DNA of 34,962 bases from a virus, in IMG/VR virus record IMGVR_UViG_3300032241_000348, positions 1 to 34,962 of that record; one strand, 5' to 3'. Below the pieces are notes generated by a model. The model saw nothing but the letters and a program-made list of their open reading frames with translations, was not told the DNA's origin and did no database searches. Position numbers and translations under genes: made by a program. Of the stretch, positions 1-34,962 are shown piece by piece (positions within the stretch are counted from its first letter, which is position 1; each line of letters starts with the position of its first letter).

Positions 1-107
1 CAGTCTTGCGAGGCACAGGCACTATCTTCGCCACCTGTATTGCGCTATTTCAGCCTCTTACCCTTCTGGTAACGCTACAACCTTAGACCGCCACGATGTC
101 GTTAGAG
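1..107. repeat. 107-bp direct terminal repeat, left copy
   Basis: Bases 1-107 are identical to bases 34856-34962. This shows that the contig closes on itself. It is either the residual overlap of a circular assembly or a true short direct terminal repeat of a linear phage genome; the sequence alone cannot separate the two. The odd length and exact identity would fit a k-mer overlap. The repeat lies inside a gene-free, hairpin-rich region. Confidence 0.95.
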
Positions 108-136
108 CCGCCAATCTAAGGGGATTTGATTCTACA
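1..136. other. Gene-free hairpin-rich region, left part (continues from 34677-34962)
   Basis: No convincing ORF on either strand. Visible inverted repeats: GAGGC (10-14) with GCCTC (53-57) and, nested beside it, ACAGG (15-19) with CCTGT (34-38); TTACC (58-62) with GGTAA (68-72), loop of 5; CCTTAGA (81-87) with TCTAAGG (115-121). The segment GTTAGAGCCGCCAAT (101-115) recurs almost exactly at 2626-2639 in the other large gene-free region. It lies just downstream of the Cro-like gene (minus strand). Candidate structured RNA or replication origin; function not known. Confidence 0.5.
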
Positions 137-409
137 CTATTCTCTTTCTAAGAAGTTGTTGCTTTTTGGCAACAGCTCAGGCCATATTAAAAAATAATTT
201 GTTGGAAATATATCTTGCCTTGTGACTAGCCCATGCGACTCTTTTTCAAGAGTTGCCGCCAAAAATACAAATTGGGCATAAGGAATGTTGTTTTTGCGCC
301 ATTGTGAGACTGCATTAGGGGTTACCCCACATAATTTTCCCACTTTTGTTGGCCCACCAAGCAAATCTATGATGGCAGAATCGGTCAATTTTAATTTCAT
401 GTGAGACAT
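137..409 (-). CDS. Cro/YdaS-like transcriptional repressor
   Basis: A 90-residue protein with a Cro/YdaS-type helix-turn-helix: GGPTKVGKLCGVTPNAVSQW is the classic HTH pattern (small residue in helix 1, turn, recognition helix with AVSQW), followed by the usual aliphatic C-terminal part. The ATG at 409 is preferred to a GTG at 454 because AGG lies at SD distance and a palindrome overlaps this start. It is divergent from the early operon at 514, so it probably represses that promoter and/or its own. No CI-like partner or integrase was recognised, which leaves the lifestyle open. HTH assignment is firm; whether it acts as Cro or as main repressor is inference. Confidence 0.85.
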   Translation of the reverse strand: MSHMKLKLTDSAIIDLLGGPTKVGKLCGVTPNAVSQWRKNNIPYAQFVFLAATLEKESHGLVTRQDIFPTNYFLIWPELLPKSNNFLERE

Positions 410-410
410 C

Positions 411-429
411 TTACAACCTATGTTGTTAA
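411..429. promoter_or_regulatory. Candidate operator palindrome at the repressor start
   Basis: ACAAC (413-417) and GTTGT (422-426) form a perfect inverted repeat with a 4-base spacer, inside the longer imperfect palindrome 411-429. It overlaps the ribosome-binding region of the Cro-like gene, a position suited to autoregulation. No second identical copy was found, so binding is inference. Confidence 0.35.
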
Positions 430-443
430 TTTGCAAATAGTTC

Positions 444-471
444 TTGACAGACACTTGAATTAGCTTACAAT
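444..471 (+). promoter_or_regulatory. Early rightward sigma70-like promoter
   Basis: TTGACA (444-449), a 16-base spacer and TACAAT (466-471): a perfect -35 and a 5/6 match to -10. The expected start, around 478, lies about 35 bases before the first early gene at 514. It is the best promoter match noticed in the window and would drive the recombination operon with host RNA polymerase. Confidence 0.75.
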
Positions 472-477
472 TCTACT

Positions 478-495
478 TATAGCAATTTCGCTATA
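478..495. promoter_or_regulatory. Inverted repeat at the early transcript start
   Basis: TATAGC (478-483) and GCTATA (490-495) form a perfect 6-base inverted repeat with a 6-base spacer, right at the predicted start of the early transcript. It could be an operator for the Cro-like protein or a small 5' hairpin in the leader. Assignment is inference from position. Confidence 0.4.
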
Positions 496-513
496 TATCT
501 AAGGGGAATTTAG

Positions 514-723
514 ATGGATGAATTAGCACAAGTAATGTTTGAAATGGAAGAACGCTTAGAAGTAGCGTTGAATAACATGGAATACGGCACAGACCTATCA
601 GCCGATGATGTAGATGTTATTCGTGCAGCTTGTGGCAAACCCAACAATAAACGCAATGTATTGCTACAAAGCGTATTTAATGATTTTGGCAACATTTTTG
701 GAGGTTCAAATGCGTCAATCTGA
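514..723 (+). CDS. Small acidic early protein, unknown function
   Basis: A 69-residue acidic protein, first gene of the early operon, with a strong AAGGGGA ribosome-binding site (501-507) seven bases before its ATG. The N-terminal half is likely helical (EMEERLEVALNNMEYG). Its end overlaps the ERF gene by 14 bases, so the two are probably co-translated. No family recognised; the position suggests a partner or regulator of recombination or replication. Confidence 0.7.
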   Translation: MDELAQVMFEMEERLEVALNNMEYGTDLSADDVDVIRAACGKPNNKRNVLLQSVFNDFGNIFGGSNASI

Positions 724-1141
724 ATCTATCGCCAACTTAGCTAAAGCATTGTCAATCGTTCAAGGAAAATTAACTTATGCGACCAAAGATTCTGCAAATC
801 CGTTTTTCAAATCTAAGTACGCTGATTTGGAATCTGTTTGGGATTCTTGCCGTAGCCTTCTTAGTGAGAATGGTTTGGCTGTTATGCAGTTTCCTGGCGA
901 GTATTTTGACGGAACAATGTCACTCACTACCGTTCTCAGTCATTCTTCTGGCGAGTGGATTAGTAAAGAGATGTCTTTACCTGTAACTAAACCAGATGCC
1001 CAGGGCGCAGGTTCAGCCTTAACTTATATGCGTAGATACGCATTAGCAGCAGTTGTCGGTGTTGTGCAAGCAGACGATGACGGCAACGCAGCGTCAAACA
1101 AACCAGTTAATCAACCAGTTGTAAAAGCAAAGGAAATCTAA
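710..1141 (+). CDS. erf: ERF-family single-strand annealing recombinase
   Basis: A 143-residue protein matching the ERF superfamily, which anneals complementary single strands in phage recombination. Family hallmarks: SIANLAKALSIVQGKL at the start, the NPFFKSKYADLESV segment (the N-P-F-F/H-K-S-K-Y-A-x-L signature), and GSALTYMRRYALAAVVGV near residues 103-120. ATG 710 was chosen over upstream starts because GGAGG (700-704) sits at ideal spacing and the family begins here. It shares the operon with an SSB-like protein and a PD-(D/E)XK exonuclease, a classic annealase/exonuclease pairing. The tail after residue 125 is low-complexity. Confidence 0.93.
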   Translation: MRQSESIANLAKALSIVQGKLTYATKDSANPFFKSKYADLESVWDSCRSLLSENGLAVMQFPGEYFDGTMSLTTVLSHSSGEWISKEMSLPVTKPDAQGAGSALTYMRRYALAAVVGVVQADDDGNAASNKPVNQPVVKAKEI

Positions 1142-1401
1142 TGGCTTACGAAATGAAAGAAGGCAGCGCATCGCTGTTTAAAAACACACGCAAGACCTCT
1201 GATAATCACCCAGATTACACAGGGTCAATAATGCTCCAAGGAAAAGAACATTACTTGAGCGCATGGATTAAAGAATCAGCAAAAGTAGGTAAGTATTTCA
1301 GTATTTCGGTGGGCAAAGTCAAAGAACCTGTAGGCTTTAAAGCTAGAGGTGAAGATGAACTGCCTAAACATAGAATAGATGACGATTTAACCCCATTTTA
1401 G
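1141..1401 (+). CDS. Small SSB-like DNA-binding protein with acidic tip
   Basis: An 86-residue protein, starting within a TAATG overlap with erf. Residues 1-60 look like a compact beta-barrel (KEHYLSAWIKES, KYFSISVGKV). The C-terminus DDDLTPF closely resembles the SSB interaction tip (DDDIPF) that docks host replication and repair proteins. The similarity to small phage OB-fold proteins and the place between annealase and exonuclease support single-strand binding. It is much shorter than bacterial SSB (about 170 residues). Fold is inferred; the tip is seen directly. Confidence 0.65.
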   Translation: MAYEMKEGSASLFKNTRKTSDNHPDYTGSIMLQGKEHYLSAWIKESAKVGKYFSISVGKVKEPVGFKARGEDELPKHRIDDDLTPF

Positions 1402-1410
1402 GAGAAAACC

Positions 1411-1608
1411 ATGTTGAATCACATTAGGGATGTAATTGGAGATAAAGCTATCATTTCTACCCAGCCTTTTGGCGTAGATGAAGAAAGACAGTTAATCGCT
1501 TTTGAAACACAAGATTTAGCTTCTGTAATTCGTGATGTGATTCAAACTTGTGCAGATTGTTGTTTAGAAGGCGAAAGCCGTAATGCAATTTTAAGACTTT
1601 TAGATTAA
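1411..1608 (+). CDS. Unknown early protein, 65 aa
   Basis: Preceded by AGGAGA at good spacing and only 9 bases after the SSB-like gene. Predicted mixed alpha/beta: an N-terminal part (IRDVIGDKAII) and a helical C-terminal part with two close cysteines (CADCC, residues 47-51). No family recognised. Coding is supported by the spacing, the SD site and the tight operon. Confidence 0.65.
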   Translation: MLNHIRDVIGDKAIISTQPFGVDEERQLIAFETQDLASVIRDVIQTCADCCLEGESRNAILRLLD

Positions 1609-1617
1609 GGAAAAATC

Positions 1618-1770
1618 ATGATTAATTTGACACTTGAAGTGGCAGAAGTAGAAGCATTGTTAAAGCATATTGAGCAGTCTGCTAAAGCGTTAATTGCTAA
1701 GGTTCATGCTCAAGCTGCGCCACAAGTTGCTGGATTAAACCAGCCAGTAGAAGAAAAACCAGTAGAATAA
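1618..1770 (+). CDS. Unknown early protein, 50 aa
   Basis: A short ORF with AAGGA before its ATG, filling the gap between its neighbours. It encodes MINLTLEVAEVEALLKHIEQ, then an alanine-rich helix and a proline/glutamate-rich tail (EEKPVE). The first 35 residues look like one amphipathic helix. Such small helical proteins are frequent next to phage recombinases; function unknown. Confidence 0.65.
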   Translation: MINLTLEVAEVEALLKHIEQSAKALIAKVHAQAAPQVAGLNQPVEEKPVE

Positions 1771-1792
1771 TGTTTATTAAAGGGGAAACAAA

Positions 1793-2542
1793 ATGTCTCA
1801 ACATTGGTATTGCGCCCAAACTGGGCAACCACGCTATACAACCATTGGAAAAAACGGAAAAGAGCGCTCAACTACACTCGCAGATGCAAAGAAAGCGCCA
1901 GGAACTCTTGTACCAAGCGTTAGTACTATTACAGGACAATTATCAAAAGACGGTCTTACCACATACTTCCAGACCGAAGCTATCAGGGCTGCTGCTGAAT
2001 TTCCACGCTTAGATGGGGAAAGCGAAAAAGATTACATTTCTCGTTGTTTAGAGCTTGCAAAAAGAAAATCTAAGGAAGCTCAAGAGCGTGGTACTTTAAT
2101 CCATGATTTTATGGAAAGCTATTACACCCAAGTATTTATTCCTGATTGGCCTAGTTATGTCAAGATTGTTGATGAAGCCATTACAGCGCATTTTGGCCCA
2201 CAACTCTGGCTGGCGGAGCAGAGTTTGGTCAATCAGCAAGAAGGCTATGGCGGAAAATGCGATTTATATGCCAAGCCCAATCATGCGTTCAAAGGAATCG
2301 TAATTGACTTTAAAACGACAGAGAAAAGCCCTAGCGAATTAACGCCATATATAGAAAATGTTTTACAGCTTGCAGCGTACCGAGAGGTTCTTGCGCCCTC
2401 AGCACGATGCGCTAATGTCTATATCAATGGTACTACAAACGAAGTAGCCATTTATGAACACGATGAACAAGATTTGCGTGATGCTTACCAAATGTTTGTT
2501 AATCTGGTTCAAATCTATAAGCTCAGAAATAAGCTAAACTAG
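1793..2542 (+). CDS. PD-(D/E)XK exonuclease (RecB/Cas4-like)
   Basis: A 249-residue nuclease with the ordered motifs of the RecB/lambda-exonuclease-like group: GTLIH with H104, an acidic residue at WLAEQSL (E142), GYGGKCDLYA with D157, IDFKT with D172 and K174, and QLAAY (Q192, Y196). These coordinate metal and cut DNA; with the ERF annealase it would resect ends for single-strand annealing. The ATG follows AAGGGGAAA at 1779-1787. It is the last gene before the long structured gap at 2543-2855. The superfamily is firm; exo- versus endonuclease activity is inferred from neighbours. Confidence 0.88.
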   Translation: MSQHWYCAQTGQPRYTTIGKNGKERSTTLADAKKAPGTLVPSVSTITGQLSKDGLTTYFQTEAIRAAAEFPRLDGESEKDYISRCLELAKRKSKEAQERGTLIHDFMESYYTQVFIPDWPSYVKIVDEAITAHFGPQLWLAEQSLVNQQEGYGGKCDLYAKPNHAFKGIVIDFKTTEKSPSELTPYIENVLQLAAYREVLAPSARCANVYINGTTNEVAIYEHDEQDLRDAYQMFVNLVQIYKLRNKLN

Positions 2543-2547
2543 ACCTC

Positions 2548-2615
2548 GAGGCGGCAGACTGGATTTCCCCTTTCCAGACCACACACATCACGGAGTGTTC
2601 TGCTGCCTCACCTTT
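2548..2615 (+). terminator. SL1: three-way-junction hairpin followed by a T-run
   Basis: The outer stem 2548-2558/2599-2609 encloses CTGGA (2559-2563) paired with TCCAG (2573-2577) and ACAC (2583-2586) paired with GTGT (2595-2598). The inner hairpins abut the outer stem, giving a compact three-way junction. TTTTT at 2613-2617 follows the outer stem after three bases, so partial termination after the exonuclease gene is possible. Confidence 0.4.
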
Positions 2616-2775
2616 TTCTAAGGGCGTTAAGCCGCCAATGTAGGATGCAGTAATTGGGTAATTTTGCGGCTTTCTGACCCATTGTTAGCAACTGCCAAAT
2701 ACAGCCTTGTTGTTTATTCGCAACTAAGGGTTTATCAGGATGGCTTTTGCTTGCTAACTGCAATAAATTACTTTC

Positions 2776-2842
2776 AACAGGTCAAACATACTTCAGCTCA
2801 ATAAGCCGCAGGTGTACGACTAAGCAGTTTGACTTGTTTTTT
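2776..2842 (+). terminator. SL4: 12-bp stem plus T-run just before a gene (possible attenuator)
   Basis: AACAGGTCAAAC (2776-2787) pairs with GTTTGACTTGTT (2827-2838) over 12 positions with one G-U, and the 3' arm runs directly into TTTTTT (2837-2842). That is the form of an intrinsic terminator with a large loop. It lies only a few bases before the AAGGGGA ribosome-binding site of the next gene, so it could attenuate the second half of the early operon. Not tested. Confidence 0.45.
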
Positions 2843-2855
2843 ATAAGGGGAAATT

Positions 2856-3032
2856 ATGAAAGACGGTTACTACATCAATACAGTCATTTTTGGCAACACA
2901 GAAATCGACTTATACGGTTACAACAACGAAATTACATACGCTTATATTGGCGACCACGATATTAGCGAAATGGTCAAAAGCCTTGATTTATGGAAAAAAA
3001 TCGAGGATGAACTCTACGAACAGGCTGGCTAA
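2856..3032 (+). CDS. Unknown small protein, 58 aa
   Basis: Begins with an ATG preceded by ATAAGGGGAAATT and ends directly against the next start (TAA ATG). The sequence is MKDGYYINTVIFGNTEIDLY followed by a short beta-rich part and a helical acidic end (LWKKIEDELYEQAG). No family recognised. It is the first gene after the structured region, so its expression is the one most likely affected by that element. Confidence 0.7.
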   Translation: MKDGYYINTVIFGNTEIDLYGYNNEITYAYIGDHDISEMVKSLDLWKKIEDELYEQAG

Positions 3033-3320
3033 ATGAGCTATCAAATCGACCATTTAAGGCGTATTTGGGATGAGGATGCGCCTTGTGATGACTGCGCCCA
3101 TAGACAAGCCTGTAAAGAGCAGGAAATGGCTTGTAGGGCGTTTTCTAGCTACATTGTCAATGGCACTTACCTTGCATCCATGCCCAGAAACCCAACTTGC
3201 GGGCTATACAACAAAATCTTTGATGAAAACGATGAAAAGGCTTTAAAAGAATACCTTAGGCAATTTCAAGATGGTCAAGATGATTTGTTTGATATGGTAG
3301 CTGATAAAACTTTGAGGTAA
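3033..3320 (+). CDS. Putative zinc-binding early protein
   Basis: A 95-residue protein with cysteines arranged C18-x2-C21-x5-C27-x6-C34 (CDDCAHRQACKEQEMAC), a likely single zinc site, followed by AFSSYIVNG and the PRNPTCGLYNKIF block seen in many small phage proteins of this type. The C-terminal third is acidic and helical. Start abuts the upstream stop, indicating coupling. The role is unknown; the cysteine cluster suggests nucleic-acid or protein binding. Confidence 0.72.
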   Translation: MSYQIDHLRRIWDEDAPCDDCAHRQACKEQEMACRAFSSYIVNGTYLASMPRNPTCGLYNKIFDENDEKALKEYLRQFQDGQDDLFDMVADKTLR

Positions 3321-3322
3321 TC

Positions 3323-3556
3323 ATGGATATTCAAATTGAAATAGTTAAAGAATACGAAGATGGGTCAGCCGATGCAATGGTGCATTTTGATAAAGAAGGC
3401 CTAGCCATGCTGGTACAAGAAGGCGTAATCAGCATTTTACTTAAATACATAGAGCAAAAAAAATGTCCTCCAGCTTCTTGGTGGGAAGGCGACCCTACTT
3501 GTGGCGGTCTTACTGAAAACTATGGACTAGGAAAGGCACAAAATGAACGCAAATGA
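3323..3556 (+). CDS. Unknown early protein, 77 aa
   Basis: Starts two bases after the previous stop and overlaps the next gene by 14 bases. The N-terminal half alternates beta strand and helix (VHFDKEGLAMLVQEGVISIL), the C-terminal part has two cysteines and is glycine-rich. Small proteins of this look are frequent in environmental phages, but no named family was recognised. Confidence 0.65.
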   Translation: MDIQIEIVKEYEDGSADAMVHFDKEGLAMLVQEGVISILLKYIEQKKCPPASWWEGDPTCGGLTENYGLGKAQNERK

Positions 3557-3875
3557 ACTAGCTGATTACATTGAAACTGGCGGTGAAAACATTGACAGAA
3601 AAGAGTTAGCCACCATGCTACGCCAGCAACAAGCTGAAATAGAGGCGTTGAAAGTTGGAAAGATTAGGGCTTATGACAATGGTTTTGAAGATGGTAGAAA
3701 ACCTGATACCAATCCTAAATCAGCAAAGACACTAACAGATGAGGAAATAGAAGAAGTGTATAGGATTGTGGAGCAAGACTTTACTCTAACAGAATCTAAA
3801 AAACCCGATGGTGGTTGGAGAAACTTTCCTGTTGAATTGGCTAGAGCAATACTAAGAAAGGCACAAAAGAAATGA
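3543..3875 (+). CDS. Unknown early protein, 110 aa, coiled-coil N-terminus
   Basis: Residues 1-40 form a likely amphipathic helix (LATMLRQQQAEIEALK), followed by a glycine/charged linker and a C-terminal block starting TLTDEEIEEVYRIVEQ and ending in a basic helix (ARAILRKAQKK). The TLTDEEI motif opens many small phage proteins of unknown function. Overlaps the gene before and (4 bases, ATGA) the gene after. Confidence 0.65.
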   Translation: MNANELADYIETGGENIDRKELATMLRQQQAEIEALKVGKIRAYDNGFEDGRKPDTNPKSAKTLTDEEIEEVYRIVEQDFTLTESKKPDGGWRNFPVELARAILRKAQKK

Positions 3876-4087
3876 ACATACCTTATAACAACGGCAAAGT
3901 ATCTATTGGTTCACGCTATGACGAAAACCCACTTAAACCCAAATATGTAGAGCAAGATTGGGATATGTTAGAAATCCAAAAATGGCTTATTGGAAACCCA
4001 GAAAAGCTGCGCTTCCAATACTGGTGCAATATTGCGTATTACTTTTTATTAATTTTTGTATTAATCGTTGTAATTTTGCGACATTAA
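3872..4087 (+). CDS. Small protein with C-terminal membrane anchor
   Basis: A 71-residue protein: a polar N-terminal part (YNNGKVSIGSRYDEN), an aromatic central part and one clear transmembrane helix at about residues 51-69 (YYFLLIFVLIVVILR). It starts with an ATGA overlap and ends the plus-strand operon; its last 4 bases overlap the converging endolysin gene. A tail-anchored protein with its N-terminus in the cytoplasm is the simplest model. Function unknown. Confidence 0.65.
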   Translation: MNIPYNNGKVSIGSRYDENPLKPKYVEQDWDMLEIQKWLIGNPEKLRFQYWCNIAYYFLLIFVLIVVILRH

Positions 4088-4602
4088 CCGTTTTTGCACA
4101 TATTTAACGCTTCTTTTTCTTCATTATCAACTCTGGACAGCCACCCATGCTCAAACTGTGGCTTGTTCAATGAACGATAATACCCCCTGCGGGATTCTGA
4201 AAATTTGTTGATAATGCTTGCAGCGTTAGATGCTCTAATAAGTCCCATTGTTGTTGGGCCGATAACCCCGTCAGGTAGGCAGCTAATAGCGGACTGAAGA
4301 AGTTTAACTGCTCTGCCTGGCCCTGCATTGACTCCCATCGAGAAGCATAAAAAGTCGATTCCTGCTGGTAAGACTTCTCCATAAGTGGGTCTCCAATATT
4401 TTTGTTCGTACATAGGGGCTACATCGGCTTTGGTCAAGTTTTTCATGGTCGTTACAGGGTGACCTACATATTCTTCCCAAACTCGCTTGGTAACGCCTAG
4501 ATTTGTCTCACCGCCTGGGTCGCCAATCTTATCTCCATCGACCCATCCACCTTCGGATTTCAATACCAAATCCAAGCAATTCTCGTAATTATTTGCTGCC
4601 AT
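4084..4602 (-). CDS. Endolysin, glycoside hydrolase family 108 (muramidase)
   Basis: A 172-residue lysozyme of the GH108 type. The N-terminal catalytic part has KSEGGW (E17, expected catalytic glutamate) and GDPGGETNLGVT, the hallmark that follows it; the C-terminal part carries a PG_3-like wall-binding module (DGVIGPTTMGLI). The full family length is present. No signal peptide or SAR helix is seen, so it should need a holin for release. It is the last gene of the late unit, with the spanin genes immediately upstream (14-base overlap). Confidence 0.93.
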   Translation of the reverse strand: MAANNYENCLDLVLKSEGGWVDGDKIGDPGGETNLGVTKRVWEEYVGHPVTTMKNLTKADVAPMYEQKYWRPTYGEVLPAGIDFLCFSMGVNAGPGRAVKLLQSAISCLPDGVIGPTTMGLIRASNAASIINKFSESRRGYYRSLNKPQFEHGWLSRVDNEEKEALNMCKNG

Positions 4603-5023
4603 TGATTATGTCCTGTAAGTTAGTGATATATGCTTGTAAAGCGATTATTTGCTGGGCATCATCGGCTGAATCGGTGGCAATAGCCATGCAGCTTTTGGTT
4701 GTGCCATTAATTGTGATGGTGGTGGAATTAAGACTGGACAGTTGGTTGGAACTGCTGTCGTACACCCTGCTAAGATAGTTGTGATTAGCAGACAATTTAG
4801 CTTCATATTCATTTTCTAAGCTCCTGATTGCGATTTGTTGTTCTTTTTCTTTGGCAGCATTTTCAATCTCTTGCTTTTGGGCTGCCATTTGCACTTGATT
4901 TGCAAAGTCAGCAAAGCGCAGATGCTCCACATAAAACCCAGCCCCAAAACTGCCCAAAACCAAAGCCAAATAAATGTAGATTTGTCCACCTAAACCGCCT
5001 AATAAGTTAAGTAAAAAGCTCAT
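4589..5023 (-). CDS. Rz: Rz-like inner-membrane spanin (i-spanin)
   Basis: A 144-residue protein with an N-terminal membrane anchor (residues 10-30, IYIYLALVLGSFGAGFYVEH) followed by a long periplasmic coiled coil rich in Q, E, K and A. This is the architecture of Rz, which with Rz1 fuses inner and outer membranes at lysis. It sits directly upstream of the endolysin and contains an Rz1 gene in another frame, as expected. Sequence similarity to lambda Rz is low, as is usual, so the call rests on topology and context. Confidence 0.85.
   Translation of the reverse strand: MSFLLNLLGGLGGQIYIYLALVLGSFGAGFYVEHLRFADFANQVQMAAQKQEIENAAKEKEQQIAIRSLENEYEAKLSANHNYLSRVYDSSSNQLSSLNSTTITINGTTKSCMAIATDSADDAQQIIALQAYITNLQDIINGSK
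4645..4812 (-). CDS. Rz1: Embedded Rz1-like outer-membrane lipoprotein (o-spanin)
   Basis: A 55-residue ORF wholly nested in the Rz gene in another frame. It starts MNMKLNCLLITTILAGC: a short signal sequence ending in a perfect lipobox (ILAGC, lipidated C17). The mature part is proline-rich (PTNCPVLIPPPSQ, LLPPIQPMMP), as in Rz1. AGGAG lies 8 bases before its ATG. Nesting inside Rz is the known lambda arrangement. Strong call although the ORF is short. Confidence 0.9.
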   Translation of the reverse strand: MNMKLNCLLITTILAGCTTAVPTNCPVLIPPPSQLMAQPKAAWLLPPIQPMMPSK

Positions 5024-5250
5024 TGTGGTTCTGCACCCGCCATCTGTTTTGCGGCAACGGAAGCTGCGCCAGAACCCGAAACAATACCCAAAGCGCCAGC
5101 TAATTCAGTTAGGCTGATTTCTTTGCCAGAATAAATTAAATAAATCGCAGCGCCACCAACTAGGAAAAACCCTAACATCCACGCCCAACGAGCAATGCAA
5201 TGGGTAGCGTTATCACGATTGGTCAAAATATGAGTCATTATTTCGTTCAT
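5020..5250 (-). CDS. Putative holin (two membrane segments)
   Basis: A 76-residue protein with a hydrophobic helix at about residues 22-41 (WAWMLGFFLVGGAAIYLIYS) and a weaker small-residue-rich second segment (LAGALGIVSGSGAASVAAKQ, about 50-69). Size, topology and its place just upstream of the spanin and endolysin genes fit a class II holin. It overlaps both neighbours by 4 bases. Two other small membrane proteins upstream (5247-5696 and 5698-5883) are alternative holin candidates. Confidence 0.6.
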   Translation of the reverse strand: MNEIMTHILTNRDNATHCIARWAWMLGFFLVGGAAIYLIYSGKEISLTELAGALGIVSGSGAASVAAKQMAGAEPQ

Positions 5251-5696
5251 TTAATACCCCAAGTCAAATACCAAGCTACTAAAGCCGCCAAAATCCAACA
5301 ATACATTTGCACTCTACGCACAGCTTTGAGGTCATGTTGAAATTCGTCTGAATTAGACTTTTCCATAGCCTCAATATCTTTTTTAATTCTTAATACTTCT
5401 TCCCATTCTCTACCGCCATATTTTTTAACGAAATCTATCCGTAATTTGGCTTCTTGGTCTGAGATGAGCTTTTTCTTATTATATTCGTTTAATGCCTTAA
5501 TGATAGCGGTCTGTTTACGAAATTCAGCCTCTCGTTGCGCCCTCATGCGCTCTTGGGCTTTTAAAAGTGCTACATCCGTTGCATCTTTTTGGGTGGCTTC
5601 TATGCTATGGGTTAGGCTTTTAGTCGCCTCTCTAGCGCTGTTCATAGCGCCAGAAACGCTTTTTATCCCTTCGGATAACCCATAGTCATAAGACAT
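5247..5696 (-). CDS. Coiled-coil protein with C-terminal membrane anchor
   Basis: A 149-residue protein: residues 15-125 are almost entirely charged helix (ALLKAQERMRAQREAEFRKQ), then one membrane helix at about 131-147 (YCWILAALVAWYLTWGI). Tail-anchored, large part probably cytoplasmic. It lies in the lysis cluster and may regulate holin timing, or it may be a virion protein; no family recognised. Confidence 0.6.
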   Translation of the reverse strand: MSYDYGLSEGIKSVSGAMNSAREATKSLTHSIEATQKDATDVALLKAQERMRAQREAEFRKQTAIIKALNEYNKKKLISDQEAKLRIDFVKKYGGREWEEVLRIKKDIEAMEKSNSDEFQHDLKAVRRVQMYCWILAALVAWYLTWGIK

Positions 5697-5697
5697 T

Positions 5698-5883
5698 TCA
5701 TTTGATATTCAAATGGCCTGAACCAGCAAACCATGTTAATAATGAAATGGTTAATATTCCAACAATCCAGAAGAACTTTTCTACAATGGATTTACCGACA
5801 GAGGTATAGACTTTTTCAATGACTCTTTCAGTCACTTTTTCAACTAAATCTTCTAATTCTTGTTCGGTCATGGACATACTCAT
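5698..5883 (-). CDS. Small membrane protein, holin-like
   Basis: A 61-residue protein: an acidic amphipathic helix (EQELEDLVEKVTERVIEKVY) followed by one transmembrane helix (residues 37-56, FFWIVGILTISLLTWFAGSG). No SD site is visible before its ATG; the start overlaps the upstream stop as ATGA, so it should be translated by coupling. Proteins of this form occur in phage lysis clusters and are candidate holins or antiholins. Confidence 0.6.
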   Translation of the reverse strand: MSMSMTEQELEDLVEKVTERVIEKVYTSVGKSIVEKFFWIVGILTISLLTWFAGSGHLNIK

Positions 5884-6029
5884 TTTTTGGGCGTTTTGGG
5901 CTTGCGAGTAGTCGCTTGTGGTATTTTAACAGTTTTTTTCTTAGGTTTTGGCACAGGAAAAGGCCAAGGCGCTGGCTTTGGCTTGCGAATATAACCTAAT
6001 TTGTCAAATAGCCAATCAACTAAAAACAT
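5880..6029 (-). CDS. Short basic proline-rich protein, 49 aa
   Basis: Begins MFLVDWLFDKLGYIRKPKP and continues with a lysine/proline-rich tail (PAPWPFPVPKPKKK, TTRKPKTPKK). It fills the space between its neighbours and its TGA overlaps the next ATG. The hydrophobic start plus a very basic tail suggests peripheral membrane or nucleic-acid association. No family recognised; coding is supported mainly by operon packing. Confidence 0.55.
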   Translation of the reverse strand: MFLVDWLFDKLGYIRKPKPAPWPFPVPKPKKKTVKIPQATTRKPKTPKK

Positions 6030-6031
6030 GA

Positions 6032-6250
6032 TTATCCAATCAATGCTGTTACTTCAGCTTGTGTTAGCCCTAATGCTGTTAGTTTAGCTAGTGCAGAAGC
6101 TTTTGCGTCTTTAGCAATTTGTTCTGCTTGTGCTTGCGCTGCTTGTATCGCAGATTTGTCATATTGAACTTGATTACCGCTTGCATCGTAAGCTATATCA
6201 CCAACAGTAGTAACAATTTGTGGATATAATTTTCTTAAATAATCAGACAT
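6032..6250 (-). CDS. Unknown tail-region protein, 72 aa
   Basis: Starts MSDYLRKLYPQIVTTVGDI and continues as an alanine/glutamine-rich helix (AIQAAQAQAEQIAKDAKASA) ending in LTALGLTQAEVTALIG. It overlaps the upstream fibre-like gene by 8 bases. Small helical proteins after the fibre genes are often tail-assembly chaperones, which is a possible role here but not shown. Confidence 0.65.
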   Translation of the reverse strand: MSDYLRKLYPQIVTTVGDIAYDASGNQVQYDKSAIQAAQAQAEQIAKDAKASALAKLTALGLTQAEVTALIG

Positions 6251-6740
6251 AAGCTATTTCCATTAATGTAATTGATGATGCTGTTCTTGGATTGTATGCA
6301 GTTCCGTCATATCCTGATTGGTTTAAATAACCAGTACCGCCAGTATAGGCATACCATTGCAGTTTATAAGTAACTGCTGAAGTGGTGGCAGGACTGTCTA
6401 AATATTGTTGACACATCTGAGCTTGACCGTAATAAAACACATTTGCCCCGTTTGGCATAAATCCATAAGAACAAGCAACACTAGAACCTACAGAAGTACC
6501 AACATAAATGTCGCTTCCGTTTCTTTGTAATTTAACAAAAATACCAGCAGAAGCACTAGAAGCAGAAAACTTACCATCAACTAATACTAATATTTTATTA
6601 GAAGAACTTAAAGGTGTAATTGTCGCTGCCATGCCAGCAACATCAACAAAGCTAGTTGACGATGTTGAGGTAGGCGTAGTAACAACAGTTTGGACTATTT
6701 GAACTGCTGTCTGACCACTACCATATAAAGATACTGACAT
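6243..6740 (-). CDS. Fibre-tip-like structural protein
   Basis: A 165-residue Ser/Thr/Gly-rich beta protein. It opens with a short stalk (SLYGSGQTAVQIVQTVV), then SFVDVAGMAATITP and a jelly-roll-like block (NKILVLVDGKFSASS, FVKLQRNGSDIYVG) and ends SSITLMEIAYV. Such domains form receptor-binding heads on phage fibres. It lies in a cluster of small fibre-like genes downstream of the main tail fibre. Exact role unproven. Confidence 0.6.
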   Translation of the reverse strand: MSVSLYGSGQTAVQIVQTVVTTPTSTSSTSFVDVAGMAATITPLSSSNKILVLVDGKFSASSASAGIFVKLQRNGSDIYVGTSVGSSVACSYGFMPNGANVFYYGQAQMCQQYLDSPATTSAVTYKLQWYAYTGGTGYLNQSGYDGTAYNPRTASSITLMEIAYV

Positions 6741-6749
6741 AATTATTCC

Positions 6750-7154
6750 TTAAACAGGATTAGCGATTGCAACGAGTTGTGCAGTAGTTGTAGCAGATGC
6801 AATACTTTCACGGCTAGTAGCTAATTCAGAAGCAAAGTCAGCGTCAGATTTAGCGTTAGCAATACCAGCTAATGTGTTTAATTGACGAGCTTGGGCTACT
6901 TGAACCGCAGCAGCATTAAAGTCACGCAATTTATGGGCTTGGGCTGTTGGGAAATCTACAGTAACAGTAGAGCCATTTAACTTCCATGCGTCAAAAAAAA
7001 CGGAATCAGCACCCTGAGGTAATGTGGAATCATCCACAATAATCGCCCCTGCTGGAGCATCCTTCGCTAACACCTCATTGATAGGTAACTCACCAGTAGG
7101 CACGCATACCGAAACGCCCCCATTACTATTGCTATAAATAATTACACTTGCCAT
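6750..7154 (-). CDS. Tail-fibre-associated protein, possible assembly chaperone
   Basis: A 134-residue protein: an N-terminal beta part (ASVIIYSNSNGGVSVCVPTG) with the PAGAIIVDDSTLPQGADSVF and FFDAWKLNG segments, followed by a helical C-terminal half (ARQLNTLAGIANAKSDADFA). This order recalls fibre-assembly or fibre-attached proteins in other phages. Neighbours are fibre-like genes and an HNH endonuclease. Call rests on composition and context. Confidence 0.55.
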   Translation of the reverse strand: MASVIIYSNSNGGVSVCVPTGELPINEVLAKDAPAGAIIVDDSTLPQGADSVFFDAWKLNGSTVTVDFPTAQAHKLRDFNAAAVQVAQARQLNTLAGIANAKSDADFASELATSRESIASATTTAQLVAIANPV

Positions 7155-7165
7155 GCTATTTCTCC

Positions 7166-7684
7166 TTAAATTCCATGATTGGCAAAATCGCCATGAACCA
7201 TATCCCTAGCCAACTGGATAAATTCCGTAGCTAAAGCCAAATCTTCAAAATTACCTAACGACTTACGCTTACCATTTATTGAAATGGATGCTGTCCAGCG
7301 TTTGTCCCTAGCGTTCCAATAAACACCTTTTGCACCGCTTTTATTATCTTTGCGTAATATAGCATTTTGATTGTTTTCTGCACGACTGGCAAGACGCAAG
7401 TTTTCAATGCGGTTATCTGTACGATTGTTATTAATATGGTCTAAAGTACCATTTTCAAAATCTTTGTTAAACATTTTCCAAATTACACGATGTTCCATGT
7501 ATGGCTGTTGGTTTACAGATACTTTACGGTATCCCAATGGGTGCAATGTGCCAGCCCTTTGACCAGCCAAATGATTCATTGAACGCCCCATAGAGTCACT
7601 TTTGCCAGCTTTATGAAAAAGCATACCATCCCTGTATTCAAACAGGCTATGTAGTTTTTCAAAGGAAGGCATTACTTGTGACAT
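7166..7684 (-). CDS. HNH endonuclease with AP2-like DNA-binding domain
   Basis: A 172-residue free-standing HNH (HNH_3 type) nuclease: EHRVIWKMF (about residues 64-72), LDHINNNRTDNRIENLRL with the catalytic D-H pair and structural asparagines, then a C-terminal AP2-like block (GAKGVYWNARDKRWTASI, LGNFED). Such genes are mobile homing endonucleases. It sits between two tail genes on the same strand, where selfish nucleases often insert. No intron or split exon was detected around it. Confidence 0.9.
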   Translation of the reverse strand: MSQVMPSFEKLHSLFEYRDGMLFHKAGKSDSMGRSMNHLAGQRAGTLHPLGYRKVSVNQQPYMEHRVIWKMFNKDFENGTLDHINNNRTDNRIENLRLASRAENNQNAILRKDNKSGAKGVYWNARDKRWTASISINGKRKSLGNFEDLALATEFIQLARDMVHGDFANHGI

Positions 7685-7693
7685 TATTATTCC

Positions 7694-8062
7694 TTATCTA
7701 AAAAATGCTATTGAAACTGCTCCAGCATTACCAGTTGAACTTGATGAATTTGTATAAATATTGCAAGCTGAAGAAGTGGGCGCAGTTCCTCTAATAGTTA
7801 TATATAAATAATTGCTTCCATCCCAAACACAAGTTCCAGCCATTACATATTTTGCATCTGCTAAAGCATTAGTAAAATTAATAGTATAACTTCCTGAACT
7901 TATATAAGTAATAGAAGAAACATTATATGAAGCATTAATGGTTGTGGAAGATGAACCATTAAAATTTACCCAAGCCTTTGCACTACCATAAATGGCATTA
8001 TCCATTGCTGTGCTATTACCAGCACCATCTTGCAAGGTGTCGGCTACAAGAGTCCCCGCCAT
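7694..8062 (-). CDS. Fibre-tip-like structural protein, paralogue A
   Basis: A 122-residue Ser/Thr-rich beta protein that starts MAGTLVADTLQDGAGN and contains AKAWVNFNGSS, SYNVSSITYISSGSYTINFT and ends SIAFFR. The same layout occurs in the next gene upstream (8108-8506): MAGT start, AKAW.xFxG, S.N.SSIT.xGxYT.NFT. The two are clearly paralogous and probably form alternative or stacked receptor-binding tips. The start overlaps the stop of an 11-codon ORF (TAATG). Confidence 0.65.
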   Translation of the reverse strand: MAGTLVADTLQDGAGNSTAMDNAIYGSAKAWVNFNGSSSTTINASYNVSSITYISSGSYTINFTNALADAKYVMAGTCVWDGSNYLYITIRGTAPTSSACNIYTNSSSSTGNAGAVSIAFFR

Positions 8063-8097
8063 TATGCTTCTCCTAAATTATTGATTGTTCCTGCCAT
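8062..8097 (-). CDS. 11-codon mini-ORF with the same MAGT start as its neighbours
   Basis: Encodes MAGTINNLGEA, has its own AAAGGA site upstream, and its TAA overlaps the ATG of the next gene. The SD of that next gene lies inside it. Its MAGT start matches both flanking paralogues, so it may be the 5' remnant of a deleted third paralogue or a leader peptide that couples translation. Too short to be sure it is translated. Confidence 0.35.
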   Translation of the reverse strand: MAGTINNLGEA

Positions 8098-8107
8098 GAT
8101 TTATCCT

Positions 8108-8506
8108 TTAATCAAAAATTGCCATTGAAGCATAATAAACATCGCTTGCTTGCGACCCAGATGCAGAATATGACAATGTTGCTCTACAATTTGTAGTTGT
8201 TGGTGCTTGATAATAAGGACTGCCAACTATGCTGTTAGGAAAAAATGATGTATATCCAGAAGTTGATAAATTTATACTAGCAGAACCAACAAAAGCATAA
8301 TTTGCATTAGGCATTGCAGTAGTAAAATTAAATGTATAGTCACCAGTTCCATTTTTGGTTATAGAGCTAATATTGAAAGAACCATAAAGAGTTGGTGTAG
8401 TTCCCCCAAATTGACACCATGCTTTAGCAATACCACTATAAGCATTATTAGTGCTAAATAGACCTGTATCGGTGTTTATGACATTGCAGACAACTGTTCC
8501 TGCCAT
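8108..8506 (-). CDS. Fibre-tip-like structural protein, paralogue B
   Basis: A 132-residue beta-rich protein starting MAGTVVCNVINTDTG, with YSGIAKAWCQFGG, GSFNISSITKNGTGDYTFNF and a hydrophobic end (VYYASMAIFD). It is paralogous to 7694-8062. The central block (AKAW..F, SSIT..G.YT) is a recurring module in phage tail proteins. It lies directly downstream of the main tail fibre gene, which suits a tip or adhesin. Confidence 0.65.
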   Translation of the reverse strand: MAGTVVCNVINTDTGLFSTNNAYSGIAKAWCQFGGTTPTLYGSFNISSITKNGTGDYTFNFTTAMPNANYAFVGSASINLSTSGYTSFFPNSIVGSPYYQAPTTTNCRATLSYSASGSQASDVYYASMAIFD

Positions 8507-8519
8507 GATATTTTCCTTA

Positions 8520-9332
8520 TTAAACGATTACCCAGCGTGAGCCAGTAGAAACTGTGACAACAACGCCACCATTAATTGTTACCGTTCCTGTTGTATTTGC
8601 ATTATAACCGCTTGGAATGGTATATGAATTGGTAATTGTTTGTCCATTTAGGTTAAAAATCTGGTCTGTACCGCTTCCTGTTGCGCCACCGCCCAATGTA
8701 CTCCATGCGCCATAGGTATAAGAACCTACTGTGCTGGCATTTGCGCCAGGATTGGTCGCCATTGTGTATTGAAATGTGGTCGTAGAGGTTACTGTGATGG
8801 TAAAAGTGCCGTTATAGGCGCTTGGACTAGCCCCAGAAACCGTTACTACTGCACCTGTAGCCAAACCATGAACGCCTGTAGTGGTCAAAGTAGCTGTAGT
8901 GGTGGAATAAGTAATGCTTGAGATTCCAGCGCCCGCAATATTGCCTTTAAAGCCTTCATAAGCGTTTGTAGTGGTGTTATAGCGAATTTCACCATTTGAA
9001 GGGGTTGCAGGTCTTTGGGCGGTTGTTCCGTTAGGAATCTGAATATAGCCAGTAGATGAACAAGTTACATCACCAGTAAAGGTAGGAGTAGTAAACTGCG
9101 CAAATTCAACGGCATTACCAGCAACTGTACCTGTGGGTAAATTGGTAATTTCGTTGTTATTCATGTTAAATGGGCCAGCCATAGGGGTCTGACCATCTGA
9201 TGCTAAAGACCCTGTTAAGGCGGTAGCAATGTCAGAAAGAGTCGTATTAGCCCATGCAGAGCTAATGGTTGTGCCTGTAACAACAGGATTTCCTGCTGGA
9301 AGTGAATATGTACCGCTACCGTTACGACTCAT
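8520..9332 (-). CDS. Tail fibre protein
   Basis: A 270-residue fibre with a typical phage N-terminus (RNGSGTYSLPAGNPV, then ISSAWANTTLSDIATALTGS) that attaches to the tail. The middle has MNNNEITNLPTGT and EIRYNTTTNAYEGF, common fibre shaft motifs. Residues 137-208 form an Ig-like module (ATLTTTGVHGLATG, YNGTFTITVT) also found in the tail nozzle protein at 14308-16074. The last 35 residues (SYTIPSGYNAN to STGSRWVIV) recur at the end of the fibre at 22211-23827. Short for a fibre, so it may be an attachment base for the following tip proteins. Confidence 0.8.
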   Translation of the reverse strand: MSRNGSGTYSLPAGNPVVTGTTISSAWANTTLSDIATALTGSLASDGQTPMAGPFNMNNNEITNLPTGTVAGNAVEFAQFTTPTFTGDVTCSSTGYIQIPNGTTAQRPATPSNGEIRYNTTTNAYEGFKGNIAGAGISSITYSTTTATLTTTGVHGLATGAVVTVSGASPSAYNGTFTITVTSTTTFQYTMATNPGANASTVGSYTYGAWSTLGGGATGSGTDQIFNLNGQTITNSYTIPSGYNANTTGTVTINGGVVVTVSTGSRWVIV

Positions 9333-11410
9333 TATTTATTCTCCTGTGGGGCTAGTTCAGGCTTTTGAGCCACATAACCGCCTACTACTGTATTAACAAG
9401 GTTTCTTGCAGCCAATGAATTTGGCTTGGTTTTTGCTAATTCGTTAAGTTTTTCAACGGATTGCGGGTCTGTTAGCATTTTAGCAAGCATTTCGCTATTT
9501 TTCCCTAATTCCCAAGCCTGTACGCCTTCTCTTACCATTGTTGGCAAAGATGTAAGCCATTTTGCAACGCCTAATTTGCCACCAGCTTCCATTTCTTGAG
9601 TGATGATGTTATTAAATGAGGTAGCTGACCCTGCTGGCATACGCTGACCTTGAGCATTTAATACTTCAAGCATATTTTCAAAACCTTTCCATGCTTGTGG
9701 GCCAGCAGATGATTCGACCAATGCTTGCAAATTGTCTCTTTGGGCAGAATTTCCAGTAATCTTAGATGCAAATTTAGCTCCACCAAATTGGTTTTCTTTA
9801 CCTTGCATTTGCTGAGTGGTTTCGTTAAATATGCCTTGTAAATTTTGGCGAGTCCAATCTGCTGCAACTGTTGGGTCTTTTCTGCGTAATAAATCAACGG
9901 TGCGCTTAATATCTTCTGGGGTAGTGGCTTTAGGTGCTTCAGGCGTTAATACTCTTGCCTGTTTAGACATCATATCTTCAGGCAATCCTAAAGTGTCTGC
10001 AATAGCCCCTACTTGACCTTGACGAATAGGGTTTAATTGTTGATTTTGAGCAACTTCGTAATTTCTGCTGCCTTGTGCATAGGAAGGTGATTTAGATGAT
10101 AAATAAGTATCTAATTGACGACTTCCAGCAAAAGCATTCGCAGCTTTAGCTTTATCTAAACTACCAGCCATAGCGTTGTTAAAGTTGCCATATTGAGCGT
10201 CTAAATATACTTTTGCAGCTTGCAATACTCTTGGGTCGTTTGCCGACAATCCTTTAACGCCAGTATAGGGATTGTTTGTTACATGGTTAATGGCATCAGC
10301 AATAGCTGAATTTTGACTTAATTGTTTGATTTCATTGGGCATGATTGGCAATACTTTGCCTTCAGCCAAAGTTCCCATTTCTTCTACGCCAGCTTTATAG
10401 AATGGACTAACGCTTTCTGTGACATTTTTTTCTGCGCCACGCAATAATCTTGCTGCTGCCGATTGCAAGCGATTTGGAGTTGCAGAAGAAGTTGCAACAG
10501 GGCTGATTTCATTTAAAGCATTACCGACCATAGCAGTATTGCCTGATGGTCGATTAGCCATAAAATCGCCCATTATTGACTCACCACCGCCTCTAGGCTG
10601 GTTTTCTACATAACGCTGAATTGATGGTAATTTGCTAGTTCCCATAATTTGAGCGATTGCTTCTGCGCCTGTAATTGGAGAGCCTAATTGATGAGACCTT
10701 GTAACCAATTCTTGAGCAGCATTAATTTGCTCAGGAGTCATATTACGCATAGCTTGGTTTACCACCGTAGCTGGTGAATTACGCATTGAATATAGTTTGC
10801 CAGGAGCATACATAGAAGCACCAGCAATTAATTGTTCTGCTAGTGGATTGGTAAATCCTGTATTTTTACCTAATTCTGTAACTGCACCACCAATAGCGCC
10901 TTGACCATATTGTTCAGCAGCCAATTTAGCAAACTGAGGCAATGTATTTGCTTTGCCCAACAACATACCAGGCGTTCCAGTTTGAATAGCAAAATCAGCC
11001 GTTTTTAATAATGGTGTATTTGGTTCGTTTTGTGGCTTTAAAACATCTTGTTTAAGAAGAAAATCGCTTACAGGAGTTGCTCCTCTTGGGGCTTCAACTT
11101 CTTGACCTTGTAGTTTTCCACCAATATATTGGCCAATTCTTTTATAGTTTTCTGGCATCCCAAAAACAATGTCGCCTAAATTAGCGCCAGTTTTTATTAA
11201 ACTTTGACCTAATACTGCAGGAATATTGCGTTCATTGGCTTGTGGATTTAAAAGGCTTTCGTTTCGTGCAGATTCCATAGATGCTTGCTTATTGCGTAGC
11301 ATCATTGCATCTAAATCAGCCTTTGTTGTACCGACTGGCACATTAGTGACAATCGTACCGTCTGGCATCTTAACATCCATGACTGGACTAACGGTAACTT
11401 CTCCTGCCAT
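9332..11410 (-). CDS. Large internal virion / DNA-ejection protein
   Basis: A 692-residue protein with the N-terminal pattern DVKMPDGTIVTNVPVGTTKA seen at the start of large internal virion proteins of podoviruses, then alanine/asparagine-rich helical sequence throughout (LAEQYGQGAIGGAVTELG, MRNMTPEQINAAQELVTRS). No enzymatic motif seen. Its place between the smaller internal-protein candidates and the tail fibre fits a DNA-ejection protein that crosses the cell envelope. Stop and next start overlap (TAATG). Assignment is from size, composition and order. Confidence 0.65.
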   Translation of the reverse strand: MAGEVTVSPVMDVKMPDGTIVTNVPVGTTKADLDAMMLRNKQASMESARNESLLNPQANERNIPAVLGQSLIKTGANLGDIVFGMPENYKRIGQYIGGKLQGQEVEAPRGATPVSDFLLKQDVLKPQNEPNTPLLKTADFAIQTGTPGMLLGKANTLPQFAKLAAEQYGQGAIGGAVTELGKNTGFTNPLAEQLIAGASMYAPGKLYSMRNSPATVVNQAMRNMTPEQINAAQELVTRSHQLGSPITGAEAIAQIMGTSKLPSIQRYVENQPRGGGESIMGDFMANRPSGNTAMVGNALNEISPVATSSATPNRLQSAAARLLRGAEKNVTESVSPFYKAGVEEMGTLAEGKVLPIMPNEIKQLSQNSAIADAINHVTNNPYTGVKGLSANDPRVLQAAKVYLDAQYGNFNNAMAGSLDKAKAANAFAGSRQLDTYLSSKSPSYAQGSRNYEVAQNQQLNPIRQGQVGAIADTLGLPEDMMSKQARVLTPEAPKATTPEDIKRTVDLLRRKDPTVAADWTRQNLQGIFNETTQQMQGKENQFGGAKFASKITGNSAQRDNLQALVESSAGPQAWKGFENMLEVLNAQGQRMPAGSATSFNNIITQEMEAGGKLGVAKWLTSLPTMVREGVQAWELGKNSEMLAKMLTDPQSVEKLNELAKTKPNSLAARNLVNTVVGGYVAQKPELAPQENK

Positions 11411-11419
11411 TTTTAGTCC

Positions 11420-12622
11420 TTATTTTAAGTTATTGTAATCAATTACATTATTACCAGATGGTTCAACTGTATTCATAGGATTAACTTCAAAATATGGAGC
11501 TAATGACCTAGTTTCAGGGTTTTGACGCATTACATTTAATTTTTGTTGATGCTGTGCAACTTGATAATTAGCTGAACGCTTTGCTGCATCTGCTAATTGT
11601 TTAATTTCTGCAGGTGTTAAATCAATATTTCCTGACATTGCTTTTTCTGCAATATTGCTTTCAGAATTAGAAATAGCACCTTCTCCATGCATTTGTTGGC
11701 GACCTGCCAATGTCAATTTAGCTAAGTTTTGAACCAAAACTCTAGTATTTGCAATTTTTTCTGCGTCATTAGAGCCACCAGCACCAATCATAGTTGCTAA
11801 TTGTGCGGCAGGAATACGAACACTAGCTCCTGGCCCTGCAATAATATTGCCTTTATCTAAAGCACTTAAAATTTGATTTGCAGCATCAGAAGTTTTCATA
11901 GCGCCAACAGTTTGTGCCGCTGAATCTTTCATCATTGGGCCAATTTGTTCAGCCAATGAGTTACCAGTTCTTACGCTTACATTAGTTGCGCCAGCTTTCT
12001 TTAATGCTTGCTGATAATCAAAGAATGTTCCTTTAAAACCGCCTTCAGCAGCTTTTTGGTATTCTTTATATTCAGTAGGTAATTTTTCACCACCCGCAGC
12101 ATAGGGAGTAAGCTGTCCAGTATTAAAGTTAAACCGATTAAGAGTTTCGCCTTCAGCCAATTTTTGTGGTTTGAGCATTTCATAGCCAGCAGCTTGCAAT
12201 GGTGCAGGTGCATAAGGGCTAGTTGCAGCTTGGAAAGCGGCATTGTAATCAGGTTGATTAACAGTTTGTAATGGTGCGCCAGTTGGTGTTGGGCCAGCCA
12301 ATTCTGTTTGTTGTGGGTTAAGAGCTTGCATATACTGTTGAACAGTTTGAGCTTGTTTACCACGAATTGCATTAGCCAACTCTTGAGCTTTCGTATCTGC
12401 TTGTTTACCCAAATAAGAACCAGCTAATTGTTGTGCTACTGGATTGAGTGCTTGCGTTATAGATGGCTTTACATAATAACCACTAATCATTTGACCTTGT
12501 GGCTGACCTTGCAATCCTTGAGTCATTAACGCATTAGCTAATGCTTGCTGACGATTAATTCCAGCAAGTTCTTCAGCATTTGGGTCTGCTAAAGTTGTAG
12601 AAGTATATTGATTAAGTGCCAT
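11420..12622 (-). CDS. Internal virion protein
   Basis: A 400-residue glutamine/alanine-rich protein (ALANALMTQGLQGQPQGQM, QTVQQYMQALNPQQTEL), mostly helical, with a proline-rich middle. ATG 12622, with AGGA upstream, is preferred to a TTG at 12646 inside the previous gene. Likely one of a set of three or four internal/ejection proteins encoded between the tail nozzle and the fibre. A TFFDYQQA segment and the C-terminal helix (EIKQLADAAKRSANYQVAQH) recall ejection or lytic-transglycosylase partners, but no catalytic motif is visible. Confidence 0.6.
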   Translation of the reverse strand: MALNQYTSTTLADPNAEELAGINRQQALANALMTQGLQGQPQGQMISGYYVKPSITQALNPVAQQLAGSYLGKQADTKAQELANAIRGKQAQTVQQYMQALNPQQTELAGPTPTGAPLQTVNQPDYNAAFQAATSPYAPAPLQAAGYEMLKPQKLAEGETLNRFNFNTGQLTPYAAGGEKLPTEYKEYQKAAEGGFKGTFFDYQQALKKAGATNVSVRTGNSLAEQIGPMMKDSAAQTVGAMKTSDAANQILSALDKGNIIAGPGASVRIPAAQLATMIGAGGSNDAEKIANTRVLVQNLAKLTLAGRQQMHGEGAISNSESNIAEKAMSGNIDLTPAEIKQLADAAKRSANYQVAQHQQKLNVMRQNPETRSLAPYFEVNPMNTVEPSGNNVIDYNNLK

Positions 12623-12629
12623 ATTTATC

Positions 12630-13124
12630 CTATAACGATTCTGCAATTACTGGTGCTGCTTCTTCAGCAGAAGTTCCAATAGAAGGCAAAGAGCTTCCAA
12701 TCGTGCTAAAAAAATCACCAATTCCTTGACCCCATCCACTAAACATATTACCTAAATTATCCATTGTAAGATTAGAAGTCATAGGGTTATTGGTCAATCC
12801 AGCGTCTTGTTGTGCAAGCATTAAACTTTGTTGTGAATATGGGTCAGTTCCATAAGTATTTGCTGTAGCGGTTTGATTCCAAGGCAAATATGCACTTAAA
12901 TCATTACCAGCACTTCCTCCAAAAGTATTCCCAAAATAATTACTTAATGGTGATTGATGCTGTCCACGCAATGCTTTAGCAAGTTGATTATTAACACCCA
13001 AACCCATTGAATTTTGTGGGGTTGCAGATTGAGGCATCATTAATGCCTGTGAAAGAGCTAAATTATCTACAGCCTGAGGAAGCGTAGAAGCTGAAGAAAT
13101 AGGAATATAAGCGTTTAAAGGCAT
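12630..13124 (-). CDS. Structural protein of the internal-protein cluster, 164 aa
   Basis: An asparagine/serine/glycine-rich protein with little predicted regular structure: ASTLPQAVDNLALSQALMMP near the start, then glycine/asparagine-rich stretches and an acidic end (SAEEAAPVIAESL). It lies one base from the next gene start region and follows the 254-aa protein directly. Composition matches its neighbours, so a virion-internal role is likely. No family recognised. Confidence 0.55.
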   Translation of the reverse strand: MPLNAYIPISSASTLPQAVDNLALSQALMMPQSATPQNSMGLGVNNQLAKALRGQHQSPLSNYFGNTFGGSAGNDLSAYLPWNQTATANTYGTDPYSQQSLMLAQQDAGLTNNPMTSNLTMDNLGNMFSGWGQGIGDFFSTIGSSLPSIGTSAEEAAPVIAESL

Positions 13125-13125
13125 T

Positions 13126-13890
13126 TTATATTAAAGCTGAACCAATAGTTCCAGCAAGACCTAATAGACCGTTCATTTGGTTGGTTTGATTTGCTTGTGC
13201 AGCGTTATAAGCGCCCAACTGACCAGAAAATTGTGTTTGTGCAGCACCTAAATAATTTGGGCCAGCAGGGGTTTGCACATAGCTTGGAGTTGCTAAACCC
13301 TTTACTGAACTAGCATACTGAAATGGCGCACTTAAATTAGTATTGTAAGTATTAAGGTTTTGATTATATTGCTGATTATTAGCATTTAAACCTACACCCA
13401 TTCCATTAACAACTGCATTTGATAAAAGATTATTTTGACTATTATTTAAGTCATACATTGCATTTGTATATGCTTCAGAACCAGGTTGAATTCCTTGGTT
13501 TGCAAGCTGTGTTTGGGTTTGTTGTCTTTGGCGGTCAAGTTGTGGCTGAAGAATACCCATTTCAGCGCCATAATAAGTTTGACCAGGGTTAATACCATAA
13601 GACGGTAAATTTCCAGGGTTAAACTGACCAAATTGGTAATTGCTTACAGCATTTTGTGAATTTTGTACCGCAGGTTGTAGCGATGGCGCAACGGTTTGAT
13701 TTGCCGTGTACATAGGATTGCCATAGGCATCTGTACCAGACTGTGCATAATTTAAGCTACCGTAGGGCGTATTCTGCCCAATCATGTTCCCTGCGGCTGT
13801 CGCTTGTGCCGCTTGGGTGTAATTCGGTTGTGCTGGTGCTTGTTGTTGGCTTGAACCACCGCCAAAAATATCGCTTACTACTGAACCCAT
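13126..13890 (-). CDS. Q/N-rich virion protein, probable ejection protein
   Basis: A 254-residue protein: a short glycine-rich start (GSVVSDIFGGGSS), then TPYGSLNYAQSGTDAYGNP and PMYTANQTVAPSLQPA, a block recognisable in many podovirus structural proteins, followed by a Q/N-rich helix (LDRQRQQTQTQLANQGIQPG). ATG 13890 with AAGGAG is chosen over the upstream start at 13926. It follows the GNAT gene in the tail-completion region. The family occurs in virions; ejection role is inferred from order. Confidence 0.65.
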   Translation of the reverse strand: MGSVVSDIFGGGSSQQQAPAQPNYTQAAQATAAGNMIGQNTPYGSLNYAQSGTDAYGNPMYTANQTVAPSLQPAVQNSQNAVSNYQFGQFNPGNLPSYGINPGQTYYGAEMGILQPQLDRQRQQTQTQLANQGIQPGSEAYTNAMYDLNNSQNNLLSNAVVNGMGVGLNANNQQYNQNLNTYNTNLSAPFQYASSVKGLATPSYVQTPAGPNYLGAAQTQFSGQLGAYNAAQANQTNQMNGLLGLAGTIGSALI

Positions 13891-13891
13891 T

Positions 13892-14308
13892 TCATTCTCC
13901 TTGTTGTAACCAAACACATCGGTCACGCTTCATAACCATCACTATTAAATCCCCATCTTGATGCCCATAGGGAATATCAGCTACCTGTTCAAAGCCAAGT
14001 TTTCGGCACAGTTTCAAGGACTTATAATTATCCTTGCATATAGGTGCGATTATAACCTTGACTTCTAAAATGTTAAAGGGATAGTCAAAAATAGCATTTA
14101 GCATGGCTTTATTAAGCCAATAAACATCCGTAGTCGCCACATGAATCTGACAGGCATTTGGGGTGAAATTGTTATATCCCACGACCCCAATTAATTGCCC
14201 ATCCTTTTCCTGTCCAATACACATGGTATTTTTTGGATATTTCACTTCTCCTACTTTTGACAGCCACTTCCTTAATTCTTCTTGGTTTTCCGTTGTAAGC
14301 TTACGCAT
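13892..14308 (-). CDS. GNAT-family N-acetyltransferase
   Basis: A 138-residue protein with GNAT features: a substrate strand (GQLIGVVGYNNFT), a central strand IHVAT, then the acetyl-CoA end DNYKSLKLCRKLGFEQV, whose N-x-x-S-x-x-L-x-x-K-x-G-F pattern is typical of motif B. The R/Q-x-x-G-x-G/A pyrophosphate loop (motif A) is not obvious. It is encoded inside the virion gene block, its ATG overlapping the stop of the nozzle gene (TAATG). It may acetylate a virion or host protein; substrate unknown. Confidence 0.8.
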   Translation of the reverse strand: MRKLTTENQEELRKWLSKVGEVKYPKNTMCIGQEKDGQLIGVVGYNNFTPNACQIHVATTDVYWLNKAMLNAIFDYPFNILEVKVIIAPICKDNYKSLKLCRKLGFEQVADIPYGHQDGDLIVMVMKRDRCVWLQQGE

Positions 14309-16074
14309 TACAGTACAGCCCCCTTCTCCATTACAAAATCGGTAGAATCCCAATGTAATTCAATGTTTTGCGATGCAATATTTAGGGTCAAACTAGCAGC
14401 ATAACCTATGCCAGTAACGCCTTGCCATTGCTTTGTAGTGATTAAACCGCCTGTCCAAATCGCATTATCCCACTTTGCGGTGTCCCAAATACCTACTTTT
14501 GATACGGCTGGGTTATAACTTAGCGCATTTGTTGGGTTTGCAGCGTCAAAGTCATAGCTCATGCCAGCTAAAATGGTAGGAACGCCATTATCTGTCTGAA
14601 TAATTGGGCGAACCATTGAAAAACGCTTTAATTGACCTCTAGCGTCAAAATAGTTATAGGCTTGTTGGGCTGTAGCATTAATGTTTGTGCCAGCATCGCC
14701 ATCACCATTCCAAAATTGTCCTACAAAGCCATTTCCACCGAAATAGCAATTGTCATAGTACATTTCAAAACAAGCAGCGCCAATATTGGTAAAGTTAGCC
14801 CAAGACTTTGTAATGGTGTGCATTACATATTGCTGAGTTCCACCTGAAATTGGAATATTTAAAATAAGCATTTGTGGCTTGGCAAAATACATAATCTGCC
14901 AGCCAAAATTGGTGCTATAAAGGGCGGTAGCATTAGCTACAGCTTGATAAATCTTGTCTGTTAGGTTAATTCGAGGGTCGAGACGGCTAGACTGAAGGTC
15001 TGCGGTTAATGGCACTAAACCGTCATTTGTTAAAATTAAAAGGTCGCCAGCCCACTTAAATAGGCATCTACGGCTAAATACATAACCAATCTGAAATACG
15101 CCTTTTAAAGCCCATGTGGAAGCAGAAGATGGGTCAGTTCCTTGGTAAACGATAACCTCACCCATATTGGTAAGAAATACAGCAAAATCATCCACGCCAT
15201 AACCAGCGTCAAGAGTCCAAGTACCCATTGCTTGAATAAATCCACCATTTCGTGCTATTCCTCCAAAGTTAAGGACTTGCGCTGCGCCACCCAATGCGTT
15301 GGTAGGTAAATACCAGACATTCATTGAGTTTTCTTGGGTGAAATAAAGCCTATTTTTAAATAGGTTTACATTGATAAAAGTATTGCTGTTTACGCCTGTT
15401 ACATAAAAACCAATGGTATAAGTTCCTACAACGCTGGCGTTTCCACTTGGGGTTGTAGCCATTGTGTAGGTAAATGAGCTTGCGCCAGTAACAGTAATAA
15501 CATAAGTTCCGTTGTAATCGGTAGGTGTTGCGCCAGTAATTGTTACTTCATTTCCAGTAATAAGACCATGAGGCGATGATGTTGTTAAAGTAGCTAATGT
15601 TCCTACATGGGTAATGCTTGAAATGGTCTGGGCTGTGCCAGTCGTAGCCATCTTAATCCAGTTTGTGCCGTCATAAATAATAACTGGGTCAGCACCGTTA
15701 CAGGCAACTAGGTAATTACCCCCAATATTTGAAAAATTAACAAACTGAAATTTATCGTTGGTTAAACCTGTTAAACTGGTGGATGCCGTGCTACCTGAAG
15801 CGTTATAAATAGTGTTTCCTGCTGCGGCAAACAAGGTTTGACTGCTTGTTCCAGCATAGGTCATTAAGGTGTTTACTTGCCCTGTAATGCCTGTGGAATA
15901 CTTGGTATAGCCTTTTCTTAGCTGAACATCATATGGGGTAGGAAAGAAGTTGGTAAGCTGAACGGCATCAGTTGGTGACATTTCAGCAAGGGAATCCCTA
16001 GCGTTCCAGCCACCAATCGGTGCAGGAATTGACGCAACGGTAGCGTTAAACTTTTTTGGCTGACCAAAAATCAT
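14308..16074 (-). CDS. Tail nozzle / DNA-stabilisation protein (P22 gp10-like)
   Basis: A 588-residue beta-rich protein starting with APIGGWNARDSLAEMSP (about residues 18-34) and FFPTPYDVQLRKGYTKYSTG, the hallmark start of the podovirus tail-hub/nozzle family that closes the portal channel. Repeated beta-propeller-like strands follow (AAAGNTIYNASGS, YLVACNGADPVIIYDG). Residues 151-221 are an inserted Ig-like module nearly the same as in the tail fibre at 8520-9332. It follows the head-tail adaptor gene with a 4-base overlap, as expected in the assembly order. Confidence 0.8.
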   Translation of the reverse strand: MIFGQPKKFNATVASIPAPIGGWNARDSLAEMSPTDAVQLTNFFPTPYDVQLRKGYTKYSTGITGQVNTLMTYAGTSSQTLFAAAGNTIYNASGSTASTSLTGLTNDKFQFVNFSNIGGNYLVACNGADPVIIYDGTNWIKMATTGTAQTISSITHVGTLATLTTSSPHGLITGNEVTITGATPTDYNGTYVITVTGASSFTYTMATTPSGNASVVGTYTIGFYVTGVNSNTFINVNLFKNRLYFTQENSMNVWYLPTNALGGAAQVLNFGGIARNGGFIQAMGTWTLDAGYGVDDFAVFLTNMGEVIVYQGTDPSSASTWALKGVFQIGYVFSRRCLFKWAGDLLILTNDGLVPLTADLQSSRLDPRINLTDKIYQAVANATALYSTNFGWQIMYFAKPQMLILNIPISGGTQQYVMHTITKSWANFTNIGAACFEMYYDNCYFGGNGFVGQFWNGDGDAGTNINATAQQAYNYFDARGQLKRFSMVRPIIQTDNGVPTILAGMSYDFDAANPTNALSYNPAVSKVGIWDTAKWDNAIWTGGLITTKQWQGVTGIGYAASLTLNIASQNIELHWDSTDFVMEKGAVL

Positions 16075-16970
16075 GTGCCATAGCCTGTATCAGGGATATT
16101 AGCCCAGCCAATAAGCACTTTGCTTGGATTTGGCGCAAATGACAGGTTAGGTGCGCCTTTGTCATTGGCTTTAGCTATTGATAAATAACGCTGATAGTCT
16201 TGCAATAATGATGTGGTGTCAAAGCCCTTGACTTGGAAGTATTTTAGCTTGGTATATAGCACCATGATACGGCTATCAAAGAAAGTCGTATCGGTATCGT
16301 TGATAAACTGTTGCTGTGGCACTCCTGCGGCTGATTCTGCCCATGCGTTAGAGCGATATTCAAAGCCTAAATACTCTTGGGTATTCATTGGTGGCCAGAT
16401 TTGGAATGTGCCACCTAAAATACGCCAACGGACACGAGGGCCAGTTGAGATATAACCCGATTTTAACCATTGCCATTGCTGTGCATCCTCAGGGCCAAGC
16501 ATTTCCCAATGCTTTGTTTTATCCCAATGGGTGCGGTCTGTAATGGTCTCAAAATCGCTTGGTAAGTTGTATTCAGTCTGAGCAAATAAAACGCTATTTG
16601 TGCCTGTTAATGAAGCCTCTTGGCTCATTGTGACAGTATTACCATTTACTGAAACTACATAGGTGTCTTGGGCGACATTGTAGCCAGTAATTGAGTATTG
16701 GGTGGTTAAACCTGTGGTATTGCTGACATTATTCAAGACATAACTGCCTTGAGTTGATGTTGCAGTCGCATTGACGAACTGAGTGTAAAAACGATACTCC
16801 TTCTCAAGAGCTTGCCAGTCGTATTCCTTGAGCAATTCATACCCTGCGCCATTCATCAAAGCCAAGATTTGTTGCGTGTCTTGGCTAGGATTACCAGCTA
16901 CATAAGTAGGTACTGTAAGGTTTAATTCGGCTGTAACTTGCTGGACAAGTTGGAGCATCGTTGCTGACAT
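16071..16970 (-). CDS. Head-to-tail adaptor protein (P22 gp4 / tail tubular A-like)
   Basis: A 299-residue protein. The N-terminal helix block (MLQLVQQVTAELNL, ILALMNGAGYELLKEYDWQA) is the common start of the podovirus head-tail adaptor family; a beta-rich middle (TEYNLPSDFETITDRTHWD, RWRILGGTFQIWPPM) and a helical C-terminus (LLQDYQRYLSIAKANDKG) follow. Longer than P22 gp4 because of a beta insertion at about residues 60-125. It directly precedes the nozzle gene. Family call from pattern and order, not from alignment. Confidence 0.72.
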   Translation of the reverse strand: MSATMLQLVQQVTAELNLTVPTYVAGNPSQDTQQILALMNGAGYELLKEYDWQALEKEYRFYTQFVNATATSTQGSYVLNNVSNTTGLTTQYSITGYNVAQDTYVVSVNGNTVTMSQEASLTGTNSVLFAQTEYNLPSDFETITDRTHWDKTKHWEMLGPEDAQQWQWLKSGYISTGPRVRWRILGGTFQIWPPMNTQEYLGFEYRSNAWAESAAGVPQQQFINDTDTTFFDSRIMVLYTKLKYFQVKGFDTTSLLQDYQRYLSIAKANDKGAPNLSFAPNPSKVLIGWANIPDTGYGT

Positions 16971-16971
16971 A

Positions 16972-17595
16972 TTAGGCTTCCTCGGTTACTTTTTTGCGAG
17001 TTCTAGGTTTCTTTTCACTCACAGCCGCAAGTAGCGCTGCCATTTGCTCCTGCATTTGAGCCAGCTTCGCATCTGTTTCTGCCTTAATTTTAGCATTTTC
17101 TTCTTTGAGTTGTGCTAATTCAGCATTTTTGGCATCAACTTCTGCTGTATCTTTAGCCAAATTGAGGTAGGTGCGAGCTTTTTCTCTAAAAGCATGGGGT
17201 GACATACCTGCAATCATGCCAATACGCTGTAATTGCTGGTCAGAGCAGTTAGCAATCGACTCTACGGTATGAAACTTGATACCTTTGAGTTCTTCAGCTT
17301 GAGACATACTGACTAAAGGCCATGCAGAAACAGGAGTTCCTACGATTTCTTCCTGATTTCCAATCTTATTTTGATAAGCAGCCCATTGTTGTGGGAATCG
17401 AGCCTTATGGTTGTCTCTAGCGATTGTATCAATCACATTGAGTTGGTCGCCTGGGGTCATAATCTGAATCCAATCAGCATCTTTAAAAATAGGTCTGCCT
17501 TGGGCGAGGGTTTCGTCTTTAATTTCAATCGGTTTACGATAAAAACGAACACTTAAAAGCGCATCTGCGCCACGAACATCTGATTCAATAGCCAT
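16972..17595 (-). CDS. Conserved head-region protein, unknown function
   Basis: A 207-residue protein: a mixed N-terminal part with IQIMTPGDQLNVIDTIARDN and KARFPQQWAAYQNK, a helix-hairpin-like middle (HTVESIANCSDQQLQRIGMI), and a coiled-coil, lysine-rich C-terminus (AELAQLKEENAKIKAETDAK). This gene follows the coat gene in many podoviruses of this type and is likely a minor head protein; the helix-hairpin segment could touch DNA. Lies just downstream of a terminator. Confidence 0.7.
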   Translation of the reverse strand: MAIESDVRGADALLSVRFYRKPIEIKDETLAQGRPIFKDADWIQIMTPGDQLNVIDTIARDNHKARFPQQWAAYQNKIGNQEEIVGTPVSAWPLVSMSQAEELKGIKFHTVESIANCSDQQLQRIGMIAGMSPHAFREKARTYLNLAKDTAEVDAKNAELAQLKEENAKIKAETDAKLAQMQEQMAALLAAVSEKKPRTRKKVTEEA

Positions 17596-17619
17596 TTAAT
17601 TCTCCTAAGTGATTAGGTG

Positions 17620-17659
17620 GTTAAAAAGAAAAAGGGACTCCCCTTTTGAGGGAATCCCT
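17620..17659 (-). terminator. Rho-independent terminator after the capsid genes
   Basis: On the minus strand AGGGA TTCCC...GGGGA/GTCCCT folds into a stem (arms 17655-17659 with 17633-17637, plus 17649-17653 with 17639-17642, one internal mismatch) followed by TTTTTCTTTTT (17620-17633). It separates the coat and decoration genes from the tail-completion genes and would raise coat mRNA over downstream tail genes if it is leaky. Confidence 0.85.
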
Positions 17660-17680
17660 AGTTTACTACAGGGTTAAAAC

Positions 17681-17989
17681 TTAAACGCTTGTAGCGCCAA
17701 ACCAGCCATAGTCACCAGAAACCATAGAAACTGCTGGTGAAATGTATGAACCGCCTGTTGCTGTTACTTGGAAAGTAGAAGCATTAACGGTGCAAGTTGT
17801 GGTGCTTGGGGTGATAGTAGCGGCTGCTTGTGCGAACACATAACGCTTACCATCTGAAGCAAAAGTTTCAGCACCGATTGGGCCAAACGCAGGGATTACT
17901 TCTGCGGTTGAACCGTTGGTTAAAGCAAAATCAACTGGGGTAACTGAATTTAAGTTTACGCCAGCGATAGGGAGAGTACTGTATGCCAT
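17681..17989 (-). CDS. Putative capsid decoration / head protein
   Basis: A 102-residue beta-rich Thr/Ala/Val-rich protein (STLPIAGVNLNSVTPVDFAL, ATITPSTTTCTVNASTFQVT) encoded 26 bases after the coat gene and directly before a terminator. Small beta proteins at this place often decorate the capsid. No family motif is decisive, so the call rests on position, size and composition. Confidence 0.55.
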   Translation of the reverse strand: MAYSTLPIAGVNLNSVTPVDFALTNGSTAEVIPAFGPIGAETFASDGKRYVFAQAAATITPSTTTCTVNASTFQVTATGGSYISPAVSMVSGDYGWFGATSV

Positions 17990-18015
17990 GATATTTTTCC
18001 TTTCAAATCAATGGA

Positions 18016-18996
18016 TTAGTTTGTCAAGATGCCTTGGAGGAAGCGGTTACTTGTTGTCAAGTTACCAGCCCAACCGTACAACTTAACGATAGCGTCTTGG
18101 TTAATTGCTTGACGCTCGCCACCGATAGGAACAAAGTTACGCTCTTTGTGTGGGCGTAGGAAAATGTAATTGGTGTTCAAGAAGTACATGGTGTTAGAAG
18201 GTTGCTCGTTACCATAACCGCCACCCAATACCACATCAGCAGATGTACCGCCACCATAGAACTTCATGGATGCGAAACCTGAAGAACCAGATTCTTCGGT
18301 CATAATACGCTGAATAGCTTGGAGAGCTTGTACATACAGGCTGTAGAAGTTGGTATCAGCAACAATCAAGTCGGCTTTATCAGTACCACGAACCAACTGG
18401 AGAGCTGTTGAAGTCATCTTAGCTTGGATGTTGGAAGAAGTAATGGTTGTGCCAGTAGTTGCTGTGTTCTGCCAGAAAGACCAGTTAGCAGCATTAATAC
18501 CACCGTAAGTACCAGAGGTAGGAGTTGCGGAAACCGCAGCAGCCAAACCATCCAAGTTCTTACCACCGTTACCTGTACCATCTAGGAACAAGTCACCAGA
18601 GATACGGTTTAACAAGCGAGCTTCAGAAACTTGCATACGACCATCTAACAGGTCAATGATTGCTTCTTTGCTTGAGTTTTGGAGCATTTCCAAGCCAGAC
18701 ATAGTAACTGCATCAGCGTACTGAGCAATTTTGTACTGGGCTGCGGAAATTGGGCTATCTGGGGAAATGTTCAATACTTCATATCCAGAGTAGCTGTTTG
18801 CATTGTTGGTATTTGGGTCGTTGTACATGATTTCTTCCAAAATCACATTACCACCTGAGAATGGGCGTACATTGCCCTTCTTGTCCAACTGTTGCAGGAT
18901 TGCGTTGTTGTTTGTTAAGTTGTCTGCCAATTCACCGCTACGACTTTGGATGGTAGTAGCGATAATATCGGTAATTGCGCTATTTGCGAATGCCAT
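18016..18996 (-). CDS. Major capsid (coat) protein, HK97 fold
   Basis: A 326-residue coat protein. The start AFANSAITDIIATTIQSRSG and the blocks NNAILQQLDKKGNVRPFSGG, YSGYEVLNISPDSPISAAQY and ISGDLFLDGTGNGGKNLDGL are characteristic of the coat family in this podovirus group; the C-terminus has RPHKERNFVPIGGERQAINQ. It follows a scaffold gene, has a strong AAAGGATAT site and ends before the decoration gene and terminator. No N-terminal propeptide is evident, in line with a separate scaffold. Confidence 0.9.
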   Translation of the reverse strand: MAFANSAITDIIATTIQSRSGELADNLTNNNAILQQLDKKGNVRPFSGGNVILEEIMYNDPNTNNANSYSGYEVLNISPDSPISAAQYKIAQYADAVTMSGLEMLQNSSKEAIIDLLDGRMQVSEARLLNRISGDLFLDGTGNGGKNLDGLAAAVSATPTSGTYGGINAANWSFWQNTATTGTTITSSNIQAKMTSTALQLVRGTDKADLIVADTNFYSLYVQALQAIQRIMTEESGSSGFASMKFYGGGTSADVVLGGGYGNEQPSNTMYFLNTNYIFLRPHKERNFVPIGGERQAINQDAIVKLYGWAGNLTTSNRFLQGILTN

Positions 18997-19022
18997 GATA
19001 TATCCTTTAAAAATAAGTTAAT

Positions 19023-20081
19023 TTAAACCCTGCCAGTCATTGCCTCGCCTAATTGCGCTGCAATAATTGACCTTCTGTCCTTACCATCTGCCTTATTACC
19101 CACTCCGCTAGGTGTAACGGACTTTGGACTAACTGCAGCAGCTTTGGCCTTAGCTACTTGTTGTGCCTTTGATGCTTCCTTTTTAACTTGGGCAAGGAGT
19201 CGTTCTTGTTCCAATTTAAAGACTTCATCATTCATACGCACAGCTTTTGCATAAGCCGTTTCAAGGTCTTGGGCTAAACCACGCTCAAGTAATTGAGCCA
19301 TATCTTCCCTTACCACCTCAAAGTGCGGAAACTTCTCCGCATTACTACTAACCCTCTGAATTTCTGCCATCAGACGGCTTTGTTCTTCTTGTTGCTTCCA
19401 GCCACGAACCTGTTGCACTTCGTTTTGTAAAGCAGCAAGTTGTTGGTTCAGCGCATAAGACTGTGGGTCTTGTTGTACTGGCGCAACACTTTCCCCTAAT
19501 TGTATTCCATAATCTTGTGCAAGTCTATGAAATAGCTGAAGTCTTTGGTCATAGGGTGCGCTAGACAAAATCATGTGCGCTCTGCCAAGGTTATTAATCC
19601 ATGCGGCAGGGTGGATGTTTTGCTTCTGTAATTCAGGCACAAATGGGGCGATTGCCTCTACCAAAACCTTAGCGTTGTCGGCTTCTTGTTTATAGGTAGA
19701 TACGCCTTTTTTGTACTCAGATTCACGCTGATTGGAATATTCTGCTAATTTAAGGCTTTCTTCTTTGGTTAATTGCTGACCAGAAGTGAGCTTATCCCAA
19801 ATTGGTAGATACTCTTTTTTCCATGTTGTTGGGCGTGGAATCGCTTTTACAGGTTCTTCCTGCGGTTCTTCATCCGAATCCTCAGATTCAGCAGATTCAA
19901 CGGTTTCGGCAGGTTCTTCGCTATTTTCCTCGCTAACTTCAGCTTTATCGGACTCCTCGGCAACAGGTTCGTTTTCAGTCTCCTCAACTTCCACAGGTTC
20001 TTGCTCAATCTCGTTCTCCTCTGGCTGTTCTAAGGCTGCATCCATCGCTGCTTCTAATACACTTCTGCGGTCATCACTCAT
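19023..20081 (-). CDS. Capsid scaffold protein
   Basis: A 352-residue protein: residues 15-80 are extremely acidic (repeats of E, V, S), a short conserved block (RPTTWKKEYLPIWDKL), long helices and a coiled coil (LQNEVQQVRGWKQQEEQSRL), and a basic end with SVTPSGVGNKADGKDRRSII. Acidic start, helical body and basic C-terminus that binds coat are the usual scaffold plan, and the gene lies immediately upstream of the coat gene. Confidence 0.85.
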   Translation of the reverse strand: MSDDRRSVLEAAMDAALEQPEENEIEQEPVEVEETENEPVAEESDKAEVSEENSEEPAETVESAESEDSDEEPQEEPVKAIPRPTTWKKEYLPIWDKLTSGQQLTKEESLKLAEYSNQRESEYKKGVSTYKQEADNAKVLVEAIAPFVPELQKQNIHPAAWINNLGRAHMILSSAPYDQRLQLFHRLAQDYGIQLGESVAPVQQDPQSYALNQQLAALQNEVQQVRGWKQQEEQSRLMAEIQRVSSNAEKFPHFEVVREDMAQLLERGLAQDLETAYAKAVRMNDEVFKLEQERLLAQVKKEASKAQQVAKAKAAAVSPKSVTPSGVGNKADGKDRRSIIAAQLGEAMTGRV

Positions 20082-20093
20082 GTTTTCTCCAAG

Positions 20094-20471
20094 TTATCGG
20101 TAGTTAAGTTTTGCGTATGCCAATTCTGCAAGCTGGCGTTTACGCTTTTCCGCAGATTTGCGGTCAATCTCAATCGGCTTGTGTTGCATTGGGACATCGT
20201 TGCCAATTTCAATCATTCGGTGCTGTTTTAGATGGTCTCTGTGATGGCTACGGCTTTTAATCCATGAACCATCGACTTGGCTGATATAGCCTTCAATATC
20301 GGACATGACCATAGCGGATTCACGCCTTGTCATTTCTTGCTTTTGTTTCCATGCTTCTTCAGCTTCAGGAGTGCCTAGGGTAAACCCCCAGAACTCAAGG
20401 TAATAATCTTTATCAGATTGTTTAGCTTTTACATGGTTTCCTTCAGACCATCCGCAGTTTGGACAAATCAT
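20094..20471 (-). CDS. Small protein with CPNCG knuckle
   Basis: A 125-residue protein starting MICPNCGWSEGNHVKA; only one Cys pair is visible (C3, C6), with a possible histidine at 13, so zinc binding is uncertain. The rest is charged and helical, with SRSHHRDHLKQHR in the middle. ATG 20471 is chosen because GGAGG lies just upstream and it forms an ATGA overlap with the glycosyltransferase stop. It lies between that gene and the scaffold; function unknown. Confidence 0.62.
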   Translation of the reverse strand: MICPNCGWSEGNHVKAKQSDKDYYLEFWGFTLGTPEAEEAWKQKQEMTRRESAMVMSDIEGYISQVDGSWIKSRSHHRDHLKQHRMIEIGNDVPMQHKPIEIDRKSAEKRKRQLAELAYAKLNYR

Positions 20472-21361
20472 AACGCCTCCAATAGTTGTGGTAGTTTGTG
20501 CCATTCATCATGGCGTAAGGGGACAACGGAATCGTACCAACTGGCATTTTTCCATCGCCAACAAATATAAGCATCCTCAGGAAGCAAAACAAAAGTTTTG
20601 ACCCCCAAAGCGCCACCTAAATGCGCTGTAGCAGTATCAGGCGCTACAACAGCTTTTAATGACTTCATGTGACACGCAGTTTTATAAAAGTTTTGTTTCC
20701 AGCCATCGCTAGGCAAGGGCATAAATATGTCGTCAATCTCAGGGTTTAATGAATAACAATCATCACCAACTAATTGGCGCAATTCCTTAATGGGCGTGGA
20801 TTTGATGTAATGAAGTGGGCCTTTGGATGCCATCCAATTCACCCCAACTTTGCGCTCTATCGGGCTAAAACCAGCGTCTAAATAGCCTTCTGAGCCAACA
20901 ATCTTATCCTTGGTAATTGGGAATGATTGGCGCACATAGCTTGGTGAGTGCATCGCAAAGAATGGCAATGACATTGAGCCGACCCAATAATCAGCTTCTA
21001 AGGGTTTACCCTCTGTTCTTGTGCTAGAAATGTAATCAACACAATCCATTTGCCCAATCAACTGCATCATGGATTCATGAACCATTACGCTGACTGTTCT
21101 AGCGCCCCATGCTTTGAGCATAGGCAAGAATCGAGCCATCTGAATAATGTCGCCAAAGCCCTGCTCCATCTGAACGGTGATGTGCTTGTCATAAAGCCTT
21201 TCTCCATTCCATTTGGGGGCTTTAATCCACTTATCCCATTTTTCGCCTGTGGCTTGCATGGTTTGTGGATGCCATCTAAATTCGTAGAGTCTGAACCCTG
21301 GAAGATAGTGACCCAAATGTAGTAAATCTAAACCTTTTTTATATTGTGAGTGTGCTGTCAT
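20468..21361 (-). CDS. GT9-like glycosyltransferase (heptosyltransferase fold)
   Basis: A 297-residue protein with a TPR-like helix pair at the N-terminus (YKKGLDLLHLGHYLPGFRLY), then VQMEQGFGDIIQMARFLPML (65-82; the GxGD pattern of GT-B enzymes) and the GT9 donor-site block APDTATAHLGGALGVKTFVL (240-259). Such TPR+GT9-like proteins resemble ADP-heptose:LPS heptosyltransferases. It is embedded in the capsid operon, so it may glycosylate a virion protein such as the neighbouring repeat protein, or alter host LPS. Enzyme class is good; substrate unknown. Confidence 0.78.
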   Translation of the reverse strand: MTAHSQYKKGLDLLHLGHYLPGFRLYEFRWHPQTMQATGEKWDKWIKAPKWNGERLYDKHITVQMEQGFGDIIQMARFLPMLKAWGARTVSVMVHESMMQLIGQMDCVDYISSTRTEGKPLEADYWVGSMSLPFFAMHSPSYVRQSFPITKDKIVGSEGYLDAGFSPIERKVGVNWMASKGPLHYIKSTPIKELRQLVGDDCYSLNPEIDDIFMPLPSDGWKQNFYKTACHMKSLKAVVAPDTATAHLGGALGVKTFVLLPEDAYICWRWKNASWYDSVVPLRHDEWHKLPQLLEAL

Positions 21362-22209
21362 AAGAGCATTAATAGAGCTTCTTCATCATCCTGTTCGGCT
21401 TTGAATTTAGCGTCTAAGATTGCAAGAGCAGTAAGGGTTTCTGCTAATACTTTCTTGTGGGCTATCGCTTGTTGTAATTCCTTTTCTTGTCTATCAAGAT
21501 TGGCGATAACCGCTTCTATGCGTGTGACTTCGACTGACGGTGTATCAATCCTAATCTCTTGTTTTGATTGTAGTTTATTTTTTTGTTGCTTGCTTACAAC
21601 AGGGTCAATCAAATCCCTAAACTTTTGTTTGCGTGATGCAGCGTCAGCTTTGCGAGCTTCAATCAGTCTTTGTTCGGCAGCTAGGCGCTTACGCTCTAAT
21701 GCTCTGAGTCTTTCGTAATCACGCTTGCTAATGCCACCGTCATGGGTATCTATTGGGTTTGGATTAGGCCCAGGTGTTACAAATCCTTCAATATCGCAAG
21801 TATCTGTGCCATCCGTAGCGTAAATATTGCCTGATTCAAGTGCTTGGGCAGTAAATGTAGCCGTATCTGTGCCGTCTGTGGCGCTAATATAGGCGCTTAC
21901 AAGGTTTTGTGCGGTAAATGTGGCTGTATCTGTGCCATCTGTGGCTGAAATCGTGCCTGTGACCGCTACAGCACCAGTTAAAGTAGCTGAATCGTTGTTG
22001 TCTGTGGTGTAAATGTAGCCAGAAACGAGTTCTTGGGCGTAAATCGTGCAAGTATCAGTACCATCGGTAGCCGATATATTGCCTGTAACAAGAACTTGAC
22101 CTGTTAGGGTCGCAGAATCGTTGTTATCTGTGGCAGAGATTGTCCCTGTAATCTGTGGCAGCGCAATATCTGATATTGGCTGATTCGATATTGGGCCAAA
22201 ACCCAGCAT
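21358..22209 (-). CDS. 21-residue-repeat beta protein with coiled-coil tail
   Basis: A 283-residue protein in two parts. Residues 22-147 are six head-to-tail copies of a 21-residue unit of the form G-x-I-x-A-T-D-x-x-D-[ST]-[AC]-T-[LF]-T-[GA]-Q-x-L-V-[ST]. After a PGPNPNP linker, residues 160-283 are charged helix and coiled coil (RLRALERKRLAAEQRLIEAR). No family name recognised. It lies between a fibre and a glycosyltransferase (4-base overlap with the latter). The Thr/Ser-rich repeats could be a capsid- or tail-attached stalk and a glycosylation substrate; both are inference. Confidence 0.65.
   Translation of the reverse strand: MLGFGPISNQPISDIALPQITGTISATDNNDSATLTGQVLVTGNISATDGTDTCTIYAQELVSGYIYTTDNNDSATLTGAVAVTGTISATDGTDTATFTAQNLVSAYISATDGTDTATFTAQALESGNIYATDGTDTCDIEGFVTPGPNPNPIDTHDGGISKRDYERLRALERKRLAAEQRLIEARKADAASRKQKFRDLIDPVVSKQQKNKLQSKQEIRIDTPSVEVTRIEAVIANLDRQEKELQQAIAHKKVLAETLTALAILDAKFKAEQDDEEALLMLL
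21769..22146 (-). repeat. Six tandem 63-bp coding repeats
   Basis: The repeat units of the 283-residue protein have an exact 63-base period (21 codons, six units). Two sub-types alternate: ATDNNDSATLTG (units 1, 3) and ATDGTDT-based units (2, 4, 5, 6), suggesting duplication of pairs. Such repeats can expand or contract by recombination. Confidence 0.8.
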
Positions 22210-22210
22210 T

Positions 22211-23827
22211 TTAGACTACCACCCATCGGCTGCCAGTAGAAACTGTAACCGTTACTCCTGTATTGATGGTTACTTTGCCAGCAGACATAGCGTTGTAATT
22301 GCTTGGAATGGTATAGCTGGTAGCAATCGTGGTTGGATTGGTGTGAAATCCATAACTTGCATTTTGAATGGGCGCAGTATTGGTCGTGCCATCAAAAGTA
22401 AATGCAGAAGAAGCACCAAAAGCACCACTATTGTTGTATTGAATTTGAGTATTAGAGCCAGCAGCAGAAGCGCTTACTGTTGCCCATGTGCCATCACCAC
22501 GCCAAAAAGTGCTAGATGAAGCGCCTGTACCGCTATTGAGGTTGGTAACTGGCAAATTTCCAGTTACTTGAGTTGCAAGGCTGACATTTGACAATGTGCC
22601 ACCTAGCGTCAAACTTCCGCTAGAGCTTACTGTGCCAGTTAATGTAATGCCATTTACTGTGCCTGTGCCACTTACGCTAGTTACTGTGCCAGAACCCTTG
22701 TTATTAAAAGTATTCCAGTCGGTAGAGCTTAAATAGCCATTCGTGCTGGTTGTGGCTTGAGAAATAACCAATGGGCTACCAGAAGTGCCTGAACCTGATA
22801 ATGGGCTACTTGCCGTTACCGCAGTTAAATATGACCCTGCTGGCTGTTTGTTATTAAAGGTATTCCAGTCTGTGCTGGTCAAATATCCATTTGTGGTGGT
22901 ATTTGCGGCAGCCATGCTAATTGTTGGGGTATTTCCACCGCTTGAAACAACTGGTGCAGTACCAGAAACACTTGTAACCGTTCCTGTTGTTGGTGTTTGC
23001 CAAGTCGGTGTAGCGCCACTTCCAGCAGAAGTTAATACTTGACCAGCAGTACCAAAATTGGTTGTTCCTGAGCCTGTGCCAGATGCTAAATTGGTATTAA
23101 GACCAATAGCGCCTGAAGCATTAATCACATGGGCAGATTGACCCGATGTACCCCAAGCCAAATAGAGCTTTTTGCCGTTACCAGAGCCAACAGTAATATC
23201 ACCATCATGACCTGAAAAATAGATACCATTGTTGATGCTAAAAAAATCTACAGGAGTGCTTGACCCAGAATAAACAGATGAATTCATGCCAAACTCACCG
23301 TAATAACTTGAGTCTGTGCCTAAATCGTTGCTTAATACATAGTTTGTAGAAGCGCCTGATGTGCCACTACTGTTTTGCAATACGGCTTGTAAATAACTAT
23401 TAGCTACTGATGCACCTGAAGTAAACCCTGAGTTACTAGCATTAAATGTCAGGTTTGCTGTTGTGCTTGTGGTTGATGTCGTGTTTAAAACAGGCACAGT
23501 AACAAGACCATTAGCGTCTTGGTATACGCCTTTAGCCGCTGGCATATCGCCCCAAACCGATAACTGTGCGCCACTAAAATTAACCAATGAACCAGCGTTA
23601 GACGATGCCAATACAGTAGTTCTAGCCAATGTGCCTGAACCAACAGTTCCGATACCTACTTCCCAGTCGCTACCACCGTTGGCATAAATACCATAATAGG
23701 TAGTATTACCTACGCCAATGGCAGAGCCAAATGACTGATAGCCTGTTACAGCGCCAGCAAGGGTCAAAGTACCAGTACCGCTTGTGGTACTTGTCTCTTG
23801 AACCCTATCTTTAATAATTAGGGCCAT
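22211..23827 (-). CDS. Second tail/head fibre protein
   Basis: A 538-residue fibre. The N-terminus ([53 protein letters not shown]) is a known phage fibre-attachment domain. The shaft is Ser/Thr/Gly-rich and contains two copies of a GYL[TS][10 protein letters not shown] motif; the C-terminal 35 residues ([11 protein letters not shown] to STGSRWVVV) match the end of the fibre at 8520-9332. It is encoded far from the tail-fibre cluster, between portal and scaffold, so it could be a head fibre or a second tail fibre. Confidence 0.78.
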
Positions 23828-23835
23828 ATACTACC

Positions 23836-24240
23836 TTATTGGTTAGCTCGGATAATCGTACCTGAGGAGATGCTGACTACCTGAGTTGTGTCAATAGAGG
23901 TGTTGTTCAGGTTCATATCGCATCCTGTTAATCCTACAGAACCATCCATCACTACGGTTGTGCCATCAGTTTTGGTGATGCGGAAGAACGATGCTGTGCC
24001 TGTGGCGACTGCTGTGCCGTTGGTTACACTTCCCAAAGTGATAGTACCGTTAGAGTCAGTACCAAAGCTACCAGATACGACCAACTGAACCAAGAGGGTT
24101 TGTCCGCTAATTGCGGTATTGGCATTAGCAGGTTGTGAGCCAGCGTAGATATTGATAATAGAGCCTGAGCCAGCATAGGTAATTAGACCTTGTTGTTGGG
24201 CATCTCTAGTGCCGTTGGAATACTTAAGATTTGATGCCAT
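23836..24240 (-). CDS. Structural protein next to the portal gene, 134 aa
   Basis: A beta-rich 134-residue protein starting LKYSNGTRDAQQQGLITYAG with SGSIINIYAGSQPANANTAI, a phrase seen in several phage structural proteins, and FFRITKTDGTTVVMDGSVG. Its ATG overlaps the portal stop (TAATG). It precedes the second fibre gene and may serve as its base or as a decoration protein. Function unknown. Confidence 0.6.
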   Translation of the reverse strand: MASNLKYSNGTRDAQQQGLITYAGSGSIINIYAGSQPANANTAISGQTLLVQLVVSGSFGTDSNGTITLGSVTNGTAVATGTASFFRITKTDGTTVVMDGSVGLTGCDMNLNNTSIDTTQVVSISSGTIIRANQ

Positions 24241-26582
24241 TAGATAACTCCTTGGATTTTACCGTCTGGGCCACGAACTACTTGCTTTGGCCTATTGTGA
24301 TTTTGGTTAATTGTATCAACTAAACTGCTTATTTGATTGACCATTTCCTGATTGCTTTGGGTAATAGCGTTGGCTAATGGGGCTAAAGGATGCTCCATTG
24401 ATTGAGCCATTGCTTCCTCTGTCAGATAAGCGGTTTCGCCATTGTCATCTGCCGCAGAAATACGAGCCACTTCAATCTTAGCGCCATTGTTGATGTGGGC
24501 GAGCAAGACCTGAGTATTGCGCTCCATATTCATCTTCATTTGAGCTAATTTGGCTTGCATTTCAATATCAGCTTGGTTACGAGCAGCTTCCAACTGGAAT
24601 TTAAGCTGGTTTTCTTGGGCTTGATACTCTTGTTTAGCTTTTTCCAACTCATTTTCAGCTTGCATCTTCTGCATTTCTAGCTGATTCTGAATCTGTAGCT
24701 CTTGAGCCTTAGCTTGCATCTTCATTTGCTCGATTTGGACTGCCATTGGAGGTGGCTTAGGCTGACCTTCCATTTGCGCTGCTTGCTGACGGAATTTATC
24801 GGCTGTTTCGTCAATCAATCCTTCTAATCCCTTACCAGCTTTGAAAGCTGTCGTAGCAAACTTAAGCATTTCCATCAGTAATGGGGTTAATTCTGGGCTA
24901 GCTTGGGCGGCAGGAATAGCCTGTTGCATGAATCCACCGATAGACTGTAAGAACTCCATGCGGTCTTGCTTTTCTTGCATTTCATCTTGGTAAATCATTG
25001 AGTCTGTGGTGACTTCAATGCGGAAATTCTTGCTTACCTCATCTTTAAGCAACGCCATTGCCTGTGGAATCAACTGCTTATCGTTTTGCGACAGTTGCAT
25101 TGCGCCAGAAATCTTGACAATCGTATCTTCGGTGAAGTGTTTGCAGATAATCTGGGATTTGATAGCCAATAATTCAGTAGCAAAAGACACAACTGCGTGT
25201 TGCATGGTCTTTAGGCGACCAGCAGCGTTGTTGGATTTGATGATTTGTGCGCCCAAAGTCTCATTGGGGTCGGTTTGACCACGCTGAATATCAGCAATAC
25301 CCATCAATTCGTAGATTTGACCTTTAACTTGCTCCATCGCCTGATAGCAAGACATCAATGCAGCAGCAAATGGGGCAATATCCACAAGGTCTAATGCGCC
25401 TTTTAAACCTTGTTTCTCGGCAAATGCCATCCAGTTCTTGACAGGAATCAAGACATTGGACTCATTACCTTCGGAGAACAAACGCTGTAGCTCAGATGCG
25501 CTGGCATCATATAAACCACGAATCTTTAGCGCCCCAATCAAGCCATCAATACGGTCACATAGGTCGTCAAGTTCTCTTGCTTGGTCTTGGTAGATAGTGA
25601 AATCAGGGATTGGCTCAAGGCTATCGGTAGTAATCGTAGCGTAAAGTGGTTTTGGGCAAGGCCAAAAGTTCTCAAGCTCCAATGGGTCATCACGCTCATC
25701 AAGGATTTTGCCGAGTGACTTGCTAATCCAAAGGACTTTTCCTGTTTCAGCATCCCAAATCTCATAAATCATTGCTTGATAGGCTTGGTCGTCATTCTTA
25801 GTGTATGACTTGCCTGTTTGCTCTGGCTTGGTATCAAGGGGAATCTGATGCCCAAGTTCTTCGCCAAAACGCTCTACCAATGCGGTGCGGTTCATGTAAA
25901 CCTTGCGCCATACTGCGGTGACTTCTTCCCATGTGCGAGCTACGGTATGACCGAAATCACGCCAATGGACATAATCAACTGGGCAACACTCGTATTCAAT
26001 TTCTTCTTCGACTTCGCCTGGCTCATCAAGCATATTCTCTTCAGGCATCTCGCCCTCAAGAGGTTTGCCTACATCGCCTTTGCCTTCTACATAGCTTGGG
26101 TCATAGGCTTGCTTGGTGTCAGTTACTTCGGTAATCTCAAAGCCATCTTCTGGTTCTTTTTCTGCTTTTGCTCTGAAATGTGGCTCATAGCGAACCCATG
26201 CTGTGCCACGACCACCCAATAGACGGTCTGTAACGCAGTTTTTCATGGCGGCTAAATAGTCACCATAATGCTCAATCTCAAACTCTAAAGCTCTTTCTAG
26301 CATCATTGAAGCTACACGACCAATAGGGTCGTTATCTCTAAATCTACGGCTTACATCAGGGCGTGGTAGGCGGGCAAAGATAGCAGGGCTAATCGTCTGG
26401 ACATTTGACCAAAGGATATTAAAGCGAGCATTAGGGTTGGTTTTATTACGGCTGTCGTCTTTATACTTCTTCAGAATCTTATCGACTCGTGCTTCCCAAA
26501 GTTTAAATGACCGTTCATAGGCCATAATCTTGTCATACCAATCTGAGTAGGTATGTGATACTTCGGCTCGCAATTCACTCAT
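24240..26582 (-). CDS. Portal protein
   Basis: A 780-residue portal of the P22-like long type. The N-terminal part (NARFNILWSNVQTISPAIFA, RLPRPDVSRRFRDNDPIGRV) and the clip/stem region (YDASASELQRLFSEGNESNV, MGIADIQRGQTDPNETLGAQ) are characteristic. Residues about 610-720 are a long coiled coil rich in Q, M, K and E, as in barrel-forming portals. It follows terL with a 2-base gap. It forms the dodecameric DNA channel and docks the terminase. Confidence 0.92.
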   Translation of the reverse strand: MSELRAEVSHTYSDWYDKIMAYERSFKLWEARVDKILKKYKDDSRNKTNPNARFNILWSNVQTISPAIFARLPRPDVSRRFRDNDPIGRVASMMLERALEFEIEHYGDYLAAMKNCVTDRLLGGRGTAWVRYEPHFRAKAEKEPEDGFEITEVTDTKQAYDPSYVEGKGDVGKPLEGEMPEENMLDEPGEVEEEIEYECCPVDYVHWRDFGHTVARTWEEVTAVWRKVYMNRTALVERFGEELGHQIPLDTKPEQTGKSYTKNDDQAYQAMIYEIWDAETGKVLWISKSLGKILDERDDPLELENFWPCPKPLYATITTDSLEPIPDFTIYQDQARELDDLCDRIDGLIGALKIRGLYDASASELQRLFSEGNESNVLIPVKNWMAFAEKQGLKGALDLVDIAPFAAALMSCYQAMEQVKGQIYELMGIADIQRGQTDPNETLGAQIIKSNNAAGRLKTMQHAVVSFATELLAIKSQIICKHFTEDTIVKISGAMQLSQNDKQLIPQAMALLKDEVSKNFRIEVTTDSMIYQDEMQEKQDRMEFLQSIGGFMQQAIPAAQASPELTPLLMEMLKFATTAFKAGKGLEGLIDETADKFRQQAAQMEGQPKPPPMAVQIEQMKMQAKAQELQIQNQLEMQKMQAENELEKAKQEYQAQENQLKFQLEAARNQADIEMQAKLAQMKMNMERNTQVLLAHINNGAKIEVARISAADDNGETAYLTEEAMAQSMEHPLAPLANAITQSNQEMVNQISSLVDTINQNHNRPKQVVRGPDGKIQGVI

Positions 26583-26584
26583 CT

Positions 26585-27937
26585 TTATATCCTGCGGTTA
26601 TTTGGAACAGATGGCTGTTTCCACATATCATTCAAAGTTACATCAGTTTCGCCCACAAATAACCCTTTAATTGGGTCATCCTTGGTCATAATTCGTTCTT
26701 CTTCTCTCCAAGCCACCGCAGCCATTCTAAATGCGTCTGCAGCATGGCTTGTCCAATCATGCCTAGGCTTGTCTCTAAAAACCTTTCTATCATCGTCATA
26801 CTCTCGCTGATACTGTCTGAGGCTTTCGATTCCATCATTACACCTTTCGCTATCAAACCAAGACCGCATCAATAACATACGAGTTGCTTGAATTCCGTCT
26901 TGAAGTGACAAATTCGGCACTATTTTCATAGATTCTAACGGAATTTTAGCAGAAAGTTGCTCAATTATTGACTTTCCGCCAGATGCTAGTGTTTTTGCTC
27001 TTGCATCGTGGGGCAGATAATGTAACCCATATTGATAGCCAAACTCGCTGGCTTTGCTTTGAATGAGTCCTGTATAGAAACTGACAGGCTGACCATTGCT
27101 TCCATGATATTCAAGGAATCTGACTTCGCCACGAATAACCTGCCACCACCAGATTGAGGTGTCATCACTATAGCCCAAGTCCCATGATGTATTGACTTTA
27201 TACATTGGGTCATGCTTGACCTTGGTGATTCTATTCAAATCGGTAAGCTGGCGCATCTCTTTGCCGTAGTAAGCACCAATGATGGCAGACTCAAAGTCGC
27301 ACTCAAACTCTTGCAGATATTGGTCTTGAGTCATGGATTTGGCAGCGTCATCAAGCTCTGACTTTGCCAACAATCCAGTCTGACTAGCCCTTAGGGTCTT
27401 GCAATACCAGTTTGAGTCGTCAGAAGCGGTGTTGTATAGCTCCCAGAAGGCGTTATGACCTTTAGGCGTTCCAATGAAAACTGCCCATCCAAGTCTGTCT
27501 GCCAGCAAAGGCCGAATAATCTCGCCCCAAATACGAGGGCGCATATCTGCATACTCATCTAACACAATCCCATCAAGGTAAAGACCTCGTAAAGCATCAG
27601 GATTATCAGCGCCAAAGAGACGAATTCTTGCTCCATTTATTAGTTCCACCCATAGTTCAGATTGATTAGCTTTAGCCAATATTGGCTGACTAAACCTTAA
27701 CAGGTAGTCCCAGGCGATATTCTTGGCTTGGCTGTAATATGGTGCAACATAGGCATAGCGACCATCCTCTTTGCCCTCAATTAGTGCTTTATAGATTAAA
27801 TCATTGATGCAAGAGACAGTTTTACCGCACCTACGATGGGCGACTATCACAGCCCAACGCTGATTTCTATCGTGGAAATCTAAGAATACATCACGAGGTT
27901 GGTAGTCTAGTTCTACCTCTTGGACTATTTCTTCCAA
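26585..27937 (-). CDS. terL: Terminase large subunit
   Basis: A 450-residue packaging motor. ATPase: Walker A AHRRCGKT (33-40), Walker B GIVLDEYAD (123-131), coupling motif GTPKG (156-160). Nuclease: WDLGYSDDT (252-260, D253) and a C-terminal HAADAFR with the third acidic residue. The start appears to be a TTG at 27937, inside the end of terS (13-base overlap), with GGTGG upstream; no other start precedes the Walker A motif. The type cannot be assigned to cos or headful packaging from the sequence alone. Confidence 0.95.
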   Translation of the reverse strand: MEEIVQEVELDYQPRDVFLDFHDRNQRWAVIVAHRRCGKTVSCINDLIYKALIEGKEDGRYAYVAPYYSQAKNIAWDYLLRFSQPILAKANQSELWVELINGARIRLFGADNPDALRGLYLDGIVLDEYADMRPRIWGEIIRPLLADRLGWAVFIGTPKGHNAFWELYNTASDDSNWYCKTLRASQTGLLAKSELDDAAKSMTQDQYLQEFECDFESAIIGAYYGKEMRQLTDLNRITKVKHDPMYKVNTSWDLGYSDDTSIWWWQVIRGEVRFLEYHGSNGQPVSFYTGLIQSKASEFGYQYGLHYLPHDARAKTLASGGKSIIEQLSAKIPLESMKIVPNLSLQDGIQATRMLLMRSWFDSERCNDGIESLRQYQREYDDDRKVFRDKPRHDWTSHAADAFRMAAVAWREEERIMTKDDPIKGLFVGETDVTLNDMWKQPSVPNNRRI

Positions 27938-28254
27938 GACACCACCAAGCGCTGAGGAGCTTTCTCATCACCCACAACTTCTGTGCGGGCTAATTTAGGC
28001 ACAGAGTACTCAACTAAATTCTGAACAATCTCACAAGCCTTTGCGGGATTAGGTTGAACAATCCATTTTCCAGTCTTATCGTCAAAGATGCCTTCTGCGG
28101 TGCTTTGAATCCACGATTGAATAAATGGTAGGTTGCTATCAAGAATAGCTTTAACGGCTTCACGAGCCTCCTGAGTGGCTTTATTAGGCACTCCTGGCTT
28201 TCTTCCAGCTCTATTTAAGTTCTTTTCTACAGATTTCGACACTTTATTGTCCAT
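27925..28254 (-). CDS. terS: Terminase small subunit
   Basis: A 109-residue protein with the start NRAGRKPGVPNKATQEAREA (basic GRKPG.PNK..., typical of TerS proteins that bind the packaging site), a helical middle (AVKAILDSNLPFIQSWIQST) and a C-terminal NPAKACEIVQNLVEYSVPKL block seen in the family. It overlaps terL by 13 bases, as expected of the pair. Confidence 0.85.
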   Translation of the reverse strand: MDNKVSKSVEKNLNRAGRKPGVPNKATQEAREAVKAILDSNLPFIQSWIQSTAEGIFDDKTGKWIVQPNPAKACEIVQNLVEYSVPKLARTEVVGDEKAPQRLVVSWKK

Positions 28255-28292
28255 ACATTCTCAAGTAATTGATTTGTAAGGACTTAAGTTTA

Positions 28293-28445
28293 CTACAAAT
28301 TTTTAATTTGTTGTTTTAATGTTTCAATTTCAATTTGTTGTTCAAGCAAAAGTTTTGCCGCTTTAATAATATCACCTCTAAAAGGTCTTTCCCAATCAAT
28401 AACTAATTTTTCTAGACTGTTTGCCAATTCCAATGCTTCGTTCAT
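28293..28445 (-). CDS. Small helical protein, 50 aa
   Basis: A short ORF with AAGGGGAAAAT before ATG 28445. It encodes MNEALELANSLEKLVIDWER followed by a coiled coil (KLLLEQQIEIETLKQQIKNL). Small proteins with an amphipathic start and a leucine-zipper-like tail are common among phage accessory genes. Coding is supported by the strong SD site; function unknown. Confidence 0.62.
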   Translation of the reverse strand: MNEALELANSLEKLVIDWERPFRGDIIKAAKLLLEQQIEIETLKQQIKNL

Positions 28446-28464
28446 ATTTTCCCCTTAAATTGAT

Positions 28465-29127
28465 TTAATCTACATAACCAAACTTTTTAGCATTTTCTAT
28501 TGATTTTTCATCCATTGACATAGGTATTTTCCCTAATCCTGTGTCCCTTAAAACAACATATCTATGCCTTCCATCGCCAAAAACAATAGCTCCATTGTCT
28601 TTAACTACAACATTACTTGCATTTAATGGTTTTCCTGATTCTAAATACTTTTTTACGCCTTCAATTCTTTCTTTTTTTCCACCTTCTGCATTTTTATCAA
28701 TATATTGCCATTCCGTATTTTTAAATGCTTCGTCGAATGGTTTGGTATTAACATTTATAAGCTGATTACCCTCTTTAATTTCTATTGGGTGCATAGTCAC
28801 AGGAATTTCTTTTTGACCAATTTTAATAACATTTGGTGAAATATTTTCTAATTCTTTAGCAATTATTTCTTTTCTGGATAAAGGAATTTCAGCCATTCCA
28901 GCCATATTTGGCACTTCACTCATAAACTGGTTAAAGGCTTGGGGGTCTTTAACTTGTAAATGCAAGTCTGGGGTAACTTCTATAGCGTTTTGGACATTTC
29001 CTGCTTGGCGCAACAGGTTTGCTTGTGCTTGCGGGGCGATATTATTGGCGTAGTTCGTTACCACATCACTCATTGGCGAATCTGTGGGCGGTACATAACC
29101 TCTTAGCGCATCAGCCAGCGTAGCCAT
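28465..29127 (-). CDS. ParB-like domain protein with phage-type N-terminus
   Basis: A 220-residue protein. The C-terminal part (about residues 98-205) ends in VFGDGRHRYVVLRDTGLGKI (182-201): the G-D-G-R-H-R signature of ParB/Srx-like domains, which bind nucleotides and can act as nucleases. The N-terminal 80 residues (TLADALRGYVPPTDSPMSDV, QAQANLLRQAGNV) look like the start found on phage proteins with changeable C-terminal domains. It may be an injected or early effector rather than a partition protein, since no ParA is present. Domain is clear; role is inference. Confidence 0.7.
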   Translation of the reverse strand: MATLADALRGYVPPTDSPMSDVVTNYANNIAPQAQANLLRQAGNVQNAIEVTPDLHLQVKDPQAFNQFMSEVPNMAGMAEIPLSRKEIIAKELENISPNVIKIGQKEIPVTMHPIEIKEGNQLINVNTKPFDEAFKNTEWQYIDKNAEGGKKERIEGVKKYLESGKPLNASNVVVKDNGAIVFGDGRHRYVVLRDTGLGKIPMSMDEKSIENAKKFGYVD

Positions 29128-29128
29128 A

Positions 29129-29362
29129 TCAATATGGGTCTTTGCCTTCTTTTTTCATCGCAGCAGTCATAGCCTTATCCAGCATTTCTCTGCGCTTGGC
29201 TCGTTTATTCTCTTTCTCAATGAGAATATTGCCTTTACCTGCTTCCATTTCTGGCGCTGGTTTGTCTTTTTGGCGTTTTGCTTGTTGTTTTTCTAGCGTA
29301 GAAGGTGTTTTTTCACGCAACATGGCATCCTCTTTTTTGTATGTGCGGGTCATTTTTTTCAT
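29129..29362 (-). CDS. Small lysine-rich protein, 77 aa
   Basis: A very basic, probably helical protein (EKQQAKRQKDKPAPEMEAGK, ENKRAKRREMLDKAMTAAMK). It lies two bases from the ParB-like gene. Composition is like that of the next gene upstream, and both may bind DNA or be virion-internal. No family recognised. Confidence 0.6.
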   Translation of the reverse strand: MKKMTRTYKKEDAMLREKTPSTLEKQQAKRQKDKPAPEMEAGKGNILIEKENKRAKRREMLDKAMTAAMKKEGKDPY

Positions 29363-29366
29363 GTTG

Positions 29367-29600
29367 TTACCCTTTCATGTGTTTTTTTGTGGACATTTCT
29401 ACGGCATCTTTGTGTTGGGCTTCTTTTTTTCCCAATACCTTGCCATAGGCTTCTTCTAGCTTGGCTTTGCGCTTGCCTTTAGCATTATCACGCTCTACAT
29501 TTAGGGCAATTGCCACAGCTTGTTTGCGAGGTTTACTTTTTTCCTCAGTTTTGATATTCTTAGCTAACGCTTCTTTAGTTGAAGATTGAACCAACGGCAT
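29367..29600 (-). CDS. Small basic conserved phage protein, 77 aa
   Basis: Starts MPLVQSSTKEALAKNIKTEE and continues KPRKQAVAIALNVERD, the recognisable pattern (M-P-L-V-x-S...A-x-x-x-N-I...P-x-K-Q-A-V-A-I-A) of a small basic protein widespread in phages and prophages. ATG 29600 is chosen for its GGAGG site and the family start; the upstream start at 29681 is unlikely. Function unknown. Confidence 0.72.
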   Translation of the reverse strand: MPLVQSSTKEALAKNIKTEEKSKPRKQAVAIALNVERDNAKGKRKAKLEEAYGKVLGKKEAQHKDAVEMSTKKHMKG

Positions 29601-29611
29601 AAAGGCCTCCA

Positions 29612-30190
29612 ATGACCAGACAAATTTTAAGTAAATACAAACTTTGTTTACATTGTAACAAGGAAGTATTAATTCCTCCATACAGATTTGAAAAATTCAA
29701 ATTTTGTAGCAGGTCTTGTGCTTACCATTATAAAGAAAAGCACGAAAAAGTTCACTTAAATTGCGTAATTTGCAATAAAGAGTTTAGCGTAATTCCACAC
29801 CGTCAAAAAACAGCTAAATATTGTTCTAGAAAATGCTACAACAAATCTCTTATAGGTCGTGGTTCTGTAAAACACGAATGTTTGCATTGCCATAAAGAAT
29901 TTTGGGATTCGCCTAGTAAAAAAAGAAAATATTGCAGTATTTTATGTACAGGAAAATCTCAAAAAGAAACATTTAAACCTAAATTTTCTACAGTACGCAA
30001 AGCTATGATTGCTAGAGGATTGTTGGTTAAATGTAATAGATGTGGTTTTGATGAATTTCCACAAATTCTTGGGGTTCATCACAAAGACCGAAATAGAAAT
30101 AACAATGAAATGGACAATTTAGAGGTTTTATGCCCTAATTGTCATTCAATGGAGCATATGAAACATACGCCACATGGATTTAAAGAGTAA
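29612..30190 (+). CDS. HNH endonuclease with repeated zinc ribbons, inserted against the operon
   Basis: A 192-residue protein with several Cys pairs forming zinc-ribbon-like units (CLHCNKE...CSRSC; CVICNKE...CSRKC; CLHCHKE...CSILC; CNRCG), then a C-terminal HNH core: LGVHHKDRNRNNNEMDNLEV followed by CPNCHSMEH. It is on the plus strand among minus-strand genes, fits tightly between them (12 bases on one side, abutting stops on the other) and is more AT-rich and Lys-rich. It is best explained as a homing-type selfish gene; whether it cuts a related phage at this site is inference. Confidence 0.88.
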   Translation: MTRQILSKYKLCLHCNKEVLIPPYRFEKFKFCSRSCAYHYKEKHEKVHLNCVICNKEFSVIPHRQKTAKYCSRKCYNKSLIGRGSVKHECLHCHKEFWDSPSKKRKYCSILCTGKSQKETFKPKFSTVRKAMIARGLLVKCNRCGFDEFPQILGVHHKDRNRNNNEMDNLEVLCPNCHSMEHMKHTPHGFKE

Positions 30191-30475
30191 TTAAATTTCA
30201 TACAGCTTAAGCACATCTACAGCTTCTTGCACAGAATTTACTCGGTGAAGAGGGCCACCTTTCCAGTTAGCAAATAACTTGATTTGCAGAGGCGTTAGCT
30301 TCTTATCTGGGCCATCTTTGACTTCCATCAAAATGGTTTGGTCATCAAATAAAACAAGTAAATCTGGGATACCACCACCTACGGTATGCAAGGAATAAAC
30401 ATCAGCACCATAATCTCGTAGCGCTTTTACAACACTTGCTTGATTTTTGTCGGTTTTTTTAACTGCAAATGACAT
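30191..30475 (-). CDS. VRR-NUC domain nuclease (Holliday-junction resolvase-like)
   Basis: A 94-residue minimal VRR-NUC protein with HTVGGGIPDLLVL (D38), LMEVKDG (E51, K53) and LTPLQ (Q64), the ordered metal-binding residues of this PD-(D/E)XK family. Stand-alone viral members resolve branched DNA. It would serve phage recombination intermediates together with the ERF system. It starts 47 bases from the divergent exonuclease gene and ends against the HNH gene. Confidence 0.9.
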   Translation of the reverse strand: MSFAVKKTDKNQASVVKALRDYGADVYSLHTVGGGIPDLLVLFDDQTILMEVKDGPDKKLTPLQIKLFANWKGGPLHRVNSVQEAVDVLKLYEI

Positions 30476-30522
30476 ATATATGGGTTAGTATTCAATAACT
30501 TATTGATTATAAGGGGTAAATA

Positions 30523-31269
30523 GTGAAGATTTTGCTTATTGACATTGAAACAAGTCCTAACACAGCCCATGTGTGGGGATTATGGCAACAGAATGTATCA
30601 CTTAACCAGCTATTAGAATCATCATACACCATGTGCTATTCGGCAAAATGGTTAGGAGAAAAAGACATTTACTTTGATTCTGTGCAAGATAGCGACCCTA
30701 AATCTATGTTAAAAGGCATCCACAGCCTTTTAGAAGATGCCGATGCTATTTGCCATTACAACGGCACTAAATTTGATATACCCACGCTTAATAAAGAGTT
30801 TTTGATTCACAAAATGTCTCCTCCACCACCTGTCAAGCAAATTGACCTTTTGCGGACAGTTAAGAGCCAATTTAGATTTCCTAGTAATAAATTAGATTAT
30901 GTGGCTCAACGCCTTGGATTGGGTAAAAAGAAAGACCATGAGGGTCATACGCTATGGATTAAATGCATGGCGGGTGATAAAAAAGCCTGGGCAACTATGC
31001 GGGAATACAATATTCAGGATGTTTTATTGCTTGAAAAACTCTATAACCGCTTATTGCCTTGGATTAAACACCCATTAAACCGCAATATTATGGCAAAAGA
31101 TAGGGATGGATTTGTATGTCCTACCTGTCATAAACCACATTTAATGTCTAAGGGTTTTCGATATACTACTACTGGGGCTTACCAGCGTTACCAATGTAAG
31201 GCTTGTGGCGCACATTCAACCGATACTCGTACCGTAATACCTCACGCAAAACTCAAGCATTTATCATGA
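30523..31269 (+). CDS. DnaQ-like 3'-5' exonuclease with zinc ribbon
   Basis: A 248-residue RNase H-fold exonuclease: LLIDIET (D7, E9), HYNGTKFD (78-85) and REYNIQDVLLLEKLY (Y162, D166) are the DEDDy motifs. The C-terminus adds a ribbon, CPTC (199-202) and CKAC (225-228). GTG is the likely start, preceded by AAGGGGTAAATA. It resembles the exonuclease part of family B/A polymerases without the polymerase. With the SprT-like gene it forms a two-gene plus-strand island. Proofreading, repair or RNA processing are possible roles. Confidence 0.85.
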   Translation: MKILLIDIETSPNTAHVWGLWQQNVSLNQLLESSYTMCYSAKWLGEKDIYFDSVQDSDPKSMLKGIHSLLEDADAICHYNGTKFDIPTLNKEFLIHKMSPPPPVKQIDLLRTVKSQFRFPSNKLDYVAQRLGLGKKKDHEGHTLWIKCMAGDKKAWATMREYNIQDVLLLEKLYNRLLPWIKHPLNRNIMAKDRDGFVCPTCHKPHLMSKGFRYTTTGAYQRYQCKACGAHSTDTRTVIPHAKLKHLS

Positions 31270-31619
31270 AACTAACGCCAGCAATCATACGCAATTTGTA
31301 TAGCGCAATGGTATGCTGCGAGCCTTTTTGCCGATGGAAAATGCCTTTGCCAGAGGAAGTCAATTTTATTGTTGATGCTGACCCAGAGGCGATGGGAACA
31401 TATCTTTACGATGATGGCGGTGATTACGAACATATATTGACCATATCAGAAGCTCGTTGTGGGCATCTTTACACAGTTATGACCACGCTATGCCATGAGA
31501 TGATACACATGAGTAGGGCTGGCACAGTTACCCATGCCTGGACTAAACATGATGCCGTTTTTAAAAGACGAGCTAAAAAAATTAGTCTTGAGATGGGATT
31601 CGACCCACTTGAGCTATAA
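31266..31619 (+). CDS. SprT-like zinc metalloprotease domain protein
   Basis: A 117-residue protein with LCHEMIHMSRAGTVTH: H77-E78-x-x-H81 and a later histidine (H95 in KHDAVF is the likely third ligand), the SprT/Spartan metalloprotease pattern. ATG 31266 overlaps the upstream stop (ATGA). Cellular relatives degrade DNA-protein crosslinks, and the gene is coupled to a nuclease here, which suits DNA repair. It lacks the C-terminal zinc finger of full SprT. Its 3' end overlaps the converging HNH gene by 38 bases. Confidence 0.82.
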   Translation: MKLTPAIIRNLYSAMVCCEPFCRWKMPLPEEVNFIVDADPEAMGTYLYDDGGDYEHILTISEARCGHLYTVMTTLCHEMIHMSRAGTVTHAWTKHDAVFKRRAKKISLEMGFDPLEL

Positions 31620-31878
31620 CATCTTCTAAAAGTTCTTCTTCCGTAACACCATACTCTCTTTCAAAGCGTTTGCGGCCCATGTCGTGAATACTGGTATTTG
31701 GGCCTCGATGGTGAGTGGTGCATAAACCGATAATAGGACTGCGGCTTCGTATGCCACCTCGCCTAATATGGTGCAATTCGCATCCAACATCTTCCGTCTG
31801 GTAGCCCAACCTTTTGCATAGCGAGCATCCGAGCCTTGCGACTTTTCCATAATATTCTTTCTCAGCTTTGGTCGGCAT
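31582..31878 (-). CDS. Ref-like HNH nuclease
   Basis: A 98-residue protein with paired Cys (C18, C21: CSLCKRL), CELHHIRRGG, LCTTHHRGPNTSIHDMGRKR and FEREYG. This is the C-terminal domain pattern of P1 Ref, an HNH nuclease that can act with RecA. ATG 31878 is preferred to an upstream TTG at 31917. It lies beside recombination-type nucleases, so a recombination or repair role is likely. Confidence 0.82.
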   Translation of the reverse strand: MPTKAEKEYYGKVARLGCSLCKRLGYQTEDVGCELHHIRRGGIRSRSPIIGLCTTHHRGPNTSIHDMGRKRFEREYGVTEEELLEDVIAQVGRIPSQD

Positions 31879-32230
31879 ATTCGTACCATTGGCGATAAAA
31901 CGCTTTAAATTGTTCAAATCCTACGCCAGCTAAAGCGCATTTACCATCTTGAGTTACTGTGTAGTATTTCTCAATATGAGTGCCATTGTCGGTATTGCCG
32001 TAAATAATTGCCACAATAAAGTTACTTTGTTTTGCTAATGCTTTTAATAGAATCTCTTGACCTTTGCTAACTTTTTCATTAGGTCGTTTCCATTCCATTA
32101 CTAAAAACTTGCCGTTGCGCTCACAAATGCCATCAACATTGCTTGGCACAAAGGCTGGATTGCTAGGTATGATGCCTTTAAAATCACCATAGTCTATGTG
32201 ATTTGCCCATGCGTTTCGCATCAGTTTCAC
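31862..32230 (-). CDS. PD-(D/E)XK superfamily nuclease-like protein
   Basis: A 122-residue protein with NVDGICERNGKFLVMEWKRP: D33, then E46-W-K48, and a glutamine at 58 (KGQEILLKAL). This order fits the PD-(D/E)XK core without extra domains. The start may be GTG 32230, overlapping the previous stop (TAGTG), or ATG 32221. The rest is beta/alpha (NFIVAIIYGNT). Might be a resolvase-like or host-DNA nuclease; activity is inferred from motifs. Confidence 0.68.
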   Translation of the reverse strand: MKLMRNAWANHIDYGDFKGIIPSNPAFVPSNVDGICERNGKFLVMEWKRPNEKVSKGQEILLKALAKQSNFIVAIIYGNTDNGTHIEKYYTVTQDGKCALAGVGFEQFKAFYRQWYEYADQS

Positions 32231-32406
32231 TAGCTAATCCACTTCTTTTTTATTTGGCGCAAACATTCTACTTCAATAGCCATTGCGTCATTGACCAGCC
32301 TATGAGCAATTTTAAGGGCATCTTCGTACTTGTTATTGTTTTGCATTTCGTATAGCTTGTTTACACCTTTTTGCAAGCTAATAATCAGTTCTGAACGGTC
32401 TATCAT
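32230..32406 (-). CDS. Small helical protein, 58 aa
   Basis: Encodes MIDRSELIISLQKGVNKLYE and a long basic helix (ALKIAHRLVNDAMAIEVECL) ending in a Lys-rich tail. Its ATG overlaps the previous stop (ATGA), and its stop overlaps the next start, so it lies in a fully coupled cluster. No family recognised. Confidence 0.65.
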   Translation of the reverse strand: MIDRSELIISLQKGVNKLYEMQNNNKYEDALKIAHRLVNDAMAIEVECLRQIKKKWIS

Positions 32407-32732
32407 CTGGTCATTCTTTCAATATTACGGTTAGTGGCTTGTTCTGAACGCCATGCTTCAAATTCCATTTGAGCTTGAGCTATTTCTAATTTCAACAAGG
32501 TTTTATTTGCTGTGGCCTCTCCTATCTGATTGCAATATTCAGCATATTCAGCAGATGCGTAGGCTTCTCGTTCTTGCGCCCCCAATGATTGCTCATTTGA
32601 TTTTTTCATCATAATGGCAATAATGGCTCGTTTCTTTGCTTCTAAACCAGCAGCCAATCCTTCGGCTTCGGCATATTTGCGCTTGACATTTTCAATCATG
32701 TCATAAGCATTGTGTGGGTCAAATTCTTTCAT
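32403..32732 (-). CDS. Coiled-coil protein, 109 aa, unknown function
   Basis: A nearly all-helical protein (MIENVKRKYAEAEGLAAGLE, ANKTLLKLEIAQAQMEFEAW) with an alanine/glutamate-rich middle. It overlaps the methyltransferase gene by 14 bases. Helical proteins of this form occur with phage recombination genes, but no named family is recognised and no motif suggests an enzyme. Confidence 0.65.
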   Translation of the reverse strand: MKEFDPHNAYDMIENVKRKYAEAEGLAAGLEAKKRAIIAIMMKKSNEQSLGAQEREAYASAEYAEYCNQIGEATANKTLLKLEIAQAQMEFEAWRSEQATNRNIERMTR

Positions 32733-33558
32733 TTAACAATCTCCATGCTGTTGCTGCACAAAATGGGACTTGTCCATTTCCAATGGCTTTAAGTCTGTCC
32801 ACCCTATCGGCCATCCCATTAGCCACTCTACCCACATTGGGTTCAACTGACCAGAAGTCGGGTGAACTACCATACTCAAGTTTAATTGTTTCCCAATCTC
32901 TGCTCTGCGTTGTATTGATGGATTGCTCATGTTTCCTCTGTCCCGATAATCCGATGCTTGAGGTGTTGGAAAATTGTCTATTCTTTTTTTTAATGCTTTG
33001 CGACTGTTGCTGCCTCCGTCTATTCCTGTTGTACATGGAGTATGAAAGAAATCGAGATTGTTCGGTATTTTTTCCGACAATCCATATTCTGTCCCTTCTA
33101 TGATTTGCGCCAACATCGGCTGCTGAAAGCACTCCCCATTCCGCATCGAACCCCATCGAGGCCAGGTCTGCAAGGACTCGTTCAAGTCCTCTAAAAGTGA
33201 GCATTGGACTGTTCTCAATGAATGTGTATTTGGGTCGTACCTCGCTAATAATCCTTGCCATCTCTTTCCACATTCCTGACCGCTCTCCGTCAAGCCCATC
33301 TCCTTTTCCTGCTGCGCTGATGTCTTGACATGGAAATCCTCCAGATACAACATCAACAATTCCTCGCCACGGCTTTCCGTCAAAGGTTTGAACATCATCC
33401 CAAATCGGGAAAGGCGGGAGAACTCCGTCATTTTGTCTGGCGCACAATACGCTTGCTGGATAGGCTTCCCACTCGACTGCACAAACTGTTCTCCATCCAA
33501 GCAAATGTCCCCCAAGTATTCCTCCACCAGCACCTGCGAAAAGAGCCAACTCATTCAT
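32719..33558 (-). CDS. dcm: DNA cytosine-C5 methyltransferase
   Basis: A 279-residue C5-methyltransferase. Motif I LALFAGAGGG (4-13), motif IV GGFPCQDIS with catalytic C77, motif VI ENSP (115-118), motif VIII RRDRIWIVG (154-162), and the C-terminal RLKAIGNGQVPFCAA (255-269, motif X). The target-recognition stretch (about 163-232) is short and low-complexity (Q, S, N, R). No partner restriction enzyme was seen, so it likely protects phage DNA from host restriction. The gene is also open in another frame over nearly its full length (see 32733-33554). Confidence 0.93.
   Translation of the reverse strand: MNELALFAGAGGGILGGHLLGWRTVCAVEWEAYPASVLCARQNDGVLPPFPIWDDVQTFDGKPWRGIVDVVSGGFPCQDISAAGKGDGLDGERSGMWKEMARIISEVRPKYTFIENSPMLTFRGLERVLADLASMGFDAEWGVLSAADVGANHRRDRIWIVGKNTEQSRFLSYSMYNRNRRRQQQSQSIKKKNRQFSNTSSIGLSGQRKHEQSINTTQSRDWETIKLEYGSSPDFWSVEPNVGRVANGMADRVDRLKAIGNGQVPFCAATAWRLLNERI
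32733..33554 (-). CDS. Alternative-frame ORF nested in the methyltransferase gene
   Basis: A 273-codon ORF on the same strand, in a different frame from dcm, beginning with an ATG 4 bases after the dcm ATG and ending 14 bases before the dcm stop. It is tryptophan-rich with protein-like motifs: SLLEDLNESLQTWPRWGSMR (119-138), FPTPQASDYRDRG (195-207), QLNPMWVEWLMGWPIGWTDL (236-255). From memory, similar sequences appear in phage genomes beside or within dcm genes. It may be a real overlapping gene or only the shadow of a conserved dcm sequence. It can be reached by the same SD site as dcm. Confidence 0.4.
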   Translation of the reverse strand: MSWLFSQVLVEEYLGDICLDGEQFVQSSGKPIQQAYCAPDKMTEFSRLSRFGMMFKPLTESRGEELLMLYLEDFHVKTSAQQEKEMGLTESGQECGKRWQGLLARYDPNTHSLRTVQCSLLEDLNESLQTWPRWGSMRNGECFQQPMLAQIIEGTEYGLSEKIPNNLDFFHTPCTTGIDGGSNSRKALKKRIDNFPTPQASDYRDRGNMSNPSIQRRAEIGKQLNLSMVVHPTSGQLNPMWVEWLMGWPIGWTDLKPLEMDKSHFVQQQHGDC

Positions 33559-33566
33559 AGTTCCCC

Positions 33567-33713
33567 TTATTTAAGCGCAAGCCAAAGACCAATTTGACTA
33601 AACGCATAACCTAACCAAATAATTGCGTTAGGAAATGCCCCTTTGCGTAATTGCAGAACACCAACCATTAAATACCCAAGTCCTGTTGCTGCGATGATTG
33701 CTTTTTCCAACAT
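33567..33713 (-). CDS. Small membrane protein, 48 aa
   Basis: ATG 33713 is preceded by AAAGGGGAATACGG. The product, MLEKAIIAATGLGYLMVGVL then QLRKGAFPNAIIWLGYAFSQ, has two hydrophobic helices (about 4-20 and 28-46) joined by a short basic turn. A two-helix hairpin with no lysis genes nearby; it could be an early membrane or superinfection protein. Its stop lies just before the dcm ribosome-binding site. Confidence 0.65.
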   Translation of the reverse strand: MLEKAIIAATGLGYLMVGVLQLRKGAFPNAIIWLGYAFSQIGLWLALK

Positions 33714-33904
33714 CCGTATTCCCCTTTATTACCCAGTTTAAATTGTTCGTAGAAATCGTCAATGATTTCTTGCGACCAGTTGTATTTCTGCAAATAAACC
33801 CTAAACTTTGCTAACCCCCATTCATGACGCCATTTACACAACTGCCTGACGGCTGATTTGTGTCGAAATTCTTTGTCGTAATTGGGCGAAAGACTCTCCT
33901 GCAT
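33668..33904 (-). CDS. Conserved replication-region protein, 78 aa
   Basis: The sequence contains EFRHKSAVRQLCKWRHEWGL, then KFRVYLQKYNWSQEIIDDFY and QFKLGNKGEYG. R-H-[KE]-x-x-V-R-x-L...L-G-N-[KR]-G-[EK] is a pattern I recognise from small phage proteins of unknown function next to replication genes. It overlaps the replication-like gene upstream by 71 bases and the membrane-protein gene downstream by 46 bases; AGGA lies upstream of the only ATG. Confidence 0.65.
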   Translation of the reverse strand: MQESLSPNYDKEFRHKSAVRQLCKWRHEWGLAKFRVYLQKYNWSQEIIDDFYEQFKLGNKGEYGCWKKQSSQQQDLGI

Positions 33905-34211
33905 AAGGCGTTATTCCTAGTTCTCTAGCTTTAGCAAGAGTCAATTCATCAGTAGAATACCAAGGCAAACTTGGTGGCTTTTTAGTGGTTACTTCAAAGT
34001 CTAGCTCATCCAAATACCGCATCTGGTTTAACCATGTTGCGGGATAAGGAATGTAGTCTTTTTCAGTACCTTTTAGTTTCCAATATTTAAGATGGTTTGG
34101 CAACTGAGCTATGACTTCGTCTTTTTCAACTTGGTTTAGTTTTTGCCAGGCTTTTATTGCTGCGCCTTTGGCGACTTTTTTAGGATATAACGACCAAAAC
34201 TCATCAAACAA
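33834..34211 (-). CDS. Replication-organiser-like protein
   Basis: A 125-residue protein starting FDEFWSLYPKKVAKGAAIKA and continuing WQKLNQVEKDEVIAQLPNHL, then EKDYIPYPATWLNQMRYLDE. The E-F-W-x-x-Y-P-[KR]-K...A-x-x-A-W and I-P-x-P-[AT]-T-W-L-N blocks are typical of the C-terminal domain of phage replication proteins that recruit host helicase. A TTG start at 34211 is likely, with AGGAGA upstream. As no DNA polymerase was found, it is the best candidate for bringing host replication to the phage origin. Confidence 0.75.
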   Translation of the reverse strand: MFDEFWSLYPKKVAKGAAIKAWQKLNQVEKDEVIAQLPNHLKYWKLKGTEKDYIPYPATWLNQMRYLDELDFEVTTKKPPSLPWYSTDELTLAKARELGITPYAGESFAQLRQRISTQISRQAVV

Positions 34212-34368
34212 TTTCTTCTCCTGTCGGTTTAATTCTCCATTCTGTAAAACTCCAAAAACTAGGAGGATTTCCCGAAATCCAATCTATCCATTCACCATCA
34301 ATATCTTGTGCTTGAACATCAATGCCTTCAGCCCATGCTTTCATCACTTCAAAATGTTTGTTAATCAT
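34204..34368 (-). CDS. Small tryptophan-rich protein, 54 aa
   Basis: Encodes MINKHFEVMKAWAEGIDVQA, then EWIDWISGNPPSFWSFTEWR and IKPTG. The pattern (V-x-K-A-W-A-x-G...P-S-F-W...E-[WY]-R-I-K-P) is familiar from short phage proteins of unknown function. ATG overlaps the previous stop (ATGA), and its end overlaps the replication-like gene by 8 bases. Function unknown. Confidence 0.7.
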   Translation of the reverse strand: MINKHFEVMKAWAEGIDVQAQDIDGEWIDWISGNPPSFWSFTEWRIKPTGEEIV

Positions 34369-34676
34369 TGCATCACCCTTGGGCTTGCAGGTGTTGATGG
34401 GCTTGAAGGTACTGTATAGGCGGTATTGCCAATTACAGTTGTTGTAACGCCATTAGGTGTGGTAATAATTACTTGGTTATTATACAAAGTTGCGGTTTGT
34501 GTAATATGCCCTTGTGGGTTTACAAATTGAACCGTATTGCCTTTAATTTGCACAGTTCCCATGTTGTAACCTTGTGGGTTTGTAACTGGAAATGTCTGAG
34601 CTTTTGCTGGCACACCGTATGCAATCATAGCGCCAATTAATGCGCCCAAAATACAACTACCAATAATGTCTTTCAT
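34365..34676 (-). CDS. Secreted/periplasmic 20-residue-repeat protein
   Basis: A 103-residue protein with a signal peptide (hydrophobic ILGALIGAMIAYGV, likely cut after AKA at residue 26). The mature part has three 20-residue units that begin NPQG (33), NPQG (53) and TPNG (73), probable beta-hairpin repeats, and a proline/serine tail. It is first in the leftward operon, behind a strong AAGGGGAAG site. A periplasmic early phage protein may block superinfection or alter the envelope; this is inference. Confidence 0.72.
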   Translation of the reverse strand: MKDIIGSCILGALIGAMIAYGVPAKAQTFPVTNPQGYNMGTVQIKGNTVQFVNPQGHITQTATLYNNQVIITTPNGVTTTVIGNTAYTVPSSPSTPASPRVMQ

Positions 34677-34794
34677 TTAACTTCCCCTTAAATGTTTACT
34701 CGTTATTGAGTGATTACAGTTTGCCCCATAGTCTTTAGTTAGTCACTAAGTATTTATACCTATGTTGTATTTAAGCTACTCCCAAGCGGTTTAA

Positions 34795-34819
34795 GCGAAC
34801 CTAGCCTACCTAGGTTTGC
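34795..34819 (+). other. 10-bp hairpin in the large gene-free region
   Basis: Arms 34795-34804 and 34810-34819 pair over 10 positions around a CCTAC loop, with the single non-Watson-Crick position being G-U in the plus sense (A-C in the minus sense). No T-run follows in either direction, so it is not a standard terminator. Possible RNA element, protein-binding site or origin hairpin. Confidence 0.5.
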
Positions 34820-34855
34820 CTTCAAAGTTCTCCCATTGCGGAATCGCTCACCCGA

Positions 34856-34962
34856 CAGTCTTGCGAGGCACAGGCACTATCTTCGCCACCTGTATTGCGC
34901 TATTTCAGCCTCTTACCCTTCTGGTAACGCTACAACCTTAGACCGCCACGATGTCGTTAGAG
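34856..34962. repeat. 107-bp direct terminal repeat, right copy
   Basis: Identical to bases 1-107. It closes the genome map: joining the two copies brings the leftward operon start (34676) to within about 315 bases of the end of the Cro-like gene (137). Confidence 0.95.

Follow-up and report, generated by a model that had tools for sequence, protein, structure and literature searches.

Two candidate structured RNAs in the early operon of an uncultured phage, one with a loop complementary to the Shine-Dalgarno sites of early genes

The stretch analysed here (the window) is IMG/VR virus record IMGVR_UViG_3300032241_000348 over its full length of 34,962 nucleotides. Its early operon includes genes for Erf (614-1141), an SSB-like protein (1141-1401) and a PD-(D/E)XK-type exonuclease, and a small ORF (2856-3032). 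An earlier note on this DNA had singled out 313 bases without a gene at 2543-2855. The gap was confirmed, with the exonuclease ORF on one side, ORF 2856-3032 on the other and no credible gene within. The four inverted repeats that the note had described (SL1 to SL4, with arms of 11, 7, 8 and 12 bp) are all present in the sequence, and SL1 forms a true three-way junction (Table 1). Another structured RNA of these same phages, the Betaproteobacteria-1 RNA (RF02932), was identified across the contig ends (window 1-121 and 34850-34962, minus strand). The ends have an exact 107-bp direct repeat in common, so the record closes on itself and this RNA is single copy. Of the 13 relatives scanned, 10 carry this RNA upstream of the exonuclease, and it differs in locus, strand and structure from the two RNAs of the gap, to which it is unrelated.

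Table 1. Coordinates of the gap modules, neighbouring features and predicted targets in the window.
Feature	Position	Strand	Remarks
Early ORF, predicted target	514..723	+	SD AAGGGGAA
Exonuclease SD, AAAGGGGAAA	1779..1788	+	10-nt complement of module A loop
PD-(D/E)XK-type exonuclease gene	1793..2542	+	PHROG 298 exonuclease, E 7e-18
Module A, three-way-junction RNA	2548..2612	+	outer stem 2548-2558/2599-2609 (SL1, 11-bp arm), ACC tail 2610-2612
Module A hairpin 1, SD-complementary loop UUUCCCCUU (2564-2572)	2559..2577	+	loop-SD covariation
Module A hairpin 2, loop AUCACGGA	2583..2598	+	recurring UCACG-type loop
Module C, 87-nt pseudoknotted RNA	2622..2708	+	P1 2622-2625/2704-2707, P2 2639-2642/2700-2703, P3 2647-2651/2691-2695, PB 2655-2659/2677-2681
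Module C pseudoknot helix (SL2, 7-bp arm)	2629..2672	+	AAGCCGC 2629-2635 with GCGGCUU 2666-2672
SL3 (8-bp arm)	2684..2758	+	2684-2691/2751-2758; exact partner in 2/125 distinct loci
Hairpin E (SL4, 12-bp arm), leader hairpin of gene 2856	2776..2838	+	2776-2787/2827-2838, one non-Watson-Crick position; z -3.5
SD of gene 2856-3032, AAGGGGAAAT	2845..2854	+	10-nt complement of module A loop
ORF, predicted target, opposite strand	28293..28445	-	SD AAGGGGAAA
DNA methyltransferase gene, predicted target	32719..33558	-	SD AAGGGGAA; PHROG 363, E 2e-68
Small ORF, predicted target, opposite strand	33571..33714	-	SD AAAGGGGAA
ORF, predicted target, opposite strand	34365..34676	-	SD AAGGGGAA

Folded as a whole, the gap was modestly more stable than its shuffles (z -2.0, with 5 of 100 shuffles equally good), and for this reason the finding cannot be judged from one sequence. 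SL1 (z -4.7) and SL4 folded alone each did better than all 200 shuffles, and the SL2 region scored z +1.1 because its true fold is a pseudoknot that the folding program used cannot draw. Homologous gaps were therefore compared from well over 100 uncultured phage contigs. The exonuclease protein as query returned 80 related viral loci, and at least 120 viral contigs contained a pattern built on the central portion of the gap. None of 84,980 bacterial and archaeal genomes contained this pattern, a search of 50,697 phage records with the gap sequence gave no hit, and module C was likewise without a match in 72,556 plasmids; the cultured phages, plasmids and bacterial genomes searched contained no convincing copy of the gap or of module C. 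Two weak hits were treated as chance: a 78.6% match of Cbunavirus phages over 54 nt of L205, where the C model reached at most 10.4 bits on an inner fragment, and L155, which fits the module C pattern but scores 20 bits. Rfam 15 (4227 models, including twister, tRNA and the C4 RNA, RF01695) gave no match to the gap at the gathering threshold or to an E-value of 5, and modules A, B and C of 13 related loci were likewise unmatched.

In the relatives, the exonuclease stop codon is followed, in this order, by module A, a variable number of optional B hairpins or other inserts (none to several), module C and the leader of the next gene. Some loci that carry A lack C (for example L017, L023, L063, L305, L306 and L314), and many that carry C lack A, which rules out one four-stem RNA. 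On this comparative evidence we regard the gap as an RNA array, 3'-untranslated and intergenic in position, that encodes two previously uncatalogued structured RNAs, modules A and C.

Judged by covariation, module A is a conserved three-way-junction RNA directly 3' of the exonuclease stop codon, starting within about 10 nt of it in all loci that carry the module. In the 52 distinct sequences compared, pairing is complete (100%) at pairs 1-7 of the outer stem, where G-C, A-U, U-A and C-G exchanges occur; hairpin 1 has many different stems, all of them self-complementary; and 50 of the 52 end in ACC. The covariation score was 0.787 compared to 0.219 in shuffles (0/500; 17 distinct outer stems), and folds from other clades had z values of -4.1 to -5.3. 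No promoter was scored upstream of module A, and no plus-strand intrinsic terminator was scored in 2200-2950, which includes SL1 and SL4. The 3' end of the exonuclease gene has no lowered synonymous variation, hence no conserved promoter signal, so that a discrete A RNA would have to come from processing. A tRNA-like RNA was considered on account of the 7-bp stem, two arms and ACC tail of module A in one clade, but there was no ARAGORN or Rfam tRNA call. No tRNA was called in the window, and the modules remain uncalled although an adjacent tRNA-Asn(GUU) gene, located between modules A (or B) and C in three relatives (L014:5817-5892, L015:5817-5892 and L065:2716-2791), is called.

The loop of hairpin 2 reads UCACGGA in one clade and UCCGUG, near its reverse complement, in the GGGGGCG clade, which would fit an inversion of this loop. 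Loops of the UUCACG type appear repeatedly, in modules A and B as well as ahead of C where it stands alone. The optional B modules, found between the exonuclease stop and C in L016, L030, L037, L043, L082, L091, L138, L143 and others, have a 4-bp covarying stem, highly variable inserts and an ACC or AAC tail, and their internal motif GAAA ... (A)GUA is similar to the bulged-G (sarcin-ricin/loop E) motif. They also occur directly 5' of the exonuclease in L303-L308. At the far end of the array, hairpin E is conserved as a leader hairpin of the next gene, and its end pairs covary in relatives. A mini-ORF of the MARxDFKLKR type is located in the next-gene leader hairpin of some relatives (window 2776-2838; L029, L034, L048 and L072) and possibly encodes a leader peptide.

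Module C is a separate conserved RNA with a pseudoknot, as indicated by its alignment, and is found with or without A and after other genes. Gap-free alignment was obtained for 118 of 120 distinct copies, and 104 distinct 87-nt sequences were used. Paired cells made up 99.8% (91.9% in shuffles), two-sided changes occurred at 11 of 25 pairs (5.9 in shuffles) and in 207 cells (69 in shuffles), and the covariation score was 0.233 compared to 0.087. Sliding the partners by 1-3 columns destroyed the pairing signal. The 17-nt loop of hairpin PB forms pairs with the stretch that separates P1 from P2, and this pseudoknot helix is 100% paired in the 104 sequences, with two-sided changes at 2 pairs; SprT-type loci have a further compensatory state, AAGCCGA/UCGGCUU. 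P3 and the flanking unpaired bases are invariant in 104/104, behind exonucleases with identity down to about 40%. Rfam models of ribozymes (twister and others) and riboswitches did not match module C, and a known ribozyme or riboswitch was dropped as an explanation. It is a good candidate for a new non-coding RNA (ncRNA) family without a catalogued relative, and we infer that it is a distinct trans-acting ncRNA or a protein-binding RNA carried in the array.

Most copies of module C (166 of 181) follow an exonuclease homologue, at a distance of 63-243 nt and in one case 670. Others lie a few nucleotides after the stop of an SprT-like gene, in 11 of 80 such loci. The occurrence there is sporadic and the location constant, 5 nt behind the stop codon of the SprT-like gene (among L114, L137, L191, L192 and L224-L302), which suggests insertion or loss as a unit. 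In L174, module C follows an inserted ORF. In L194, L205 and L215 it stands alone near terminase genes, each time behind a -10-like box; a TATACT box is about 8 nt 5' of P1 in L205, and in L215 one such box precedes the array unit with C and a second precedes a B module. Several TATACT boxes and terminators surround C in these three loci, apparently forming a small-RNA gene cluster. In the clade without the SD-matching loop described below (L085, L120, L145, L168 and similar loci), a sigma70-like promoter 3' of C overlaps a GTTAAG-N4-CTTAA palindrome, which is probably an operator for the next genes.

These comparisons change the picture drawn in the earlier note in part. Its suggestion of a candidate new structured RNA is strongly supported, being borne out by conservation, covariation and the lack of an Rfam match, and compensatory changes in homologous gaps, a check it had proposed along with the Rfam search, were found for SL1 and the SL2 helix. 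Shuffling, another of its checks, favored SL1 and SL4, but not the whole gap or the SL2 region. Its one structured RNA is indeed structured but is better described as an array of separable modules in which SL2 is half of a pseudoknot. The four stem-loops said to tile the gap hold for SL1, the SL2 helix and the ends of SL4; SL3 is not conserved and is most likely due to chance.

A match that the earlier note had not reported involves the C-rich loop of SL1 (2563-2572), a perfect 10-nt complement of the Shine-Dalgarno (SD) sites of both the exonuclease and the next gene. The seven best-pairing start regions in the gene list of the window are exactly those of the AAGGGGA genes, three on the plus strand (ORF 514, the exonuclease and ORF 2856) and four on the minus strand, all of them outside the structural genes. 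The four predicted targets on the opposite strand would be reachable in trans only, if they are real targets.

Across the relatives, the module A loop is complementary to the SDs of the exonuclease and several early genes, and comparison of three clades shows that loop and SDs changed together. The loop/SD pairs are UUUCCCCUU/AAGGGGAAA in the main clade, UUCCCCCGA/UCGGGGGAA in L303-L311 and CCCCCUA/UAGGGGG in L312-L316; in the clade shifts, loop GAUUCCCCCGAUC occurs with SD UUCGGGGGAAU, and loop AUUACCCCCUAGU with SD UAUAGGGGGAA. The ribosome also constrains the G-runs of SDs, which leaves covariation to run length and to the letters on either side. A GGGG exonuclease SD was present in 79/79 distinct loci with a UCCCCUU loop compared to 2/44 without such a loop. 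In predicted duplex energy, each of the three loop types did best with SDs from its own clade (-14.0, -18.5 and -13.9 kcal/mol, compared to -9.9 to -14.1 kcal/mol with those of other clades). In permutations, 0/5000 reached the observed mean duplex energy; these loop/SD counts are non-independent, as the three states may reflect a minimum of two shifts, and permutation counts overstate independence. Among SD-positioned motifs in ten longer records from the three clades, 34 fit the loop of their own record and 1 that of another clade, and two records without the loop had no SD-positioned matching motifs. L125 has GGGG SDs and no loop.

The number of genes with a matching SD varies by clade. It is found on 6-8 early genes per genome in the main clade, including an opposite-strand operon, on 2-4 genes in the CCCCCUA clade, and, in the UUCCCCCGA clade, on the exonuclease plus no more than one further gene in each record, so that a wide regulon is indicated for the main clade only. 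In every clade, the tightest match to the loop is the exonuclease SD.

Taken together, we consider it fairly probable that module A serves as a co-transcribed feedback RNA, repressing early phage mRNAs by an anti-SD action, with module C a distinct ncRNA in the same array. In this model, the exonuclease mRNA would include A, which host nucleases would probably release. The C-rich loop of A would then pair with early-mRNA SDs, in trans and on the parent mRNA, competing with ribosomes for these sites and blocking 30S binding. Translation of the recombination and DNA-modification genes would fall once the operon had been sufficiently transcribed, constituting negative feedback by RNA. The repressive sign is taken from known SD-pairing RNAs (RoxS, NmsR and P1 C4). 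The regulatory reading in the earlier note finds support in one specific form, that of an anti-SD loop coevolving with its SDs.

Pairing could also be confined to cis, with A acting as a part of the 3'UTR that folds onto the SD of either the exonuclease or the cistron after it and never exists as free RNA. The constant start of A no more than about 10 nt from the exonuclease stop codon, the tight match to the exonuclease SD in every clade, the 10-nt match of the window loop to both neighboring SDs and the lack of an evident promoter for A would all fit, but such an arrangement does not account for the repetition of the SD on 6-8 early genes per main-clade genome, opposite-strand operon included, or on 2-4 genes in the CCCCCUA clade, and we regard it as rather unlikely. 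Coevolution reveals pairing and not its sign, so the loop might instead shield SDs from an SD-cleaving nuclease or join mRNA ends, thereby stabilizing or activating early mRNAs. Phages do cut SDs, as T4 RegB cleaves the GGAG SDs of early mRNAs (PMC3014915); however, loop and ribosome compete for identical SD bases, and the characterized RNAs that pair SDs in this way (RoxS, NmsR and the P1 C4 RNA) repress, making a positive role improbable.

We give a similarly small probability to the modules being passive mRNA 3'-end structures involved in slowed exonucleolytic decay, processing or termination, with a loop-SD match that stems from shared C/G-rich composition. In favor of this, every module is located 3' of a gene, A looks like a terminator stem with ACC and, in some cases, U-runs behind it, and some relatives have a tRNA gene within the array. 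Composition leaves the clade-specific flanking letters and run length unexplained, however, as passive ends do the near-total conservation of unpaired bases in C and its lone position behind a -10-like box in L205 and L215, and no terminator was scored at SL1 or SL4. Least probable by far is a replication origin or other DNA element, which the earlier note had suggested from stem-loops in a non-coding gap of the early region. That suggestion found no support: the compensatory changes are those of base pairing itself, G-U states and the pseudoknot included, the modules occur independently, at varying positions relative to genes and after different genes, C stands alone behind a -10-like box in three contigs, and there is no GC-skew extreme at 2-3 kb and no tandem iterons were seen.

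The favored reading, a repressive anti-SD RNA, has partial counterparts in several known systems. OppZ and CarZ of Vibrio cholerae are 3'UTR-derived autoregulatory sRNAs that regulate their own parent mRNA, OppZ depending on RNase E and Hfq and acting via Rho-dependent termination (PMC9438474). Module A is similarly placed at the 3' end of the transcript it is predicted to regulate and is complementary to the start region of that transcript, seen here as clade-wise covariation, but unlike OppZ its loop matches a whole set of phage SDs. The C4 antisense RNA of phages P1 and P7 carries complementary segments in loops and targets a phage ribosome-binding site (PMC12197685), as the module A loop may. 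Module A differs in having no Rfam C4 match, in following a recombination exonuclease gene where C4 precedes ant, and in having many predicted targets with one SD motif in common. C-rich unpaired segments complementary to SDs are also known from Bacillus subtilis RoxS and Staphylococcus aureus RsaE (PMC8216469) and from the Neisseria NmsR siblings, which are tandem anti-SD sRNAs (PMC5362039). These RNAs are chromosomal, with different folds and no sequence relation to module A, whose predicted targets are the phage's own genes and whose loop and SDs coevolve by clade. A described phage anti-SD RNA regulating early genes was not found in the literature searched, the coverage of which was incomplete.

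The T4 RegA protein is phage-encoded and blocks the translation initiation regions of about 30 early mRNAs (PMC3014915). Module A is likewise proposed as a phage-encoded repressor of many early starts, but RegA is a protein that recognizes A/U-rich start regions and module A is an RNA whose loop would read the SD itself. More tentatively, and with somewhat less than even confidence, we suggest that the array holds an RNA counterpart of RegA, in which the loop of one small RNA reads a clade-specific SD "address" common to the regulon and RNA and addresses coevolve, alongside module C, a compact pseudoknotted ncRNA of a further new class, whose unpaired bases hardly vary and which acts on a target of its own.

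Anti-SD RNAs and 3'UTR-derived feedback RNAs were previously known singly and mostly from bacterial chromosomes. What is new here is module A as a variant of these RNAs and module C as an unclassified structured RNA. In a widespread group of uncultured freshwater phages, the target code would be readable from sequence, since loop and SD set shift together by clade. The loop/SD pairs would be a natural example of orthogonal SD/anti-SD pairs, and swapping them would make RNA-based early shut-off in phages directly testable.
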